This document shows, piece by piece, positions 1 to 49,305 of a DNA stretch of 49,305 nucleotides (the first letter of the stretch is position 1; every line of letters begins with the position of its first letter). Source of the DNA: a virus. The notes beneath the pieces were generated by a model. The model had not been told where the DNA came from. It saw only the letters and a list, made by a program, of their open reading frames with translations, and made no database searches. The DNA lies in the IMG/VR virus record IMGVR_UViG_3300019776_000139, positions 1 to 49,305 of that record, one strand, 5' to 3'. The position numbers were made by a program, and so were the translations under genes.

Positions 1-177
1 GTCGGTATCGTCCGAGTCGAGGATCCCTACGATGGAATCAAGTATTACATCAAGGGAATGGACGGTGTCGCGTTTGCCGGCATGAATGAAGAATCTGATA
101 AAAAGCACATCGCAGATTGGGGTTCAACTTTCCCTAATGATGCAGGTGACGTTTTGTTTGGAGTGGTAAAGCAATGA
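1..177 (+). CDS. C-terminal end of an unidentified protein (5' truncated)
   Basis: An open frame enters from the left edge in frame 1 and ends at a TGA at 175-177, giving the last 58 residues (ending DVLFGVVKQ). Its stop overlaps the ATG of the next gene (ATGA), the translational-coupling arrangement used throughout this array. No family is recognised from the visible part. Confidence 0.7.
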   Translation, partial: VGIVRVEDPYDGIKYYIKGMDGVAFAGMNEESDKKHIADWGSTFPNDAGDVLFGVVKQ

Positions 178-614
178 CCAAGATTGTCGTTTTCGACATT
201 GACGGAACCCTGGCGAACATTGAGCATCGCCGGGCTTTCGTCGCTACGAAGCCTAAGAACTGGCGTGCTTTTACGGCGGGCATTCCTAACGACACTCCAC
301 ATCACGACATTATTGATCTTGTCCATCTGTTTATGGATACAGGACATAACATCATTCTATGTTCGGGTAGGGGAGAGGAAAGTCGTGAAGTTACGGAACA
401 GCAGATGGATAAGTTTGCTGTAACATATCATCAACTTTACATGAGACCAGTAAAGGACCATCGTCCGGATGATATCATCAAGGTTGAACTACTTCAACAA
501 ATCCGTAATGATTGGGGAAACCCCAAGTATTGGTTTGATGATAGGCAACGAGTTGTAAATGCCATTAGAGCAGAAGGTGTTCGGGTGTTACAGGTTTGTG
601 ATGGTAACTTTTGA
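174..614 (+). CDS. Polynucleotide 3'-phosphatase (HAD; like the C-terminal domain of T4 Pnk)
   Basis: This 146-residue protein starts with the HAD motif I, VFDIDGTLA (nucleophile Asp8, acid Asp10). It continues with EHRRAF, a PKNWRAF segment, motif II in ILCSGRGEE, and motif III/IV with a WFDDR segment. This order matches the phosphatase domain of T4 polynucleotide kinase, which removes 3'-phosphate or 2',3'-cyclic phosphate ends from cut RNA. No kinase domain is fused to it; a separate P-loop kinase lies at 2527-3000, with RNA ligase halves between them. The ATG overlaps the upstream stop and the ligase starts 8 nt downstream, so it is probably the first dedicated gene of an RNA-repair operon. 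The HAD assignment is firm; the RNA-end role is inferred from family and context. Confidence 0.85.
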   Translation: MTKIVVFDIDGTLANIEHRRAFVATKPKNWRAFTAGIPNDTPHHDIIDLVHLFMDTGHNIILCSGRGEESREVTEQQMDKFAVTYHQLYMRPVKDHRPDDIIKVELLQQIRNDWGNPKYWFDDRQRVVNAIRAEGVRVLQVCDGNF

Positions 615-622
615 GGTAAGAA

Positions 623-1195
623 ATGTATCCTGAAATAAGACACATAAGCGATATTCTTCCACACATACAAGACTCTCCTGAGTTTATTGTTGCTGAGAAG
701 GAAGGATATACTGTTCTGAATTATGTCGTGGCAACTCACGATACTTTTCCTGCTGGTGATATTCATCGGCGTGAATGTCGTGGTTTGATCTTCGATTCTG
801 AAACTGGAAAGATCACTCGTAGACCTCTCCACAAGTTTCATAACATTGGAGAAAAGGAAGAGACCGCTGTTGAGAACTTAGACTTTTCCAAGTCACACAA
901 GATTTTTGAGAAGTTGGACGGCAGCATGATTGCTCCGTTTGAGATAGGTATAGGTTCTGGTGTTATTCGTTTCGGCACCAAGATGGGCGTCACTGATGTT
1001 TCCATGCAGGCCGAAGTGTTTGTTGCTGAGAACCCTCGCTATCTGGAGTTTTCTAAGTGGTGCATCTCTAACGAGATTACTCCTATCTTTGAGTGGGTAA
1101 GCAATCAGCAGCGTATTGTTCTTGACTATCCTAAGGACAATCTCATATTGATTGCTGCTCGTCATATGATAACAGGTGAGTATATTCGTTTGTAA
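623..1195 (+). CDS. RNA ligase (T4 Rnl1 family), N-terminal half
   Basis: The 190-residue product carries the first half of an Rnl1-type ATP-dependent RNA ligase. The nucleotidyl-acceptor motif is EKLDGS with Lys97 (T4 Rnl1 uses Lys99). RECRGLIF precedes it, and a FEW motif (motif III/IIIa) is followed by RIVLDYP and a final TGEYI. Motifs IV and V are absent here but present in the gene at 1941-2534. Summing the two pieces gives about 387 residues, close to the 374 of T4 Rnl1, so little or nothing has been lost. The break coincides with an antisense GIY-YIG endonuclease gene. The enzyme seals RNA nicks after end-healing by the neighbouring phosphatase and kinase. It is unknown whether the halves reassemble in trans or the fragment is inactive. 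Confidence 0.88.
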   Translation: MYPEIRHISDILPHIQDSPEFIVAEKEGYTVLNYVVATHDTFPAGDIHRRECRGLIFDSETGKITRRPLHKFHNIGEKEETAVENLDFSKSHKIFEKLDGSMIAPFEIGIGSGVIRFGTKMGVTDVSMQAEVFVAENPRYLEFSKWCISNEITPIFEWVSNQQRIVLDYPKDNLILIAARHMITGEYIRL

Positions 1196-1829
1196 GATGT
1201 TGAGAGAGTGCCTTTTCGGAAATGAAAACAACTCTCTCACTTCTTGCCTTTTGTATCAACTCTAAGGAAATAGACTGTCCGTAAAACGACTCAATCTTTT
1301 TTATCTTGTTGATCAGGCGAGATTGGCATCTTTTCTTGATAGCATCTTGTGTATGGCAAGAAGACATATCAACAGAATATGATCCATCTTTCTTTCTGGT
1401 GGCAACTCTGCGGTCAATCTCATCTTGTGTCCATTCACCCTTTACTTCCCAACCTCTTCTTCCTGCTTTTGAGTTTTTGTTTTTACCTGCTTCAGTAGTA
1501 GCATACTCTATAAGTCTCTGTCGGGTTTCTGGTGTATGTGGTTTATTGAATGGTGGTGGTCTGTTACCGCCGACCGTTAGATTGTAGGTATGTTCGGAAG
1601 AAACATAGTCTTCATTGACTATTCTTTCCTCTGCTTCATATGCCTCTTGTTCGGAAGAAAAGAACTGAATGATTTCTTTGCGGAAGTTATTCTTGCCGTG
1701 CTTTCTGATTGCTCTGGTAATGGCTGTGCCTGATCCCATGTAATCATCATCAAGCGTTTGTGTGGAATGAACGCCGATGTATTCCTTATTGTTGAGAAGG
1801 TTCGTTGTCTTGTATAGATAAATATACAT
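1143..1829 (-). CDS. GIY-YIG homing endonuclease inserted in the RNA ligase gene
   Basis: The 228-residue product opens with MYIYLYKTTN and KEYIGVHST, the two halves of the GIY-YIG catalytic core. A segment with DDYMGSGT and conserved basic residues and a NUMOD-like C-terminal region with GRRGW follow. An ATG seven codons upstream (to 1850) exists, but the ribosome binding site AAGGA sits between the two ATGs, seven bases before the one chosen. It is the only minus-strand gene in the first 25 kb. Its last 17 or so codons run antisense into the ligase coding sequence (1143-1195), so the mobile gene has captured host-gene sequence as its own C terminus. It is probably a selfish homing gene rather than a repair component. 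Confidence 0.9.
   Translation of the reverse strand: MYIYLYKTTNLLNNKEYIGVHSTQTLDDDYMGSGTAITRAIRKHGKNNFRKEIIQFFSSEQEAYEAEERIVNEDYVSSEHTYNLTVGGNRPPPFNKPHTPETRQRLIEYATTEAGKNKNSKAGRRGWEVKGEWTQDEIDRRVATRKKDGSYSVDMSSCHTQDAIKKRCQSRLINKIKKIESFYGQSISLELIQKARSERVVFISEKALSQHLTNEYTHLLSYDEQQSI
1201..1239 (+). terminator. Hairpin just after the ligase N-half stop codon
   Basis: TGAGAGAGT at 1201-1209 pairs perfectly with ACTCTCTCA at 1231-1239 around a 21-nt loop, five bases after the stop codon. The downstream sequence is only moderately T-rich. It may end the ligase N-half transcript, but it also lies inside the antisense endonuclease gene. Confidence 0.4.
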
Positions 1830-1854
1830 GCTGATGTTCCTTGTTAGCATTAGG

Positions 1855-1890
1855 GTAGGTGGGGATTGCCGTCCCGCGACCTACATTTTT
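1855..1890 (+). terminator. Rho-independent-type terminator before the second ligase half
   Basis: GTAGGT (1855-1860) pairs with ACCTAC (1879-1884), and an inner GGGA (1862-1865) pairs with TCCC (1872-1875). A run of five T follows at 1886-1890. It lies directly upstream of a consensus promoter, insulating the second ligase half from transcription through the inserted element. Confidence 0.6.
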
Positions 1891-1891
1891 A

Positions 1892-1920
1892 TTGACTACT
1901 CTATTTAGTTCATCTATAAT
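1892..1920 (+). promoter_or_regulatory. Consensus sigma-70 promoter for the ligase C-terminal half
   Basis: TTGACT (1892-1897), a 17-base spacer and a perfect TATAAT (1915-1920) lie 20 bases before the start codon. A GGAG ribosome binding site is at 1930-1933. This argues that the second ligase half is expressed as its own gene rather than only by splicing. Confidence 0.75.
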
Positions 1921-1940
1921 AGAGTTTATGGAGATTCGTC

Positions 1941-2534
1941 ATGGAAAACACTGATTTTTTTGATATGTTGAAGCACTACAACATTCCTGTTGTGAATGCT
2001 TACGACATTGATTCATCCAAGCATCCGTCTTACATAGTGGATATCGTTCGTCAAGCAGAAGACTTTGAGGGTGTTGTAATCTGCTGGGAAGATGGTTATC
2101 GCGTAAAGTGTAAGTCGGACTGGTATGTGCGTATTCACAAGGTCAAGTCCCTGCTTGGTCAGGAGCGTGATGTTGTGAAGTTGATCCTGAACAATGAACT
2201 GGACGACTTGCTTCCTGTTCTTCCTCGCGAAGATGTGGAACGAGTGGAAAAGTTCCAAGTTGATTTGATAGAACAACTCCGTCTGTCTGCTTGGACTGTC
2301 TACATGACTGTAATCAAGAACCGTGATACTATGGATCGAAAGACCTTTGCCATCAAGTATGCTCCGACTTTCGATCCTGTTATTCGTGGACTTGTTTTCC
2401 AGTTCTGGGACAAGGAATGTAATGAACACTTGACTTATGCCGCGATTGTTGCTATGATACTCAAGCATTGTGGTTCCAACGCTTCCTACGCAAAGGTCAA
2501 GGAAGCATTTCTGAAGGATGTTGATTATGTCTAA
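1941..2534 (+). CDS. RNA ligase (T4 Rnl1 family), C-terminal half
   Basis: This 197-residue piece completes the ligase begun at 623. It has motif IV (EGVV, Glu43), motif V (KxK in RVKCKSDWY) and an Rnl1-like helical C-terminal region. Without Lys97 on the other piece it cannot be adenylylated, so activity would require association of the two polypeptides. It has its own GGAG site seven bases before the ATG and its own promoter, with a terminator upstream. It overlaps the kinase gene by 8 bases. An intron cannot be excluded: joining T1192 or so to position 1939 would keep the frame. The antisense endonuclease and private promoter make two separate genes more likely. Confidence 0.85.
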   Translation: MENTDFFDMLKHYNIPVVNAYDIDSSKHPSYIVDIVRQAEDFEGVVICWEDGYRVKCKSDWYVRIHKVKSLLGQERDVVKLILNNELDDLLPVLPREDVERVEKFQVDLIEQLRLSAWTVYMTVIKNRDTMDRKTFAIKYAPTFDPVIRGLVFQFWDKECNEHLTYAAIVAMILKHCGSNASYAKVKEAFLKDVDYV

Positions 2535-3000
2535 GCCTGTTCTGTGGATGCTTGTCGGAGTCCCTGGCTCCGGCAAGTCTACTTGGGTGGATCGTCAGCT
2601 TGAAAACTGTGATGATCCTCCTTTCATCGCTTCAACTGATAATCTGCTTGAGCATATTGCCAAGCAAGAAGGCAAAACCTATGATGAGGTTTTTAAGGAC
2701 AATATCAAGGTTGCCGAGAAGCGTATGTATACTCAGGTTGCTCTTGCGACCGATCTTGACGAATGTATCATCTGGGATCAGACCAATCTTACTCGCCGTT
2801 CTCGCGCCAAGAAGTTGATTCTGATTCCAGACCATTACAAGAAGATTGCTGTGTTCTTTCCAACTCCTTTGGACTTGGATGCGCGGCTTGCTTCTCGTCC
2901 TGGTAAGACCATTCCGCCTCACATTGTTGACGCTATGGTCGAAATGATTGAGCAGCCTATGCTTGATGAGGGCTTTGATGAACTCCGATTGGGGAACTGA
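2527..3000 (+). CDS. Polynucleotide 5'-kinase (P-loop; like the N-terminal domain of T4 Pnk)
   Basis: The 157-residue protein has a Walker A motif GVPGSGKST near the N terminus, as in T4 Pnk. It also has a DQTNLTRRSR segment matching the lid/substrate-binding region of RNA and DNA 5'-kinases. It probably phosphorylates 5'-OH ends of cleaved RNA so that the ligase can seal them. In T4 the kinase and phosphatase form one polypeptide; here they are separate genes on either side of the ligase. An in-frame ATG at 2518 exists, but AAGGA at 2514-2518 is spaced correctly only for the ATG at 2527. The gene overlaps the ligase stop. Confidence 0.85.
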   Translation: MSKPVLWMLVGVPGSGKSTWVDRQLENCDDPPFIASTDNLLEHIAKQEGKTYDEVFKDNIKVAEKRMYTQVALATDLDECIIWDQTNLTRRSRAKKLILIPDHYKKIAVFFPTPLDLDARLASRPGKTIPPHIVDAMVEMIEQPMLDEGFDELRLGN

Positions 3001-3268
3001 GGTTGAGGTTGAGCGGAGAAATCGTATCCGCTTGACCTTGGCCGCTTATGCGTATGAGTATGATGATAATTCCATCATGTCGGACGCGGAGTTTGATAAT
3101 CTGTCGCAGGCTATTCGACCTGAAATCGCAACGGGTCACAAGCAACATGACAAGTTCTTTCGCGAAAAGTTTGACGCAAACACCGGTATGTGGATTAGAG
3201 AACATCCGTTTCTTCTTACCGTTGAACGCCGTTATCGTTGGAATCTAAGTAAAGGATACTACAAATGA
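2978..3268 (+). CDS. Small conserved phage protein with DNA-ligase-N-terminus-like segment
   Basis: The 96-residue product contains AYAYEYDDNSIMSDAEFDNL, which resembles the helical N-terminal Ia region of NAD-dependent DNA ligases (the YYVLD...SDAEYD pattern), and ends with TGMWIREHP. No catalytic ligase motifs follow, so it is not an active ligase. The start at 2978 has a GAGG site six bases upstream. It overlaps the kinase by 23 bases and the next gene by four (ATGA). Function is unknown; the similarity to the LigA N terminus is my observation by eye. Confidence 0.7.
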   Translation: MNSDWGTEVEVERRNRIRLTLAAYAYEYDDNSIMSDAEFDNLSQAIRPEIATGHKQHDKFFREKFDANTGMWIREHPFLLTVERRYRWNLSKGYYK

Positions 3269-3414
3269 AAGAATACACTGTCAGATATAACATCGGCGCA
3301 TATATCTATGAGTCCACTGTAAGGACTTCTAGTTCTAATGCCGCATTGCTTTGGGCTGAATCGATTGGTGGATATAATCCGACTGTCGTGAAAGAAGTGG
3401 AACTGCCAGAGTGA
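3265..3414 (+). CDS. Small hypothetical protein (49 aa)
   Basis: The frame begins at an ATG that overlaps the upstream stop (ATGA) and ends at TGA 3412-3414, which overlaps the GTG start of the next gene. The composition is soluble (KEYTVRYNIGAYIYES, ending KEVELPE). The tight coupling at both ends is the main evidence that it is real. Confidence 0.6.
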   Translation: MKEYTVRYNIGAYIYESTVRTSSSNAALLWAESIGGYNPTVVKEVELPE

Positions 3415-3659
3415 CCGCATTCATTCTGCTTATACCACTCATTGTCATATATGCGCTCTTGTTGCCTATGATGGCGCAATCTATTCGCACCACTCTAGAA
3501 GTGAGACGAGAGAGAGCCAAACATGCGGAATTGATTAGACGAAACGAAGAAGCATTCAAGGCGCGTAAAGAAAGAATGTACGCTGCTGGCGCTTTTTACT
3601 ATGATGCCTGTACTGATCAGTTTTACGGAAAAGATCGAAGTGTGATGGAAGAAGTATAA
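3411..3659 (+). CDS. Single-pass membrane protein, hypothetical (82 aa)
   Basis: It starts at GTG 3411, overlapping the previous stop. Residues 4-22 (FILLIPLIVIYALLLPMM) form one N-terminal membrane span, followed by a charged, helical, basic tail (RRERAKHAELIRRNEE). The stop overlaps the next ATG (TAATG). Function is unknown. Confidence 0.65.
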   Translation: MTAFILLIPLIVIYALLLPMMAQSIRTTLEVRRERAKHAELIRRNEEAFKARKERMYAAGAFYYDACTDQFYGKDRSVMEEV

Positions 3660-3853
3660 TGAAGACGCTGAGTGAATACGAAAAAACCCTTAGGGAACTT
3701 AGAGAGTTTGAAACAGCATGGGTAGGTGTTGCTTGCGACCATTGTGGAGGTGAGTTGTATGATCCGACTCCCGGCGTGGTGCTTATGACAAATCCGCCGA
3801 AGATCAATGTTCAATGTTCAAAATGTGGTTTTAATGGATTCATGACGAAATGA
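3659..3853 (+). CDS. Small zinc-ribbon protein (64 aa)
   Basis: Two CxxC pairs (CDHC near residue 26 and CSKC near residue 53) are spaced as a zinc ribbon after a charged helical N terminus. It is too small to assign further; zinc-dependent nucleic-acid or protein binding is plausible. It is coupled to both neighbours by overlapping start and stop codons. Confidence 0.7.
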   Translation: MKTLSEYEKTLRELREFETAWVGVACDHCGGELYDPTPGVVLMTNPPKINVQCSKCGFNGFMTK

Positions 3854-4518
3854 AGTTCGGAATCATTTCAGATTTACACATGGAGTTTGAGCCGTGGTTC
3901 TTTGAACCCGATCCAGATGTATTCTATCTGAATGCAGGCGATACTCATCCGAATGAGTTGATGCGAGATTATTTTCATCTAAACGTATTGAAGAGTAATG
4001 TCTTTTGGGTCAAGGGCAACCATGACTATTACGGGCATTCGTTTCGTGATGCTGCTACGGACTTTCCGATTCCGCAGACAGTTGGCAACTTGAAGATTGT
4101 TGGTGCCACTCTGTGGACTGACATTCGTCCTGATCGCTGGTTTGATTTTCGTGAATACATGATGGACTATCGCCAGATCAATGGCATGAACTACGATAGA
4201 TACATGAATGCTCATAAGACGCAGCATGATTATCTTTTCAGCTCTGATGCTGATATCTGGGTCATTCATCATCTGCCGTCTTATCAGTCAGTTCACGAAG
4301 ACTATCGCCACTCAGATGGCAATGACTTCTTCGCAACTGAGTTATCTTACAAGATACTAGATATGAGAAAGCCGCCCAAGTTGATTGTTCATGGTCATAC
4401 GCATAGGCGACTTGACTATATGATTGGTGATACTCGCGTTGTCTGTAACCCTCGCGGATATCCTGGCGAGAATGAATGGTATAGAAACTATCAGCCCCTT
4501 ATTGTGGAGATTGAATGA
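3850..4518 (+). CDS. Calcineurin-like metallophosphoesterase
   Basis: The 222-residue protein has the dinuclear-metal motifs in order: ISDLHME (DxH) at the N terminus, NAGDTH (GD), KGNHDYY (GNHD), a HHLPS histidine and HGHTHRR (GHxH) near the C terminus. Phage members of this family dephosphorylate nucleotides or proteins or cleave cyclic phosphates. Given the RNA-repair genes upstream, a role in processing 2',3'-cyclic ends is possible but is only inference. Confidence 0.88.
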   Translation: MKFGIISDLHMEFEPWFFEPDPDVFYLNAGDTHPNELMRDYFHLNVLKSNVFWVKGNHDYYGHSFRDAATDFPIPQTVGNLKIVGATLWTDIRPDRWFDFREYMMDYRQINGMNYDRYMNAHKTQHDYLFSSDADIWVIHHLPSYQSVHEDYRHSDGNDFFATELSYKILDMRKPPKLIVHGHTHRRLDYMIGDTRVVCNPRGYPGENEWYRNYQPLIVEIE

Positions 4519-4712
4519 TGACTGCTAATCGAAGAGCCCTAATGAAAACAGGTTTGTTTGCGGCGTTTCTGATGATTTGTTTTGCTATAGGTATCGTGTG
4601 GCCTGCCTTTGTCGGATACTTATCTCTGGCGTTTCTTGCCGCTGTTTGCTTTTTTGCCGTTTATATGGTCTTTTTAGGATACGAAGAACATAAAGAGATT
4701 TTCAAGGAGTAA
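4515..4712 (+). CDS. Two-TM small membrane protein (65 aa)
   Basis: The product is almost entirely two hydrophobic spans (about residues 12-30 and 34-55) with a short acidic/basic tail. It overlaps the upstream stop (ATGATG; a second ATG three bases on is possible). No family is recognised. Confidence 0.6.
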   Translation: MMTANRRALMKTGLFAAFLMICFAIGIVWPAFVGYLSLAFLAAVCFFAVYMVFLGYEEHKEIFKE

Positions 4713-4714
4713 AA

Positions 4715-4969
4715 ATGGACATTGTAATCTATTCAAAACCCAACTGTAACTGGTGCGTCAAGGCCAAAGAGTTGATGAACCGACTTCATATGAAATATGA
4801 TGAGCTTGTGCTTAATATTGATTATGAGCGTGATGAACTGCGCGAAATCTTGCCAGAAAACATTCCTCTGACTGTTCCACAAATCTTTGTCGATGGTCAT
4901 CGCATTGGTGGATACGAAGAGTTTGCTGAGTATTGTGATAACCATGGGTTGGGTGATGATAATGGATAA
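4715..4969 (+). CDS. Glutaredoxin (thioltransferase)
   Basis: The 84-residue protein has the glutaredoxin fold signature: an IVIYSKPNCNWC active site (CxxC at residues 11-14), the TVPQIF cis-proline loop and GGYEE for glutathione binding. Phage glutaredoxins reduce the phage or host ribonucleotide reductase; no reductase gene lies in this window. A strong AAGGAG site precedes the ATG. Confidence 0.92.
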   Translation: MDIVIYSKPNCNWCVKAKELMNRLHMKYDELVLNIDYERDELREILPENIPLTVPQIFVDGHRIGGYEEFAEYCDNHGLGDDNG

Positions 4970-5180
4970 GAACCGTTTCAAAAAAGCATTGCGTCACGCA
5001 ACAATCACAACCTCAATGTTGATTGGTGGACTTACTGCTGTCTTTCTTCCGTTCTTTCTTATCGCATACTACCTTCCAATCAAAGACACGATGGTTGGAG
5101 TGTTTGTGATGCTCGGTTGGTTTGCTGTCGTTGCTTTTGGTGGCTTTGTAGCTGCGTACTATCACGACAATAGGCACTAG
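4962..5180 (+). CDS. Two-TM small membrane protein (72 aa)
   Basis: The ATG at 4962 overlaps the glutaredoxin stop. The basic N terminus (MDKNRFKKALRHA) is followed by two hydrophobic spans (about 16-37 and 43-65). The longer frame to 4887 is a read-through of the overlap. Function is unknown. Confidence 0.6.
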   Translation: MDKNRFKKALRHATITTSMLIGGLTAVFLPFFLIAYYLPIKDTMVGVFVMLGWFAVVAFGGFVAAYYHDNRH

Positions 5181-5185
5181 ATACA

Positions 5186-5380
5186 ATGAGCAATGATGAA
5201 CTGAACAAGCAGGTGCTTTCCGCAACTGACAAGTTCCTTGATAGACGCGCATTGATCTTCCTCGAGGAAGCAATCGCACACTATATTGGAAGACACGGCG
5301 TAAAAAAGACTAGACAGTACCTAGAGTATATGCTAGAATACTTAAATGAGTTCGAAACAGAGGAAAGAAAAGATGTATAA
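5186..5380 (+). CDS. Small helical hypothetical protein (64 aa)
   Basis: A soluble, largely helical protein ending in an acidic stretch (YLNEFETEERKDV). It overlaps the next start by eight bases. No family is recognised. Confidence 0.6.
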   Translation: MSNDELNKQVLSATDKFLDRRALIFLEEAIAHYIGRHGVKKTRQYLEYMLEYLNEFETEERKDV

Positions 5381-5648
5381 CGTGACTGTTGAAAAGACTA
5401 TGGATCTTGGCTTTGAGGCTGCTGGCAGTCTTGTTGCTCAGGTTCTAATGGAAGACTTTGAGTTCATTTCAAAGGAAATCAATGAACTGACTTATAGGGT
5501 AGGCACACTCAAGCCCTATGAAGTCGAAGACTTGAAGACCAACATTGAAATGCGTGACGCCATGAAGTCACTTCTGCGCTATTACCTTACCCATCGTGAT
5601 TATGTTGAGTTCATGGAGCTTCAGAGGGTCTATGGTAATGTTGACTAA
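5373..5648 (+). CDS. Hypothetical protein (91 aa)
   Basis: The start MYNVTVEK is chosen because GAGGAAAG lies upstream at good spacing; the frame is open to 5346, but that region lacks a site. The product is acidic and helical with no recognised motif. It overlaps its neighbours at both ends. Confidence 0.6.
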   Translation: MYNVTVEKTMDLGFEAAGSLVAQVLMEDFEFISKEINELTYRVGTLKPYEVEDLKTNIEMRDAMKSLLRYYLTHRDYVEFMELQRVYGNVD

Positions 5649-5907
5649 GACTGAGCTAAAGGAAACACTCTCTAAGTGTTTCGCTAGTGTTACGTTTACC
5701 AAGGCGGATGGTTCTGTCCGCGAAATGACTTGCACTCTTATGAGTGAGCATCTTCCCAAGCAGGCAATTGATGAAACTGTTCGTCATGTGCCAAGGCGTG
5801 AGAATGATGAAGTTATTTCTGTTTGGGATTGTGACAAGCAGGCCTGGCGGTCTTTTCGACTGGATTCTGTAACTAAAATTCTATATATAGGAGTAGATAG
5901 AGTATAA
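5638..5907 (+). CDS. DUF2693-like phage protein
   Basis: The 89-residue protein has the layout of small phage proteins often grouped as DUF2693: a helical start (LTKTELKETL), a VTFTKADGS strand pair with EMTCTL, then VWDCDKQAWRSFRLDSV at the C-terminal side. These are thought to form a small beta-barrel of unknown role. The start at 5638 has a GAGGG nine bases upstream; the ATG at 5632 is too close to it. Confidence 0.7.
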   Translation: MLTKTELKETLSKCFASVTFTKADGSVREMTCTLMSEHLPKQAIDETVRHVPRRENDEVISVWDCDKQAWRSFRLDSVTKILYIGVDRV

Positions 5908-5999
5908 TGCCACATCCACATAAGAATAGGCCGCGAACAGGTCGCAGAAAGATCGGATCTAAGAAGCGAAAGAAGGCGGCCAGAAACAGGAAGCGATAG
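5907..5999 (+). CDS. Hyperbasic micro-protein (30 aa)
   Basis: ATG 5907 overlaps the preceding stop (TAATG), and the frame ends at TAG 5997-5999, one base before the next ATG. About half of the residues are Arg or Lys (RRKIGSKKRKKAARNRKR), resembling the tails of ribosomal or nucleic-acid-binding proteins. The tight packing between two certain genes supports it. Confidence 0.6.
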   Translation: MPHPHKNRPRTGRRKIGSKKRKKAARNRKR

Positions 6000-6000
6000 T

Positions 6001-6255
6001 ATGGGTAAAAAGAGCAGGGCTGAACGCCGTCACAATCATGAGCGTATGATTGATAAAGTCAAGAAGTTTCGATTCGTACTACCAGAATTTTATAATGGTG
6101 ATGAAGAAAAGAGGCAGAGACACATACGCAAAATGGCTGAGACGCGAAAGCCCTGCTCTTGTTTTATGTGTGGTAATCCACGCAAGCACTGGAAAGACAA
6201 GACTATGCAAGAAAAACGATTTGTAGAAAAGATAAGAACCGATTATGAGTGCTGA
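6001..6255 (+). CDS. Conserved basic protein with CSCFMCGNPRK motif
   Basis: The 84-residue, highly basic protein carries CSCFMCGNPRK followed by QEKRF, a pattern I recognise from small proteins of phages and bacteria with unknown function. The Cys residues may bind a metal. It overlaps the next gene by 11 bases. Confidence 0.75.
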   Translation: MGKKSRAERRHNHERMIDKVKKFRFVLPEFYNGDEEKRQRHIRKMAETRKPCSCFMCGNPRKHWKDKTMQEKRFVEKIRTDYEC

Positions 6256-6571
6256 CAACGGAATTTATATTCTGCTAACAAAAGGTCCAGAATATCGCGT
6301 TGGATATCATCAAGCTATTGACAACATTTATGGAAACTTTTCCGATGAATCTTTTCAATGGCAGGGTGATCCAGAAATGATGTATCATTATTTCCACGCA
6401 GATAAGATGTTTTCCAATCTTGAAGAAGCCCTTGACTGTGCCGAAGAGATGGTCTATAATTATGATTATCTCGAAGACGGAATTTGTGTAATTTCCGACT
6501 TCAAAGACTGGGACTTCAACAATCTAAGGAAGAACTATGGCAAAGAAGACCAAAACAGCAAAAGCACTTGA
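6245..6571 (+). CDS. Conserved phage protein of the MSADNGIYIL type
   Basis: The 108-residue protein begins MSADNGIYIL, then EYRVGYHQAI, a start shared by a widespread set of small phage proteins. The second half is acidic with many aromatic residues. It overlaps the next start by 35 bases. No biochemical role is known to me. Confidence 0.8.
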   Translation: MSADNGIYILLTKGPEYRVGYHQAIDNIYGNFSDESFQWQGDPEMMYHYFHADKMFSNLEEALDCAEEMVYNYDYLEDGICVISDFKDWDFNNLRKNYGKEDQNSKST

Positions 6572-7661
6572 TGCAAAGCATTTTGGAAATGAACCAGATT
6601 TGCGTGGAAAAACTGAGCGTGTTGATGTTATCAACGCCTATAACTGGTATAACTACAATTGTGATGGCGAACAGGCCAAGTCCTGGATCATTGAGTATTT
6701 GAAGGAATTTCACAAGACAGAAAAGGAACTAATCAAAAATGTCAACCGAATTGATTCTAATTATTGTCGTACTAGTGGTTGGAATTGCCGTATACTTTCG
6801 TTGGGCGGCAATCTCCCGCAAGATATCAAAGACCGTAACATCGACCGAATCAGAACCCTCGCAGCCGCCTGCGCCCGTTCCGAATCCAATGACGGACAAG
6901 CCGAAGCGTCAGAGAAAGAAGAAGTCGCAAAGCCAGTAATTTCCATTCAGGAGCGTGTGACTAATCGTGCCAATGAATTGATTGCCGATCTAGAAGAGCA
7001 TCTGGATAATTACTACCGCGATGGTAGTACGTTCAAGCCAGTTGATTGGCTTTCTCAGCGTGACGTTAAGCCGATGATTGCTCAGAAGATTGCTGACTAC
7101 TATAAGCCTCTTTATGCTGAAATCTTTGACGCTCTGAATGGCAAGGATGACCAGCTTAGAGAGGCTTACTCTTCCTGGAAAAAGCCAAAGCTTAAGGCAT
7201 ACATTGAGTTTATTCGGTCTATCGTTTCGGCCGCAGAAACTCGCGCAACTCTTGTTAAGGTAACTCGTAAGCCTCGCAAGAAGAAAGAAAAGTCTCCTGT
7301 TCAGCTGGTCGCTAAACTCAAGTATAAGGAAAAGGATGATGAATACAAGCTTGTATCGGTTGATCCGAAGCAAATCATTGGCTGCAATCAGCTTTGGGTC
7401 TTCAATACCAAATATCGAACTCTGGCTGTTTACAATGCTATGGGCCCTGCTGGGCTTAACGTCAAGGGCAGCACACTAACTGGTTTTGACGAAAAGACTT
7501 CCATTGTTAAGAAGCTTCGCAAGCCCACTGAACAACTGAACAAGTTGAAGGATGGCGGTAAGGTCATTCTTAGAAAGTTCATGGACGATATCAAGTGTAA
7601 AGCTAAGGAAGCAAACGGTCGCATAAATAATGAGACTGTTCTGATAAGGATTATCAAATGA
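6537..7661 (+). CDS. Conserved T4-superfamily protein of unknown function (374 aa)
   Basis: This long, lysine-rich protein matches a family I know from T4-like phages of cyanobacteria and other marine or soil hosts. Landmarks are AYNWYNY, GWNCRIL, SIQERV, KKPKLKAYIEFI, a KPRKKKEK basic linker, the IIGCNQLWVFNTK segment and a closing NETVLIRIIK. It is probably a DNA-associated or virion-assembly factor, but no function is established. A second frame at 6739-6939 is embedded in it. Confidence 0.85.
   Translation: MAKKTKTAKALDAKHFGNEPDLRGKTERVDVINAYNWYNYNCDGEQAKSWIIEYLKEFHKTEKELIKNVNRIDSNYCRTSGWNCRILSLGGNLPQDIKDRNIDRIRTLAAACARSESNDGQAEASEKEEVAKPVISIQERVTNRANELIADLEEHLDNYYRDGSTFKPVDWLSQRDVKPMIAQKIADYYKPLYAEIFDALNGKDDQLREAYSSWKKPKLKAYIEFIRSIVSAAETRATLVKVTRKPRKKKEKSPVQLVAKLKYKEKDDEYKLVSVDPKQIIGCNQLWVFNTKYRTLAVYNAMGPAGLNVKGSTLTGFDEKTSIVKKLRKPTEQLNKLKDGGKVILRKFMDDIKCKAKEANGRINNETVLIRIIK
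6739..6939 (+). CDS. Possible overprinted small membrane protein nested in the 374-aa gene
   Basis: In a different frame from the surrounding gene, 66 codons encode one clean membrane span (LILIIVVLVVGIAVYF). A Ser/Pro-rich segment (EPSQPPAPVPNP) and a basic tail (KPKRQRKKK) follow. AAGGA lies 11 bases before the ATG. Such a well-formed single-pass protein is unlike most shadow frames, but the enclosing gene is clearly conserved here, so chance is a real alternative. Confidence 0.3.
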   Translation: MSTELILIIVVLVVGIAVYFRWAAISRKISKTVTSTESEPSQPPAPVPNPMTDKPKRQRKKKSQSQ

Positions 7662-8029
7662 CAACAATCGTAAACTTTCCTACCAATCGTATCGTCCGAG
7701 AAGTACAACCCAATATCGAAGAAGTAGAGAAGGCCAAAGAAAAGGGTCGCCAGAAATATGCTGATGGAATTGTGGCAGAAGTTGCTACTGGTCTTTTAGC
7801 TGAACTTGAAAACTACGGTATAGAACTTGAAGACGAAAAGGGAAAGATGAGCAAAGACTTTCTCTTCTTGACAGATGTGCTGAAAAGTGTTATATATCGT
7901 AACATGGATCTAACTCATCCCCTACATAGTTTTGTGGATGAAAATGTAGCTATCTTTGATGATGAAGAAGAATTCAAGAAGTATCTTGCCACTGCCGAAA
8001 AAGATGAACTAGAAGAAACAAAAGAATAA
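7658..8029 (+). CDS. Conserved T4-superfamily acidic protein (123 aa)
   Basis: The acidic helical protein (IVNFPTNRIV start; SKDFLFLTDVLKS centre; poly-acidic end EKDELEETKE) belongs to a set found next to the preceding family in T4-like phages. ATG overlaps the previous stop. Function is unknown. Confidence 0.75.
   Translation: MTTIVNFPTNRIVREVQPNIEEVEKAKEKGRQKYADGIVAEVATGLLAELENYGIELEDEKGKMSKDFLFLTDVLKSVIYRNMDLTHPLHSFVDENVAIFDDEEEFKKYLATAEKDELEETKE
7868..7896 (+). promoter_or_regulatory. Candidate sigma-70 promoter inside the upstream gene, for the RNase H gene
   Basis: TTGACA (7868-7873), 17 bases, then TATATA (7891-7896), about 140 bases ahead of the RNase H start. Sequence match only; it lies within coding sequence. 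Confidence 0.45.
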
Positions 8030-8038
8030 AGGTGTAAT

Positions 8039-8890
8039 GTGATTTTGATTGACCTGAATCAGGTCCTGATTTCTAATCTAATGCAACAAATCGGTTCAAA
8101 TCCCAAGACTAAGCTTGATGAAGATTTGATCCGTCACATGGTCTTAAACTCTCTAAGATCCTACGTAAAGCAATTCAAACAGAAATATGGTGAAATCGTT
8201 GTGTGTTGCGACAGTAAGAAATACTGGCGCCGCGATGTGTTTCCTTTCTATAAGTCTAATCGCAAGAAGGACCGTGAGAAGTCTGACTTTGATTGGAATC
8301 TTATCTTTGAAACTCTTGGCAAGATTCGTGAAGAGTTGAAAGAAAACTTTCCCTATCGTGTTCTTGAAGTTGACGGAGCAGAGGCAGACGATATCATTGC
8401 CGTTCTGTCTGGCCGACATGCAAGTAACGAAGAGATTTTGATTCTGTCTTCCGATAAGGATTTTGTGCAGCTACAAAAGTATCCAAATGTAACGCAGTAT
8501 TCGCCTATCTTGAAGCGTTATGTTAAGGCAGATGATCCTCACCTGTACATCAAGGAACACATCATCAAGGGCGACCGCGGTGATGGTATTCCTAACTTTC
8601 TGTCTGCTGACAATACGTTTGCTCTCGGCGAACGTCAAAAGGTCATAAATAGTAAGAAGCTTTCAGAGTGGCTTCATAAGACTCCAGAAGAGTTTTGCGT
8701 AAACGAAAATATGCTTCGTGGTTATAAGCGCAATCAAATGCTCGTAGATTTGGATTTTATTCCAGAAAACATCAAGCAACAGATTGTGGAATGCTATGAT
8801 AACACCAAGCCTAGCACTCGACAAAAGATGTTTAACTATTTCATTGATAAGCGTCTGAGCAACCTGATGGAAGTAATTGATGAATTTTAA
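8039..8890 (+). CDS. rnh: T4 RNase H-like 5'-3' exonuclease (flap endonuclease family)
   Basis: The 283-residue protein follows the T4 Rnh/FEN order: an N-terminal MILIDLNQ metal ligand, YKSNRKKDRE in the arch, EVDGAEADDIIA, then LSSDKDFVQLQ and GDRGDGIPN carrying the acidic metal ligands. It removes RNA primers from lagging-strand fragments. T4 Rnh is 305 residues. It starts at GTG, because the ATG two bases upstream reads straight into a stop; AAAGG lies at proper spacing. In T4 this gene sits beside 33-59-32, whereas here those are 14 kb away. Confidence 0.9.
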   Translation: MILIDLNQVLISNLMQQIGSNPKTKLDEDLIRHMVLNSLRSYVKQFKQKYGEIVVCCDSKKYWRRDVFPFYKSNRKKDREKSDFDWNLIFETLGKIREELKENFPYRVLEVDGAEADDIIAVLSGRHASNEEILILSSDKDFVQLQKYPNVTQYSPILKRYVKADDPHLYIKEHIIKGDRGDGIPNFLSADNTFALGERQKVINSKKLSEWLHKTPEEFCVNENMLRGYKRNQMLVDLDFIPENIKQQIVECYDNTKPSTRQKMFNYFIDKRLSNLMEVIDEF

Positions 8891-8899
8891 GGAAACAAA

Positions 8900-9328
8900 A
8901 TGATTAAGAATATTCATGAAGTGTTTGAAGAACTAGAAGCTGCACCGCACGTGGAAGCAGCCAAAGCCATACTATACTATAATATGAATCCAGGCTTGCG
9001 CGGTGTTCTTCGTGCTAACTATCATCCTGGTATCAAGTTCGTCATTGACGAAATTCCACCTTACACAGTAAGCGATGCTCCTCTTGGTCTAGGTCAATCG
9101 ACTATCCACAAGGAAATCAATCGCGTCTATATCTTTGAGCAGAACAATCCGCGTGTAGATGCAAATCTGACGCTAGAAAGAAAGAAGCAGATTCTTGTCC
9201 AAATTCTTGAGGCACTAGAGGCCAAAGAAGCAAAGATTTTTGCTGATATGATAATGAAGCGCATAAAGTTAAAGCACGTAACAAAAGAATTGATTGAAGA
9301 AGTCTTTCCGGATATGTTTTCGTACTAA
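8900..9328 (+). CDS. DUF6433-type conserved phage protein (142 aa)
   Basis: The protein starts with an acidic helix (IHEVFEELEAAP) and has LRANYHPGIKF and PPYTVSDAPLG segments, then a helical C-terminal half. I recognise it as a family of uncharacterised T4-like phage proteins often located near rnh. A TAAGGA site precedes it. Confidence 0.72.
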   Translation: MIKNIHEVFEELEAAPHVEAAKAILYYNMNPGLRGVLRANYHPGIKFVIDEIPPYTVSDAPLGLGQSTIHKEINRVYIFEQNNPRVDANLTLERKKQILVQILEALEAKEAKIFADMIMKRIKLKHVTKELIEEVFPDMFSY

Positions 9329-9377
9329 AAATGGTTGAAATGTCTTACATCATGTTTCGTTTAAAGAAGGAACGATC

Positions 9378-9770
9378 ATGTCTAAGAAATCTAAACTTGC
9401 CAAACTCCTTTCCACAAAAGAAAGCTATGAGTATGAAACAACTGTTGAGGACTGCCGTCTATGGTTCAATGTCCTCAATCGCGAACTGTTTAACAACTCT
9501 CTGCCGCCAATTGACGAAATTGATATTCGCTGGCGCCGCGGCGCTCATGCTTGGTATGACTATGACGAAAAGAATCCAGGTAATGGAACAGTCAGATTGC
9601 TCATGAACAAGCGATATAAATCCAAACAGTTTTTTGTTGAGGTGTTAGCCCACGAAATGGTACACCATCATCAATATGTCTATAACGAAGAAATGGGTCA
9701 CGGTTCTTCGTTTCTAAAATGGCGTGACAAATTCAACAAGAAGGGACTTAATCTCGTAAGGGCTTATTAG
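9378..9770 (+). CDS. SprT-like zinc metalloprotease
   Basis: The 130-residue protein has the SprT arrangement: an N-terminal helix around WFNVLNRELFNNSLPP, the zinc motif HEMVHHHQY (HExxH) near residue 94, and GHGSSFLKW providing the third ligand. The family includes proteases for DNA-protein crosslinks (Spartan), and phage forms are common. The first residues (MSKKSKLAKLL) are basic. AAGGAACG precedes the ATG. Confidence 0.85.
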   Translation: MSKKSKLAKLLSTKESYEYETTVEDCRLWFNVLNRELFNNSLPPIDEIDIRWRRGAHAWYDYDEKNPGNGTVRLLMNKRYKSKQFFVEVLAHEMVHHHQYVYNEEMGHGSSFLKWRDKFNKKGLNLVRAY

Positions 9771-9771
9771 C

Positions 9772-9951
9772 ATGAAATACAAAAAGAACTACTATGGAAG
9801 TCATGAAGATTATGATGATGAAGAATATGCGGACATTAGAAAGGGGCAAAAGAGACGCCCGATCCGCAACTGGACAAAAGCTTTCGTGGAGCATTTGGAC
9901 GAGGCGGATGAGATAGACGATTTTTACAGTAACAAAAAGACTTACAGATAA
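9772..9951 (+). CDS. Small charged hypothetical protein (59 aa)
   Basis: This short frame encodes an acidic/aromatic N terminus (EDYDDEEYADIRKG) and a basic middle, ending SNKKTYR. It follows the SprT-like gene by one base and is followed by a perfect 10-bp hairpin. No family is recognised. Confidence 0.6.
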   Translation: MKYKKNYYGSHEDYDDEEYADIRKGQKRRPIRNWTKAFVEHLDEADEIDDFYSNKKTYR

Positions 9952-9960
9952 CGTAGCGTA

Positions 9961-9989
9961 AGGTGGTATGTGGTGGACGCATACCACCT
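9961..9989 (+). terminator. Perfect 10-bp hairpin between genes
   Basis: AGGTGGTATG (9961-9970) and CATACCACCT (9980-9989) are exact complements around a 9-base loop. No clear T-tract follows, so it may be a weak terminator, an RNA-stability element or a protein-binding palindrome. Confidence 0.5.
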
Positions 9990-10061
9990 ATGCGTTTATA
10001 AACATTGAAGTTTTCGGTATGGATACCCATATCCAGTGTATCACTAACGGAGACTTTACAA

Positions 10062-10697
10062 ATGGCTATCGCTTGGAATACGCAGGACCGCGGTTTTGAC
10101 GGCACCGAACAAAATTGGGAAGGCGCTGTACTAAAGGTTGAGCATGACCAGAACTACCGGATCATGTCTGACGTATGGGGTTCGGCTGACTGGGCCACCG
10201 TCTGGGATGAGGCCACCGCGTCTCCTAAGCAGATTCTGGTCAACGTGTATGATATGCAGGGGCCCGACTGGAAGCCCGTGGCCATCACTGTGGACGCGAC
10301 TCCTGAGGTTCGGGCTAAGTATCTGCATTGGCTGACGAATTCCAAGTATCAGCGGATGCTGGAGGACGAGGAAACCCGAGTGCGCCAGATTGAGAAGGGC
10401 GCTATCGTAAAGGTTGTGAAGGGCAAGAACGGCAAGGGTACTGTCGGGAAGGTTGTAGTCGCAATGAATGCAACCTACGGTATGGGCTGGCGCTCGAGCC
10501 AGGAACTCAAGGTTGCAATTGCTACCTCTGACGTTAAGGTCAAGAAGGCTTTACGTTCGGGTAAGGTTGCTGAAGTCTACCAGGACGTGGTCTGGGCATG
10601 GGCTCGGAACGTGGTTCGGGAAGATATCGCAGAAATCAACCAGCACATGCTCTGGCTTGAGGCTGAGAAGTGGGCGGTACGATCCATCGCGGCCTGA
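10062..10697 (+). CDS. KOW-motif phage protein (211 aa)
   Basis: The protein contains a KOW-like segment (GAIVKVVKGKNGKGTVGKVV, about residues 110-130), as in NusG- and ribosomal-type RNA-binding domains. It is preceded by a DWATVWDEAT region and followed by a helical C terminus rich in Trp. KOW domains bind RNA or RNA polymerase, so a role in transcription or translation is possible. The start at 10062 is chosen for the CGGAG site; a frame open to 10005 lacks one. Codon use here is visibly more GC-rich than in the genes before it. Confidence 0.75.
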   Translation: MAIAWNTQDRGFDGTEQNWEGAVLKVEHDQNYRIMSDVWGSADWATVWDEATASPKQILVNVYDMQGPDWKPVAITVDATPEVRAKYLHWLTNSKYQRMLEDEETRVRQIEKGAIVKVVKGKNGKGTVGKVVVAMNATYGMGWRSSQELKVAIATSDVKVKKALRSGKVAEVYQDVVWAWARNVVREDIAEINQHMLWLEAEKWAVRSIAA

Positions 10698-10735
10698 GCC
10701 ACCCGCTCCAGCCGCTTCCTACCGCGTCCACCACA

Positions 10736-10797
10736 ATCCCAATAAAATCAATCACTTAGCCGAAAACCCCATCCCAATGAAATCAATGACTTAGCCG
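10736..10797. repeat. Tandem-like 27-bp direct repeat, two copies
   Basis: A 27-base unit at 10736-10762 recurs at 10771-10797 with two mismatches and a period of 35 bases. Each copy begins ATCCCAAT and ends ACTTAGCCG. The 181-bp gap 10698-10878 otherwise holds a possible stem (GCGG...ATGCAT with ATGCAT...CCGC around 10800-10850) and no gene that I can support. A regulatory or replication role is possible. Confidence 0.7.
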
Positions 10798-10878
10798 TGC
10801 GGTGGATGCATACCTGCCATGCAAAAGAACATGCATTCCGCTCTTGAAAAACCGACTTGCCAACCCCATCTATAGTAT

Positions 10879-11250
10879 ATGACAATGATTGCTGACGCTC
10901 TCCAAGACCTCAAAAACGCCGCTCTTTCTGGCAAGTCTCTCAACTTCTCGGAAGTTGCAGAAGACTACGGCATCAACCCCAAGTTGCTTGAACGCAAGTT
11001 TCACGAATCGTACCCGAATGGTGTTGTCGCGCTCAAGTCTGCTACTGACATGATGAAAGAAAAGATTGATGCGGCCGTCGCGCGTTTGTGCGCGCGATAT
11101 GGTCTTGACGCTCCGCTCGTTGGTGAGCGAACGTTTCGCGGCGAACGCTACATTGTGATTTGTGCGGATCGTGGTCGTCGTGTTCGCCCGTGGATCGCAG
11201 TGTCGCTGGCAAACGCTGGTGCTTACACTCTCGCTAAGTTTGACAACTAA
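10879..11250 (+). CDS. Hypothetical protein with HTH-like segment (123 aa)
   Basis: Residues 24-42 (SEVAEDYGINPKLLERKF) look like a helix-turn-helix and are followed by a helical, basic region. No clear ribosome site precedes the ATG. A TATAGT hexamer lies at 10871-10876, so a very short leader is possible, and an ATG at 10885 is an alternative start. It opens a set of small genes with similar, more GC-rich codon use. Confidence 0.65.
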   Translation: MTMIADALQDLKNAALSGKSLNFSEVAEDYGINPKLLERKFHESYPNGVVALKSATDMMKEKIDAAVARLCARYGLDAPLVGERTFRGERYIVICADRGRRVRPWIAVSLANAGAYTLAKFDN

Positions 11251-11266
11251 TAAGGAAAAACTGAAT

Positions 11267-11488
11267 ATGGCTCGTCCTCGCAAGTCTAAGATTCACAAGT
11301 CTATTCTTCATCATGAAGATGTGGAAGTTCGTCTGATGGCTTCGTTCCTTGAAAGCGCGATGCGTCACGCCGAAAAGGGTGAACTGGTTCGCGCGATGGC
11401 TTGTCTTCGCAATGCTCACGACTATGAGCAAGCGATTCCGTCTCAGACCAAAAGCGACCTTTATGTGGAGTATGCCCTCAATGCCTAA
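11267..11488 (+). CDS. Small basic hypothetical protein (73 aa)
   Basis: MARPRKSKIHK starts after AAGGA at 11252-11256. The product is helical (SFLESAMRHAEKGELVRAMACLRNAHDYEQA), with the look of a TPR-like hairpin. It overlaps the next gene by eight bases. Confidence 0.65.
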   Translation: MARPRKSKIHKSILHHEDVEVRLMASFLESAMRHAEKGELVRAMACLRNAHDYEQAIPSQTKSDLYVEYALNA

Positions 11489-11762
11489 GTTTCGCAAGAC
11501 CCTTCCCGTGGATATACTGTTGGAATATGCCAACGGGTATCTCGCGTCCGATTATTCTGGTGGTGATTCGGTCGATTCTGTTTCGCGCCGTCAGGGTGTG
11601 ATCGACCTTCTGGAGGTAACTCTAAACTCGGCCGGTCGTTATTGTGGGTATTCGTACCTTGACGAAAAGGCCATCACCAAGTCCAAGCCCGGCATTCGCT
11701 GGCTGCCGTCTGGAAATCACACTTTCGAAAACACTGACTCAACCCGTAGGAGGTATGCCTAA
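11481..11762 (+). CDS. Hypothetical protein (93 aa)
   Basis: MPKFRKTLP is chosen because it overlaps the upstream stop and has a GGAG at 11467-11470. It has no recognised motif. Its stop overlaps the next ATG. Confidence 0.6.
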   Translation: MPKFRKTLPVDILLEYANGYLASDYSGGDSVDSVSRRQGVIDLLEVTLNSAGRYCGYSYLDEKAITKSKPGIRWLPSGNHTFENTDSTRRRYA

Positions 11763-12004
11763 TGGCTAAGATCAAGATTAACGTTTTCGCTGCGAACCAG
11801 ACTCTGGTTCATCTGCCTGTCGGCACGATTCTGTTCTCGTATGAAACGCCTGTTGCAGCGTATGTCTCGGGTCGCGGCTATGTTCGCACCGCTGAGAAGT
11901 TTTCCAAGACCACTTCAAAGCACATTAATCAGTGGCTTGGTGGAGCAATCGCTGAGGTTGTTCCGCAGGTCATGATCGAGGATCTTCTGGAGGTATCTGT
12001 CTGA
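11762..12004 (+). CDS. DUF8033-like conserved phage protein (80 aa)
   Basis: The sequence KINVFAANQT, TILFSYETPVAAYV and TSKHINQWL matches a widespread small phage family that I know under DUF8033. It follows an excellent AGGAGG site. Function is unknown. Confidence 0.78.
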   Translation: MAKIKINVFAANQTLVHLPVGTILFSYETPVAAYVSGRGYVRTAEKFSKTTSKHINQWLGGAIAEVVPQVMIEDLLEVSV

Positions 12005-12195
12005 TGGGTCGTTATAAGGACTTTCTGATCGGCGTTGAAGAGCTGGTCTGGACCGCTATGGAAAAGGGCATGACTGATGTGGACAGCATCTATGCTTATG
12101 TCTACACATATGAGCCGCTGGCCGACCGCGCTACTGTTGAAGCGATTTTGGATGAGTTGCATCGGATGGACGAGATGCAACTTTTCGTTGCTTGA
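12004..12195 (+). CDS. Small conserved acidic protein (63 aa)
   Basis: The product is helical and acidic (FLIGVEELVWTAMEKGMTD, ending DEMQLFVA), with a layout common in small phage proteins that resembles a winged-helix half. ATG overlaps the previous stop. A sigma-70 promoter for the next gene begins inside its stop region. Confidence 0.65.
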   Translation: MGRYKDFLIGVEELVWTAMEKGMTDVDSIYAYVYTYEPLADRATVEAILDELHRMDEMQLFVA

Positions 12196-12220
12196 CACTC
12201 AATACCGCCGATGCTATACT
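12192..12220 (+). promoter_or_regulatory. Sigma-70-type promoter before the winged-helix-like gene
   Basis: TTGACA (12192-12197), 17 bases, TATACT (12215-12220), followed 35 bases later by the ATG at 12256 with an AGGAAA site. It lies in one of the few real gaps of this array. Confidence 0.72.
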
Positions 12221-12255
12221 TCCATCATTAACTCAACAAACACAGGAAAACACAC

Positions 12256-12768
12256 ATGACTAAGCTTGCCGCACATTTTATAGCCCTTGAATTCCTCAAG
12301 TCTAAGGGTTCTGCTACTCCTGCCGAAATCAATGCTCATGTCGGTCGCGGTAATTATGCCGCCAAATATGTCTGCTATCTCAAGCTTGAAGGTTATGAGA
12401 TTGAGACCGTCAAGTCTGGCAAGACTGTGACCGAGTACAAGTTTATTTCTGATGGCGATTCGGCCACTCGTAATTATCAGTGGGTGCCGCCTGCCAAGCG
12501 TGGCGCTGCTCCCAAGCAAAAGACCGCTAAGGCTGCAACGCCAAAGGTTTCAAAGCCTGTCAAGGTTCGTCAGTCTAAGCAGACTCCTTCGGCGCCTGCC
12601 AAGAAGGCGGCACGGAATGTCCTCAAGGATCGTGCCGACGCTGAGGCCGACCGCTTGCTGGCAGAAATCGGCATGAAGAATGCTGGTGAGTATGCTGGTG
12701 GTACCTACTCTGTTGATCCCGACTGGGACAGCATGGACGGTATCGACGTGGCCAACTTCCTGAAGTGA
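12256..12768 (+). CDS. Putative winged-helix DNA-binding protein with basic linker (170 aa)
   Basis: Residues 1-65 have a winged-helix pattern (FLKSKGSATPAEINAHVG, then YVCYLKLEGYEIETV and a VTEYKF wing). A long Ala/Lys/Pro-rich basic linker (about 75-120) and an acidic C-terminal helix (ADRLLAEIG, VDPDWDSMDG) follow. Having its own promoter suggests a regulatory gene. DNA binding is inferred from the pattern only. Confidence 0.68.
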   Translation: MTKLAAHFIALEFLKSKGSATPAEINAHVGRGNYAAKYVCYLKLEGYEIETVKSGKTVTEYKFISDGDSATRNYQWVPPAKRGAAPKQKTAKAATPKVSKPVKVRQSKQTPSAPAKKAARNVLKDRADAEADRLLAEIGMKNAGEYAGGTYSVDPDWDSMDGIDVANFLK

Positions 12769-12775
12769 GGTTACA

Positions 12776-12976
12776 ATGACCGATGAAGATTTGGTTCTCG
12801 GTAAAGAGATGTTCTTTGGATATCTTGATGGGTTGAGAGAGAGCGGCGTCACTAATATGTTTGGCGCCGTTCCCTATCTGCGAAATAGATTTGACGGTAT
12901 GTCTCAGTCTCAGGCCATCAAGGTCTTGGCTGAGTGGATGGAAACTTTTGACATGCGACATCCGAGGGTCGAATGA
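12776..12976 (+). CDS. Small conserved hypothetical protein (66 aa)
   Basis: The acidic start (TDEDLVLGKEMFFGYLDGL) is followed by MSQSQAIKVLAEWMETFD. The pattern is familiar from small phage proteins, but its role is unknown. A GAGG site precedes it and it overlaps the next ATG. Confidence 0.65.
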   Translation: MTDEDLVLGKEMFFGYLDGLRESGVTNMFGAVPYLRNRFDGMSQSQAIKVLAEWMETFDMRHPRVE

Positions 12977-13143
12977 ATAGGACGCTTGACTATGGCGGCT
13001 TTCTGCTGGTGCTATATACTCTAATATATGTAACATCAGGCGGAAAACAGCCCGAATGGATTGGGCTGTATGCTGGCGCATTTGGTCTTGTTGCTATCGG
13101 CGCCGCAATCGAAATCTATCGAAAGGTAAAATCTAATGGATAA
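12973..13143 (+). CDS. Two-TM small membrane protein (56 aa)
   Basis: ATG 12973 overlaps the previous stop and TAA 13141-13143 overlaps the next gene. Two hydrophobic stretches (FLLVLYTLIYV and IGLYAGAFGLVAIGAAI) flank a short loop. It is the first of four consecutive envelope-directed small genes. Confidence 0.65.
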   Translation: MNRTLDYGGFLLVLYTLIYVTSGGKQPEWIGLYAGAFGLVAIGAAIEIYRKVKSNG

Positions 13144-13387
13144 ACGCAACTTTATCAAGGCACTCGGCACGAAAGTCGGTGCGGTGTCTGTCATCATGGC
13201 CGGCATCGGTGTCGGTCGTTCAACGGCTGCTGACGCGGCTCAACGAAACACTGCGACATGGAAAGTACCACCTGGCATCAAGAAGATCCGTGTTCGCGCA
13301 TGGAACCCTGATGGTTCGGTCGATCTTGACCGTACACTGAATGTTGAACCCAACCAGACATTCCGCATTGATGCGATTGAGGACTAA
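13136..13387 (+). CDS. Exported protein with Tat-like signal (83 aa)
   Basis: The N terminus MDKRNFIKALG followed by a hydrophobic, Gly-rich stretch and an ADA cleavage-like end (about residue 34) resembles a signal peptide. It has a KR variant of the twin-arginine motif (K-R-N-F-I-K). The mature part is a small beta-rich domain (KVPPGIKKIRVRAWNPDGS). Export is inferred. It is encoded between two membrane proteins and upstream of a lipoprotein. Confidence 0.65.
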   Translation: MDKRNFIKALGTKVGAVSVIMAGIGVGRSTAADAAQRNTATWKVPPGIKKIRVRAWNPDGSVDLDRTLNVEPNQTFRIDAIED

Positions 13388-13390
13388 ACT

Positions 13391-13549
13391 ATGATCGAAG
13401 CGTTTGTTGCCGTTCTTCTTCTTTGGTTGTTCGCAATCTGGAACAAAAACGATTGGCATAATATGTTTATCAAGTTTGTTTTGCTGATGGCTGGCCTTGC
13501 TTTGGCATTCGAAGCAATGCGCGAGTTTGGTTATATTGTTAACACATAA
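13391..13549 (+). CDS. Two-TM small membrane protein (52 aa)
   Basis: Two hydrophobic segments (FVAVLLLWLFAIW and MFIKFVLLMAGLALAF) are joined by a short polar turn. It begins three bases after the exported-protein gene. Function is unknown. Confidence 0.6.
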   Translation: MIEAFVAVLLLWLFAIWNKNDWHNMFIKFVLLMAGLALAFEAMREFGYIVNT

Positions 13550-13560
13550 GGATTGATGAA

Positions 13561-13947
13561 ATGATGAAGCGTGTTCTGTCTGCTCTTGGTATTGTCGGCG
13601 TTGCTCTTGGTCTTGGTGCTTGTACGGATGCTGAGATTGCGTCCCAGAACTTGTCCAAGGCTGCTGATATGTTTGAAATCCAGCGGCGTATTGTGTTCTA
13701 TAACGGCATTACGGATTCGTATATGCTGACGATTGAGGGCAACTGTTCCATTAAGAAAGACGCACAGGATGTTCAGCTTGAAGTGACTTGTAAGACCGGT
13801 CCGAAGGATTACAAGAAGCATTTTCTCGGCATCTCTGATAACGTGACATATTTTGTGGAACAGGTTGAGTCGGCTAATGCTGATATCTATCAGTACCGTG
13901 TGATCTTCAAGCCGTCCGCGATTATGCCTTCTGTTGAGGTGAAGTAG
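13561..13947 (+). CDS. Beta-sandwich lipoprotein
   Basis: The 128-residue precursor has a lipobox (LGAC, Cys21) after a hydrophobic signal. The conserved order is NLSKAADMFEIQRRIVFYNGITDSYML, IEGNCSI and a YRVIFKPS end. I recognise this as a small lipoprotein found in phages and alphaproteobacteria and annotated as a beta-sandwich lipoprotein. Phage outer-membrane lipoproteins can mediate superinfection exclusion by masking receptors. AAGGATTG precedes the double ATG. Confidence 0.82.
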   Translation: MMKRVLSALGIVGVALGLGACTDAEIASQNLSKAADMFEIQRRIVFYNGITDSYMLTIEGNCSIKKDAQDVQLEVTCKTGPKDYKKHFLGISDNVTYFVEQVESANADIYQYRVIFKPSAIMPSVEVK

Positions 13948-14141
13948 TGAGTGACATAATCAAAAAGGCCGAAAAGGCAGGCGAGTTTGTAATGCTGGAA
14001 GACGGCTTCTGGTATTACTGGCCTCTTGACAAGGGTGCTATTTCAGAGTATGATTTGTATTGTCTTTACCAAGAACTGGTAAAGCGGAACAAGAAGTGGC
14101 AGGAAAACATAGATGAATATTTTCGCCAAAATAAAGAGTAA
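13947..14141 (+). CDS. Small hypothetical protein (64 aa)
   Basis: It starts at GTG 13947, overlapping the lipoprotein stop. The C-terminal stretch (KKWQENIDEYF) resembles that of the gene at 14184, suggesting a local duplication. No family is recognised. Confidence 0.6.
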   Translation: MSDIIKKAEKAGEFVMLEDGFWYYWPLDKGAISEYDLYCLYQELVKRNKKWQENIDEYFRQNKE

Positions 14142-14142
14142 G

Positions 14143-14150
14143 TATAAATA
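14143..14150 (+). promoter_or_regulatory. T4-type late promoter TATAAATA
   Basis: An exact TATAAATA octamer lies in the gap 34 bases before the next start codon and is immediately followed by a perfect hairpin. It matches the T4 late promoter recognised through gp55/gp33; a gp33-like gene is in this window. Confidence 0.62.
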
Positions 14151-14174
14151 CTTATGCCCACAATAGGGCATAAG
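14151..14174 (+). promoter_or_regulatory. 5'-leader hairpin abutting the ribosome binding site
   Basis: CTTATGCCC (14151-14159) pairs perfectly with GGGCATAAG (14166-14174) around ACAATA. The 3' arm runs into the AAGGAG site at 14172-14177. The transcript from the late promoter would begin within or just before this hairpin. It could protect the RNA end or gate translation. Confidence 0.6.
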
Positions 14175-14183
14175 GAGAAAGTT

Positions 14184-14396
14184 ATGCAAAACGAATACTT
14201 CGCTTTGAAAATGACTCTGAATGATCTGCTTAATGATTTTGACAAATATACTTCAGAATGGAAAGAAAATCTAAATGAACATTTTTGCCCTAGACTCGGA
14301 TCCTACTGTGTCCGCTCAGATGATGGTCGACAAGCATGTGGTAAAAATGGTTCTGGAGACTGCCCAGTTACTTTCGACCGCACATCGAATAGTTGA
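14184..14396 (+). CDS. Small hypothetical protein overlapping the next gene by 122 bases
   Basis: The start at 14184 has AAGGAG eight bases upstream. The first 34 residues (MTLNDLLNDFDKYTSEWKENLNEHF) are helical and resemble the tail of the gene at 13947. The remaining residues are read in another frame of the following gene and look unselected, so the functional part may be only the N terminus, or the gene may be a remnant. Confidence 0.45.
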   Translation: MQNEYFALKMTLNDLLNDFDKYTSEWKENLNEHFCPRLGSYCVRSDDGRQACGKNGSGDCPVTFDRTSNS

Positions 14397-14811
14397 CGGA
14401 ATCGAGTACACCGACAAGACGAAAACTGGCCGGAACGTCAAGCGTTGGCGTTTGCCTGATGATCGCGAGAAGCATCTATATGCAGCTACGCATATCAATC
14501 ATCCGTCCGCTGTATGGGCCCGAGCGTCCAACAACAACTACAACTGGTTGTTTTGCCATTTCGTCGCATTGCTTCACGAATACACTTATCGTTATGGTAA
14601 GATCCATAAGTGTGAAGATATGGTAGTTGCTCTTATGCATCCACCGTTTGCTATTCCTGTTAGCTATCTGACGCCTGTAACGCCTGCAATGCCTGATGAA
14701 TATAAAGTGCCGCACGATAGTGTCGCGTCTTATCGCAACTACTACCGCGTAGCTAAGGCTCGAATGCACAAGTGGACAAAGCGTAACCCTCCGGAGTGGA
14801 TCAATGCCTAA
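14275..14811 (+). CDS. Conserved phage protein, often annotated as pyrimidine-dimer glycosylase-like (178 aa)
   Basis: The protein has conserved landmarks MNIFALDSDP, DKHVVKMVLETAQLLSTAH, HPSAVWARASNNNYNWL, EYTYRYGKIHKC and SYRNYYR...MHKW. I recognise this as a family common in T4-like phages, for which databases often give a pyrimidine dimer glycosylase label. I see no direct proof of DNA repair activity. It ends by overlapping the GGQ-domain gene. Confidence 0.7.
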   Translation: MNIFALDSDPTVSAQMMVDKHVVKMVLETAQLLSTAHRIVDGIEYTDKTKTGRNVKRWRLPDDREKHLYAATHINHPSAVWARASNNNYNWLFCHFVALLHEYTYRYGKIHKCEDMVVALMHPPFAIPVSYLTPVTPAMPDEYKVPHDSVASYRNYYRVAKARMHKWTKRNPPEWINA

Positions 14812-15028
14812 CTGGAAAGATGACTGTAAGATTACTGTTATCAACCCAAACAAGGGCGGTCAGCAAGTTGGCTTGACCACCAGTATCATTCGAGTGGTTC
14901 ATGAACCGACTGGCATTACTGCTGAATGTGGTGAAGCAAGGTCACAGTTCAAGAATCGTGATGTGGCTATGATGATGATCCAATTTGCGCTGATTGAACT
15001 TGGCTTTAACTCGGAGTATGTGAAGTGA
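14804..15028 (+). CDS. Stand-alone GGQ domain (class I release factor-like peptidyl-tRNA hydrolase)
   Basis: The 74-residue protein matches the catalytic domain 3 of bacterial release factors. It has KGGQQVG (GGQ at residues 18-20), TTSIIRVVHEPTGIT, and EARSQFKNRDVAMMMI. GGQ inserts into the ribosome and triggers hydrolysis of peptidyl-tRNA. There is no stop-codon-recognition domain and no long basic C-terminal tail like that of ArfB/YaeJ, so it is a minimal version. Four kb downstream lies a phage tmRNA, so two ribosome-rescue functions coexist. Family membership is firm; whether it rescues stalled ribosomes or hijacks termination is inference. Confidence 0.85.
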   Translation: MPNWKDDCKITVINPNKGGQQVGLTTSIIRVVHEPTGITAECGEARSQFKNRDVAMMMIQFALIELGFNSEYVK

Positions 15029-15381
15029 CCAACGGCATTACTGCTATGTGGGATGATGCTAAACATTATGAAGAGTTGGCAGAATACTACAACGTTCCGG
15101 TTCAATGTAATGGAATGTGGCCATATTACATAGACACCAAACACTATGAGGAACTGAAAGCGCGATATATTGGAGAAGAGAGAGTGAAGACTCCAGACTA
15201 CAAAAAGATTGGTGAAGATATCCACGAAAGATTCGGTGAGTCTTTCCATAAACTTCATGTATCTGAGTTGAAGGATCAACTTGCTGTTAAGGATCATATC
15301 ATCACAGCATTGAACCATACGATTGCCGAGCAAGACGAAGAGATTGAACGACTGCGCGCGGCGTTAGGAGACAAGAGATGA
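15025..15381 (+). CDS. Coiled-coil hypothetical protein (118 aa)
   Basis: It starts at GTG overlapping the GGQ gene stop. The C-terminal third (LKDQLAVKDHIITALNHTIAEQDEEIERLRAAL) is a clear leucine-heptad coiled coil; the N terminus contains repeated KHYEEL motifs. It is possibly an oligomerising partner, function unknown. Confidence 0.65.
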   Translation: MTNGITAMWDDAKHYEELAEYYNVPVQCNGMWPYYIDTKHYEELKARYIGEERVKTPDYKKIGEDIHERFGESFHKLHVSELKDQLAVKDHIITALNHTIAEQDEEIERLRAALGDKR

Positions 15382-15467
15382 GCATTTCTTCAATAGAGGT
15401 TTTGGCTCTTGCTCTATTTGGTATGTTTGCGTTCTACCTATTTTTCTTGGCTGTAAGAGAAGGTTGA
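15378..15467 (+). CDS. Single-TM micro-protein (29 aa)
   Basis: ATG overlaps the previous stop (ATGA). The frame encodes one membrane span (VLALALFGMFAFYLFFLAV) and a short charged end (REG). Small size limits certainty. Confidence 0.5.
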   Translation: MSISSIEVLALALFGMFAFYLFFLAVREG

Positions 15468-15502
15468 AACATTTGTGAATTAAGGAGATACTAAATAAAA
15501 AT

Positions 15503-15757
15503 ATGATTTACAGTTTTGAAGACCAAGAGACAGGCGAAGAGTTTGAACTTCAAATGTCCTATGAAGAACTAAAACAATTCCTTGCGGACAATCCCAAGGT
15601 CAATCAAACATTTCGTATGAATTTAGGTGATCCTATTCGTCTGAATATCACGAAGCCGCCTTCAGATTTCTCAAAGTATGTATTGGGTCGTGTTAAAGAA
15701 GCACACCCACTTGGTAAGTCAATTGAAAGGCGCCATACAATCACAAAAGAAGTATGA
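15503..15757 (+). CDS. Conserved T4-superfamily small protein (84 aa)
   Basis: The N terminus (MIYSFEDQETGEEFELQMSY) resembles the FmdB-type zinc-ribbon start but lacks the cysteines. The C-terminal half (DPIRLNITKPPSDFSKYVLGRVKEAHP) is conserved in T4-like phages. Function is unknown. Confidence 0.7.
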   Translation: MIYSFEDQETGEEFELQMSYEELKQFLADNPKVNQTFRMNLGDPIRLNITKPPSDFSKYVLGRVKEAHPLGKSIERRHTITKEV

Positions 15758-15787
15758 AAAGAAACAAAAAGATTTTACGAGTATCAG

Positions 15788-15830
15788 AAGAGAGCGGTCA
15801 TGCAAGTGATTCGCTCTCTTTTGCTTTTAA
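15788..15830 (+). terminator. Rho-independent-type terminator upstream of phoH
   Basis: AAGAGAGCG (15788-15796) pairs with CGCTCTCTT (15812-15820), with further pairing towards the loop and a T-rich TTTGCTTTT tail. It shows that the frame open from 15754 is not the true start of the PhoH gene. Confidence 0.72.
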
Positions 15831-15840
15831 AGGAGTACCC

Positions 15841-16557
15841 ATGTCTAAAAAGCCAAAGAACAGAAACGCTAATAAAGAACAAGAAGCACAAAAGAAGGCA
15901 GCACATTTCGAACTAAGACATATCAAACCACTCACACCAAATCAAGAGAAAGTCTTTCAATCGTATAATCAAGGTTATCATCTTATGCTTCATGGTTTTG
16001 CTGGAACAGGCAAAACATTCTGCGCTCTCTACTTGGCATTAAACGAACTCTTGACAAAAGAGACAGTTTATAATAAAATAGTAATAATCAGGTCCGTAGT
16101 TCCTTCCAGAGATATGGGATTCTTACCTGGTTCAATGAAAGAAAAGATTCAAGTCTATGAAGAACCGTACCGCGAAATCTGCGACAGTCTGTTTGGTCGT
16201 GGTGATGGTTATGACATATTGAAGATGAAGGGCATTGTACAATTCACAACCACATCATACCTTCGTGGTCTGACATTCAACAATGCGATTGTAATATTGG
16301 ATGAAAGTCAGAACTTGTCATTTCAGGAATGTGATACGGTGATGACACGCATGGGCGATGAAAGCAGACTGATTGTCTGTGGCGATTTCAGACAGACAGA
16401 CTTGAACAAGCCGCACGAAAAGGAAGGTGTTACTCAGTTGATGCGTATCACTAACCGAATAAATACATTTCAACACGTAGAATTTACCAAAGAGGATATC
16501 GTTCGCTCTGGTCTGGTAAAGTCATACATAATTCAGAAACACGAATTAGGACTATAA
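15841..16557 (+). CDS. phoH: PhoH-like ATPase
   Basis: The 238-residue P-loop protein has Walker A GFAGTGKTF, IVIIRSVVPSRDMGFLPG, Walker B VILDESQN and a GDFRQTD sensor, the signature of PhoH proteins. They are predicted RNA-handling ATPases, often adjacent to RNA nucleases, and are common in T4-like phages of marine and soil bacteria. The start at 15841 has an AAAGGAG site; the upstream terminator excludes the longer form. An N-terminal Lys/Asn/Glu-rich stretch precedes the ATPase core. Confidence 0.92.
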   Translation: MSKKPKNRNANKEQEAQKKAAHFELRHIKPLTPNQEKVFQSYNQGYHLMLHGFAGTGKTFCALYLALNELLTKETVYNKIVIIRSVVPSRDMGFLPGSMKEKIQVYEEPYREICDSLFGRGDGYDILKMKGIVQFTTTSYLRGLTFNNAIVILDESQNLSFQECDTVMTRMGDESRLIVCGDFRQTDLNKPHEKEGVTQLMRITNRINTFQHVEFTKEDIVRSGLVKSYIIQKHELGL

Positions 16558-16559
16558 AG

Positions 16560-16991
16560 ATGCCAAGAATAGTATTAGTAACAGGTGGGTTTGATCCCGT
16601 TCATTCGGGTCACATTGAATATATCAACGCGGCCGCGAAGCTTGGCGATGTACTATTCGTTGGACTAAACAGCGATGATTGGCTTACTCGAAAGAAGGGT
16701 AAGCCTTTCATGCCATGGACAGAACGATTTGTAATCTTATCAAACTTAAGGAGTGTCTACGATGTATTTGCTTTCGATGATTCTGATAACACTGCTATTG
16801 ACGCTATTCGCCGCATTCGTGAAGAGAACCCAGACCACACGATTATCTTTGCGAACGGCGGAGATAGAACGAAAGAGAACATCCCAGAGATGGAATGCGG
16901 ACTAGAAGATGTTGAGTTTGTATTCGGTGTGGGAGGAGAAAACAAGAAGAATAGTTCCAGTTGGATATTGAAGAAGTGGAATGAAGCGTGA
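16560..16991 (+). CDS. Cytidylyltransferase-like nucleotidyltransferase
   Basis: The 143-residue protein has GGFDPVHSGHIEYI (HxGH) at the N terminus, FVGLNSDDWLTRKKG and MPWTERFVILSNL. This is the layout of RfaE2/TagD/FAD-synthetase-type nucleotidyltransferases that activate a phospho-sugar or alcohol with a nucleotide. The substrate cannot be told; surface sugar modification or cofactor salvage are options. Confidence 0.85.
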   Translation: MPRIVLVTGGFDPVHSGHIEYINAAAKLGDVLFVGLNSDDWLTRKKGKPFMPWTERFVILSNLRSVYDVFAFDDSDNTAIDAIRRIREENPDHTIIFANGGDRTKENIPEMECGLEDVEFVFGVGGENKKNSSSWILKKWNEA

Positions 16992-17659
16992 AGAAGTTTA
17001 ATTTCGTACAGGGCTTACCTGAACTCAAACAGCTAGAAACTGACGAAAGCACCGGCGAAAGATTCTACATTTCTCCAAACGGAAAGAAGCTGCCTTCTGT
17101 CACAACTGTTCTCGGACACTTCAAGAAGAAGGCTATGATTGAATGGCGTAATCGTGTTGGTCACGAAGAGGCCGACAAGATATCAACTCGCGCTTCCATT
17201 CGCGGTACAAAATTCCATAACATGATGGAAAGTTATCTTCGTGGAGAGGATCACTTTCTGGATGGTGTAATGCCTGACATGAAACAATCTTTTCGTGACA
17301 TGCAAGAAACACTTGACTTGATCGACAATATACACTATATTGAGAGTCCTCTATACAGTGAGAAGCTTGGCGTTGCTGGAAGAACGGATGTTATCGCTGA
17401 ATTTGGAAATGTTTTATCAATCATTGACTTTAAAACTTCCACGCGACAAAAGAAAGAACAGTGGATTGAAAACTACTTCGAACAAGGCACAGCATATGCT
17501 CTAATGTATGAAGAGCTTGTCGGAAGACCAGTTGATCAGATTGTCATTCTTATAGCTACGGATGATAGTGAAACGCCTCAAGTTTTTATTAGAGACAAGA
17601 ATTATTATGTACAGAACTTGTTGGAAAAAATTCATCTCTACAAACAGGAAAATATTTAA
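16988..17659 (+). CDS. PD-(D/E)XK nuclease (Cas4/RecB-like exonuclease)
   Basis: It starts at GTG overlapping the previous stop. The 223-residue protein shows SVTTVLGHF, RGTKFHNMMESYL (His metal ligand), GVAGRTDVIAEF and SIIDFKTSTRQKK (the D...DxK core), then YFEQGTAYALMY (QxxxY). This order defines RecB/Cas4/MGME1-like nucleases, which cut ssDNA ends in replication or recombination. Four Cys for an Fe-S cluster are not visible, so it is not a canonical Cas4. Confidence 0.87.
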   Translation: MKKFNFVQGLPELKQLETDESTGERFYISPNGKKLPSVTTVLGHFKKKAMIEWRNRVGHEEADKISTRASIRGTKFHNMMESYLRGEDHFLDGVMPDMKQSFRDMQETLDLIDNIHYIESPLYSEKLGVAGRTDVIAEFGNVLSIIDFKTSTRQKKEQWIENYFEQGTAYALMYEELVGRPVDQIVILIATDDSETPQVFIRDKNYYVQNLLEKIHLYKQENI

Positions 17660-17871
17660 TGTACCTAGAACCTTGGATGATCGGAACAATCTGTATTGCA
17701 TTTGGCATCTGTGCATGGACTAGTCGTAATCATGGTTTCTTAAAGGGAGCCACCGTTACACTTCAAGCACTAGAAGAACAGCGATACATCAAGATTGCAG
17801 AAGACGGAAGCATTAAGCGTTGGACTGCATATGATGATATTCCCAAGAAGGCTACAAGAAAGAGAAAGTGA
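17659..17871 (+). CDS. Membrane-anchored small protein (70 aa)
   Basis: One N-terminal hydrophobic span (MIGTICIAFGICAW) is followed by a soluble basic part ending KKATRKRK. Start and stop overlap both neighbours. Confidence 0.62.
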   Translation: MYLEPWMIGTICIAFGICAWTSRNHGFLKGATVTLQALEEQRYIKIAEDGSIKRWTAYDDIPKKATRKRK

Positions 17872-17996
17872 TGTATTGGTCTTGGTTATGGAATCCTAAA
17901 GATTGGGGTCTTGAAAAAGTGGCACGATTCAACAATGGCAATCCCTACACAAGTTATAGATTTGGCCCATTGTTTGTTCGTAGATATTGGAAATAA
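17871..17996 (+). CDS. Small aromatic-rich protein (41 aa)
   Basis: ATG overlaps the previous stop and TAA at 17994-17996 falls four bases before the next gene. It is very rich in Trp/Tyr/Phe (MYWSWLWNPKDWGL, ending FVRRYWK). No family is recognised. Confidence 0.55.
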   Translation: MYWSWLWNPKDWGLEKVARFNNGNPYTSYRFGPLFVRRYWK

Positions 17997-17999
17997 AAT

Positions 18000-18629
18000 A
18001 TGAAACGTTACGTAATTGGTGATATTCATGGCTGTTATGATGAGTTGATGGAACTCTTAGACAAGATCATGGATCATGCAAAGGAGAAGCACCAGCTTAT
18101 CTTTGTTGGTGATTATGTTGATCGCGGCCCAAAATCAAAAGAAGTTGTAGAGCAGATTAGATGGCTTCAGGATAAAGAGGGCGCTATTGCTCTCATGGGC
18201 AATCATGAGGACATGATTATCTCTGGTGAGTTGATGTATGCTGCTGAGACCATCGTCAGCTTCGGTGGTTTTCGCGGTCATTATATACCTGAGTGGGCAA
18301 TGGACTGGATGCGCTCTCTGCCTAAGTATTATGAGGACGATACAATCATTGTTGCTCATGCTGGCGGTGCACCTCATGTGAAGATGGCAGATCAATCTGA
18401 TACTATGTTGCTTTGGTTCAGATATACGCCAACTCAATGTGCTTATCTCGGTAAGCATTTCTATCACGGACATACTCCGTTCAGAGGATCAATTGAGCAG
18501 GCTGGTGATCGCACAAACGTTGATACAGCGTGTGTGTATGGCGGCCATCTAACAGCCGCTATTGTAGGAGATGATGGTAAGCCTGAAGGTTTCATTCAGG
18601 TGCCAGCAAAGAATGGTGTGTATGCTTAA
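18000..18629 (+). CDS. Serine/threonine protein phosphatase-like enzyme (PPP family)
   Basis: The 209-residue protein has GDIHGCYDEL, GDYVDRGPKS, GNHED and later HAGG and YHGHTPF, the order of bacteriophage lambda-type PPP phosphatases (lambda PP is 221 residues). It could dephosphorylate host proteins or RNA ends. It is the third phosphoesterase in the window after 174-614 and 3850-4518. Confidence 0.9.
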   Translation: MKRYVIGDIHGCYDELMELLDKIMDHAKEKHQLIFVGDYVDRGPKSKEVVEQIRWLQDKEGAIALMGNHEDMIISGELMYAAETIVSFGGFRGHYIPEWAMDWMRSLPKYYEDDTIIVAHAGGAPHVKMADQSDTMLLWFRYTPTQCAYLGKHFYHGHTPFRGSIEQAGDRTNVDTACVYGGHLTAAIVGDDGKPEGFIQVPAKNGVYA

Positions 18630-18706
18630 AGCATATATACTATGTTATCGATGAAGAGGATCGAAAAACACTGAGGACTGGGGGGCAGTACCCCACGCCT
18701 CCACCA

Positions 18707-18801
18707 CGAACACACCAAACGGTTCAGGTTCCGCAAGGTGCGTTAATCAACTAAGAACTGTGGTTTGAGACCACTATGTCCTTGCTTGGTGTGTTCTTGA
18801 T
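18707..18801 (+). other. tmRNA intervening segment removed during maturation
   Basis: This segment separates the CCA end of the acceptor piece from G1 of the coding piece. GAACACACCAA (18708-18718) and TTGGTGTGTTC (18786-18796) form a perfect 11-bp helix that would stack on the acceptor stem in the precursor. It probably guides processing at both ends. Confidence 0.85.
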
Positions 18802-18888
18802 GGGGGCGAACTAGGATCGACTGGGTGTAAAATAGTGAATTGGAGATAACCGAGAGGCGACTGTCGTATACAGCGCAAAACAATAGTT

Positions 18889-18936
18889 GCAAACGATAAC
18901 GTTCCTGCATCTAAGGCTTTCGCTCTAGCAGCGTAA
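18889..18936 (+). other. tmRNA tag-peptide reading frame
   Basis: The resume codon GCA at 18889 opens a frame ending at TAA 18934-18936. With the alanine delivered by the charged tmRNA, the tag is AANDNVPASKAFALAA. AANDN at the start and ALAA at the end match alphaproteobacterial tags and the ClpXP/SspB-type degradation signal. The middle (VPASKAF) is unusual and includes a proline. Confidence 0.92.
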
Positions 18937-18994
18937 GACCTGTGGGTATGGTTCCACCTAGAAACAGAACGGGCCACCATTTACTGAGGCTGAG

Positions 18995-19369
18995 ATGAAA
19001 AAGTGTAAAAGATGCCAAGTGACAAAACCACTCTCACAGTTTTACAAGAGTGGCACAAATGCAAAGGGTGAAGCAAAATACAAACCCAGATGCATTCCTT
19101 GCCATCTAAATCTTATCAGTGAGAAACGCCAACACGTTCAATCCCTGATCATTGAAACTCTCGGATCGTATTCTTGTAAGTTATGTGGATATGATAGGTC
19201 TTCAAGAGCCCTTCATTTACATCACATTGACTCATCGACAAAAGACTATCAAATCTCTGATATGTGGTCAATGTCGGACAGTGCAATCAAGAATGAAATT
19301 TCAAAATGTGTTATTCTATGTGCTAACTGTCATGCAGAAGTACATGAAGGTATAACACCTTTGCACTAG
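18995..19369 (+). CDS. HNH endonuclease adjacent to the tmRNA
   Basis: The 124-residue protein has an N-terminal CKRC...CIPC zinc-binding pair and an HNH core: CKLCGYDR, ALHLHHIDSS and CVILCANCHAEVHEG. This is the usual small phage homing-type nuclease with treble-clef zinc sites. Its ATG lies about 15 bases after the presumed 3' end of the tmRNA coding piece, with GAGG upstream. Homing endonucleases often sit next to conserved targets; the tmRNA gene is the likely target. It could also be intron-associated, but no group I core is evident. Confidence 0.9.
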   Translation: MKKCKRCQVTKPLSQFYKSGTNAKGEAKYKPRCIPCHLNLISEKRQHVQSLIIETLGSYSCKLCGYDRSSRALHLHHIDSSTKDYQISDMWSMSDSAIKNEISKCVILCANCHAEVHEGITPLH

Positions 19370-19447
19370 TGCCAGTTTTAGGTGCATCGTATAACGAACT
19401 GGCAAAACGGAACGCCGTGTCTCCGTTGCAACAAACCTAAACACGGC
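19370..19447 (+). ncRNA. Structured non-coding stretch with two hairpins and a kissing pair
   Basis: TGCCAGTT (19370-19377) pairs with AACTGGCA (19397-19404), and GCCGTGT (19414-19420) pairs with ACACGGC (19441-19447). The loop sequence TTAGGT (19378-19383) is complementary to ACCTAA (19435-19440) in the second loop. It starts directly at the HNH stop codon. It could be a leftover pseudoknot region of the tmRNA displaced by HNH insertion, a separate small RNA, or part of a terminator. Confidence 0.5.
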
Positions 19448-19478
19448 ACCAACACACAAAACACAATGGAGATATATT

Positions 19479-19730
19479 ATGGCAAAAACACCATATGAAA
19501 TTCGCTTTGATCTTTTGGCAATGGCCCAATCAATCATCACAGAAAATTTAATGAACGAACGCATTCGTCTTGAAAACGATTGGAGCCTTGAACGTGAAAA
19601 GGCATCTATCGCTCTTTCGCAAAACAAGGATGTTGTTCTTCCACCATATCCCATTGTTCCTCAGATTGATGTGAATAGCGTTATCGCATTGGCTGAAATT
19701 CTAAACAAGTTCGTGTCCAAGAACGACTAA
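19479..19730 (+). CDS. Conserved small phage protein (83 aa)
   Basis: The protein (MAKTPYEIRFDLLAMAQ, ENLMNERIRLENDW, then a PPYPIVPQIDVNSVIALAEILNKFV end) matches a small helical family I know from T4-like phages without a known role. A GGAG site precedes the ATG. Confidence 0.75.
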   Translation: MAKTPYEIRFDLLAMAQSIITENLMNERIRLENDWSLEREKASIALSQNKDVVLPPYPIVPQIDVNSVIALAEILNKFVSKND

Positions 19731-19760
19731 ATAAAACAGACATAAAATAGCGAGGTCTGT

Positions 19761-20216
19761 ATGAAAGTTGTTAAGCCTTTTTATATTTGGTGGATTACTA
19801 ATCTAGCCGTAGCTTCTGGCGTTTTCTGGGCATATCATACTGGAATAATTCAGAAGATTTGGCACGATGATGTGACGATGATCACAACGGCCCTCGCTAT
19901 TCTTTACATCATAACCACATCACTCATTGGTTATGTTGCATATACAAAAGACTATGCTAGCAAGCTTGTAGATGCTTGCTGGTTCCTATCAGAACAAATG
20001 CTAGCTCTTGGCATGTTAGGTACGGTTATCGGCTTCATCTATCTACTTTCTTCTGGCATTACATCTGCATCGGTCACTGACCCAACAAGTCTGTCTGGAC
20101 TTCTAGCTCATATGTCTGTCGGTCTTGGTATTGCTCTTTACACAAATGCTGTTGGTATTCTAGCAAGTCTTATCTCAAAGACTTTGCTATACGTAGTAAC
20201 GTATGATGAGTCATAG
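19761..20216 (+). CDS. ExbB/TolQ/MotA-like proton-channel protein (151 aa)
   Basis: Four hydrophobic spans lie at about residues 8-24, 41-62, 77-96 and 117-144. The third and fourth carry the family signature: LGMLGTVIGFIYLL, then GLGIALYTNAVGILASLI, the paired pore helices of ExbB/TolQ/MotA. The large cytoplasmic loop of bacterial ExbB is largely missing, so it is a minimal channel. The downstream gene is a plausible ExbD/MotB partner, overlapping by 14 bases. A CAGAC/GTCTG hairpin lies in the leader. Confidence 0.75.
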   Translation: MKVVKPFYIWWITNLAVASGVFWAYHTGIIQKIWHDDVTMITTALAILYIITTSLIGYVAYTKDYASKLVDACWFLSEQMLALGMLGTVIGFIYLLSSGITSASVTDPTSLSGLLAHMSVGLGIALYTNAVGILASLISKTLLYVVTYDES

Positions 20217-20847
20217 AAAGTTCGACTTCCGCACAGCATATATTGACCTTCTAATCAACCTGCTGACAGGCACGGTCGTTCTATTCATTCTTACCACACT
20301 TCTCATTGCACCAATCACGAAGAACACAGAAGGCATCAAGAAGAATGCCGACTATGTTTTGACTGTTGAGTGGCCAGAAAAGATGGACTGCGATGTTGAT
20401 ATGTGGGTTCGTGATCCACAAAACAATGTCGTATCGTATCGTTTCAGCGAAGCTGGTCTGATGTATTTCGAGCGTGATGATATGGGCAAGCGCCGCAGCG
20501 TCTACGAAATAGACGGCAAAGAAGTTGTAATTGATCCAGATAACAAAGAGTTTGTAACACTGCGCGGTACATTTCCTGGCGAGTATGTTCTAAATCTTCA
20601 CGTATACTCTTGCTTAGATCCAAAAACTAATCTGGCATTGTCTGCTGGTGAGCTTATTGATGTTCCTGTCATAGTTGAGATAGTCAGAATCAATCCATCA
20701 TTCATTGTCGTCAAGCATCTTGAATTGAAGATGGAAAGCGTGTGGCAAGAAAAGACAGCCATTCGCTTTGTCATGGACAGCAACAAGAATATTCTTCGCT
20801 TCAAGAACGACTTTGTATCTGTAAGAGTTGGAAACAAAACACCATGA
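20203..20847 (+). CDS. ExbD/MotB-like partner with periplasmic beta-domain (214 aa)
   Basis: A short cytoplasmic N terminus leads into one membrane helix, AYIDLLINLLTGTVVLFILT. Asp15 is placed like the proton-carrying aspartate of ExbD/MotB. The periplasmic part (40-214) is beta-rich: DVDMWVRDPQNNVVSYRF, a GEYVLNLHVYS strand and a C-terminal sheet. This resembles DUF2135/YfaP-type domains rather than ExbD or OmpA-like peptidoglycan-binding domains. The role is inferred from the pair: a proton-driven device of unknown output. It overlaps genes on both sides. Confidence 0.65.
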   Translation: MMSHRKFDFRTAYIDLLINLLTGTVVLFILTTLLIAPITKNTEGIKKNADYVLTVEWPEKMDCDVDMWVRDPQNNVVSYRFSEAGLMYFERDDMGKRRSVYEIDGKEVVIDPDNKEFVTLRGTFPGEYVLNLHVYSCLDPKTNLALSAGELIDVPVIVEIVRINPSFIVVKHLELKMESVWQEKTAIRFVMDSNKNILRFKNDFVSVRVGNKTP

Positions 20848-21428
20848 CACAAACAATTTTACTCATGCTTGCATTGTTCATTGCACTGACAACAGCAATA
20901 GCATTTTATTGGAACAACAAGACAATGAAGTTTATTGTCATTGCTCTGTTTGTTGTTCTAGCAAATGCTGTATACTTCTCTCTTGATGGCGTCAAAGGAT
21001 GGCCTGCAAATGAAAAGCAAGAAGTCAAGGGTGTTCTAGCATCTGTCGTTATTATCAATCCATCAGACATGAGCGAAGGTGCAATTATCATCAGTCTCTT
21101 TCCTAGAGTAGATACGAAGTGGTATGAGTATGTCTATCCGAAATATGCACCAAAGACATATTATCTCGAATACTCAAACGATAGAGCAGCAGAGTTTGAA
21201 AAAGCAAAACAAGCTATGATGGAAGGCAAAGAAGTCCGTATCAATTCAATACCGCCAAAGAATGCAAAGGGTGGTGATATGGAAGGTGATATCTCTGAAT
21301 CTATAACAGAAGCTATTAACAACATCATGGGTAAGATAATACCAAAGCAGGGTGATACGTATAAACCAAAAGTGCCTGATGTTGAAATTTTAGAACAGCA
21401 AGTTCCGCCTGAGAAAGGGTCGCAATAA
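20844..21428 (+). CDS. Membrane-anchored protein of the channel operon (194 aa)
   Basis: Two N-terminal membrane spans (about 4-22 and 28-46) are followed by a soluble, probably periplasmic domain (GVLASVVIINPSDMSEGAIIISLFPR) and a Pro/Lys-rich tail ending EQQVPPEKGSQ. Its ATG overlaps the ExbD-like stop (ATGA) and its stop overlaps the protease start (TAATG region). No family is recognised; the position argues for a component of the same complex. Confidence 0.68.
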   Translation: MTQTILLMLALFIALTTAIAFYWNNKTMKFIVIALFVVLANAVYFSLDGVKGWPANEKQEVKGVLASVVIINPSDMSEGAIIISLFPRVDTKWYEYVYPKYAPKTYYLEYSNDRAAEFEKAKQAMMEGKEVRINSIPPKNAKGGDMEGDISESITEAINNIMGKIIPKQGDTYKPKVPDVEILEQQVPPEKGSQ

Positions 21429-22441
21429 TGACATATAGTTTGCCAAAGGGTGTTTACGCAATATTGTTAGGAGGCATATTGCTTTCTATCATAGCTTTCA
21501 ATCTAGACACAAGACCACGAAACACAGTTGAGTTGGTTGAGCAAGTCAAGCCAGGCACAGTGCTTATCACAAATCAGATTGATGCGACAAGCGGAGGTTC
21601 TGGCTCAGGGTTCATTCTTGAAGACAACATGATTATTACCAATCATCATGTCATTGATGGTAACGGCAAGATTAGTGTCTATTCACCAAACTCGCGCAAG
21701 AAGTATGAAGCAAAGGTAGTCTATCAGGATAAGATTGTAGACCTTGCAATTCTCAGATTGCTTGATTGGGAACTATTTGAGAAAGAACAAAAGCCCGTAA
21801 ATCTTAAACTTGGTGACAGCGATGAAACAACTGAGGGCGACAAGATTGTTGTAATCGGTAATCCTTGGGGTCTAACTTGGTCTGTTTCAGAGGGCATTCT
21901 TTCGGCAAAGAACAGACGGGCAGGGCCAAATCCAAAGTATCTAGACCAAGTTGATGCTAAGGTATATCAAGGCAACTCTGGTGGTCCAATCTTCAACGAA
22001 AACGGACAAGTTATTTGTGTCAGCGAAATCATGTTATCTGGTGAAGGCGGTAGCTACGGCTTCTGTATTCCATCTAATCTCGTAAAGAAGGTAATTCACG
22101 ATTTCAATGTTCTCGGTGAAGTCAGATGGCGTGTAATAAATGTAGCTATTGGGTTGACAGATGACGGCAGTAATGTTATATTACAAAGTGTGGAGCCTGG
22201 TGGTGCTGCTGGAAAAGCAGGACTGAAAGAGGGTGATAAGATTCTAACTATCTTTACCAAAGACAATAGAACAGGTAAGAAAATCGTAACACCTGATGAT
22301 ATGATTACTGAACTGGCTACACTACACGGTGATGATGAAGATGTTAGAGTTGCAATTGATAGAAACGGAGAAAAGATGATGATTGATGTGAAGACAAACT
22401 ATAAGCTATCTAGTGAATATACTCCTGACAAGGCAAGATAA
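21428..22441 (+). CDS. HtrA/DegP-like serine protease with PDZ domain
   Basis: The 337-residue protein has an N-terminal membrane span (about 9-25) and a trypsin-fold domain with the triad His74 (TNHHV), Asp105 (VDLAIL) and Ser184 (GNSGG). A PDZ domain (about 230-325) contains VEPGGAAGKAGLKEGDKIL. DegS/DegP-type proteases act in the periplasm on misfolded or regulatory envelope proteins. One membrane anchor and one PDZ make it DegS-like. Such proteases are rare in phages. Its placement after the ExbBD-like pair suggests they work together at the envelope. Confidence 0.9.
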   Translation: MTYSLPKGVYAILLGGILLSIIAFNLDTRPRNTVELVEQVKPGTVLITNQIDATSGGSGSGFILEDNMIITNHHVIDGNGKISVYSPNSRKKYEAKVVYQDKIVDLAILRLLDWELFEKEQKPVNLKLGDSDETTEGDKIVVIGNPWGLTWSVSEGILSAKNRRAGPNPKYLDQVDAKVYQGNSGGPIFNENGQVICVSEIMLSGEGGSYGFCIPSNLVKKVIHDFNVLGEVRWRVINVAIGLTDDGSNVILQSVEPGGAAGKAGLKEGDKILTIFTKDNRTGKKIVTPDDMITELATLHGDDEDVRVAIDRNGEKMMIDVKTNYKLSSEYTPDKAR

Positions 22442-22668
22442 TGCCGACAAAGGATGAAATGACAACGTTTTCTTTGTCTATTGAGACTATCGTAGCAAAG
22501 AAGAATATACCATATATGGATGCAATTCTCATGTATTGTGAAGAAACTGGATTAGAGGTAGAATTGGCAGCAAAGCTGATATCAGGCGCTCTTAAATCAA
22601 AGATACAGTTAGAAGCAGAAGACTTACATTTTTTGCCTAAATCAAATACCACAAAATTACCGCTATGA
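22441..22668 (+). CDS. 33: gp33-like late transcription co-activator
   Basis: The 75-residue protein (MTTFSLSIETIVAKKNIPYMDAILMYCEE, then KSKIQLEAEDLHFLPKSN and a TKLPL end) matches gp33-type proteins of T4-like phages. These link RNA polymerase to the sliding clamp for late transcription. Its position before gp59 and gp32 mirrors T4 33-59-32. It fits the TATAAATA promoters found at 14143, 30155 and 40633. Confidence 0.78.
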   Translation: MPTKDEMTTFSLSIETIVAKKNIPYMDAILMYCEETGLEVELAAKLISGALKSKIQLEAEDLHFLPKSNTTKLPL

Positions 22669-23387
22669 TATTTTACAATCTGAGTCCTATACTCACTCTT
22701 TTGACTGAGAGTGTGCCAAATGCTGAGATATGGAAAGACCGCTTCAACTTCTTCTTCAACAACGAAGAGTATGATGAAGAGCTTACCGATTGGTATTATG
22801 ATAAGCTTATCAACAATATCCGCGAAGTGAAAGACCTATTAACATCACAGTATGTTGTAGACTCTTACACAGGTCTATTCTCTTTTTCATCTGAGCATAT
22901 TGATGCCACACACTCATTCAATCTTGCGCTATTTTTAAGCGGAAACTATCAGCACTTCTATAAGAAAAAGATTCTTACGGTGTGTGCTGATTTTGGAATG
23001 CTTAATGTGCAGATTAAGATGGCAGGCCTAAATCTTGTTTCTTCTGTCCAAAAAGAATACTACAATGTAGGCACTGTTCTGGCATGTATTGGCAACAATG
23101 CACCGCCCTATCCTATAAACAGGATGGAGTTTCCAGATGAGGATGTTCTAATCATGTCTTGTGTTTTCCAAGAAGATGATTTGGCATATAAGAACTGGCA
23201 GTATATGCTTGACAAAAGAGCAGAGGGTAAAGAAGTATTTTTTACTTCCAACACTTATTCTTACTTGCGTAACCATATGAACTATGATAGAATCGAGCTT
23301 GTAGTTGATCCTCACGTGGTATATAAGCCTGAAGACTATGCTAATCTTTCTTATGGATATACCAACAAGATTTACAGGTTAAAGTGA
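22665..23387 (+). CDS. Conserved protein between gp33 and gp59, Rossmann-like (240 aa)
   Basis: The N terminus is helical and acidic. The central part (KILTVCADFGMLNVQIKMAGLN, VLACIGNNAPPYPINRM, DEDVLIMSCVF) reads like a beta-alpha-beta Rossmann core, possibly a diverged methyltransferase. I recognise the family as a resident of this spot in T4-like phages of cyanobacteria and alphaproteobacteria, without known function. It overlaps both neighbours by four bases. Confidence 0.7.
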   Translation: MIFYNLSPILTLLTESVPNAEIWKDRFNFFFNNEEYDEELTDWYYDKLINNIREVKDLLTSQYVVDSYTGLFSFSSEHIDATHSFNLALFLSGNYQHFYKKKILTVCADFGMLNVQIKMAGLNLVSSVQKEYYNVGTVLACIGNNAPPYPINRMEFPDEDVLIMSCVFQEDDLAYKNWQYMLDKRAEGKEVFFTSNTYSYLRNHMNYDRIELVVDPHVVYKPEDYANLSYGYTNKIYRLK

Positions 23388-23980
23388 AGCTATCAGGATA
23401 TGAAACTTTCTGTCTCTACCTTGCCATCAAAAATCATTTTACCATTGACTCATACGACTTTTTCAAGTATAATGGTAAAGTCAAGAATGTTGGTAAGGAA
23501 ACTTACCTGAACAGGAAAGATAGATTTCAGTTTGAAAAGCTGGCCAGAAAGTGTGAGAACATGCAAGACCATCTTGTGGCCAACTTACTAAAAGATAAGA
23601 CATGGATTGGTGATTTATTAGAAGATGAGGCTTTTGATAACACCAAAGCATATGTGAAGACTAACCAGTCCATGTCTTACGTATTTCGGAACGAATTGGA
23701 AAGAATAGGAGATATCAAACCCGCCTTACGGTTTGATGGTCAGTATCCAGACATTATACCGACTCTGATGAATGGTACAATATCCTATCAGACCTTTGTG
23801 ATACTCAACTATTTCATCCAGTTCGTTCCGAAGTTTGATGCTAGACTGCCAGATGATTTCATTTGGTCTAAACTTAGCTTCAAAGCAAAGAAGTTTGCGC
23901 CCTTTATTATCACACAGATAGATAAAAAAAAGTTTGCAGACCTCTTGAAATCTCACGTAGAGAACACTATATATACTTGA
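23384..23980 (+). CDS. 59: gp59-like DNA helicase loader
   Basis: It starts at GTG (in AAGTGAAG) four bases into the previous stop. The 198-residue protein follows T4 gp59 (217 residues): KLSGYETFCLYLAIKNHFT, DFFKYNGKV, RKDRFQFEKLARK, LKDKTWIGDLLEDEA and a C-terminal helical half with FVILNYF. gp59 loads the gp41 helicase onto gp32-coated DNA at forks. Gene order 33-59-32 supports it strongly. Confidence 0.88.
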   Translation: MKLSGYETFCLYLAIKNHFTIDSYDFFKYNGKVKNVGKETYLNRKDRFQFEKLARKCENMQDHLVANLLKDKTWIGDLLEDEAFDNTKAYVKTNQSMSYVFRNELERIGDIKPALRFDGQYPDIIPTLMNGTISYQTFVILNYFIQFVPKFDARLPDDFIWSKLSFKAKKFAPFIITQIDKKKFADLLKSHVENTIYT

Positions 23981-24005
23981 CACAGGGAGATTCCTGTGCT
24001 ATCAT
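23977..24005 (+). promoter_or_regulatory. Sigma-70-type promoter of gp32 with a palindrome in the spacer
   Basis: TTGACA (23977-23982), 17 bases, TATCAT (24000-24005). The spacer contains CACAGG-GAGATT-CCTGTG, a perfect inverted repeat that could be an operator. Downstream, ATACAACGC occurs twice within 20 bases before the GGAG site of gp32. Confidence 0.7.
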
Positions 24006-24049
24006 ACTAAACATACAACGCTATACAACGCATACATGGAGAACATACA

Positions 24050-24958
24050 ATGTCAAACTTTGCATCCCTCAAGAAGTCTTCGGCTGATATCGGTCGTCTT
24101 ACCCGCGAAATTGAAAAGATTAATGCACCCGCTGAAAGTGGTGGCAAGGAAGACACTCGGTTCTGGCAGCCAGAAGTAGACAAGGCTGGCAATGGCTATG
24201 CAGTCATTCGCTTCCTTCCTGCTCCTGCCGTAGACGGCGATGATGCGCTTCCTTGGGTTCGTATCTTCAATCACGGCTTCAAGGGTCCGTCTGGTAAGTG
24301 GTACATCGAAAACTCACTTACGACTATCGGCCAGAAGGATCCTGTGTCTGAGTATAACTCGACTCTTTGGAACTCTACATCTGACGATTCGTCGCCCGCG
24401 CGTAAGCAGGCCCGCGAACAGAAGCGCCGTCTGACTTATATTGCCAACATCATGGTTATCACTGATCCGAAGAACCCTGAGAACGAGGGACAAATCAAGC
24501 TGTTCAAGTTCGGTAAGAAGATTTTCGACAAGATCACTCTTGCCATGAACCCGCAGTATCAGGACGAGAAGCCGATGAACCCGTTCGATCTTTGGAACGG
24601 CGCTAACTTCAAGATCAAGATTCGTCAGGTCGAAGGCTATCGCAACTATGACCTGTCTAGTTTCGATGCTCCGACGGCACTGTCTTCGGATGATGCTGAA
24701 CTTGAAAAGATTTGGAAGGCAGAACACTCTCTCAAGGAGTTTACTGATCCGAAGAACTTCAAGTCCTACGAAGACCTCAAGCGGAAGCTGAACGAGGTTC
24801 TCGGTCTTGATATCACTTCTGTCCGCGCTAATGCCAAGCCGGCACCTCTTGAAGACGATGATGTGCCTTTTAAGGCCGCCGCACAGCGTAAGTCGGTACC
24901 AGTCGCTGAGGATGAAGATGAAGACCTGAACTACTTCAAGGGTCTTGCTGACGACTAA
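24050..24958 (+). CDS. 32: gp32-like single-stranded DNA-binding protein
   Basis: The 302-residue protein has the gp32 order: a basic N terminus (ASLKKSSADIGRLTREIEK), FWQPEVDKAGNGYAVIRFLPAP, IENSLTTIGQKDPVSEYNS, NIMVITDPKNPENEG, LFKFGKKIFDKI and an acidic C-terminal tail (DEDEDLNYFKGLADD). It coats ssDNA and recruits replication proteins through the acidic tail. The protein has no cysteine at all, so the zinc site of T4 gp32 is missing, as in other members of this branch. It ends at a strong terminator. Confidence 0.93.
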   Translation: MSNFASLKKSSADIGRLTREIEKINAPAESGGKEDTRFWQPEVDKAGNGYAVIRFLPAPAVDGDDALPWVRIFNHGFKGPSGKWYIENSLTTIGQKDPVSEYNSTLWNSTSDDSSPARKQAREQKRRLTYIANIMVITDPKNPENEGQIKLFKFGKKIFDKITLAMNPQYQDEKPMNPFDLWNGANFKIKIRQVEGYRNYDLSSFDAPTALSSDDAELEKIWKAEHSLKEFTDPKNFKSYEDLKRKLNEVLGLDITSVRANAKPAPLEDDDVPFKAAAQRKSVPVAEDEDEDLNYFKGLADD

Positions 24959-24965
24959 GAAGATT

Positions 24966-24990
24966 GGGGAGCATTTCTGCTCCCCTTTTT
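24966..24990 (+). terminator. Strong Rho-independent terminator after gp32
   Basis: GGGGAGCA (24966-24973) and TGCTCCCC (24978-24985) form a perfect 8-bp stem with a four-base loop, then five T. It separates the plus-strand replication genes from the convergent minus-strand operon, whose last stop begins at 24990. Confidence 0.92.
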
Positions 24991-27491
24991 CATACCTTAG
25001 ATGCTATGGTAGCTTTTGTGAAGTGGTCGTATTGATTTGGTCCAGTTTCTGGACGCCCTCTAACTCTATTCATGGCGCGACGATAAGAAGGACTTTCGTC
25101 ATAGTGTCTCATCGCTAATGATTCTCTCCATGAATTATCCACAGGTCCGGCAGTTGGCGCTGCTGGTCTAGGAACATCTCGCTTTTGCATTTGTTGAGTT
25201 CTGTAATCTTCTACATCATTCTCTATATTCTCTAAACGAGTTTCCATCTCATTTGTATCATATTTCTGAGATAGTTCTTCTGCTTTTAGTCTGTCAGTAG
25301 AAGTGACTTGCATTGTTGTGCCTTGCTTCACAAGCTTTTCGTTCTTACCGACCTGTGCTACTGCTTCGCCAGTTTCGTTATCTACAAGAGTCAAGTCCTC
25401 ATTCAATCCATAAAGATTACCACCGAGAGCCAGTTTAGGAACTTCTGAGGGAGCTTTTGCGGCTTCGGCTTGTTGTTCTTCAAGTTCTACCGTAGCAACT
25501 GTAGGTTCCTTCTTTGGGCCGTAAGATTCTTCAGCGGCTTTAATTAAATCTTCTCCTGTTCCAAATCTTTCTGCAACGCCAGTCATTAGTTTTTGGCCAG
25601 CCTCAGAATTAGGATCAATACCTAATTGCGCTAAAGCACTCTCAGATAATCCGCCTGCAACACTACCTCTGCCTATAGGACTTGTGTGAGCAGATATTCC
25701 TGTTCTAGGATCAACTTTGCCTGCTTTATCACTATGCATGGCATCCCACTCAACATCTGAGAACAGCATACCATTTCTTATGCCCCATGAACCGTAATCG
25801 CCTTCATTTTGATTTGCTTTGTATATACGTGCCAGTTCCTGGTTTTGAATAAACTCATTATACAATGCAAATCCTTCAGGATCAATTCCACCGTGATTTG
25901 GTTTGTTTGAATAGTTGCCGTAAGCACCACTTTGATTTTTTAATTTTTGCCCCGTTTCTGGATCAATATCATAGATTGCCCAGTCGCCAGCATTGCCTTG
26001 TAAATGTTGTCCGCCATCTCTTGTTCCACCAAGTGCTGTTCCAGGAACATCATAACCTGCTCCTGGTCCATAAAGCTCAATTCTTTTTGTTGGATTTTCC
26101 GCTTCAAACTTCTTAGCTGCCATCATTGCAGTCATCAAGTATTCACGATCAATGGCTTTGCCGTTGTGTTCTAATATTGCTTTATTTGGATTTCTGGCTG
26201 CCCAAAACTCGTAAGGGTCTTCTAATGGTCCAATGTTAACATTAGTTTTTTGTGTTTTGTCAGGAATTGCCTCTGAAGATGTAGGAGAAGCTCGGTCGTA
26301 TAGGGTTTCAGCCAGTGCGGCTTGTCTCTTAGCTTCTTCTTCTTGTACTAGTTTTTGTCTTGCCTCTTTGATTTCCTCTGGCGTATAAGCCTTATTCATC
26401 TTAGCGGCATTTTCAGTCTTTATCTTTTCAACTTCTTCCTGCTTTCTTGGAGCATAAGGACCCGCAGCAAAAGTCTCAGCATAGATATTATCGCCTGGTC
26501 CTGGCTGTAAGTATCCTTGTTTTCTTGCCTGTCTTTCAAAGGTTTTTCCGTAACCTTCACCCTTAACATAATACTCTGCTCTAAACTCTGTTGCCGCTCC
26601 AATATTACTCGGAACTTTACCCGAAGAAAGTTCCTTTATTCTCTGTCTAATAAAAGCCGCCTGTTCATCCGACGCGACCTTGTAACCTGCATATTGGCCG
26701 GGTGCTCTTGAAACATCTTTTAGATTATTCCAATTTGGATCTGCGCCCACTCTATTCAACATATTATTGATGACGCCATCTATGCTTTCTTTGTTACCAG
26801 ATAATGCCTCACCAGCAATCGTATTAATAACAGCATCGCTTAAATCTACATCAGAAAGCGGATAAACAGGTCTATATGTCCCTTCTGCACTGGCTGCTTC
26901 TTTTTTAAGTTCGGTTGCTATCTGTTCATCACTCATCGTAGAAGCTTGAGTAGCAGTTTCTTTTATTAAAGTTTTGCCGTCTTCGGTTTCAACTTTTTGT
27001 AGACCAGCTTTGGCTAATTCCTCTTTGGATAGATTTTTCAGAAAACTAATTCTTTTATCTCCTGCCAGCACACCATTTTCACCAATAACGTTATAGACAT
27101 TATCAACGTCAACGCCCTTTTCTAGCAGCTTCTTTTTCATTTCCGCGACGGTAGGTTTAGGTACATCAGCGGGTCTCTTACCTTTCGGTTTAGTTTCGCC
27201 ATCATATTTACCAGCAGAAGTATAGCCCTGCTCACCGCCGCCTGTTTGATGTGGCGTACCACCCCCGTCAAGATAGCGCGTTGCGGCCAAGAAGTTTGAA
27301 ATGTCTGGAAGCTGTCGTCTATAATAATCTGGAAAAGCTTTGGCAATTTCAATGGGAGTTAGTGCTGTCAGAATTGATTGAGCAAAGGTGTCAACTGACG
27401 TTGCCGCTTTTACGCGGTCGGCAATTGGAATCTTCATCAAAGATTTATAGTCAACTGTCAAACTTTCGCTTGTAATAGGATTTACTGCCAT
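24990..27491 (-). CDS. Virion-associated two-domain peptidoglycan hydrolase (833 aa)
   Basis: Residues 215-345 match the SleB/CwlJ-type cell-wall hydrolase: DAVINTIAGEAL (Glu228), INNMLNRV, and GPGDNIYAETF. Residues 430-600 carry an M15-like metallopeptidase pattern: GGQHLQGNAGDWAI (HxxGxAxD, His496 and Asp503) and a later DAMHSD (His586). Long Lys/Glu-rich and Pro-rich linkers separate the domains, and a coiled-coil tail follows. Being last in a tail/baseplate operon, it is probably a tail lysin that opens the wall during injection. This may replace the lysozyme domain missing from the gp5-like gene. The enzyme classes are inferred from motifs. Confidence 0.75.
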   Translation of the reverse strand: MAVNPITSESLTVDYKSLMKIPIADRVKAATSVDTFAQSILTALTPIEIAKAFPDYYRRQLPDISNFLAATRYLDGGGTPHQTGGGEQGYTSAGKYDGETKPKGKRPADVPKPTVAEMKKKLLEKGVDVDNVYNVIGENGVLAGDKRISFLKNLSKEELAKAGLQKVETEDGKTLIKETATQASTMSDEQIATELKKEAASAEGTYRPVYPLSDVDLSDAVINTIAGEALSGNKESIDGVINNMLNRVGADPNWNNLKDVSRAPGQYAGYKVASDEQAAFIRQRIKELSSGKVPSNIGAATEFRAEYYVKGEGYGKTFERQARKQGYLQPGPGDNIYAETFAAGPYAPRKQEEVEKIKTENAAKMNKAYTPEEIKEARQKLVQEEEAKRQAALAETLYDRASPTSSEAIPDKTQKTNVNIGPLEDPYEFWAARNPNKAILEHNGKAIDREYLMTAMMAAKKFEAENPTKRIELYGPGAGYDVPGTALGGTRDGGQHLQGNAGDWAIYDIDPETGQKLKNQSGAYGNYSNKPNHGGIDPEGFALYNEFIQNQELARIYKANQNEGDYGSWGIRNGMLFSDVEWDAMHSDKAGKVDPRTGISAHTSPIGRGSVAGGLSESALAQLGIDPNSEAGQKLMTGVAERFGTGEDLIKAAEESYGPKKEPTVATVELEEQQAEAAKAPSEVPKLALGGNLYGLNEDLTLVDNETGEAVAQVGKNEKLVKQGTTMQVTSTDRLKAEELSQKYDTNEMETRLENIENDVEDYRTQQMQKRDVPRPAAPTAGPVDNSWRESLAMRHYDESPSYRRAMNRVRGRPETGPNQYDHFTKATIASKV

Positions 27492-27697
27492 TAACGTCTC
27501 TTCTTACTTGCCCTTGCTGCCGCTTCGCGGTCGCGTCTATCTTGCTCTTGTTTCTTTAAAAAGTCTGATAACAAATCAATGTACACATATCTTTCCCAAG
27601 GTATCATAGCTTCAAGCTCAGTCAGCGAATACTTGTGATGCTGTACCAGCGAGAAGTTTGTTTTATAGTGGTTTACCGCATTATCATATCCAAACAT
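27491..27697 (-). CDS. Small baseplate-assembly protein (gp51-like position, 68 aa)
   Basis: The protein (YKTNFSLVQHHKYSLTELEAMIPWERYVYIDLL) ends in a basic helix. Short proteins with an ELEAMIPWER..Y segment sit next to gp26-like genes in T4-like phages and are often labelled baseplate hub assembly (gp51). It overlaps both neighbours by one base (TAATG). The gp51 label is uncertain. Confidence 0.6.
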   Translation of the reverse strand: MFGYDNAVNHYKTNFSLVQHHKYSLTELEAMIPWERYVYIDLLSDFLKKQEQDRRDREAAARASKKRR

Positions 27698-28437
27698 TAT
27701 TGAAAAAAATTTATGAAGTCTTTATACCTCACACTATGAACTTTACCACACTTTGGACACTGTCCTTCACCTATTGCTAAGAACGTCGGAAAATTCTTTA
27801 TGAACTCTTCTAGTTTGCCGAACTGTTCCTGTGTCAAACTCTCAACAAATTCCTGCGTCTCAGCCGGCGTCATGTCTTTGTGTGTATAAAATTGACCGCC
27901 CGAAAAGATTTTGTCTATGCAAGATACGATTATCTTGATTTTTGTTTCTAGCTGGTCTTGCTTTTCGTTTATGGTTCTCATTACAGAATATGTTGGATAC
28001 TTCATGTAGAATATCAGATTATCGTTGAACTTGATTTCTAGCTTGGTTTTATCGTTGTTTTCTACCTCTATGTTCGCAATATCAATGGCAGCTTCAAATC
28101 TACCACCACACTTCTCTCCGTCTTTCATTGTCTGACAGATGAAGTTTACGTTTATCTTTTCACCAACGGACTTGGCTCTAAGAGCGATAAAAAGATAGTC
28201 TATGTCAAAAAACGGCAAAGCATCTACATTTATTTCTGGTGCAATGATACAGTTATTGATAACTTGTTTTGTTGTCTTTATGATTTCATGGGCATCATCG
28301 CTTTTCACAGCCATCAGCAAAAGCTTTTCTTCTTTGACTAGAAACGGACGGATCTTCAATTCTTGTCCGTTAGATGGCAGCTTTATATCATATGTTGGCA
28401 AGTCAATCTTAGGTAACATACTATAATATTCCTTCAT
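27697..28437 (-). CDS. 26: gp26-like baseplate hub subunit (246 aa)
   Basis: The protein has PKIDLPTYDIKLPSNGQELKIRPFLVKEEKLLLMA at the N terminus and a C-terminal zinc finger (CPKC near residue 234, with an earlier Cys pair CQTMKDGEKC near 126-135). It matches gp26-type hub proteins of T4-like phages. gp26 is needed for hub assembly. The stop overlaps the next gene; the start overlaps the upstream stop by four bases. Confidence 0.75.
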   Translation of the reverse strand: MKEYYSMLPKIDLPTYDIKLPSNGQELKIRPFLVKEEKLLLMAVKSDDAHEIIKTTKQVINNCIIAPEINVDALPFFDIDYLFIALRAKSVGEKINVNFICQTMKDGEKCGGRFEAAIDIANIEVENNDKTKLEIKFNDNLIFYMKYPTYSVMRTINEKQDQLETKIKIIVSCIDKIFSGGQFYTHKDMTPAETQEFVESLTQEQFGKLEEFIKNFPTFLAIGEGQCPKCGKVHSVRYKDFINFFQ

Positions 28438-29123
28438 TCTCTATTAGGTGTTGTTGATCGGAAAGTGTTTTTTCTACCCTTTACTAAATCTGGATTTGAT
28501 GTAACAGCAGCATCATAACCTTCTCTTCTCCACTTATGATATGTAAACGTTACGGCCAATCTCTGCATTTGGTCATCTGCCCATGTCATTGGTTGTGGAT
28601 TTACCAATACAGGATAGGCGTTGTATAGTGTTATTCTGTATGTCTCTTTAGGATAAGTACCAGATTGTGTCGATGGTCCTGCTCCTGTAGAGGTGCCATA
28701 TTCGGCCAACTGAATTATCTGTATTGTCGTTTCATACTCATCTCTATAATTGAAATCAAAAGAGTTTGTTGGATTAATTAATTCCATCCAGTCGTCAAAA
28801 AACTGTCTCTCAAATGATTCTGATCTACAAAGAAAAGTCATTGTGGTGTCTTCATAGCTTGTCTGATATGGCAACTTTTGATTTGGACCATAGTAGCGAA
28901 CATCCAAGCTCATGAAGCCGCGGCCAGGCATTTCTGCTGATTCGCATAGATAGGTAAAATCTCTAACAAAGTCTCCATAGCCTTTTCCTAGATGTACTCT
29001 GGCTGGCATTATTCTTACAGCAAATCTGGCAGACTTACCCAGTCCACCATACCTAGACATGGCAGATTTAGCATCATTCATAGACAGGGTTGTTAATGGA
29101 TTTGTTACTGGTATATTAGACAT
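28434..29123 (-). CDS. Tail-tube/baseplate-tube protein (gp19/gp54 family, 229 aa)
   Basis: The sequence KSARFAVRIMPARVHLGKGYGDFVRDFTYLCESAEMPGRG, YQTSYEDTTMTFLCRSESFERQFFDDWMELI and PMTWADDQMQRLAVTFTYHKWRRE matches the tube fold shared by gp19, gp48 and gp54. Because gp48 is identified at 30189, this is most likely the gp54-type tube initiator rather than the major tube protein, but that is inferred from context. Confidence 0.75.
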   Translation of the reverse strand: MSNIPVTNPLTTLSMNDAKSAMSRYGGLGKSARFAVRIMPARVHLGKGYGDFVRDFTYLCESAEMPGRGFMSLDVRYYGPNQKLPYQTSYEDTTMTFLCRSESFERQFFDDWMELINPTNSFDFNYRDEYETTIQIIQLAEYGTSTGAGPSTQSGTYPKETYRITLYNAYPVLVNPQPMTWADDQMQRLAVTFTYHKWRREGYDAAVTSNPDLVKGRKNTFRSTTPNRE

Positions 29124-29129
29124 TTTATT

Positions 29130-29636
29130 TTAAGTCTTCCTGATAAATAGTTCTAGTGACAATTGAGACGCTTTATCCCATTCTGTGGCTGGTATTTCTA
29201 TGAACTTGGAACGAACGTGTCCAAATAGATATCGTTTTGTCGTGCTGCCAAGTATCGACCTCACGCTCTTTGTTGAACTCAGTAAATCATAGGATATCTG
29301 TAGGCGCGTCTTGGGCGTATACTTCTGAGACGTGGCATACTCTTGGAGACGATTTAGCAGATTGGTTCTCTGACCTGGATCCAGATAGTGAATATTAAGG
29401 CCCAGAAACCCATCGTTGTATAATTCCATCGGAAATACAAGCGGATAAACATCGTATATCGGCAGCTTGGCTTTTGTCTTTGGATCGTACTTGAAAAAGA
29501 ACATTTTGCCTATGGTGGTGGTGGCTCTCTGCTGACCTTCCATTTGCATAAGACGATTACGCATAGAAGACGCTGAACGTGCCTTCTCTGTCATCCAGTC
29601 AAATAGTTCTTTTGATGTATATTTTGTTTGAGCCAT
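29130..29636 (-). CDS. Conserved virion protein next to gp4 (168 aa)
   Basis: The protein has a motif block MFFFKYDPKTKAKLPIYD, PLVFPMELYNDGFLGLNIHYL that I recognise from structural proteins of T4-like phages, and a basic N terminus. T4 has genes 3 and 2 beside 4, so a tail-completion role is a guess from position. In minus orientation, CATAAATA lies five bases before the ATG. Confidence 0.65.
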   Translation of the reverse strand: MAQTKYTSKELFDWMTEKARSASSMRNRLMQMEGQQRATTTIGKMFFFKYDPKTKAKLPIYDVYPLVFPMELYNDGFLGLNIHYLDPGQRTNLLNRLQEYATSQKYTPKTRLQISYDLLSSTKSVRSILGSTTKRYLFGHVRSKFIEIPATEWDKASQLSLELFIRKT

Positions 29637-29661
29637 AATTCTATTTATGTTGATTTTTTGC

Positions 29662-29690
29662 TTGACTACTACTTGACAAGCATATATAAT
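29662..29690 (+). promoter_or_regulatory. Consensus plus-strand sigma-70 promoter inside the minus-strand operon
   Basis: TTGACT (29662-29667), 17 bases, TATAAT (29685-29690). It lies in the 81-base gap between two minus-strand genes and fires antisense through gp4. A tiny frame beginning ATGGCTATG overlaps its end and stops after 15 codons. Confidence 0.65.
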
Positions 29691-29717
29691 GGCTATGTCC
29701 TGTATGAATGAATACTA

Positions 29718-30155
29718 TTACTTAATACCTAGATGATCTTCTGTGATTAGCTTGAACTGCCAGTTTCTATCAGCACAGTATTCAGAAGCAGCAGCCCACT
29801 TAGCTTGATTCTTTCCCCATGTCATTACCTCAGTAATGTACTTCCTAGTCTTTTTCTTAGACACTTTAGGTTCCATTGTTTCTTTCTTAGGCTTTACTTC
29901 CAGTATCATAGTCTGCACAGTTCCATCGTTCTTTCTGGCCTTCACTACAAAGTCTGGGTAATATCTGTGCCATTTATTGTCTGTAGGACATAGATATGGT
30001 ATAGCTATTTCTTCCGAACTCCACTCAATAATGGCCGGATTATCATCTAAATATTTCATAACACGAAGTTCCCAGAGCGAACGATATATGACGTTCGTGG
30101 GATCCCCTTTATATTTCTTTGGGTTCTTTGGCGAAAACTTACCTTTGTATGACAT
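29718..30155 (-). CDS. 4: gp4-like head completion protein (nuclease fold)
   Basis: The 145-residue protein matches T4 gp4 (150 residues): YKGKFSPKNPKKYKGDPTNVIYRSLWELRVMKYLDDNP, EWSSEEIAIPY, YYPDFVV and LEVKPKKE. The E...D...ExK pattern places it in the PD-(D/E)XK fold related to TnsA. gp4 (with gp50/gp65) completes filled heads before tail joining. Its start codon overlaps the divergent late promoter at 30155. Confidence 0.92.
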   Translation of the reverse strand: MSYKGKFSPKNPKKYKGDPTNVIYRSLWELRVMKYLDDNPAIIEWSSEEIAIPYLCPTDNKWHRYYPDFVVKARKNDGTVQTMILEVKPKKETMEPKVSKKKTRKYITEVMTWGKNQAKWAAASEYCADRNWQFKLITEDHLGIK

Positions 30156-30162
30156 ATAAATA
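30155..30162 (+). promoter_or_regulatory. T4-type late promoter TATAAATA for the baseplate operon
   Basis: An exact TATAAATA lies 26 bases before the gp48 start codon in the divergent gap between gp4 and gp48. It is the probable start of the plus-strand structural operon. Confidence 0.75.
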
Positions 30163-30188
30163 TATAGAATAACTTATAAGGAACTAAA

Positions 30189-31244
30189 ATGACCGAGTTT
30201 GCTACAGATCCAGGAGGCAATCCATTACCACCAGGAACAGATCCCAACATTACAGCAGATACAGTTTCCGACTTAGCGTCATTTGATGATATCTTTAATC
30301 TATCTGTTACAGATCCTACTGGACTAGAACAGTCTGAGTATGATTTTAACTACCGCGTTTTTCCTGAAGACTTGACCATGCAGGACAACTCGCATTATAT
30401 GGTCATTAATATAAACGTTCCTGTACATATTGGCGGTGAAAGTCGTTCGGCTTACTGGCCTGGTAAAATTCTAGATAATGAATTTTCTAAGGTCGATAAT
30501 CTCAGATATAATAATCAACAGACATTTTTCCCATCAGGAACTTCTTTTGGCGTCAATGACGGAACAACCAGAGAAACGTTTTCGATACCTAGAAGCACAA
30601 GAAGAATAGCAGAATCAATCGCTCTACACATGCCTAACGGCGGACTAGTATATACAGAAGACAACAAATACGAAGAGGCTTCGTTGACGGCCATGGGTGG
30701 TACAATATTGTCTTCACTCGCAAGAGGTACCGTCGAGGCAATAGGTGGTAAGACCGCTGCGCTGTTTGAAGCTGTCAGTGAACGAGTTGGTACATTGGCT
30801 GCTGGTGTTGCTCAGGTTGTCAAAAATGGTGCCAAGATATCAGGATATCCTATCAATCCAAGAGTAGAAGTATTGTTTGCTACTCGTCCGCAGCGTCAGT
30901 GGATGTTTGAGGTATTTCTGGCACCAAGAACTCAGTCAGAGGCAGTAACGGTAAAAAATATCATACAAACTCTAAGATACCATGCTGCACCAGAATTGGG
31001 CACAGGCGGCTTTTTCTTTATTCCACCAGCCGAATTTGATATTACTTTCTTTAGGCAGGGTGTAGAAAATCTAAATCTACCACGAATTAATACTTGTGTT
31101 CTAGAACGTATAGATATTGACTATGCTCCACAGGGTGGTGTGTATTCGACATTTAAAGATGGTAGTCCTGTGGCTGTTCGTTTAAGTCTTGGTTTTAGAG
31201 AGATTGAAATCGTCCACAAGAGAAGAGTGTTGCAAGGATTCTAA
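30189..31244 (+). CDS. 48: gp48-like baseplate tube cap
   Basis: The 351-residue protein (T4 gp48 is 364) has the family landmarks SRSAYWPGKI, YTEDNKYEEASLTAMGG, GYPINPRVEVLFATRPQRQWMFEVFLAPRTQSE, the HAAPELGTGGFFFIPPAEFDI block and INTCVLERIDIDYAP. gp48 sits on the hub and serves as platform for tube polymerisation. AAGGA precedes the ATG. The next gene starts in its stop (TAATG). Confidence 0.92.
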   Translation: MTEFATDPGGNPLPPGTDPNITADTVSDLASFDDIFNLSVTDPTGLEQSEYDFNYRVFPEDLTMQDNSHYMVININVPVHIGGESRSAYWPGKILDNEFSKVDNLRYNNQQTFFPSGTSFGVNDGTTRETFSIPRSTRRIAESIALHMPNGGLVYTEDNKYEEASLTAMGGTILSSLARGTVEAIGGKTAALFEAVSERVGTLAAGVAQVVKNGAKISGYPINPRVEVLFATRPQRQWMFEVFLAPRTQSEAVTVKNIIQTLRYHAAPELGTGGFFFIPPAEFDITFFRQGVENLNLPRINTCVLERIDIDYAPQGGVYSTFKDGSPVAVRLSLGFREIEIVHKRRVLQGF

Positions 31245-32140
31245 TGGCCAGCTTTTTCAGTAAATTTCCATTAATCAGATATACAGTAGACAAGAAGCTG
31301 CTGTCTGATCTTGATACCGTTACGAACGTTCTATTTCGTGTCGGTATCATTAAAGAGGTAATGGAAACAAATATTAATGCCTACTATTATTACATCATAA
31401 AAGACGGCGATAGACCTGAAATATTAGCTGAAAAAATATATGGTAGTGCAGAAGCACACTGGATTATTCTTTATGCCAATAACATATATGACCCATATTA
31501 TGATTGGCCAATGGACAGTAGGACTTTTGAGAAGTATATTATTGATAAGTATGGTTCGCTTGAATGGGCTAAAACAAACTGGCATCATTACGAAAAAGTA
31601 GTTACCCGTGAAAATCCATCCGCACAGGTAACAACGACAACTAAATTTGAAGTAAACGAAACCAAGCTGACGGATGGTATTCTTACTATCATTGATGTAG
31701 AGACAGACTATGGTGTGGGCGAGATTGTCTATGTCGGACCTTCCAATGCATCTAATACATTCTCAGGTCAAGTCATTGCTTGGAGTAATTCAAATGGTCA
31801 AATCGTTCTGGCCAATACGCTCGGTAGTGCCAAGGCTTATCAGTTTCTTATCGGCTCTTCCTCTGCTGCCAATGGCACAATTCTGAAAATAGATTTGCCG
31901 GCAGCACCGATGGATGCCTATAATACTATTGCCGACACCACAGACTTCTCTACATATACAGTAGCAGGAAAAACAGTGTTTGAAACGATATCACGCAATA
32001 GAGTTTCATACTATGATTATGAAGAAGAATTGAACGAAAGCAAAAGACTAATTAAGATAATTCAACCTAGATATTATCCACAAATAATGGGTGAATTTGA
32101 CAACATAACAAACCAAAGAGTATTTGGTAGAAGACCTTAA
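31244..32140 (+). CDS. 53: gp53-like baseplate wedge protein
   Basis: The 298-residue protein begins ASFFSKFPLIRYTVDKKLLSDLDTVTNVLFR and has the conserved YYYYIIKDGDRPEILAEKIYGSAEAHWIILYANNIYDPYYDWPM, a LysM-like segment, and a final RYYPQIMGEFDNI. T4 gp53 is 196 residues; about 100 residues are inserted as a beta-rich domain (about 125-250). gp53 joins neighbouring wedges around the hub. Confidence 0.92.
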   Translation: MASFFSKFPLIRYTVDKKLLSDLDTVTNVLFRVGIIKEVMETNINAYYYYIIKDGDRPEILAEKIYGSAEAHWIILYANNIYDPYYDWPMDSRTFEKYIIDKYGSLEWAKTNWHHYEKVVTRENPSAQVTTTTKFEVNETKLTDGILTIIDVETDYGVGEIVYVGPSNASNTFSGQVIAWSNSNGQIVLANTLGSAKAYQFLIGSSSAANGTILKIDLPAAPMDAYNTIADTTDFSTYTVAGKTVFETISRNRVSYYDYEEELNESKRLIKIIQPRYYPQIMGEFDNITNQRVFGRRP

Positions 32141-32145
32141 AAATT

Positions 32146-33396
32146 ATGGCATCACCTTTAGAAGTATCAGATCCAAAAGCATTCTCAGGTCTTACGACAA
32201 CCTCATTTGAGGTATCATTTAATGGTGTAAATGATGACCTTTTTGCAGACCTGAGCGCAAAAGAAATAACACTGACAGAGAGTCTGCTAACTCCTGGATT
32301 ACAGACTTCTATTAAATTTCATAGCTTTTTCCATAATCCAGTCATCAAAGTCTTAGACAATTTTAAATCTGCCGTCGTGGATATTAAGGTCATTCGCCCT
32401 ATTTTAAAAGACTTTGGTATGCTGGATTTTCTTGAACTGTCTACCAGAATATACAGACTAGAAAATAGAAAGCTGCTGAATAATAACACGGAAGAATTTA
32501 CGCTGCAAGGATGCGATGATTCTCTCTTAGATGACGCCAGAAATCTGGTATCCAAGTCATGGAAATGCGTAAACCCATCTGCTATTGTCAACGAAGTTCT
32601 CTCTTCATGTGTGGGCGCAAAGACTAAACAGGTCGAGTCGTCTAGTCCTGCAAGAGATTATATCGCAGAAAATATTCATCCTTTTCAGGTAATAAACCAG
32701 CAGGCAGACGTTGCACTGGCAAATGGTAATGACCCGTCTTTTATTCACTACATGACATATGAAAATTTCAGTAAGGGTGACCCAAGAGGCACACACCACT
32801 TTAAATCACTCAACAGCCTGACTGCTGATAACTTTGGTGTGGCCAGATTTTTCTATCAAGAGTCTGGCAATATGGCAGGCTTTGGTCATCCTGAGTCAAT
32901 ATTGACCTACAGCTTTCCTTGCGATTTCGATTATCTTTCTGACATATTAAATGGCGTAGACCTAGATAAAAAAGAAATGTCTTCTTTGGTGGTTATTAAT
33001 CCCATGCTGAAATCATACCATCTGCTTGGTAATAAAGCAGCAGGATGTGGTATAGGTGGTGGACAGTATATGACTTCATTTACCAACTTCAATTCGTCAA
33101 AGCGCCAAGATACCTGTAATTCTGATGTAGAAAAGCATCTATTATTGCGCCAAGCTCGTATGAGTTTGCTAGAACAAGACAAGATTGCACTACGACTTAC
33201 AGTGCCATGGAATCCAGTATTACATGCAGGCAAGATGATTGAAGTTTATTTCCCGAACAAAGAGACTGAGAAGTATGATAATTATGGATGGGGACTATAT
33301 TTAATTCACAGTCTGACACATAACATTAAAGCTGGCGGCTATTCAACAACCACAATGGACTGTGTGGCTGATACAGTGGGCGGAGGTATCGTTTAA
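32146..33396 (+). CDS. gp27-like baseplate hub protein (416 aa)
   Basis: The protein contains FEVSFNGVNDDLFADL, SIKFHSFFHNP, FQVINQQADVALANGNDPSFIHYMTYENF and a C-terminal GWGLYLIHSLTHNIKAGGYSTTTMDC. This is the arrangement of gp27/gpD-type hub proteins, which form a trimeric ring holding the spike. It lies directly before the gp5-like spike genes, as hub and spike genes usually do. The specific gp27 assignment is by architecture. Confidence 0.7.
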   Translation: MASPLEVSDPKAFSGLTTTSFEVSFNGVNDDLFADLSAKEITLTESLLTPGLQTSIKFHSFFHNPVIKVLDNFKSAVVDIKVIRPILKDFGMLDFLELSTRIYRLENRKLLNNNTEEFTLQGCDDSLLDDARNLVSKSWKCVNPSAIVNEVLSSCVGAKTKQVESSSPARDYIAENIHPFQVINQQADVALANGNDPSFIHYMTYENFSKGDPRGTHHFKSLNSLTADNFGVARFFYQESGNMAGFGHPESILTYSFPCDFDYLSDILNGVDLDKKEMSSLVVINPMLKSYHLLGNKAAGCGIGGGQYMTSFTNFNSSKRQDTCNSDVEKHLLLRQARMSLLEQDKIALRLTVPWNPVLHAGKMIEVYFPNKETEKYDNYGWGLYLIHSLTHNIKAGGYSTTTMDCVADTVGGGIV

Positions 33397-33397
33397 T

Positions 33398-34669
33398 ATG
33401 TTTAATTTACCAAATAAAGGCAGAATGCTATACGGAATTGTTGCGCGAGGTGGCTATGGTGATACCGAAAACGCAGACCCGCAACAGTCTGGTGGTGTAA
33501 AGATTATATGTCCAGAAATACACGGCAAAGGCGTAGACATTAATCACATAGGATATAGCCGAAACTCTTCTCAGGGCAATCAACACGGCATGACTAATAA
33601 CAATGCTCCGCCAGAAAATGGTTCAGCGGTGCTATGTTATCAGTATGAAGGTCAGGGTGGACAAAATTTAATTCAACTTATTTCTGCTATTCCTGGTGAT
33701 ATTGCCGAAGACTTTGGTATACCTGGTAATAGCATGGGCGCTGGCTGGGCAAATCCTGCACTAGAACTAGCACGAAACTTTGTCATGCCTAATTTAAATA
33801 TGCCGCCAAAAGCAGGTAGTGGTGAAGCAGAAACCAGACCGCCTGTAGAAAAAGGCGCATACAATACAAACATGACTAAGGGTATACCATCGACGGCGGC
33901 TCTTTGGCCACTGATAGGTATGGTTATTCCTCAAGTTACTAATGTTTCAACTGCTATTCAGGCATTCTCTCAGGTATTAACGTCTGATATGTTGAACGGT
34001 TTGCCAGGCATGAATATGTCGATTGGCTCATTACTTGATAATATGCCTTCAGAATTAAAGAACGAGTTGTTTAAAAACTTACCACCTGAAGTGGCAAATG
34101 CATTAAATGCTGTTTCAAATCTTATTCAGACAATTGAGATTGTCCAGTCTGGTTCTTTTAATACGGCTACCAAAGTAAATCCTGATGTATTTTTTCAAAA
34201 TGCTGCCAATTTATTATCGCAGGCAAGAGATATTACAGGTATTGTAAGCGCGTTTCAGCAGCTACAATCAAATCCTTCTTTGGCTGGACTAGAAAGTCTG
34301 GCTTCGATTACGTTAGATTTTCTAGGCGGTCCCTTTGGCACAATACCATTAGAGATTGATCCTCTTGGTAATGTCACTGAAAATCTACCTGAGCCAGTTC
34401 AGAAACTAATAGAAGCTTTCACATCATTAATGTCCAATGGTGTACAGTTTCCAGGAGTATTTCCAGGTGTCAATATGTTTGGACAGTCATCACAGGTCAT
34501 GAGTGATATGTTTAAAAGACTGCCACCAGAAGAGATGACAAAAGCAGTACAGCAAATGCAAAAGAACGTGGCACCAGGTGGCGATCCAAGAAAAGCTGTA
34601 AATAGTTTAGTAGAATATTCAATGAACGGAAAACAATTAAGTCTTAATTTCTTGAAGCAGTTAGCATAA
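33398..34669 (+). CDS. gp5 N-terminal OB-domain hub-spike protein (423 aa)
   Basis: The first 110 residues (MLYGIVARGGYGDTENADPQQSGGVKIICPEI, QGNQHGMTNNNAPPENGSAVLCYQYEGQGGQNLIQLIS) are the gp5-type OB fold. The remaining 300 residues are Pro/Asn/Leu-rich and helical, with no lysozyme motifs and no beta-helix. The ATG at 33398 is one base after the preceding stop; the frame is open further upstream only by overlap. It should bind the gp27-like ring and carry the separate spike encoded next. Confidence 0.85.
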   Translation: MFNLPNKGRMLYGIVARGGYGDTENADPQQSGGVKIICPEIHGKGVDINHIGYSRNSSQGNQHGMTNNNAPPENGSAVLCYQYEGQGGQNLIQLISAIPGDIAEDFGIPGNSMGAGWANPALELARNFVMPNLNMPPKAGSGEAETRPPVEKGAYNTNMTKGIPSTAALWPLIGMVIPQVTNVSTAIQAFSQVLTSDMLNGLPGMNMSIGSLLDNMPSELKNELFKNLPPEVANALNAVSNLIQTIEIVQSGSFNTATKVNPDVFFQNAANLLSQARDITGIVSAFQQLQSNPSLAGLESLASITLDFLGGPFGTIPLEIDPLGNVTENLPEPVQKLIEAFTSLMSNGVQFPGVFPGVNMFGQSSQVMSDMFKRLPPEEMTKAVQQMQKNVAPGGDPRKAVNSLVEYSMNGKQLSLNFLKQLA

Positions 34670-34688
34670 GCGAGACAGGAGAAATATT

Positions 34689-35498
34689 ATGGTAGAGACT
34701 AGCGGTAAGTTAAAAACACCACCAAAGTGGGATGGTAAGAAAGATGCCAGAGACTTGCCAGGCGCAGGTCAGCCTAACAATTTTTATACGCACAGAAGTC
34801 GCTCAGGACATACGTATACCGTAGACGACAGTAAAGGTGCAGAAAGTGTGACGCTTCAGCATCGCTCTGGCTCCATGATACAGTTTTTGCCTGAGGGTGC
34901 AATTCAGTTTGTTTCACATAATGGCCAATATACATTTGTCTTTGGCGAAAATAGAGTTATGATTACGGGCGCCCAAGACGTTACTGTTAAGGGCGATTGC
35001 TCTCTATTAATTGAGGGCGACCACAATGCAACTGTTTGGGGCAATCATAATACGACGGTTCATGGCGACATGAACATTACTGCCAGAAACATGAATACGA
35101 CAATACGTGGTAATATGGACACATCGGCCAAGAATATGACCACTAAAATAGAAGGATCAACCGAGATAACAACCGAGGGCGTTACATCCATTGCCTCTCA
35201 CGGTGGTTTATCTATTTCTTCTACGGGCGCGCCGGCATCTATTCTTTCAAAAGGTGACCTTGGTATCGGCACAACAGGTAAACTTTCATTCCATGCTGGC
35301 GGTGCTATGCATGTTAAAACAGACACAAACATGGTCATGTCTTCGTCGGGCACGTTTACAATAAAGTCTGGTGGCATGATGGCATTTGATGGTACGCCGA
35401 TGCATCTCAATTCAGGTATTGCCCAAGATGCAGATGATATGGCAATCAATCTTCCTGTTCCTACTAATCCTAATCCTAACGCTGGTGGACCCAGATAA
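34689..35498 (+). CDS. gp5 C-terminal-like spike (beta-helix needle) as a separate gene
   Basis: The 269-residue protein has a VgrG/gp5-type linker (HTYTVDDSKGAESVTLQHRSGSMIQFLPEG). A long series of octad-like repeats follows (VKGDCSLLIEGDHNATVWGNHNTT, THGDMNIT, TIRGNMDTS, about residues 90-235) that builds a trimeric beta-helix. A GGAG-type site precedes it. The T4 protein fuses OB fold, lysozyme and needle; here OB and needle are two genes and the lysozyme is absent. Confidence 0.85.
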   Translation: MVETSGKLKTPPKWDGKKDARDLPGAGQPNNFYTHRSRSGHTYTVDDSKGAESVTLQHRSGSMIQFLPEGAIQFVSHNGQYTFVFGENRVMITGAQDVTVKGDCSLLIEGDHNATVWGNHNTTVHGDMNITARNMNTTIRGNMDTSAKNMTTKIEGSTEITTEGVTSIASHGGLSISSTGAPASILSKGDLGIGTTGKLSFHAGGAMHVKTDTNMVMSSSGTFTIKSGGMMAFDGTPMHLNSGIAQDADDMAINLPVPTNPNPNAGGPR

Positions 35499-35516
35499 AG
35501 TAGCATAAATAAAGAC

Positions 35517-35918
35517 ATGATAAACACTATCGCAAGAAAAAAAGACTACGCAGACCTAGATTTAGATTTCATGGCACATCCTACTACAAAGGATGTCATG
35601 AAAAAAACTGGTGTTGAGGCAATTAAAAGGTCTGTCAGAAACTTGGTATTAACTAATTTCTATGACAGACCGTTTCGTTCGTATATTGGTTCAAATGCTT
35701 TGAAGCTGCTTTTTGATAATGCAACACCAATTACTGCTAATTTTCTAAACAATGCTATTCGAGAAGTGATAACGAACTACGAACCTCGTGTTGCTATCCA
35801 AGACCTGAGAGTTAGCTTTGACTTAGATAATAATGGATATAATGTGTCTTTATACATAAGAATTTTGAATACTAATGAACCAGCAATTATCAACTTATTT
35901 TTAGAGCGCATTAGATGA
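35517..35918 (+). CDS. 25: gp25-like baseplate wedge protein
   Basis: The 133-residue protein (T4 gp25 is 132) contains DLDLDFMAHPTTKDVMKKTGVEAIKRSVRNLVLTNFYDRPFRSYIGSNAL and a C-terminal NYEPRVAIQDL strand, as in T4 gp25 and T6SS TssE. It starts the sheath on the wedge. Its stop overlaps the gp6 start (ATGA). Confidence 0.93.
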   Translation: MINTIARKKDYADLDLDFMAHPTTKDVMKKTGVEAIKRSVRNLVLTNFYDRPFRSYIGSNALKLLFDNATPITANFLNNAIREVITNYEPRVAIQDLRVSFDLDNNGYNVSLYIRILNTNEPAIINLFLERIR

Positions 35919-37993
35919 GTACAGCAAACACTTCATTAAGAATAGCAGAGCTAGACTTTGATACTATCAAAACAAACCTAAAGAATTTTCTTCGCAGTCA
36001 GTCTGAATTCCAAGACTTTGACTTCGAAGGTTCTGGTATGTCTGTTTTGCTGGATCTTCTGGCCTATAATACTCACTACATGGGCTATTATTTGAACATG
36101 GTAGGCAATGAATCATTCCTAGACACCGCTCAGTTGCGCGAGTCTGTGATTTCCATTGCAAAGCTTATGAACTATACTCCACGCAGCAGCGAGGGTGCAG
36201 CAACAAAAATCAATATCAAAGTAACTCCAACTGTAGGCTCAGAAGATACCACAGCACAGGCAGTCACGCTGGACAAGTATACCAGACTTTTAGGTGCCGA
36301 TATCAATGGCATCAATTATCCGTTTGTTACTCTTTATTCTAATACAGCATCAAAGGTAAATGGTTCATTCTCATTTGCAAACGTAAACATCAAGCAAGGC
36401 GAAGTGGTTACTCGCCAGTTTTTGATGGACGCTCAGAATACTCGCCGCAGATTTAAGATACCATCTGCGAACGTAGACACCTCTACTCTATTAATTACTG
36501 TCCAAGAATCCAGCACAAATACCTATACCACAGTATATTCTCTATATGACGATATTACACTGGTTCAAGGCAATACCGCCGCATATTTCATTGAAGAAGA
36601 TACCGATTTAAATTATGCCATACAGTTTGGTGATGATATTATTGGTAAGAAGCCAAAGATTGGTTCGATAATCAACATCACATATTTGGACAACGTAGGT
36701 TCTGCTGCCAATGCCATCAACGTGTTTACATTTACTGACAAGATTGGTGGTAAGTATAGCAGTAATGTTCAGATTACAACAGTAACACCAACATATGGTG
36801 CCAGAGCAAAAGAAACAGTAGAAGATATTCGTTTCAGAGCGCCCTACTTCTATACAGTACAGAACAGAGCCGTTACAAAGAACGACTACGAAACCATCAT
36901 AACAAGAGACTTCCCATATATTGAATCTGTTTCGGTTTGGGGTGGAGAAGATAATGATCCAGTTGTTTATGGTAAGGTATATCTTTCTCTTAAGCCAAGA
37001 ACGAACTTCATTTTGACCACGGCACAAAAAGAAGATATCAAGAATGACTTGATTAAGAGCCGTAACGTGATGACTATTATTCCAGAGATAGTCGATCCAG
37101 ATTACGAATATATTACCATGATATGTCGTGTCAAGTATAATCCAAACGAGACTTCTCTTACACAAGGCGAGATATCAAATCTGGTACTGGCCGCAATCTC
37201 AGACTATAACGACAGAGAGTTGAAGCGTTTTGATTCTGTATTCCGCGAATCAAAGCTTCAGTCTTATATCGAAAATGCAGAGAAGTCTATCACAGGATCT
37301 GACTTGGAAGTTTATCTGCAAAAGCGCGTCATTCTAAGTTTTAAAAAGCCTCAGAACTTGCGTGTCAAGTTCAATGTGCCTTTGAGAAAGGGTGACTACC
37401 TATCTAAGCTGTATACGTTCCCAGAAGTACAAGTTAAAGATTTGACTGGTGTTGTTCGTAATGTCTTCATTGAAGAAGTACCAGAATCTTTCACTGGCGT
37501 AGAAAGCATTTCAATTGATAATCCAGGTGTAAATTATAAGACTGCTCCGACAGTGACTATTCGTGGAGACGGCATCGGCGCCACTGCCACTGCTCAGATT
37601 GTAAATGGTCGCGTAACAACAATAACCATGACCAATCGCGGAACAAACTATACCAGAGCGATTGTCTCAATTGATGGCGGTGGTGGCTCTGAGGCAACAG
37701 CAACCGCAGTTCTAGAAGCAAAGACAGGTATTCTCAGAACATACTACTACAAGACAAACGGCGAAAAGGTTGTTATAAATGAGACAGCAGGCACAATAGA
37801 CTATGAGACAGGCGAAATATTCCTTGAGAACTTTGAGCCAGTTTCGCTTTCACCAAACGATTATTACCCAGCAGACACGCTGACGTTCAATGTTCCTTCT
37901 GAAAGTCAGCTTATCTATCCACTGAGAAATCGCATTCTATCAATTGACGAGGGCGACTCATACGCAATTCAGCTTAGTGTAGAACCAGAATAA
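35915..37993 (+). CDS. 6: gp6-like baseplate wedge protein
   Basis: The 692-residue protein (T4 gp6 is 660) has the family landmarks IKTNLKNFLRSQSEFQDFDFEGSGMSVLLDLLAYNTHYMGYYLNMVGNESFLDTAQLRESVISIAK and the GARAKETVEDIRFRAPYFYTVQNRAVTKNDYETII block. gp6 forms the inner ring linking wedges. A beta-rich insertion with two GxxY repeat units (NPGVNYKTAPTVTI and NRGTNYTRAIVSI) lies at about residues 525-605 and recurs in three other proteins here. Confidence 0.93.
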   Translation: MSTANTSLRIAELDFDTIKTNLKNFLRSQSEFQDFDFEGSGMSVLLDLLAYNTHYMGYYLNMVGNESFLDTAQLRESVISIAKLMNYTPRSSEGAATKINIKVTPTVGSEDTTAQAVTLDKYTRLLGADINGINYPFVTLYSNTASKVNGSFSFANVNIKQGEVVTRQFLMDAQNTRRRFKIPSANVDTSTLLITVQESSTNTYTTVYSLYDDITLVQGNTAAYFIEEDTDLNYAIQFGDDIIGKKPKIGSIINITYLDNVGSAANAINVFTFTDKIGGKYSSNVQITTVTPTYGARAKETVEDIRFRAPYFYTVQNRAVTKNDYETIITRDFPYIESVSVWGGEDNDPVVYGKVYLSLKPRTNFILTTAQKEDIKNDLIKSRNVMTIIPEIVDPDYEYITMICRVKYNPNETSLTQGEISNLVLAAISDYNDRELKRFDSVFRESKLQSYIENAEKSITGSDLEVYLQKRVILSFKKPQNLRVKFNVPLRKGDYLSKLYTFPEVQVKDLTGVVRNVFIEEVPESFTGVESISIDNPGVNYKTAPTVTIRGDGIGATATAQIVNGRVTTITMTNRGTNYTRAIVSIDGGGGSEATATAVLEAKTGILRTYYYKTNGEKVVINETAGTIDYETGEIFLENFEPVSLSPNDYYPADTLTFNVPSESQLIYPLRNRILSIDEGDSYAIQLSVEPE

Positions 37994-40632
37994 TGGCAAA
38001 TACAAATACTGGCATTTCTAATTTCATTTACTCACAGTCTCCGTTCTTTGTAAGGAACGATCATCCTAACTTTGTTCGTTTCATTGAGGCATACTATGAG
38101 TATTTGGAACAGGAAGGCAAGACTATCAATCGTGCAAAGCAGTTCAAGGACAAGCTTGACGTTGACCGCACAATTGATTTGTATTCAGAACAGCTATACT
38201 CACAGTTTCTACATCTAATTCCAAAAGATGTTATCGCAGACAAAGACTTTATCATAAAGCACATTAAGGACTTCTATCGTGCGCGCGGTACTGAAAAGTC
38301 TATTCAGTTTCTTATGTCTATTCTGTATGACGAAGACACCAGTTTTTATTATCCAAAGCGCGACATTTTAAAGGCCTCTGACGGTAAGTGGTATCAGGAA
38401 AAGTCTCTTAAAGTATTTGATGTTCAGGTAAACAACGTTGCCGATCCTGGATTGTTTACTGTTAAGAACTTCACAGGCAGACAAATTCGTGGTGACACCT
38501 CAAATGCTACCGCAACAATTGAATCGGTAGACGTTTACTATGAAAATGGTGTGGCAGTAAAAGAACTCAAGGTATCTAATCAAGTCAGAGACTTTTCTGC
38601 TGGTGAAAAGATTAGAGCCACCTTTGAAGAGGAAGGTCTTACAAAAGATATATCTGCAAACGTGTTCTCTGGTATTATTGTTCGCGCTGATATCGTTAAC
38701 CGAGGCAACAACTATTCTGTTGGTCAGACTGCAAACGTCGAGAGCAATACGGGTTCTGGTGCTATTATTGTTATCTCAGAAGTTTCAAGAGCAGCAATCA
38801 AGTTTATATCGCCGTTAGATGGCGGTGCTGGATTTCAGAACAGCAACATCATCTTCATTTCTGGTGGTCTAGGATCTGGTGCAAACGCAAACGTTTCTCT
38901 TGTTAACACAGATGAAAGCCACCATCCTAACACATATAACATTGTTATCTCTCTAATTGGTGCAGAGGCAAATACGGTAATCGGCAGTCTTTCTGGCAAT
39001 ACATATGAAACGTTTGCTTATCCAAATCTAGACCCAGTGCTTGTAACTATTCCTGCAAACACATCTAATCTGGTTGCAAATACAATATCAGGAACAACAG
39101 TCAGTCAGCTATACTTCAATCAAAAGATTGCCAACTCAAATGTCTTTTTCCAGACAGGCGACTCATTGAACGTATACAATACCCTGACTACTACCAGCTA
39201 TGTTCTGTATATCACATCAAATACAGTAAATACCACAAACATCCAATTTACTCCTTCAATATCAGGCAACTTATCGTTTGAAAGAGTTGTGGTTCTAAAA
39301 GCACCATTCTCTGCATGGTCAAATCTAACGATAAGCTGCGGATCTGGTACGGCAACTCTAATCAATCTATCTGCATGGAAAGCCAACTCTAACGTATTCT
39401 TTGAGACATACGATAATCTATTCTGTTTTGGAACAAACGTTAGAATCATGTCTTCTAACAGCATAACAAACCAGTTAGTAGTAAGTCCTGGATTACCTGG
39501 TCCATTAACAAATCAACCTTTCCAAGTTATCAAGAAGCCCAATGCCAACACATCATTGGCCAATTCTATGGTATTCTTCACGTATGCTAACACAGGTCCA
39601 ATTCAAAGAATTCTTGTTCTAGCAGGAGGAAATAACTATACAGGTAACATCTCACTAACGGCAGAAGCCAACACAAGAATTAGAAATCTGGGTATTCTTG
39701 GTAAAATGTCGGTCGTCAATCGTGGCTCTGGTTATGTCGTAAATGATGAGATTGAGTTTATCAACAGACCATTTGCTACAATAGGTGCAGGTACTGGTGC
39801 AAGAGGATACGTGTCTTCTGTCAATGCGACTGGTGCTATCACAGGCGTCAAGTTCAAAGAAGTTCCTGGTTATTACGTTGGTGGTTCTGGTTACAGCATT
39901 GACGAACTACCAACCGCTAACGTCATATCAGGAACAGGCACTGGCGCAAACGTCATTGTTACCGCCGTTCTTGGTGATGGTGAAAGATTGGTAAGCACCT
40001 CTGATGATGTCGGCGCAATCCTTAAAATTGATATCATCTCTGGTGGTTCTGGATACGCAACTCCGCCTGTAATCAATCTGAAAGCATTTGGTTCTGGTAC
40101 GGCACAGGTAGACGCAACAATCGTTCAAGGTGTTTATACATATCCAGGTCGTTATCTAAACGATGATGGTCATCTCAGCAGCTTCAACTTCTTGCAAGAC
40201 GGTAAGTATTATCACAACTACTCTTACGTTGTTCGCGTCAAGCAGGCAATTTCAAAGTATAGAAAAGCACTGAAAGACTTGGTGCATCCTGCAGGTATGA
40301 GCTTGTTTGGTGAGTATCTTACCTTTGATAATGGCGAAACACTAAACACTCAGGTAACTTCTGTGAGAACTACCGGAAACTCGGTGATGAGATTGACAAG
40401 ATACAACATCGCAGACAATGTGATAACCTACACTAGAAACAGTCACGGTTACAGCGTCAACACAACAATATACAGCGAATACGTTGACGGCCCAGAAGCC
40501 AATCAAGTTAATGGTATTCTGACTATTATCAGTGTTATGGATGCAAACAGCTACAATGTTGGTGCTATAAACACATCAACTCTTATTTCTGGTACTGGTA
40601 ATGTCCATGTTGGATTTCTTTCGTTATCATAA
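37993..40632 (+). CDS. Large baseplate protein in the gp7 position (879 aa)
   Basis: The N terminus (ISNFIYSQSPFFVRNDHPNFVRFIEAYYEYLEQEGKTINRA, FYRARGTEKSIQFLMSILYDEDTSFYYPKRDILKASDGKW) and C terminus (YHNYSYVVRVKQAISKYRKALKDLVHPAGMSLFGEY) are a conserved frame in T4-like phages. The middle is beta-rich with several GxGY repeat units (NRGNNYSVGQT, NRGSGYVVNDE, SGGSGYATPPVI). It occupies the gp7 slot between gp6 and gp8; no direct similarity to T4 gp7 is visible. Confidence 0.8.
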   Translation: MANTNTGISNFIYSQSPFFVRNDHPNFVRFIEAYYEYLEQEGKTINRAKQFKDKLDVDRTIDLYSEQLYSQFLHLIPKDVIADKDFIIKHIKDFYRARGTEKSIQFLMSILYDEDTSFYYPKRDILKASDGKWYQEKSLKVFDVQVNNVADPGLFTVKNFTGRQIRGDTSNATATIESVDVYYENGVAVKELKVSNQVRDFSAGEKIRATFEEEGLTKDISANVFSGIIVRADIVNRGNNYSVGQTANVESNTGSGAIIVISEVSRAAIKFISPLDGGAGFQNSNIIFISGGLGSGANANVSLVNTDESHHPNTYNIVISLIGAEANTVIGSLSGNTYETFAYPNLDPVLVTIPANTSNLVANTISGTTVSQLYFNQKIANSNVFFQTGDSLNVYNTLTTTSYVLYITSNTVNTTNIQFTPSISGNLSFERVVVLKAPFSAWSNLTISCGSGTATLINLSAWKANSNVFFETYDNLFCFGTNVRIMSSNSITNQLVVSPGLPGPLTNQPFQVIKKPNANTSLANSMVFFTYANTGPIQRILVLAGGNNYTGNISLTAEANTRIRNLGILGKMSVVNRGSGYVVNDEIEFINRPFATIGAGTGARGYVSSVNATGAITGVKFKEVPGYYVGGSGYSIDELPTANVISGTGTGANVIVTAVLGDGERLVSTSDDVGAILKIDIISGGSGYATPPVINLKAFGSGTAQVDATIVQGVYTYPGRYLNDDGHLSSFNFLQDGKYYHNYSYVVRVKQAISKYRKALKDLVHPAGMSLFGEYLTFDNGETLNTQVTSVRTTGNSVMRLTRYNIADNVITYTRNSHGYSVNTTIYSEYVDGPEANQVNGILTIISVMDANSYNVGAINTSTLISGTGNVHVGFLSLS

Positions 40633-40640
40633 TATAAATA
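40633..40640 (+). promoter_or_regulatory. T4-type late promoter TATAAATA before gp8
   Basis: An exact TATAAATA begins right after the preceding stop codon, 22 bases before the gp8 start. It may boost expression of gp8 and the large downstream genes. Confidence 0.6.
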
Positions 40641-40662
40641 TGTAAAATATCTGGAAAATAAA

Positions 40663-42000
40663 ATGGCATCAGTTTATTCTAAAAATCTAAACATCTTGAA
40701 TGCGGAACAGTTTCATGAATCCGTGTCCGAAGAATCAAATACGAAGATTTACTTTACCGTAGGATTGTCTACCGCATGGGCAAACGATTCTGCGCCTCTT
40801 CAGGCCAACTCTTCGGTCACTTCTCTGTACGAAGTATATCGCAACATGATTGCAGGTAAGAAGATTACAGGTAATGATGTTTATCACTGCATTCCTAGAA
40901 TAGACTGGACACAGGGAACAGTTTATGACCGCTATGACCATTGCACCTGTTCGCTGATTTTATTCAATCCAAACACAAAGTTCTACATTGTAACACCAAA
41001 CTGGGATGTTTACAAGTGTATTTCAAATAACAATGGCGCACCTTCTCAGAACGTTCCTATTCAAAAGATTACCACAGGAACAGTTACCGAAGTTGATGGT
41101 TATACCTGGAAGTATATGTACACAATATCTGCCGCTGAACAGCTAAGATTCACAACAGACGAATATATTCCAGTCAAATCACTACTCAGCAATGATGGCT
41201 CTTTACAGTGGTTGGTACAGGAAAATGCAATTCCTGGCGGTCTAGAACACATTCAGGTTGTCAACGGTGGTAGTTCATATACAGACAACACAAAGCTATG
41301 GATTACGATTACAGGAGATGGCACTGGTGCTAACGCAATTGCACTAACTAATGCAATGACAGGTCAGATTTCTTCTATTGCTGTTGATGTTCCAGGCACA
41401 GGATATACATACGCAAACGTACAAGTCTACGACGATTCTACTTCTGGAACAGGCGCAGTTCTAAGAGCCATCATCAGTCCGCCTGGTGGTCACGGTTCAG
41501 ATCCTATTCGTGAATTGGGTGGTAGCAACATTATCATTAATACCAGATTGCGATATGATGAGAATGGTAAATTCCCTGTCACAAACGATTTTAGACAGAT
41601 AGCTCTTATTCAAGATCCGCTCTCATATAGCTCTACCATAGTCAAGAGCAATACAGCGTTCTCTCAGCTAACAACGCTATCTCTTTCTGGCGTTGGTGAT
41701 GATGACTTCTTAGAAGACGAAATAGTTTATCAAGGCACATCGCCATCAAATGCAACATTCACTGGTGTGGTGGTAGAGTGGAACGGAACAAATCAGGTCA
41801 AGCTTTCAAATGTTACTGGTACGCCAGAAGCAAGAAGCTTGGTCGGAGAAACATCGGGCGCTACAGGAACAGTTTCGGTTCCTTATACAACGCCAGAATT
41901 GGCTCCTTATACAGGACAATTACTATATATTGATAACATCAAGCCAATTCAAAGATCATCGGATCAAATAGAAGATTTCAAGATAGTATTAAAGTTTTAG
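40663..42000 (+). CDS. 8: gp8-like baseplate wedge protein (445 aa)
   Basis: The N-terminal region matches T4 gp8: IYFTVGLSTAWANDSAPLQ, YEVYRNMIAGKKITGNDVYHCIPRIDWTQGTVYDRYDH, KFYIVTPNWDVYKCISNNNGAPS and GYTWKYMYTISAAEQLRF. A beta-rich module with GxGY units (NGGSSYTDNTKLWITI and VPGTGYTYANVQV) follows at about 200-270. T4 gp8 is 334 residues, so the extension is real. Confidence 0.92.
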   Translation: MASVYSKNLNILNAEQFHESVSEESNTKIYFTVGLSTAWANDSAPLQANSSVTSLYEVYRNMIAGKKITGNDVYHCIPRIDWTQGTVYDRYDHCTCSLILFNPNTKFYIVTPNWDVYKCISNNNGAPSQNVPIQKITTGTVTEVDGYTWKYMYTISAAEQLRFTTDEYIPVKSLLSNDGSLQWLVQENAIPGGLEHIQVVNGGSSYTDNTKLWITITGDGTGANAIALTNAMTGQISSIAVDVPGTGYTYANVQVYDDSTSGTGAVLRAIISPPGGHGSDPIRELGGSNIIINTRLRYDENGKFPVTNDFRQIALIQDPLSYSSTIVKSNTAFSQLTTLSLSGVGDDDFLEDEIVYQGTSPSNATFTGVVVEWNGTNQVKLSNVTGTPEARSLVGETSGATGTVSVPYTTPELAPYTGQLLYIDNIKPIQRSSDQIEDFKIVLKF

Positions 42001-42013
42001 GATATAGATAAAA

Positions 42014-45000
42014 ATGGCAAAAGCAAATGTTGCAAATACTCTGGTGGTTCCAACAGAAACTACTGTATTTCCATATTACGATGATTTTAACGAAGATAAG
42101 AACTTCCATCGTATTCTTTTCAGACCTGGTTATGCCGTTCAGGCCAGAGAACTAACACAGCTTCAAACAATTCTTCAAAGTCAGGTCGAACGTTTTGGTC
42201 GTCATATTTTTCAGAACGGTTCGATTGTTATTGGCGGTGAACTAGTCTTTGGTAACAAACCATATTCTACTATCAATCTAAATCCAACTTTTGCAAATAC
42301 TGCCATTGACGTTAATAGTTTTGTAAACAAGACCATTGTTTCTACCGATGCCGCTAACACAATACAATTCTTTGTCTCTAAGGCTGAAACTGCTACCGAT
42401 ACTGATCCTCCAGTTCTACACGGCAATTATATCTCTTATCAAGCTTTCGATGACAATCAAACATTTGTTGTTAAGAATTCTGATGTTTTTGCTAATACGG
42501 CAACAAGTGAAGCAATCTCTCAAAGTGCTTATATCAACATAAGAGATAGTATTTTCTTCTATAATGGATATTTCATTAAAGTTCCAGCACAAACATCAAT
42601 TATTGGAAAGTACAACATAAGACCTTCTTGTCGTATTGGTCTTGAATTGGACGATTCTATTGTTACAGAACAGTCCGATTCATCTCTTCTAGATCCAGCA
42701 CAGGAATCATTCAACTATCAGGCACCAGGCGCTGCAAGATATAAAGCAGATTTGGTTCTTACTTCGAGAAGTTTAGAGAGTACCGACGATTCTAAGTTCA
42801 TTGAACTTGCTGCCATGGAAGAAGGCACAATCAAGAGATTAACTCAGTATCCTCTATATTCTGAAATCGAAGAAGTTTTGGCCAGAAGAACATATGATGA
42901 GTCTGGCAACTATACTGTAAGACCATTTACTCTTTCTCTTGAAGAAAATAGAATTGATCCGCAGAATAAAGTTACCGCTGTTCTTTCTCCAGGTAAAGCC
43001 TATGTTTTTGGTTATGAACTAGAAACTGTTGCAAAAACTGAATTGGACATTGCTAAGGGCAGAACGTTAAAGAAGGTTGATGCCTTTGACCTTAATATGA
43101 ACTATGGTAATTACGTTATCGTAGATAGTTTAACTGGTGCGTTTGACACATCTGTAATGGATGTATTTGATATTCACTGTGTACCTAAAAATCTTGTTGA
43201 TACGGCAAATACTCAAACATACAATAAAACAAAGATTGGTTACGGTAGAATAAAAGACTTAGAATTCTATTCTGGTGATGTAGACGTTAATGCCAGAAGA
43301 TATGAGTTCTATCTTCTAGATACCAACTTCATAAACATTTCATCAAACATTGCATTTACTAACAACAATACGATTGTGCGTCTTTTTGCTAACAACTTAA
43401 CAACAGATGTATCTAACGCATACGACGGCGCAATTCTAAGAATTGTAAATGGAACTGGTGCTGGATATTCTTATACGATTGATTCGTATGATGCAACTAC
43501 AAGAAATATCACTCTTACAACATCACTGGTCGAAAATCTAAGTCCAACATCAAATGTTGCTATTGAGTTCAATTTTGGTAGTGCAGATTCGTTCATCAAG
43601 CAATATCCATTCACTTCAGGAGCAACATCAAACGCTTCGGCCAATATTTCCACACTGAACAAGTCTGGTGGTTTTGCAAACGGTAGTGCGTTTGTTAGCG
43701 AAACTTCATTAAACACATTGTTGTTCCCTCTACCAGATAAGTTTATCGCATATGGTGCAAACGGCATCAGCAATGCCTCTTACTCATACAGAAAGAAGTT
43801 TACCACAAACTTCACAGCAGGCGTTTCTTCTGCCATTCAGGTCGAAAGCAACGAAAACTTCCTAGGTGCTACATCTTCAAGTAACGTTTCTTCTACTGTG
43901 ATGAATAATTTCCTCATTGTTTGCGCCGACAAGAAGACTAGCGCAAGAGCAAACGGTAATATTATCAAGCCAACTGTCACGATCTCAGGTTCTCCTGAAC
44001 AGGCAGTATTTGCAACAGGTAACACAGATCCAAATGATACCTTCTCTGCTATCGTTTTTGCAAAGGTAGAATTTGATCCTGGTGTGACAGCAAAGCAAAA
44101 GATATTGCACCTGATTAATGACCAGACGTTGACAAGCAATACACCTATCACTCTGCTTAACTCACCAACAGGTTCTTCGGCCAATGTTTATTTGCCAGAC
44201 GGACAAGTTGTCATTACAAATCCTTCCAGAAAAGTTGGTGTAAAAGAAAGTCTTTACATAACTGACGTTTCTGCTGTTAAGATTTATGACCTTGCGGGTC
44301 GTCCTGTTCCTGCAGGTAGCGAGTTTATCACAGGATATAATGATGTAACAAACAGATATGAACTTGACAACGGTCAGAGAGAAAACTTCTATGACCATGC
44401 TTCAATCAGACTAAGACCAAACTATGCTGCATGTCAGGGTCCTTTGATTGTTTGTTGCAGATACTATGAACACTCAAATGTGGCAGCAGGTGGAGGCGGA
44501 CACTTCATAGCAGATTCGTATGCCGACTTGAATACTTCAATATTTGAAAACGGCGTAAATCTTGGTGACGGATACTCTATTATTCCTCAGTTTGTAAAAT
44601 CAGACGGTCAAGTTATAGAACTAAGAGACTGTATTGATTTCAGACCAACAAGACAGAATGGTACAAATACTGCACCGAGTTTCACTCTACAAGGTGTGGC
44701 TATTCCTCTGCCTACAACAGATTTTGAGTTGGACTATGAGTATTATCTTGGTCGTCGTGATATCATCGCGATAGACAAAAATAAGAGATTCTTGGTTATA
44801 GAAGGTATTCCATCCAAGTATCCTCAGGAACCTTCTATTCCTTCTTCGGCAATGGTTCTTTACTCTCTTGGTATTCCACCGTATACAGAATACCCAAGCA
44901 ATGTTTCTGTGAAATATGTTGACAATAAGAGATATACAATGAGAGATATCGGTCGTATTGAAAAGCGCGTAGAGAACCTTGAGTATTATGTTTCATTGAA

Positions 45001-45475
45001 CACCCTAGAAAAGAACGCTCTGGATATTAATATTCCTGACGTTGATGGTCTAGACAGAACAAAGTATGGCGTCTTCGTAGACAGCTTTACATCTCACGCT
45101 CTTGGTAATCCAACACTTCAAGATTATGCTTGTGCTATAAATTTCAATGAAGGATGGTTACAGAATCAAGCCGAAACATTAGGTGTAAAACTAAAGGCAA
45201 ATACTCAATTAAGTACAGATGTGACTATAACCAGAGATAAGACTTTATTGGCATATGTCGAAACAGAGTTTATGTCACAAAAATTTGCTACCAAGTTTGC
45301 TCCTGTGGCCGAATTCTTGTACGCGGCTTTTGAAGGCAATATCATAACGACTCCGGAAGCAGATATATGGTATTCAACTTATAAAGATCCTGATATCATC
45401 ATAACAGATGAGGGATTAAATGAACTGACACTAAATAATATCTATAAAAGCATTGTCAATTCGCAGTCAAGATAA
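42014..45475 (+). CDS. DUF4815-type large baseplate/fibre-attachment protein (1153 aa)
   Basis: The N terminus ETTVFPYYDDFNEDKNFHRILFRPGYAVQARELTQLQTILQSQVERFGRHIFQNGSIVIGG is the DUF4815 signature. It occurs in tail proteins of T4-like phages of cyanobacteria and soil bacteria. The rest is beta-rich with a late conserved block (IIPQFVKSDGQVIELRDCIDFRPTRQNG, RRDIIAIDKNKRFLVIEG). It lies where T4 has gp9-gp10 and probably links fibres to the baseplate. Confidence 0.85.
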   Translation: MAKANVANTLVVPTETTVFPYYDDFNEDKNFHRILFRPGYAVQARELTQLQTILQSQVERFGRHIFQNGSIVIGGELVFGNKPYSTINLNPTFANTAIDVNSFVNKTIVSTDAANTIQFFVSKAETATDTDPPVLHGNYISYQAFDDNQTFVVKNSDVFANTATSEAISQSAYINIRDSIFFYNGYFIKVPAQTSIIGKYNIRPSCRIGLELDDSIVTEQSDSSLLDPAQESFNYQAPGAARYKADLVLTSRSLESTDDSKFIELAAMEEGTIKRLTQYPLYSEIEEVLARRTYDESGNYTVRPFTLSLEENRIDPQNKVTAVLSPGKAYVFGYELETVAKTELDIAKGRTLKKVDAFDLNMNYGNYVIVDSLTGAFDTSVMDVFDIHCVPKNLVDTANTQTYNKTKIGYGRIKDLEFYSGDVDVNARRYEFYLLDTNFINISSNIAFTNNNTIVRLFANNLTTDVSNAYDGAILRIVNGTGAGYSYTIDSYDATTRNITLTTSLVENLSPTSNVAIEFNFGSADSFIKQYPFTSGATSNASANISTLNKSGGFANGSAFVSETSLNTLLFPLPDKFIAYGANGISNASYSYRKKFTTNFTAGVSSAIQVESNENFLGATSSSNVSSTVMNNFLIVCADKKTSARANGNIIKPTVTISGSPEQAVFATGNTDPNDTFSAIVFAKVEFDPGVTAKQKILHLINDQTLTSNTPITLLNSPTGSSANVYLPDGQVVITNPSRKVGVKESLYITDVSAVKIYDLAGRPVPAGSEFITGYNDVTNRYELDNGQRENFYDHASIRLRPNYAACQGPLIVCCRYYEHSNVAAGGGGHFIADSYADLNTSIFENGVNLGDGYSIIPQFVKSDGQVIELRDCIDFRPTRQNGTNTAPSFTLQGVAIPLPTTDFELDYEYYLGRRDIIAIDKNKRFLVIEGIPSKYPQEPSIPSSAMVLYSLGIPPYTEYPSNVSVKYVDNKRYTMRDIGRIEKRVENLEYYVSLNTLEKNALDINIPDVDGLDRTKYGVFVDSFTSHALGNPTLQDYACAINFNEGWLQNQAETLGVKLKANTQLSTDVTITRDKTLLAYVETEFMSQKFATKFAPVAEFLYAAFEGNIITTPEADIWYSTYKDPDIIITDEGLNELTLNNIYKSIVNSQSR

Positions 45476-45505
45476 TGTATAAGGTCAAAAAGGTATATTA
45501 AAAAG

Positions 45506-48500
45506 ATGGCAAGAACACGAAATACGCGAACCACATTCGGCACAACTTCGGCACCAACAACAGGAACAGGTTCCAGTTCTATTGTTACGGGAGTAAACAC
45601 TGCCATTCCTGTATCTGCACCTAAAGAGAACCCAAGTCCTGTGCTTCTACAAAATGCTCAGGTTGTTAGTGACACAACTACGGTTGATAAGACTGTCGGA
45701 GATGTTATAACTGGTGTTTCTATAATTCCTTACATGCGTTATCTTGCTATTGATTTTCTTGGATATAGACTGCGACCAAACAGACAAGTCTGGTTCTACT
45801 TTGATGATAAGTCAGTAGATAGACTTATTCAGAGACCAAACATAATAGAATTGACCTCTAACGTTAGAGTGGCCGATGCAACTTCTGGCGTAAAAGCAGA
45901 AATACAGATAGGTTCTTTCAAAGCAAGAATTCTTCACACAGAAAGAGATTTGGTCAAAGGCAATGTAAGAATTTATGTCTCAGAGTTTAATTCCGCAAAT
46001 GCAACCGCTAATGTTGGAAACACATTAACTGTTGTAGGTACAGATTACTCGTCTGTTGTCAGCAATTATGAACATTTCTCAGGATTTCTAAGAGCTAACA
46101 GCACAAACAGTGCTATACAGTTGAGTCTTGATGCAAGTTCTGCTTCTGATGATTACTACATCGGTAATACTATCTCTATCGTCAATGGTACAAAAGCTGG
46201 TCAATCTGCTGAGATTATAGGATACATAGCAAATACTAGAACCGCACTAGTAGAACCTGCTTTTGAAATTAATCCAAAAGAAACCGACTTGATTTATACG
46301 ATAGGTGATTACAGAAGCTGGTATTCATCAAACGTATATCCTACATCTTACGTAGCTTCACGCGGTAAAGTTTCTGGTGTATTCCACGTACCAGATCCAA
46401 ATAAAAATCCTGATGCGAAGTTTACCACAGGAGACAGAATTTTCAGAATTCTAGACAATCCTAGAAACGACATAACAAGCTACACAACAAGAGCAGACTA
46501 CAGATTTACTGCTAACGGTCTAGATTTGGGTACCGCTCAGATAATTGAGCGTGACACTGATTTTGATTTCCCTATATTCCCTCCAGTAACTCCGCCGCCA
46601 TCTGCTACTAGAACACCAACACCTACACGAACACTTTCACCTGGTGTTACTCCGTCTGTTACGAAGAGTCCTGTACCACCAGCATCTCCAAGCAAGTCGC
46701 CAACACCTTCGGCCAGCAAAATTAGACTGCCGAGCAATTGTGGATTTGCTTCAGGTAGACCTCAGCCAGAAATCTTGAGTGGATCTACTCGACCTTTTTC
46801 TGGTGATGCCAATCTTCTTAGATCCGCTATATCCCATATAGCGTATGTGAGCGATTTAACTTCATCTGCTAGTGTTATTGCTGGTTCTCCTAATCAGAAT
46901 CTTTTTCCTTCTTTTACTACAGTTCCGCCTATGTGGAGACTTGGAGGAATTACTATGTCGACTCCTGCAGGAACAAAGTTTACAACTCCTACAGCTTCTA
47001 ACGGTTCAGGTAGAACATACGTTAGAATTTGGTATCAAAACGAAAGCGGCGGGTCTTCGTCTCAAGCTGCCGATGTTACAGGACAATATGTGTGGGACAT
47101 ATTAGCTAGAATGGTAGACGCGGAAGGTTGTTATGTACCACCACCTCCGAAAAAAGGAGCAGGAACAGTTCCAGAAAGCGGCGGTGGCGGCGGCGGCGGA
47201 TATAAAGATCCTGTGGCTCAAACTTTCTATGTTTCAACAGTTGAACATCCTAGTGGTGTGTTTATTTCTTCAGTTGATTTGTTTTTCAGAAACAAGGGAG
47301 AAACACTGCCTGTTGAAGTTCAAATTAGACCTGTTGTAAACGGTGTTCCAGATAGTTCTTATATTATTCCTGGAGCCACTACGACTTTGGATGTAGAAGA
47401 CATTAAAGTATCTAATTTCCCAGATGCCGCTAATTCAAGCACAAATACACGCTTCACATTCTCAAGTCCTGTTTACTTGAACTCAGGTTTTGAATATGCG
47501 CTAGTTGTTATGACAGATGATTATGGATATGATTACTATTCTGCTGAACTAGGACAAAAGATTCTTGGCACAGATAGAATTATCTCAAAGCAACCGTTTA
47601 TGGGATCTCTGTTCAAGTCTCAAAACTCTACAACTTGGACACCAATTCAAGATGAAGATATGATGTTCGTTTTGAATAGATCAGAATTTACAGTACCAAA
47701 AGGAACTTTATATCTAGAAGAAGATAAGAGAGCTTTACTCAGAGAGCTATCATCAAACAACGCTTATAATTCTTTTGATGATATCAAGGCTAACACATAT
47801 TATGATTCTTATGAACTAAGATCCGACGCAATTGAGTTGAACTCTACTAAACTTGATTATCTCTTTAAGGGCGTATCAAATTCTACAAAGACCATGGCTT
47901 CTGCGTATTCTTCTTTCAAGCCAGACAATAGATTTGATCTTGAAGAAAGAAATATGGTAATCAATCCACAGTTAGAAGAAAAGTCACTTGATATTAGAGT
48001 TGATCTATCCACAGCAAGAAAAGACGTTTCTCCTATCGTGTTCCATAATCGTCAAAACATGGTAACAATCGAGAATCTGATTAACGATACTGGACTAACA
48101 CCAGAAAGATTTACAATCGTAAATCCAGGTTCAGGATATGATGCAACAAACGCATATGTAACCATTACAAGTAACGTCGGTTATGGCGCAAACGCTTGGG
48201 CAGTGGCCAACGCTACAACAGGCAACATCGTTTCGATTTATGTGGACAGTCCTGGTGTTGGATATGTTGATGATGTTACTATAACAATCGGTGGCGGCAC
48301 AGGAACAGGTGCTGTTGTCAACGTATCAACAGAAACAGGAACATCTGGTGGTCCAGCTATCGCAAGATATATCTCAAAGACTGTCACTCTACTAGATGGC
48401 TTTGATGCTGGCGACCTAAGAATCTTCATGACCGCTGTGAAGCCTCCTGGATCAAATGTCAATGTGTACTACAAGGTAAGAAATGCATTGGATCCTGACC

Positions 48501-48760
48501 GTATTGAAGAAAAGAACTGGGTACGTATGGTACAAAAGACCAGCCAGTATTCATTCTCTACCAACAGAAATCCAGTGGAATATGAATACAGACCATCTTT
48601 GACTTCAAACAACATTACTTACAGCACAGACACGACAACTTACAAGACTTTCAATCAATTTGCAATCAAGATTGTCCTATCTGCGCCAAGCACAGTAGCA
48701 AACTCTATTCCATATGTTCTAGATGTTAGAGCTATCGCGTTGCCTGAGGATGCATACTAA
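45506..48760 (+). CDS. Large baseplate/tail-fibre-network protein with Pro/Thr-rich linker (1084 aa)
   Basis: An N-terminal beta domain (MRYLAIDFLGYRLRPNRQVWFYFDD) is followed by a Ser/Thr/Pro linker at about residues 355-410. A distinct domain (about 410-550) and a run of eight glycines then precede a conserved block, VAQTFYVSTVEHPSGVFISSVDLFFRNKGETLPVEVQIRPVVNG. It also has YSAELGQKILGTDRIISKQPFMGSLFKSQNS, and GxGY units near 870-945. The conserved block occurs in very large virion proteins of T4-like phages. The linker and inserted domain look like a variable adhesin part. Confidence 0.8.
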   Translation: MARTRNTRTTFGTTSAPTTGTGSSSIVTGVNTAIPVSAPKENPSPVLLQNAQVVSDTTTVDKTVGDVITGVSIIPYMRYLAIDFLGYRLRPNRQVWFYFDDKSVDRLIQRPNIIELTSNVRVADATSGVKAEIQIGSFKARILHTERDLVKGNVRIYVSEFNSANATANVGNTLTVVGTDYSSVVSNYEHFSGFLRANSTNSAIQLSLDASSASDDYYIGNTISIVNGTKAGQSAEIIGYIANTRTALVEPAFEINPKETDLIYTIGDYRSWYSSNVYPTSYVASRGKVSGVFHVPDPNKNPDAKFTTGDRIFRILDNPRNDITSYTTRADYRFTANGLDLGTAQIIERDTDFDFPIFPPVTPPPSATRTPTPTRTLSPGVTPSVTKSPVPPASPSKSPTPSASKIRLPSNCGFASGRPQPEILSGSTRPFSGDANLLRSAISHIAYVSDLTSSASVIAGSPNQNLFPSFTTVPPMWRLGGITMSTPAGTKFTTPTASNGSGRTYVRIWYQNESGGSSSQAADVTGQYVWDILARMVDAEGCYVPPPPKKGAGTVPESGGGGGGGYKDPVAQTFYVSTVEHPSGVFISSVDLFFRNKGETLPVEVQIRPVVNGVPDSSYIIPGATTTLDVEDIKVSNFPDAANSSTNTRFTFSSPVYLNSGFEYALVVMTDDYGYDYYSAELGQKILGTDRIISKQPFMGSLFKSQNSTTWTPIQDEDMMFVLNRSEFTVPKGTLYLEEDKRALLRELSSNNAYNSFDDIKANTYYDSYELRSDAIELNSTKLDYLFKGVSNSTKTMASAYSSFKPDNRFDLEERNMVINPQLEEKSLDIRVDLSTARKDVSPIVFHNRQNMVTIENLINDTGLTPERFTIVNPGSGYDATNAYVTITSNVGYGANAWAVANATTGNIVSIYVDSPGVGYVDDVTITIGGGTGTGAVVNVSTETGTSGGPAIARYISKTVTLLDGFDAGDLRIFMTAVKPPGSNVNVYYKVRNALDPDRIEEKNWVRMVQKTSQYSFSTNRNPVEYEYRPSLTSNNITYSTDTTTYKTFNQFAIKIVLSAPSTVANSIPYVLDVRAIALPEDAY

Positions 48761-48999
48761 TGCAGAATTTGGCCAAGATAAAAGAACATGAAGAACTTAG
48801 AAAAGACATGAAAACAGGAGCCGTTCTATTGTCTGATAAAAATGTACTGAGCGAGTATAAAAGCAAAAAAGCCATGATGAACAATGTTCGTGATGTAAAC
48901 TCAGAGATAAATAATATAAAAGAAAAATTGTCCAAAGTTGACAAGATTGAAAGCGACATGCAAGAAATAAAAGAACTTCTAAGAGGATTGGTAAAGTAA
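48760..48999 (+). CDS. Small coiled-coil protein (79 aa)
   Basis: ATG overlaps the previous stop (TAATG). The product is highly charged and helical (KEHEELRKDMKTG, EINNIKEKLSKVDKIESDMQEIKELL) with regular Leu/Ile heptads, suggesting an oligomeric coiled coil. It is a likely linker or chaperone for the adjacent large fibre proteins. Confidence 0.7.
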   Translation: MQNLAKIKEHEELRKDMKTGAVLLSDKNVLSEYKSKKAMMNNVRDVNSEINNIKEKLSKVDKIESDMQEIKELLRGLVK

Positions 49000-49000
49000 A

Positions 49001-49305
49001 ATGCCTATTGCAAACGTTACGCTGAATAACACATTTGATGAATGGCGCACAACTACCAATCAGTTGATTAGTTTTGTGAATGACGTTGATAGTGGTAATC
49101 TTACTAAATTTTACTCTAACAGTTCTGTTTTAACTGTTACTGAAAACATCGGTCGTGGTACTAAAAACTATATCACTTTGAATGTTTCAAGTAATGTATT
49201 AGACACATCAACTCTCAATGTTGCAACAGCAAATGCAGTAAACATTGTATTTGCATCATTGGCCAATACCGAAGCTAGAATTATTTTAGTCTCAAATGAT
49301 GCCAA
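49001..49305 (+). CDS. Start of a structural/fibre protein (3' truncated by window end)
   Basis: From ATG 49001 the frame is open to the end (102 codons). It begins MPIANVTLNNTFDEWRTTTNQLI, a start seen in T4-like fibre and virion proteins. An Asn/Thr/Ser-rich, beta-type sequence with NVSSNVLDTSTLNVATANAV follows. The identity cannot be fixed from the fragment. Confidence 0.7.
   Translation, partial: MPIANVTLNNTFDEWRTTTNQLISFVNDVDSGNLTKFYSNSSVLTVTENIGRGTKNYITLNVSSNVLDTSTLNVATANAVNIVFASLANTEARIILVSNDA

Follow-up and report, generated by a model that had tools for sequence, protein, structure and literature searches.

The window analysed here, an entire IMG/VR record of 49,305 bases, carries a real, complete, circularly permuted two-piece tmRNA gene. 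Judging from its sequence and those of its relatives, we read it, with a probability of about 85%, as a working alpha-type gene that belongs to a T4-like phage lineage and supplies host-type ribosome rescue. The window is a piece of a T4-like phage, as the preliminary description of this DNA had proposed, with genes for gp32, a gp59-type helicase loader and baseplate components.

Two Rfam covariance models match the gene over their full length. RF04321 (tmRNA_permuted, cut-off 47 bits) covers 18644–18936 with model positions 1–213 of 213 (129.5 bits, E = 3.7e-25), and RF01849 (alpha_tmRNA, cut-off 50 bits) covers 18580–18978 with positions 1–355 of 355 (106.7 bits). Independently of these models, ARAGORN calls a permuted tmRNA at 18614–19027, with the tag ANDNVPASKAFALAA followed by a stop. 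The acceptor piece lies upstream of the coding piece, and joining the two is an acceptor stem in which a position script finds 7 of 7 pairs, including G3–U70, with CCA present. G3–U70 is the classic alanyl-tRNA synthetase signal. The T-arm is intact, as is the P2 helix, which likewise links the two pieces, and the tag frame leads from the resume codon through a short frame with a hydrophobic AA end to a stop codon. The preliminary description had claimed a complete two-piece ssrA with CGCCTCC paired to GGGGGCG, a helix 2 formed across the pieces by ACACT and GGTGT (the P2 helix of the model) and a canonical resume and tag region. All of these are borne out; its positions for the end of the CCA (18706) and for G1 (18802) are right to the base, and the alpha_tmRNA model and ARAGORN, the check it had suggested, both return the permuted topology. 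Absent from it was the 11-bp inverted repeat closing the intervening segment. The features of the locus are as follows.

18000–18629, + strand: NinI-like metallophosphatase, conserved upstream neighbour by synteny (phrog_246, E = 7.8e-48; PF00149)
18644–18706, + strand: acceptor piece, from the RF04321 start to the CCA at 18706; 5′ end uncertain, model-based
18669–18675, + strand: P2 helix strand of the acceptor piece, CACTGAG, from the covariance model structure line; inner pairs covary in viral relatives
18679–18695, + strand: T-arm with a 5-bp stem and the alphaproteobacterial-type loop GGCAGTA (covariance model and position script)
18696–18702, + strand: 3′ strand of the acceptor stem, CGCCTCC, followed by A73-CCA at 18703–18706 (CCA at 18704–18706)
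18707–18801, + strand: intervening segment, 95 nt, an insert relative to the covariance model, predicted absent from the mature RNA
18708–18718, + strand: 5′ arm of the 11-bp closing stem (perfect inverted repeat)
18786–18796, + strand: 3′ arm of the 11-bp closing stem (perfect inverted repeat)
18802–18978, + strand: coding piece (RF01849); G1 at 18802 well defined, 3′ end approximate, model-based
18802–18808, + strand: 5′ strand of the acceptor stem, GGGGGCG; G3 pairs with U70
18821–18827, + strand: P2 helix strand of the coding piece, CTGGGTG (covariance model, covariation)
18889–18936, + strand: tag frame, ANDNVPASKAFALAA and stop; resume codon GCA (GCA AAC GAT AAC ... GCG TAA)
18995–19369, + strand: HNH endonuclease gene, starting 17 nt after the coding piece (phrog_2255, E = 8.9e-34)
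19479–19730, + strand: o19479 (MAKTPYEIRFDLL...), small conserved downstream neighbour that marks the lineage's tmRNA locus by synteny

The tmRNA sits in the phage genome at a conserved locus, independent of any integration site. Relatives share the order PhoH, nucleotidyltransferase, PD-(D/E)XK exonuclease, NinI-like phosphatase, tmRNA, o19479, membrane gene trio, HtrA, o22665, gp59 and gp32, although not every phage has all of these genes. Every examined relative that has both flanks carries the tmRNA at the same place, including those that ARAGORN missed, and the locus is kept though the neighbouring proteins of relatives differ by 20–40%. Occupying 19761–22441 of the window are the membrane gene trio, of MotA/TolQ-like look and with no family match, and then the HtrA-like PDZ protease, an arrangement conserved in many relatives. 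A DNA search of the GenBank phage set gave short matches only.

Within the lineage, acceptor pairs 4 (G–C/C–G), 5 (G–C/C–G/T–A) and 6 (C–G/A–T/T–A) change on both sides, and G1, G2, G3–U70 and pair 7 are fixed, G3–U70 being present in all 18 members listed; as the script demanded pairing in the acceptor stem and T-arm, only the diversity of these pairs, not their counts, is informative. The inner pairs of P2 covary across 84 distinct viral P2 combinations, with 66% paired versus 53% for reshuffled partners, and 0 of 1,000 reshufflings reach the observed value. The tags keep ANDN and an AA at their C-terminus; members of the lineage have one of two types, ..ASKAYALAA or ..APRLALAA, each opening with ANDN and closing with ALAA. 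Because relatives have the tmRNA at the same position, flanked by the same genes, and its structure covaries within the lineage, we regard it as an old phage gene and not a recent host capture. A hitch-hiking fragment of host ssrA, recently acquired by imprecise excision or at an integration site and without phage function, would fit the clearly alphaproteobacterial type of the RNA and the frequent use of tmRNA genes as integration sites (PMC11915505, PMC9004378), but is highly improbable given the constant locus amid divergent neighbours, the covarying stems and the tags intact throughout. By bit score, too, the window copy resembles other phage copies (up to 319 bits, L245) far more than the bacterial copies tested (at best 88 bits, in a comparison set selected by an identical 20-mer and so motif-biased). 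Three loci of Isosphaeraceae (Planctomycetes; L131, L148 and L165) carry the exact alphaproteobacterial 20-mer GGGGGCGAACTAGGATCGAC; the script found no permuted acceptor piece in them, and the genome of L131 (G012) is without a permuted-model match.

SmpB was not found in the window, a partial genome in which the gene may lie at a distance, or in eight whole phage records, five of which have a tmRNA, so host SmpB appears to be needed. The processing enzymes proposed for bacterial two-piece tmRNA are RNase P and a tRNA 3′ nuclease (PMC3985003). By its pairing potential, a single transcript of the window gene would run through the acceptor piece, the intervening segment and the coding piece, with the two pieces paired via the acceptor stem and P2. 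The 11-bp stem may draw the cleavage sites together; host RNase P would cut before G18802 and host tRNA 3′ processing after the CCA at 18706, and the intervening segment would be discarded. Charged with alanine by host AlaRS and bound by host SmpB, the two-piece RNA would enter ribosomes stalled on broken mRNA during infection and append ANDNVPASKAFALAA, the tagged product probably being passed to host ClpXP-type proteases. The most likely benefit to the phage is that ribosomes stay available during decay of host and phage mRNA, and we infer a role in ribosome supply over one in altered tagging.

The identity and tag elements are all intact, and phages of the lineage retain the gene at a single position, so the supply of ribosome rescue appears to be the best reading, and this part of the preliminary description stands. 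Its further suggestion, a tag with its own protease route, is not supported, although a protease gene may lie in the part of the genome beyond the window. The phage tmRNA would in that case redirect tagging, a divergent tag sending products to the phage HtrA/PDZ protease (21428–22441) or away from ClpXP. It is true that a gene 2.5 kb downstream encodes a trypsin-like PDZ protease, which is widespread among lineage members, and that the central part of the tag differs from phage to phage. However, ANDN and ALAA are kept as in bacterial tags, and ALAA is the ClpX/ClpA signal (PMC3985003). The HtrA-like protein was set aside as a dedicated tag protease owing to its hydrophobic N-terminus, which suggests a membrane or periplasmic location, and to its being missing between o19479 and gp59 in the tmRNA-bearing L244 and L245; redirected tagging is thus quite unlikely. 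It is also very unlikely that the RNA acts as a decoy or inhibitor of trans-translation in the host. A precedent is reported for one phage, the tag-less form of mycobacteriophage DS6A (PMC11915505), but the window gene retains its resume codon, tag frame and stop, and throughout the lineage the ends of the tag are constrained. Unusually long tags, of 19–22 aa, are seen in the phage tmRNAs L054, L074 and L120.

The preliminary description had also tied the phage to an alphaproteobacterial host. This assignment is plausible but not safe, because phage Melnitz, which has an alpha-type tmRNA, infects a gammaproteobacterium (PMC9004378); caution is needed, as tmRNA type is not a safe guide to a phage's host. 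The window represents a conserved, vertically kept case of a phage lineage that maintains a full alpha-type tmRNA and, it seems, relies on the SmpB of its host.

The perfect 11-bp stem that closes the 95-nt segment of the window is of a length reached by 54 of 20,000 shuffles. End stems of at least 8 bp are found in 16 of 17 lineage members and in 95 of 112 phage copies, versus 39 of 84 in the bacterial set and 5% of shuffles. Segment length has a median of 80 nt in viruses and 39 nt in the bacterial set, and segments of at least 130 nt make up 28 of 156 distinct viral versus 1 of 88 bacterial cases, counts that come from a stricter script (L057, L167 and L179 contain a nearer acceptor copy). 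The sole long segment of the bacterial set, L154 (genome G011, labelled Euryarchaeota), lies on a phage contig that also encodes an endolysin and a gp59-type helicase loader, so that at least this ‘archaeal’ tmRNA is explained by T4-like phage DNA having been binned with the genome. As a second control, 240 genomes were drawn from the class to which G009 belongs (G009, an alphaproteobacterium, is the genome with the Sphingobium locus L134); among the best full-length matches listed, only three span more than 330 bases (332, 351 and 419), and such a list may miss long ones.

Searched alone against Rfam with E up to 10, the window segment returns tmRNA models only, with no tRNA, riboswitch or intron match. 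Its mini-ORF MSLLGVFLMGAN was rejected as not significant in the ORF test (p = 0.80), and a tRNA reading of the T-arm-like hairpin GTGGTTTGAGACCAC (18747–18766) was dropped, as no tRNA model matches. T-arm-like hairpins similar to GTGGTTTGAGACCAC also occur in the segments of L016, L029 and L090. The 410-nt segment of Sinorhizobium phage Phosso (L122, 2506–2915) looks structured, with no significant ORF and no further Rfam match. Nearly identical 79-nt segments in L026 and L033 accompany different tags (ANDNFVASEIRLAA and ANDNNAYEMALAA), a pattern that suggests that either the segment or the coding piece has been exchanged.

The new part of this work is the protein genes in the intervening segments of relatives. 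In the open-access literature we found no report of protein genes inside this segment; the published cases are one segment with a tRNA-Ala and one that contains a repeat (PMC11915505). Many long viral segments are taken up by one reading frame, and among segments of at least 130 nt (n = 29) the longest ORF is significant against dinucleotide shuffles at p < 0.05 in 21 and at p ≤ 0.01 in 14, tests that do not prove translation. Homologous segment ORFs differ between phages mostly at third codon positions, with dN/dS of 0.08–0.31 in most measurable pairs and 0.51 in one close pair. In four relatives from the window's lineage, HNH genes of two types lie wholly, or all but their last codons, inside the segment, with the tmRNA halves intact.

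L251, segment 6842–7168: 104-aa HNH ORF at 6853–7167, 95% of the segment (phrog_2255, E = 2e-25)
L247, segment 2624–3104: 142-aa HNH protein of the second type (phrog_655, E about 1.6e-11; Pfam HNH above cut-off)
L250, segment 5151–5664: 151-aa HNH protein of the second type (phrog_655, E about 1.6e-11)
L354, segment 2431–2894: 131-aa HNH protein of the second type, ORF 2498–2893

The L251 sequence recurs in contigs L343–L346, and its HNH protein is 37% identical to that of the window, whose own Pfam HNH match falls below the cut-off; of L247 and L250, only L247 exceeds it. Enclosing the L354 gene is a full-length alpha_tmRNA match of 103 bits (2330–3066). The window HNH gene is located outside the segment, between CCACC and the TTTGCNCTAGTGCC motif, and in L251 this motif follows the tmRNA almost directly. 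A second-type HNH gene lies just upstream of a tmRNA in L349, and relatives of the window HNH are found among tRNA genes in L428, L429, L431 and L434. From this pattern of presence and absence at the tmRNA site, together with the relatives amid tRNA genes, we read the HNH endonucleases as settling at tRNA-like genes, perhaps by homing, with the permuted tmRNA segment as a refuge.

Other small ORFs of about 40–120 aa occupy the segments of L062, L055, L048, L019, L059, L063, L068, L060 and L106, and of the further loci L117, L007, L008, L042, L075, L005, L051, L074 and L024. They form at least three homologous groups, and the L019 ORF matches DUF6356. Many have a ribosome-binding-like site, which in some, such as L060, is within the closing stem, and they often end in TGA just before G1. 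In some segment ORFs the stop codon overlaps or directly adjoins the acceptor strand, so that translation might compete with processing. The permuted design would, as a side effect, turn the discarded segment into a tolerated insertion site, inserts being harmless to the tmRNA because tRNA-type processing would remove them. The segment is thus probably a splicing-free cargo site, its transcript both tmRNA precursor and mRNA, and the window HNH gene would be a sibling element of the same mobile system. Mobile endonucleases seem in this way to find a safe home in a permuted RNA gene without any need for an intron, with removal left to tRNA processing.

The two-piece tmRNA of phages is already known, and the window gene adds another member. 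It was described in phage Melnitz (PMC9004378), where a 2021 set of 18,146 phage genomes yielded 53 two-piece structures, of which marine or aquatic phages account for 50. RF04321 has its origin in a database paper of 2025 that includes 79 phage sequences (PMC11915505). At least 120 IMG/VR stretches match one alpha-type motif, most of them readable as permuted tmRNAs, and RcSimone-Hastad and Phosso carry unannotated ones. Given these published cases and motif matches, the window tmRNA is not a new kind.

With the alpha-type two-piece tmRNA (RF01849/RF04321) the window gene shares its gene order, the pairing of acceptor stem, P2 and T-arm, a GGCRGTA-type T-loop, an ANDN...AA tag and G3–U70, but it is phage-borne and its segment is longer (95 nt, against the medians given above). 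Melnitz and the Pelagibacter phages HTVC008M and Mosig are, like the window, T4-like phages with an alpha-type permuted tmRNA and no SmpB gene found; the neighbourhood differs. In Melnitz the tmRNA is followed directly by a glutamine riboswitch; the window has none, and an HNH gene takes that position. A further parallel is found in one-piece tmRNA genes, whose group I introns can harbour homing endonuclease genes, likewise in a part of the transcript that is removed; endonuclease genes are reported in 36 of 883 tmRNA intron forms (PMC11915505). In contrast to these, the ORFs of L251, L247, L250 and L354 are of the HNH type and use the permuted-gene segment, which would be removed by tRNA-type processing and not by self-splicing.
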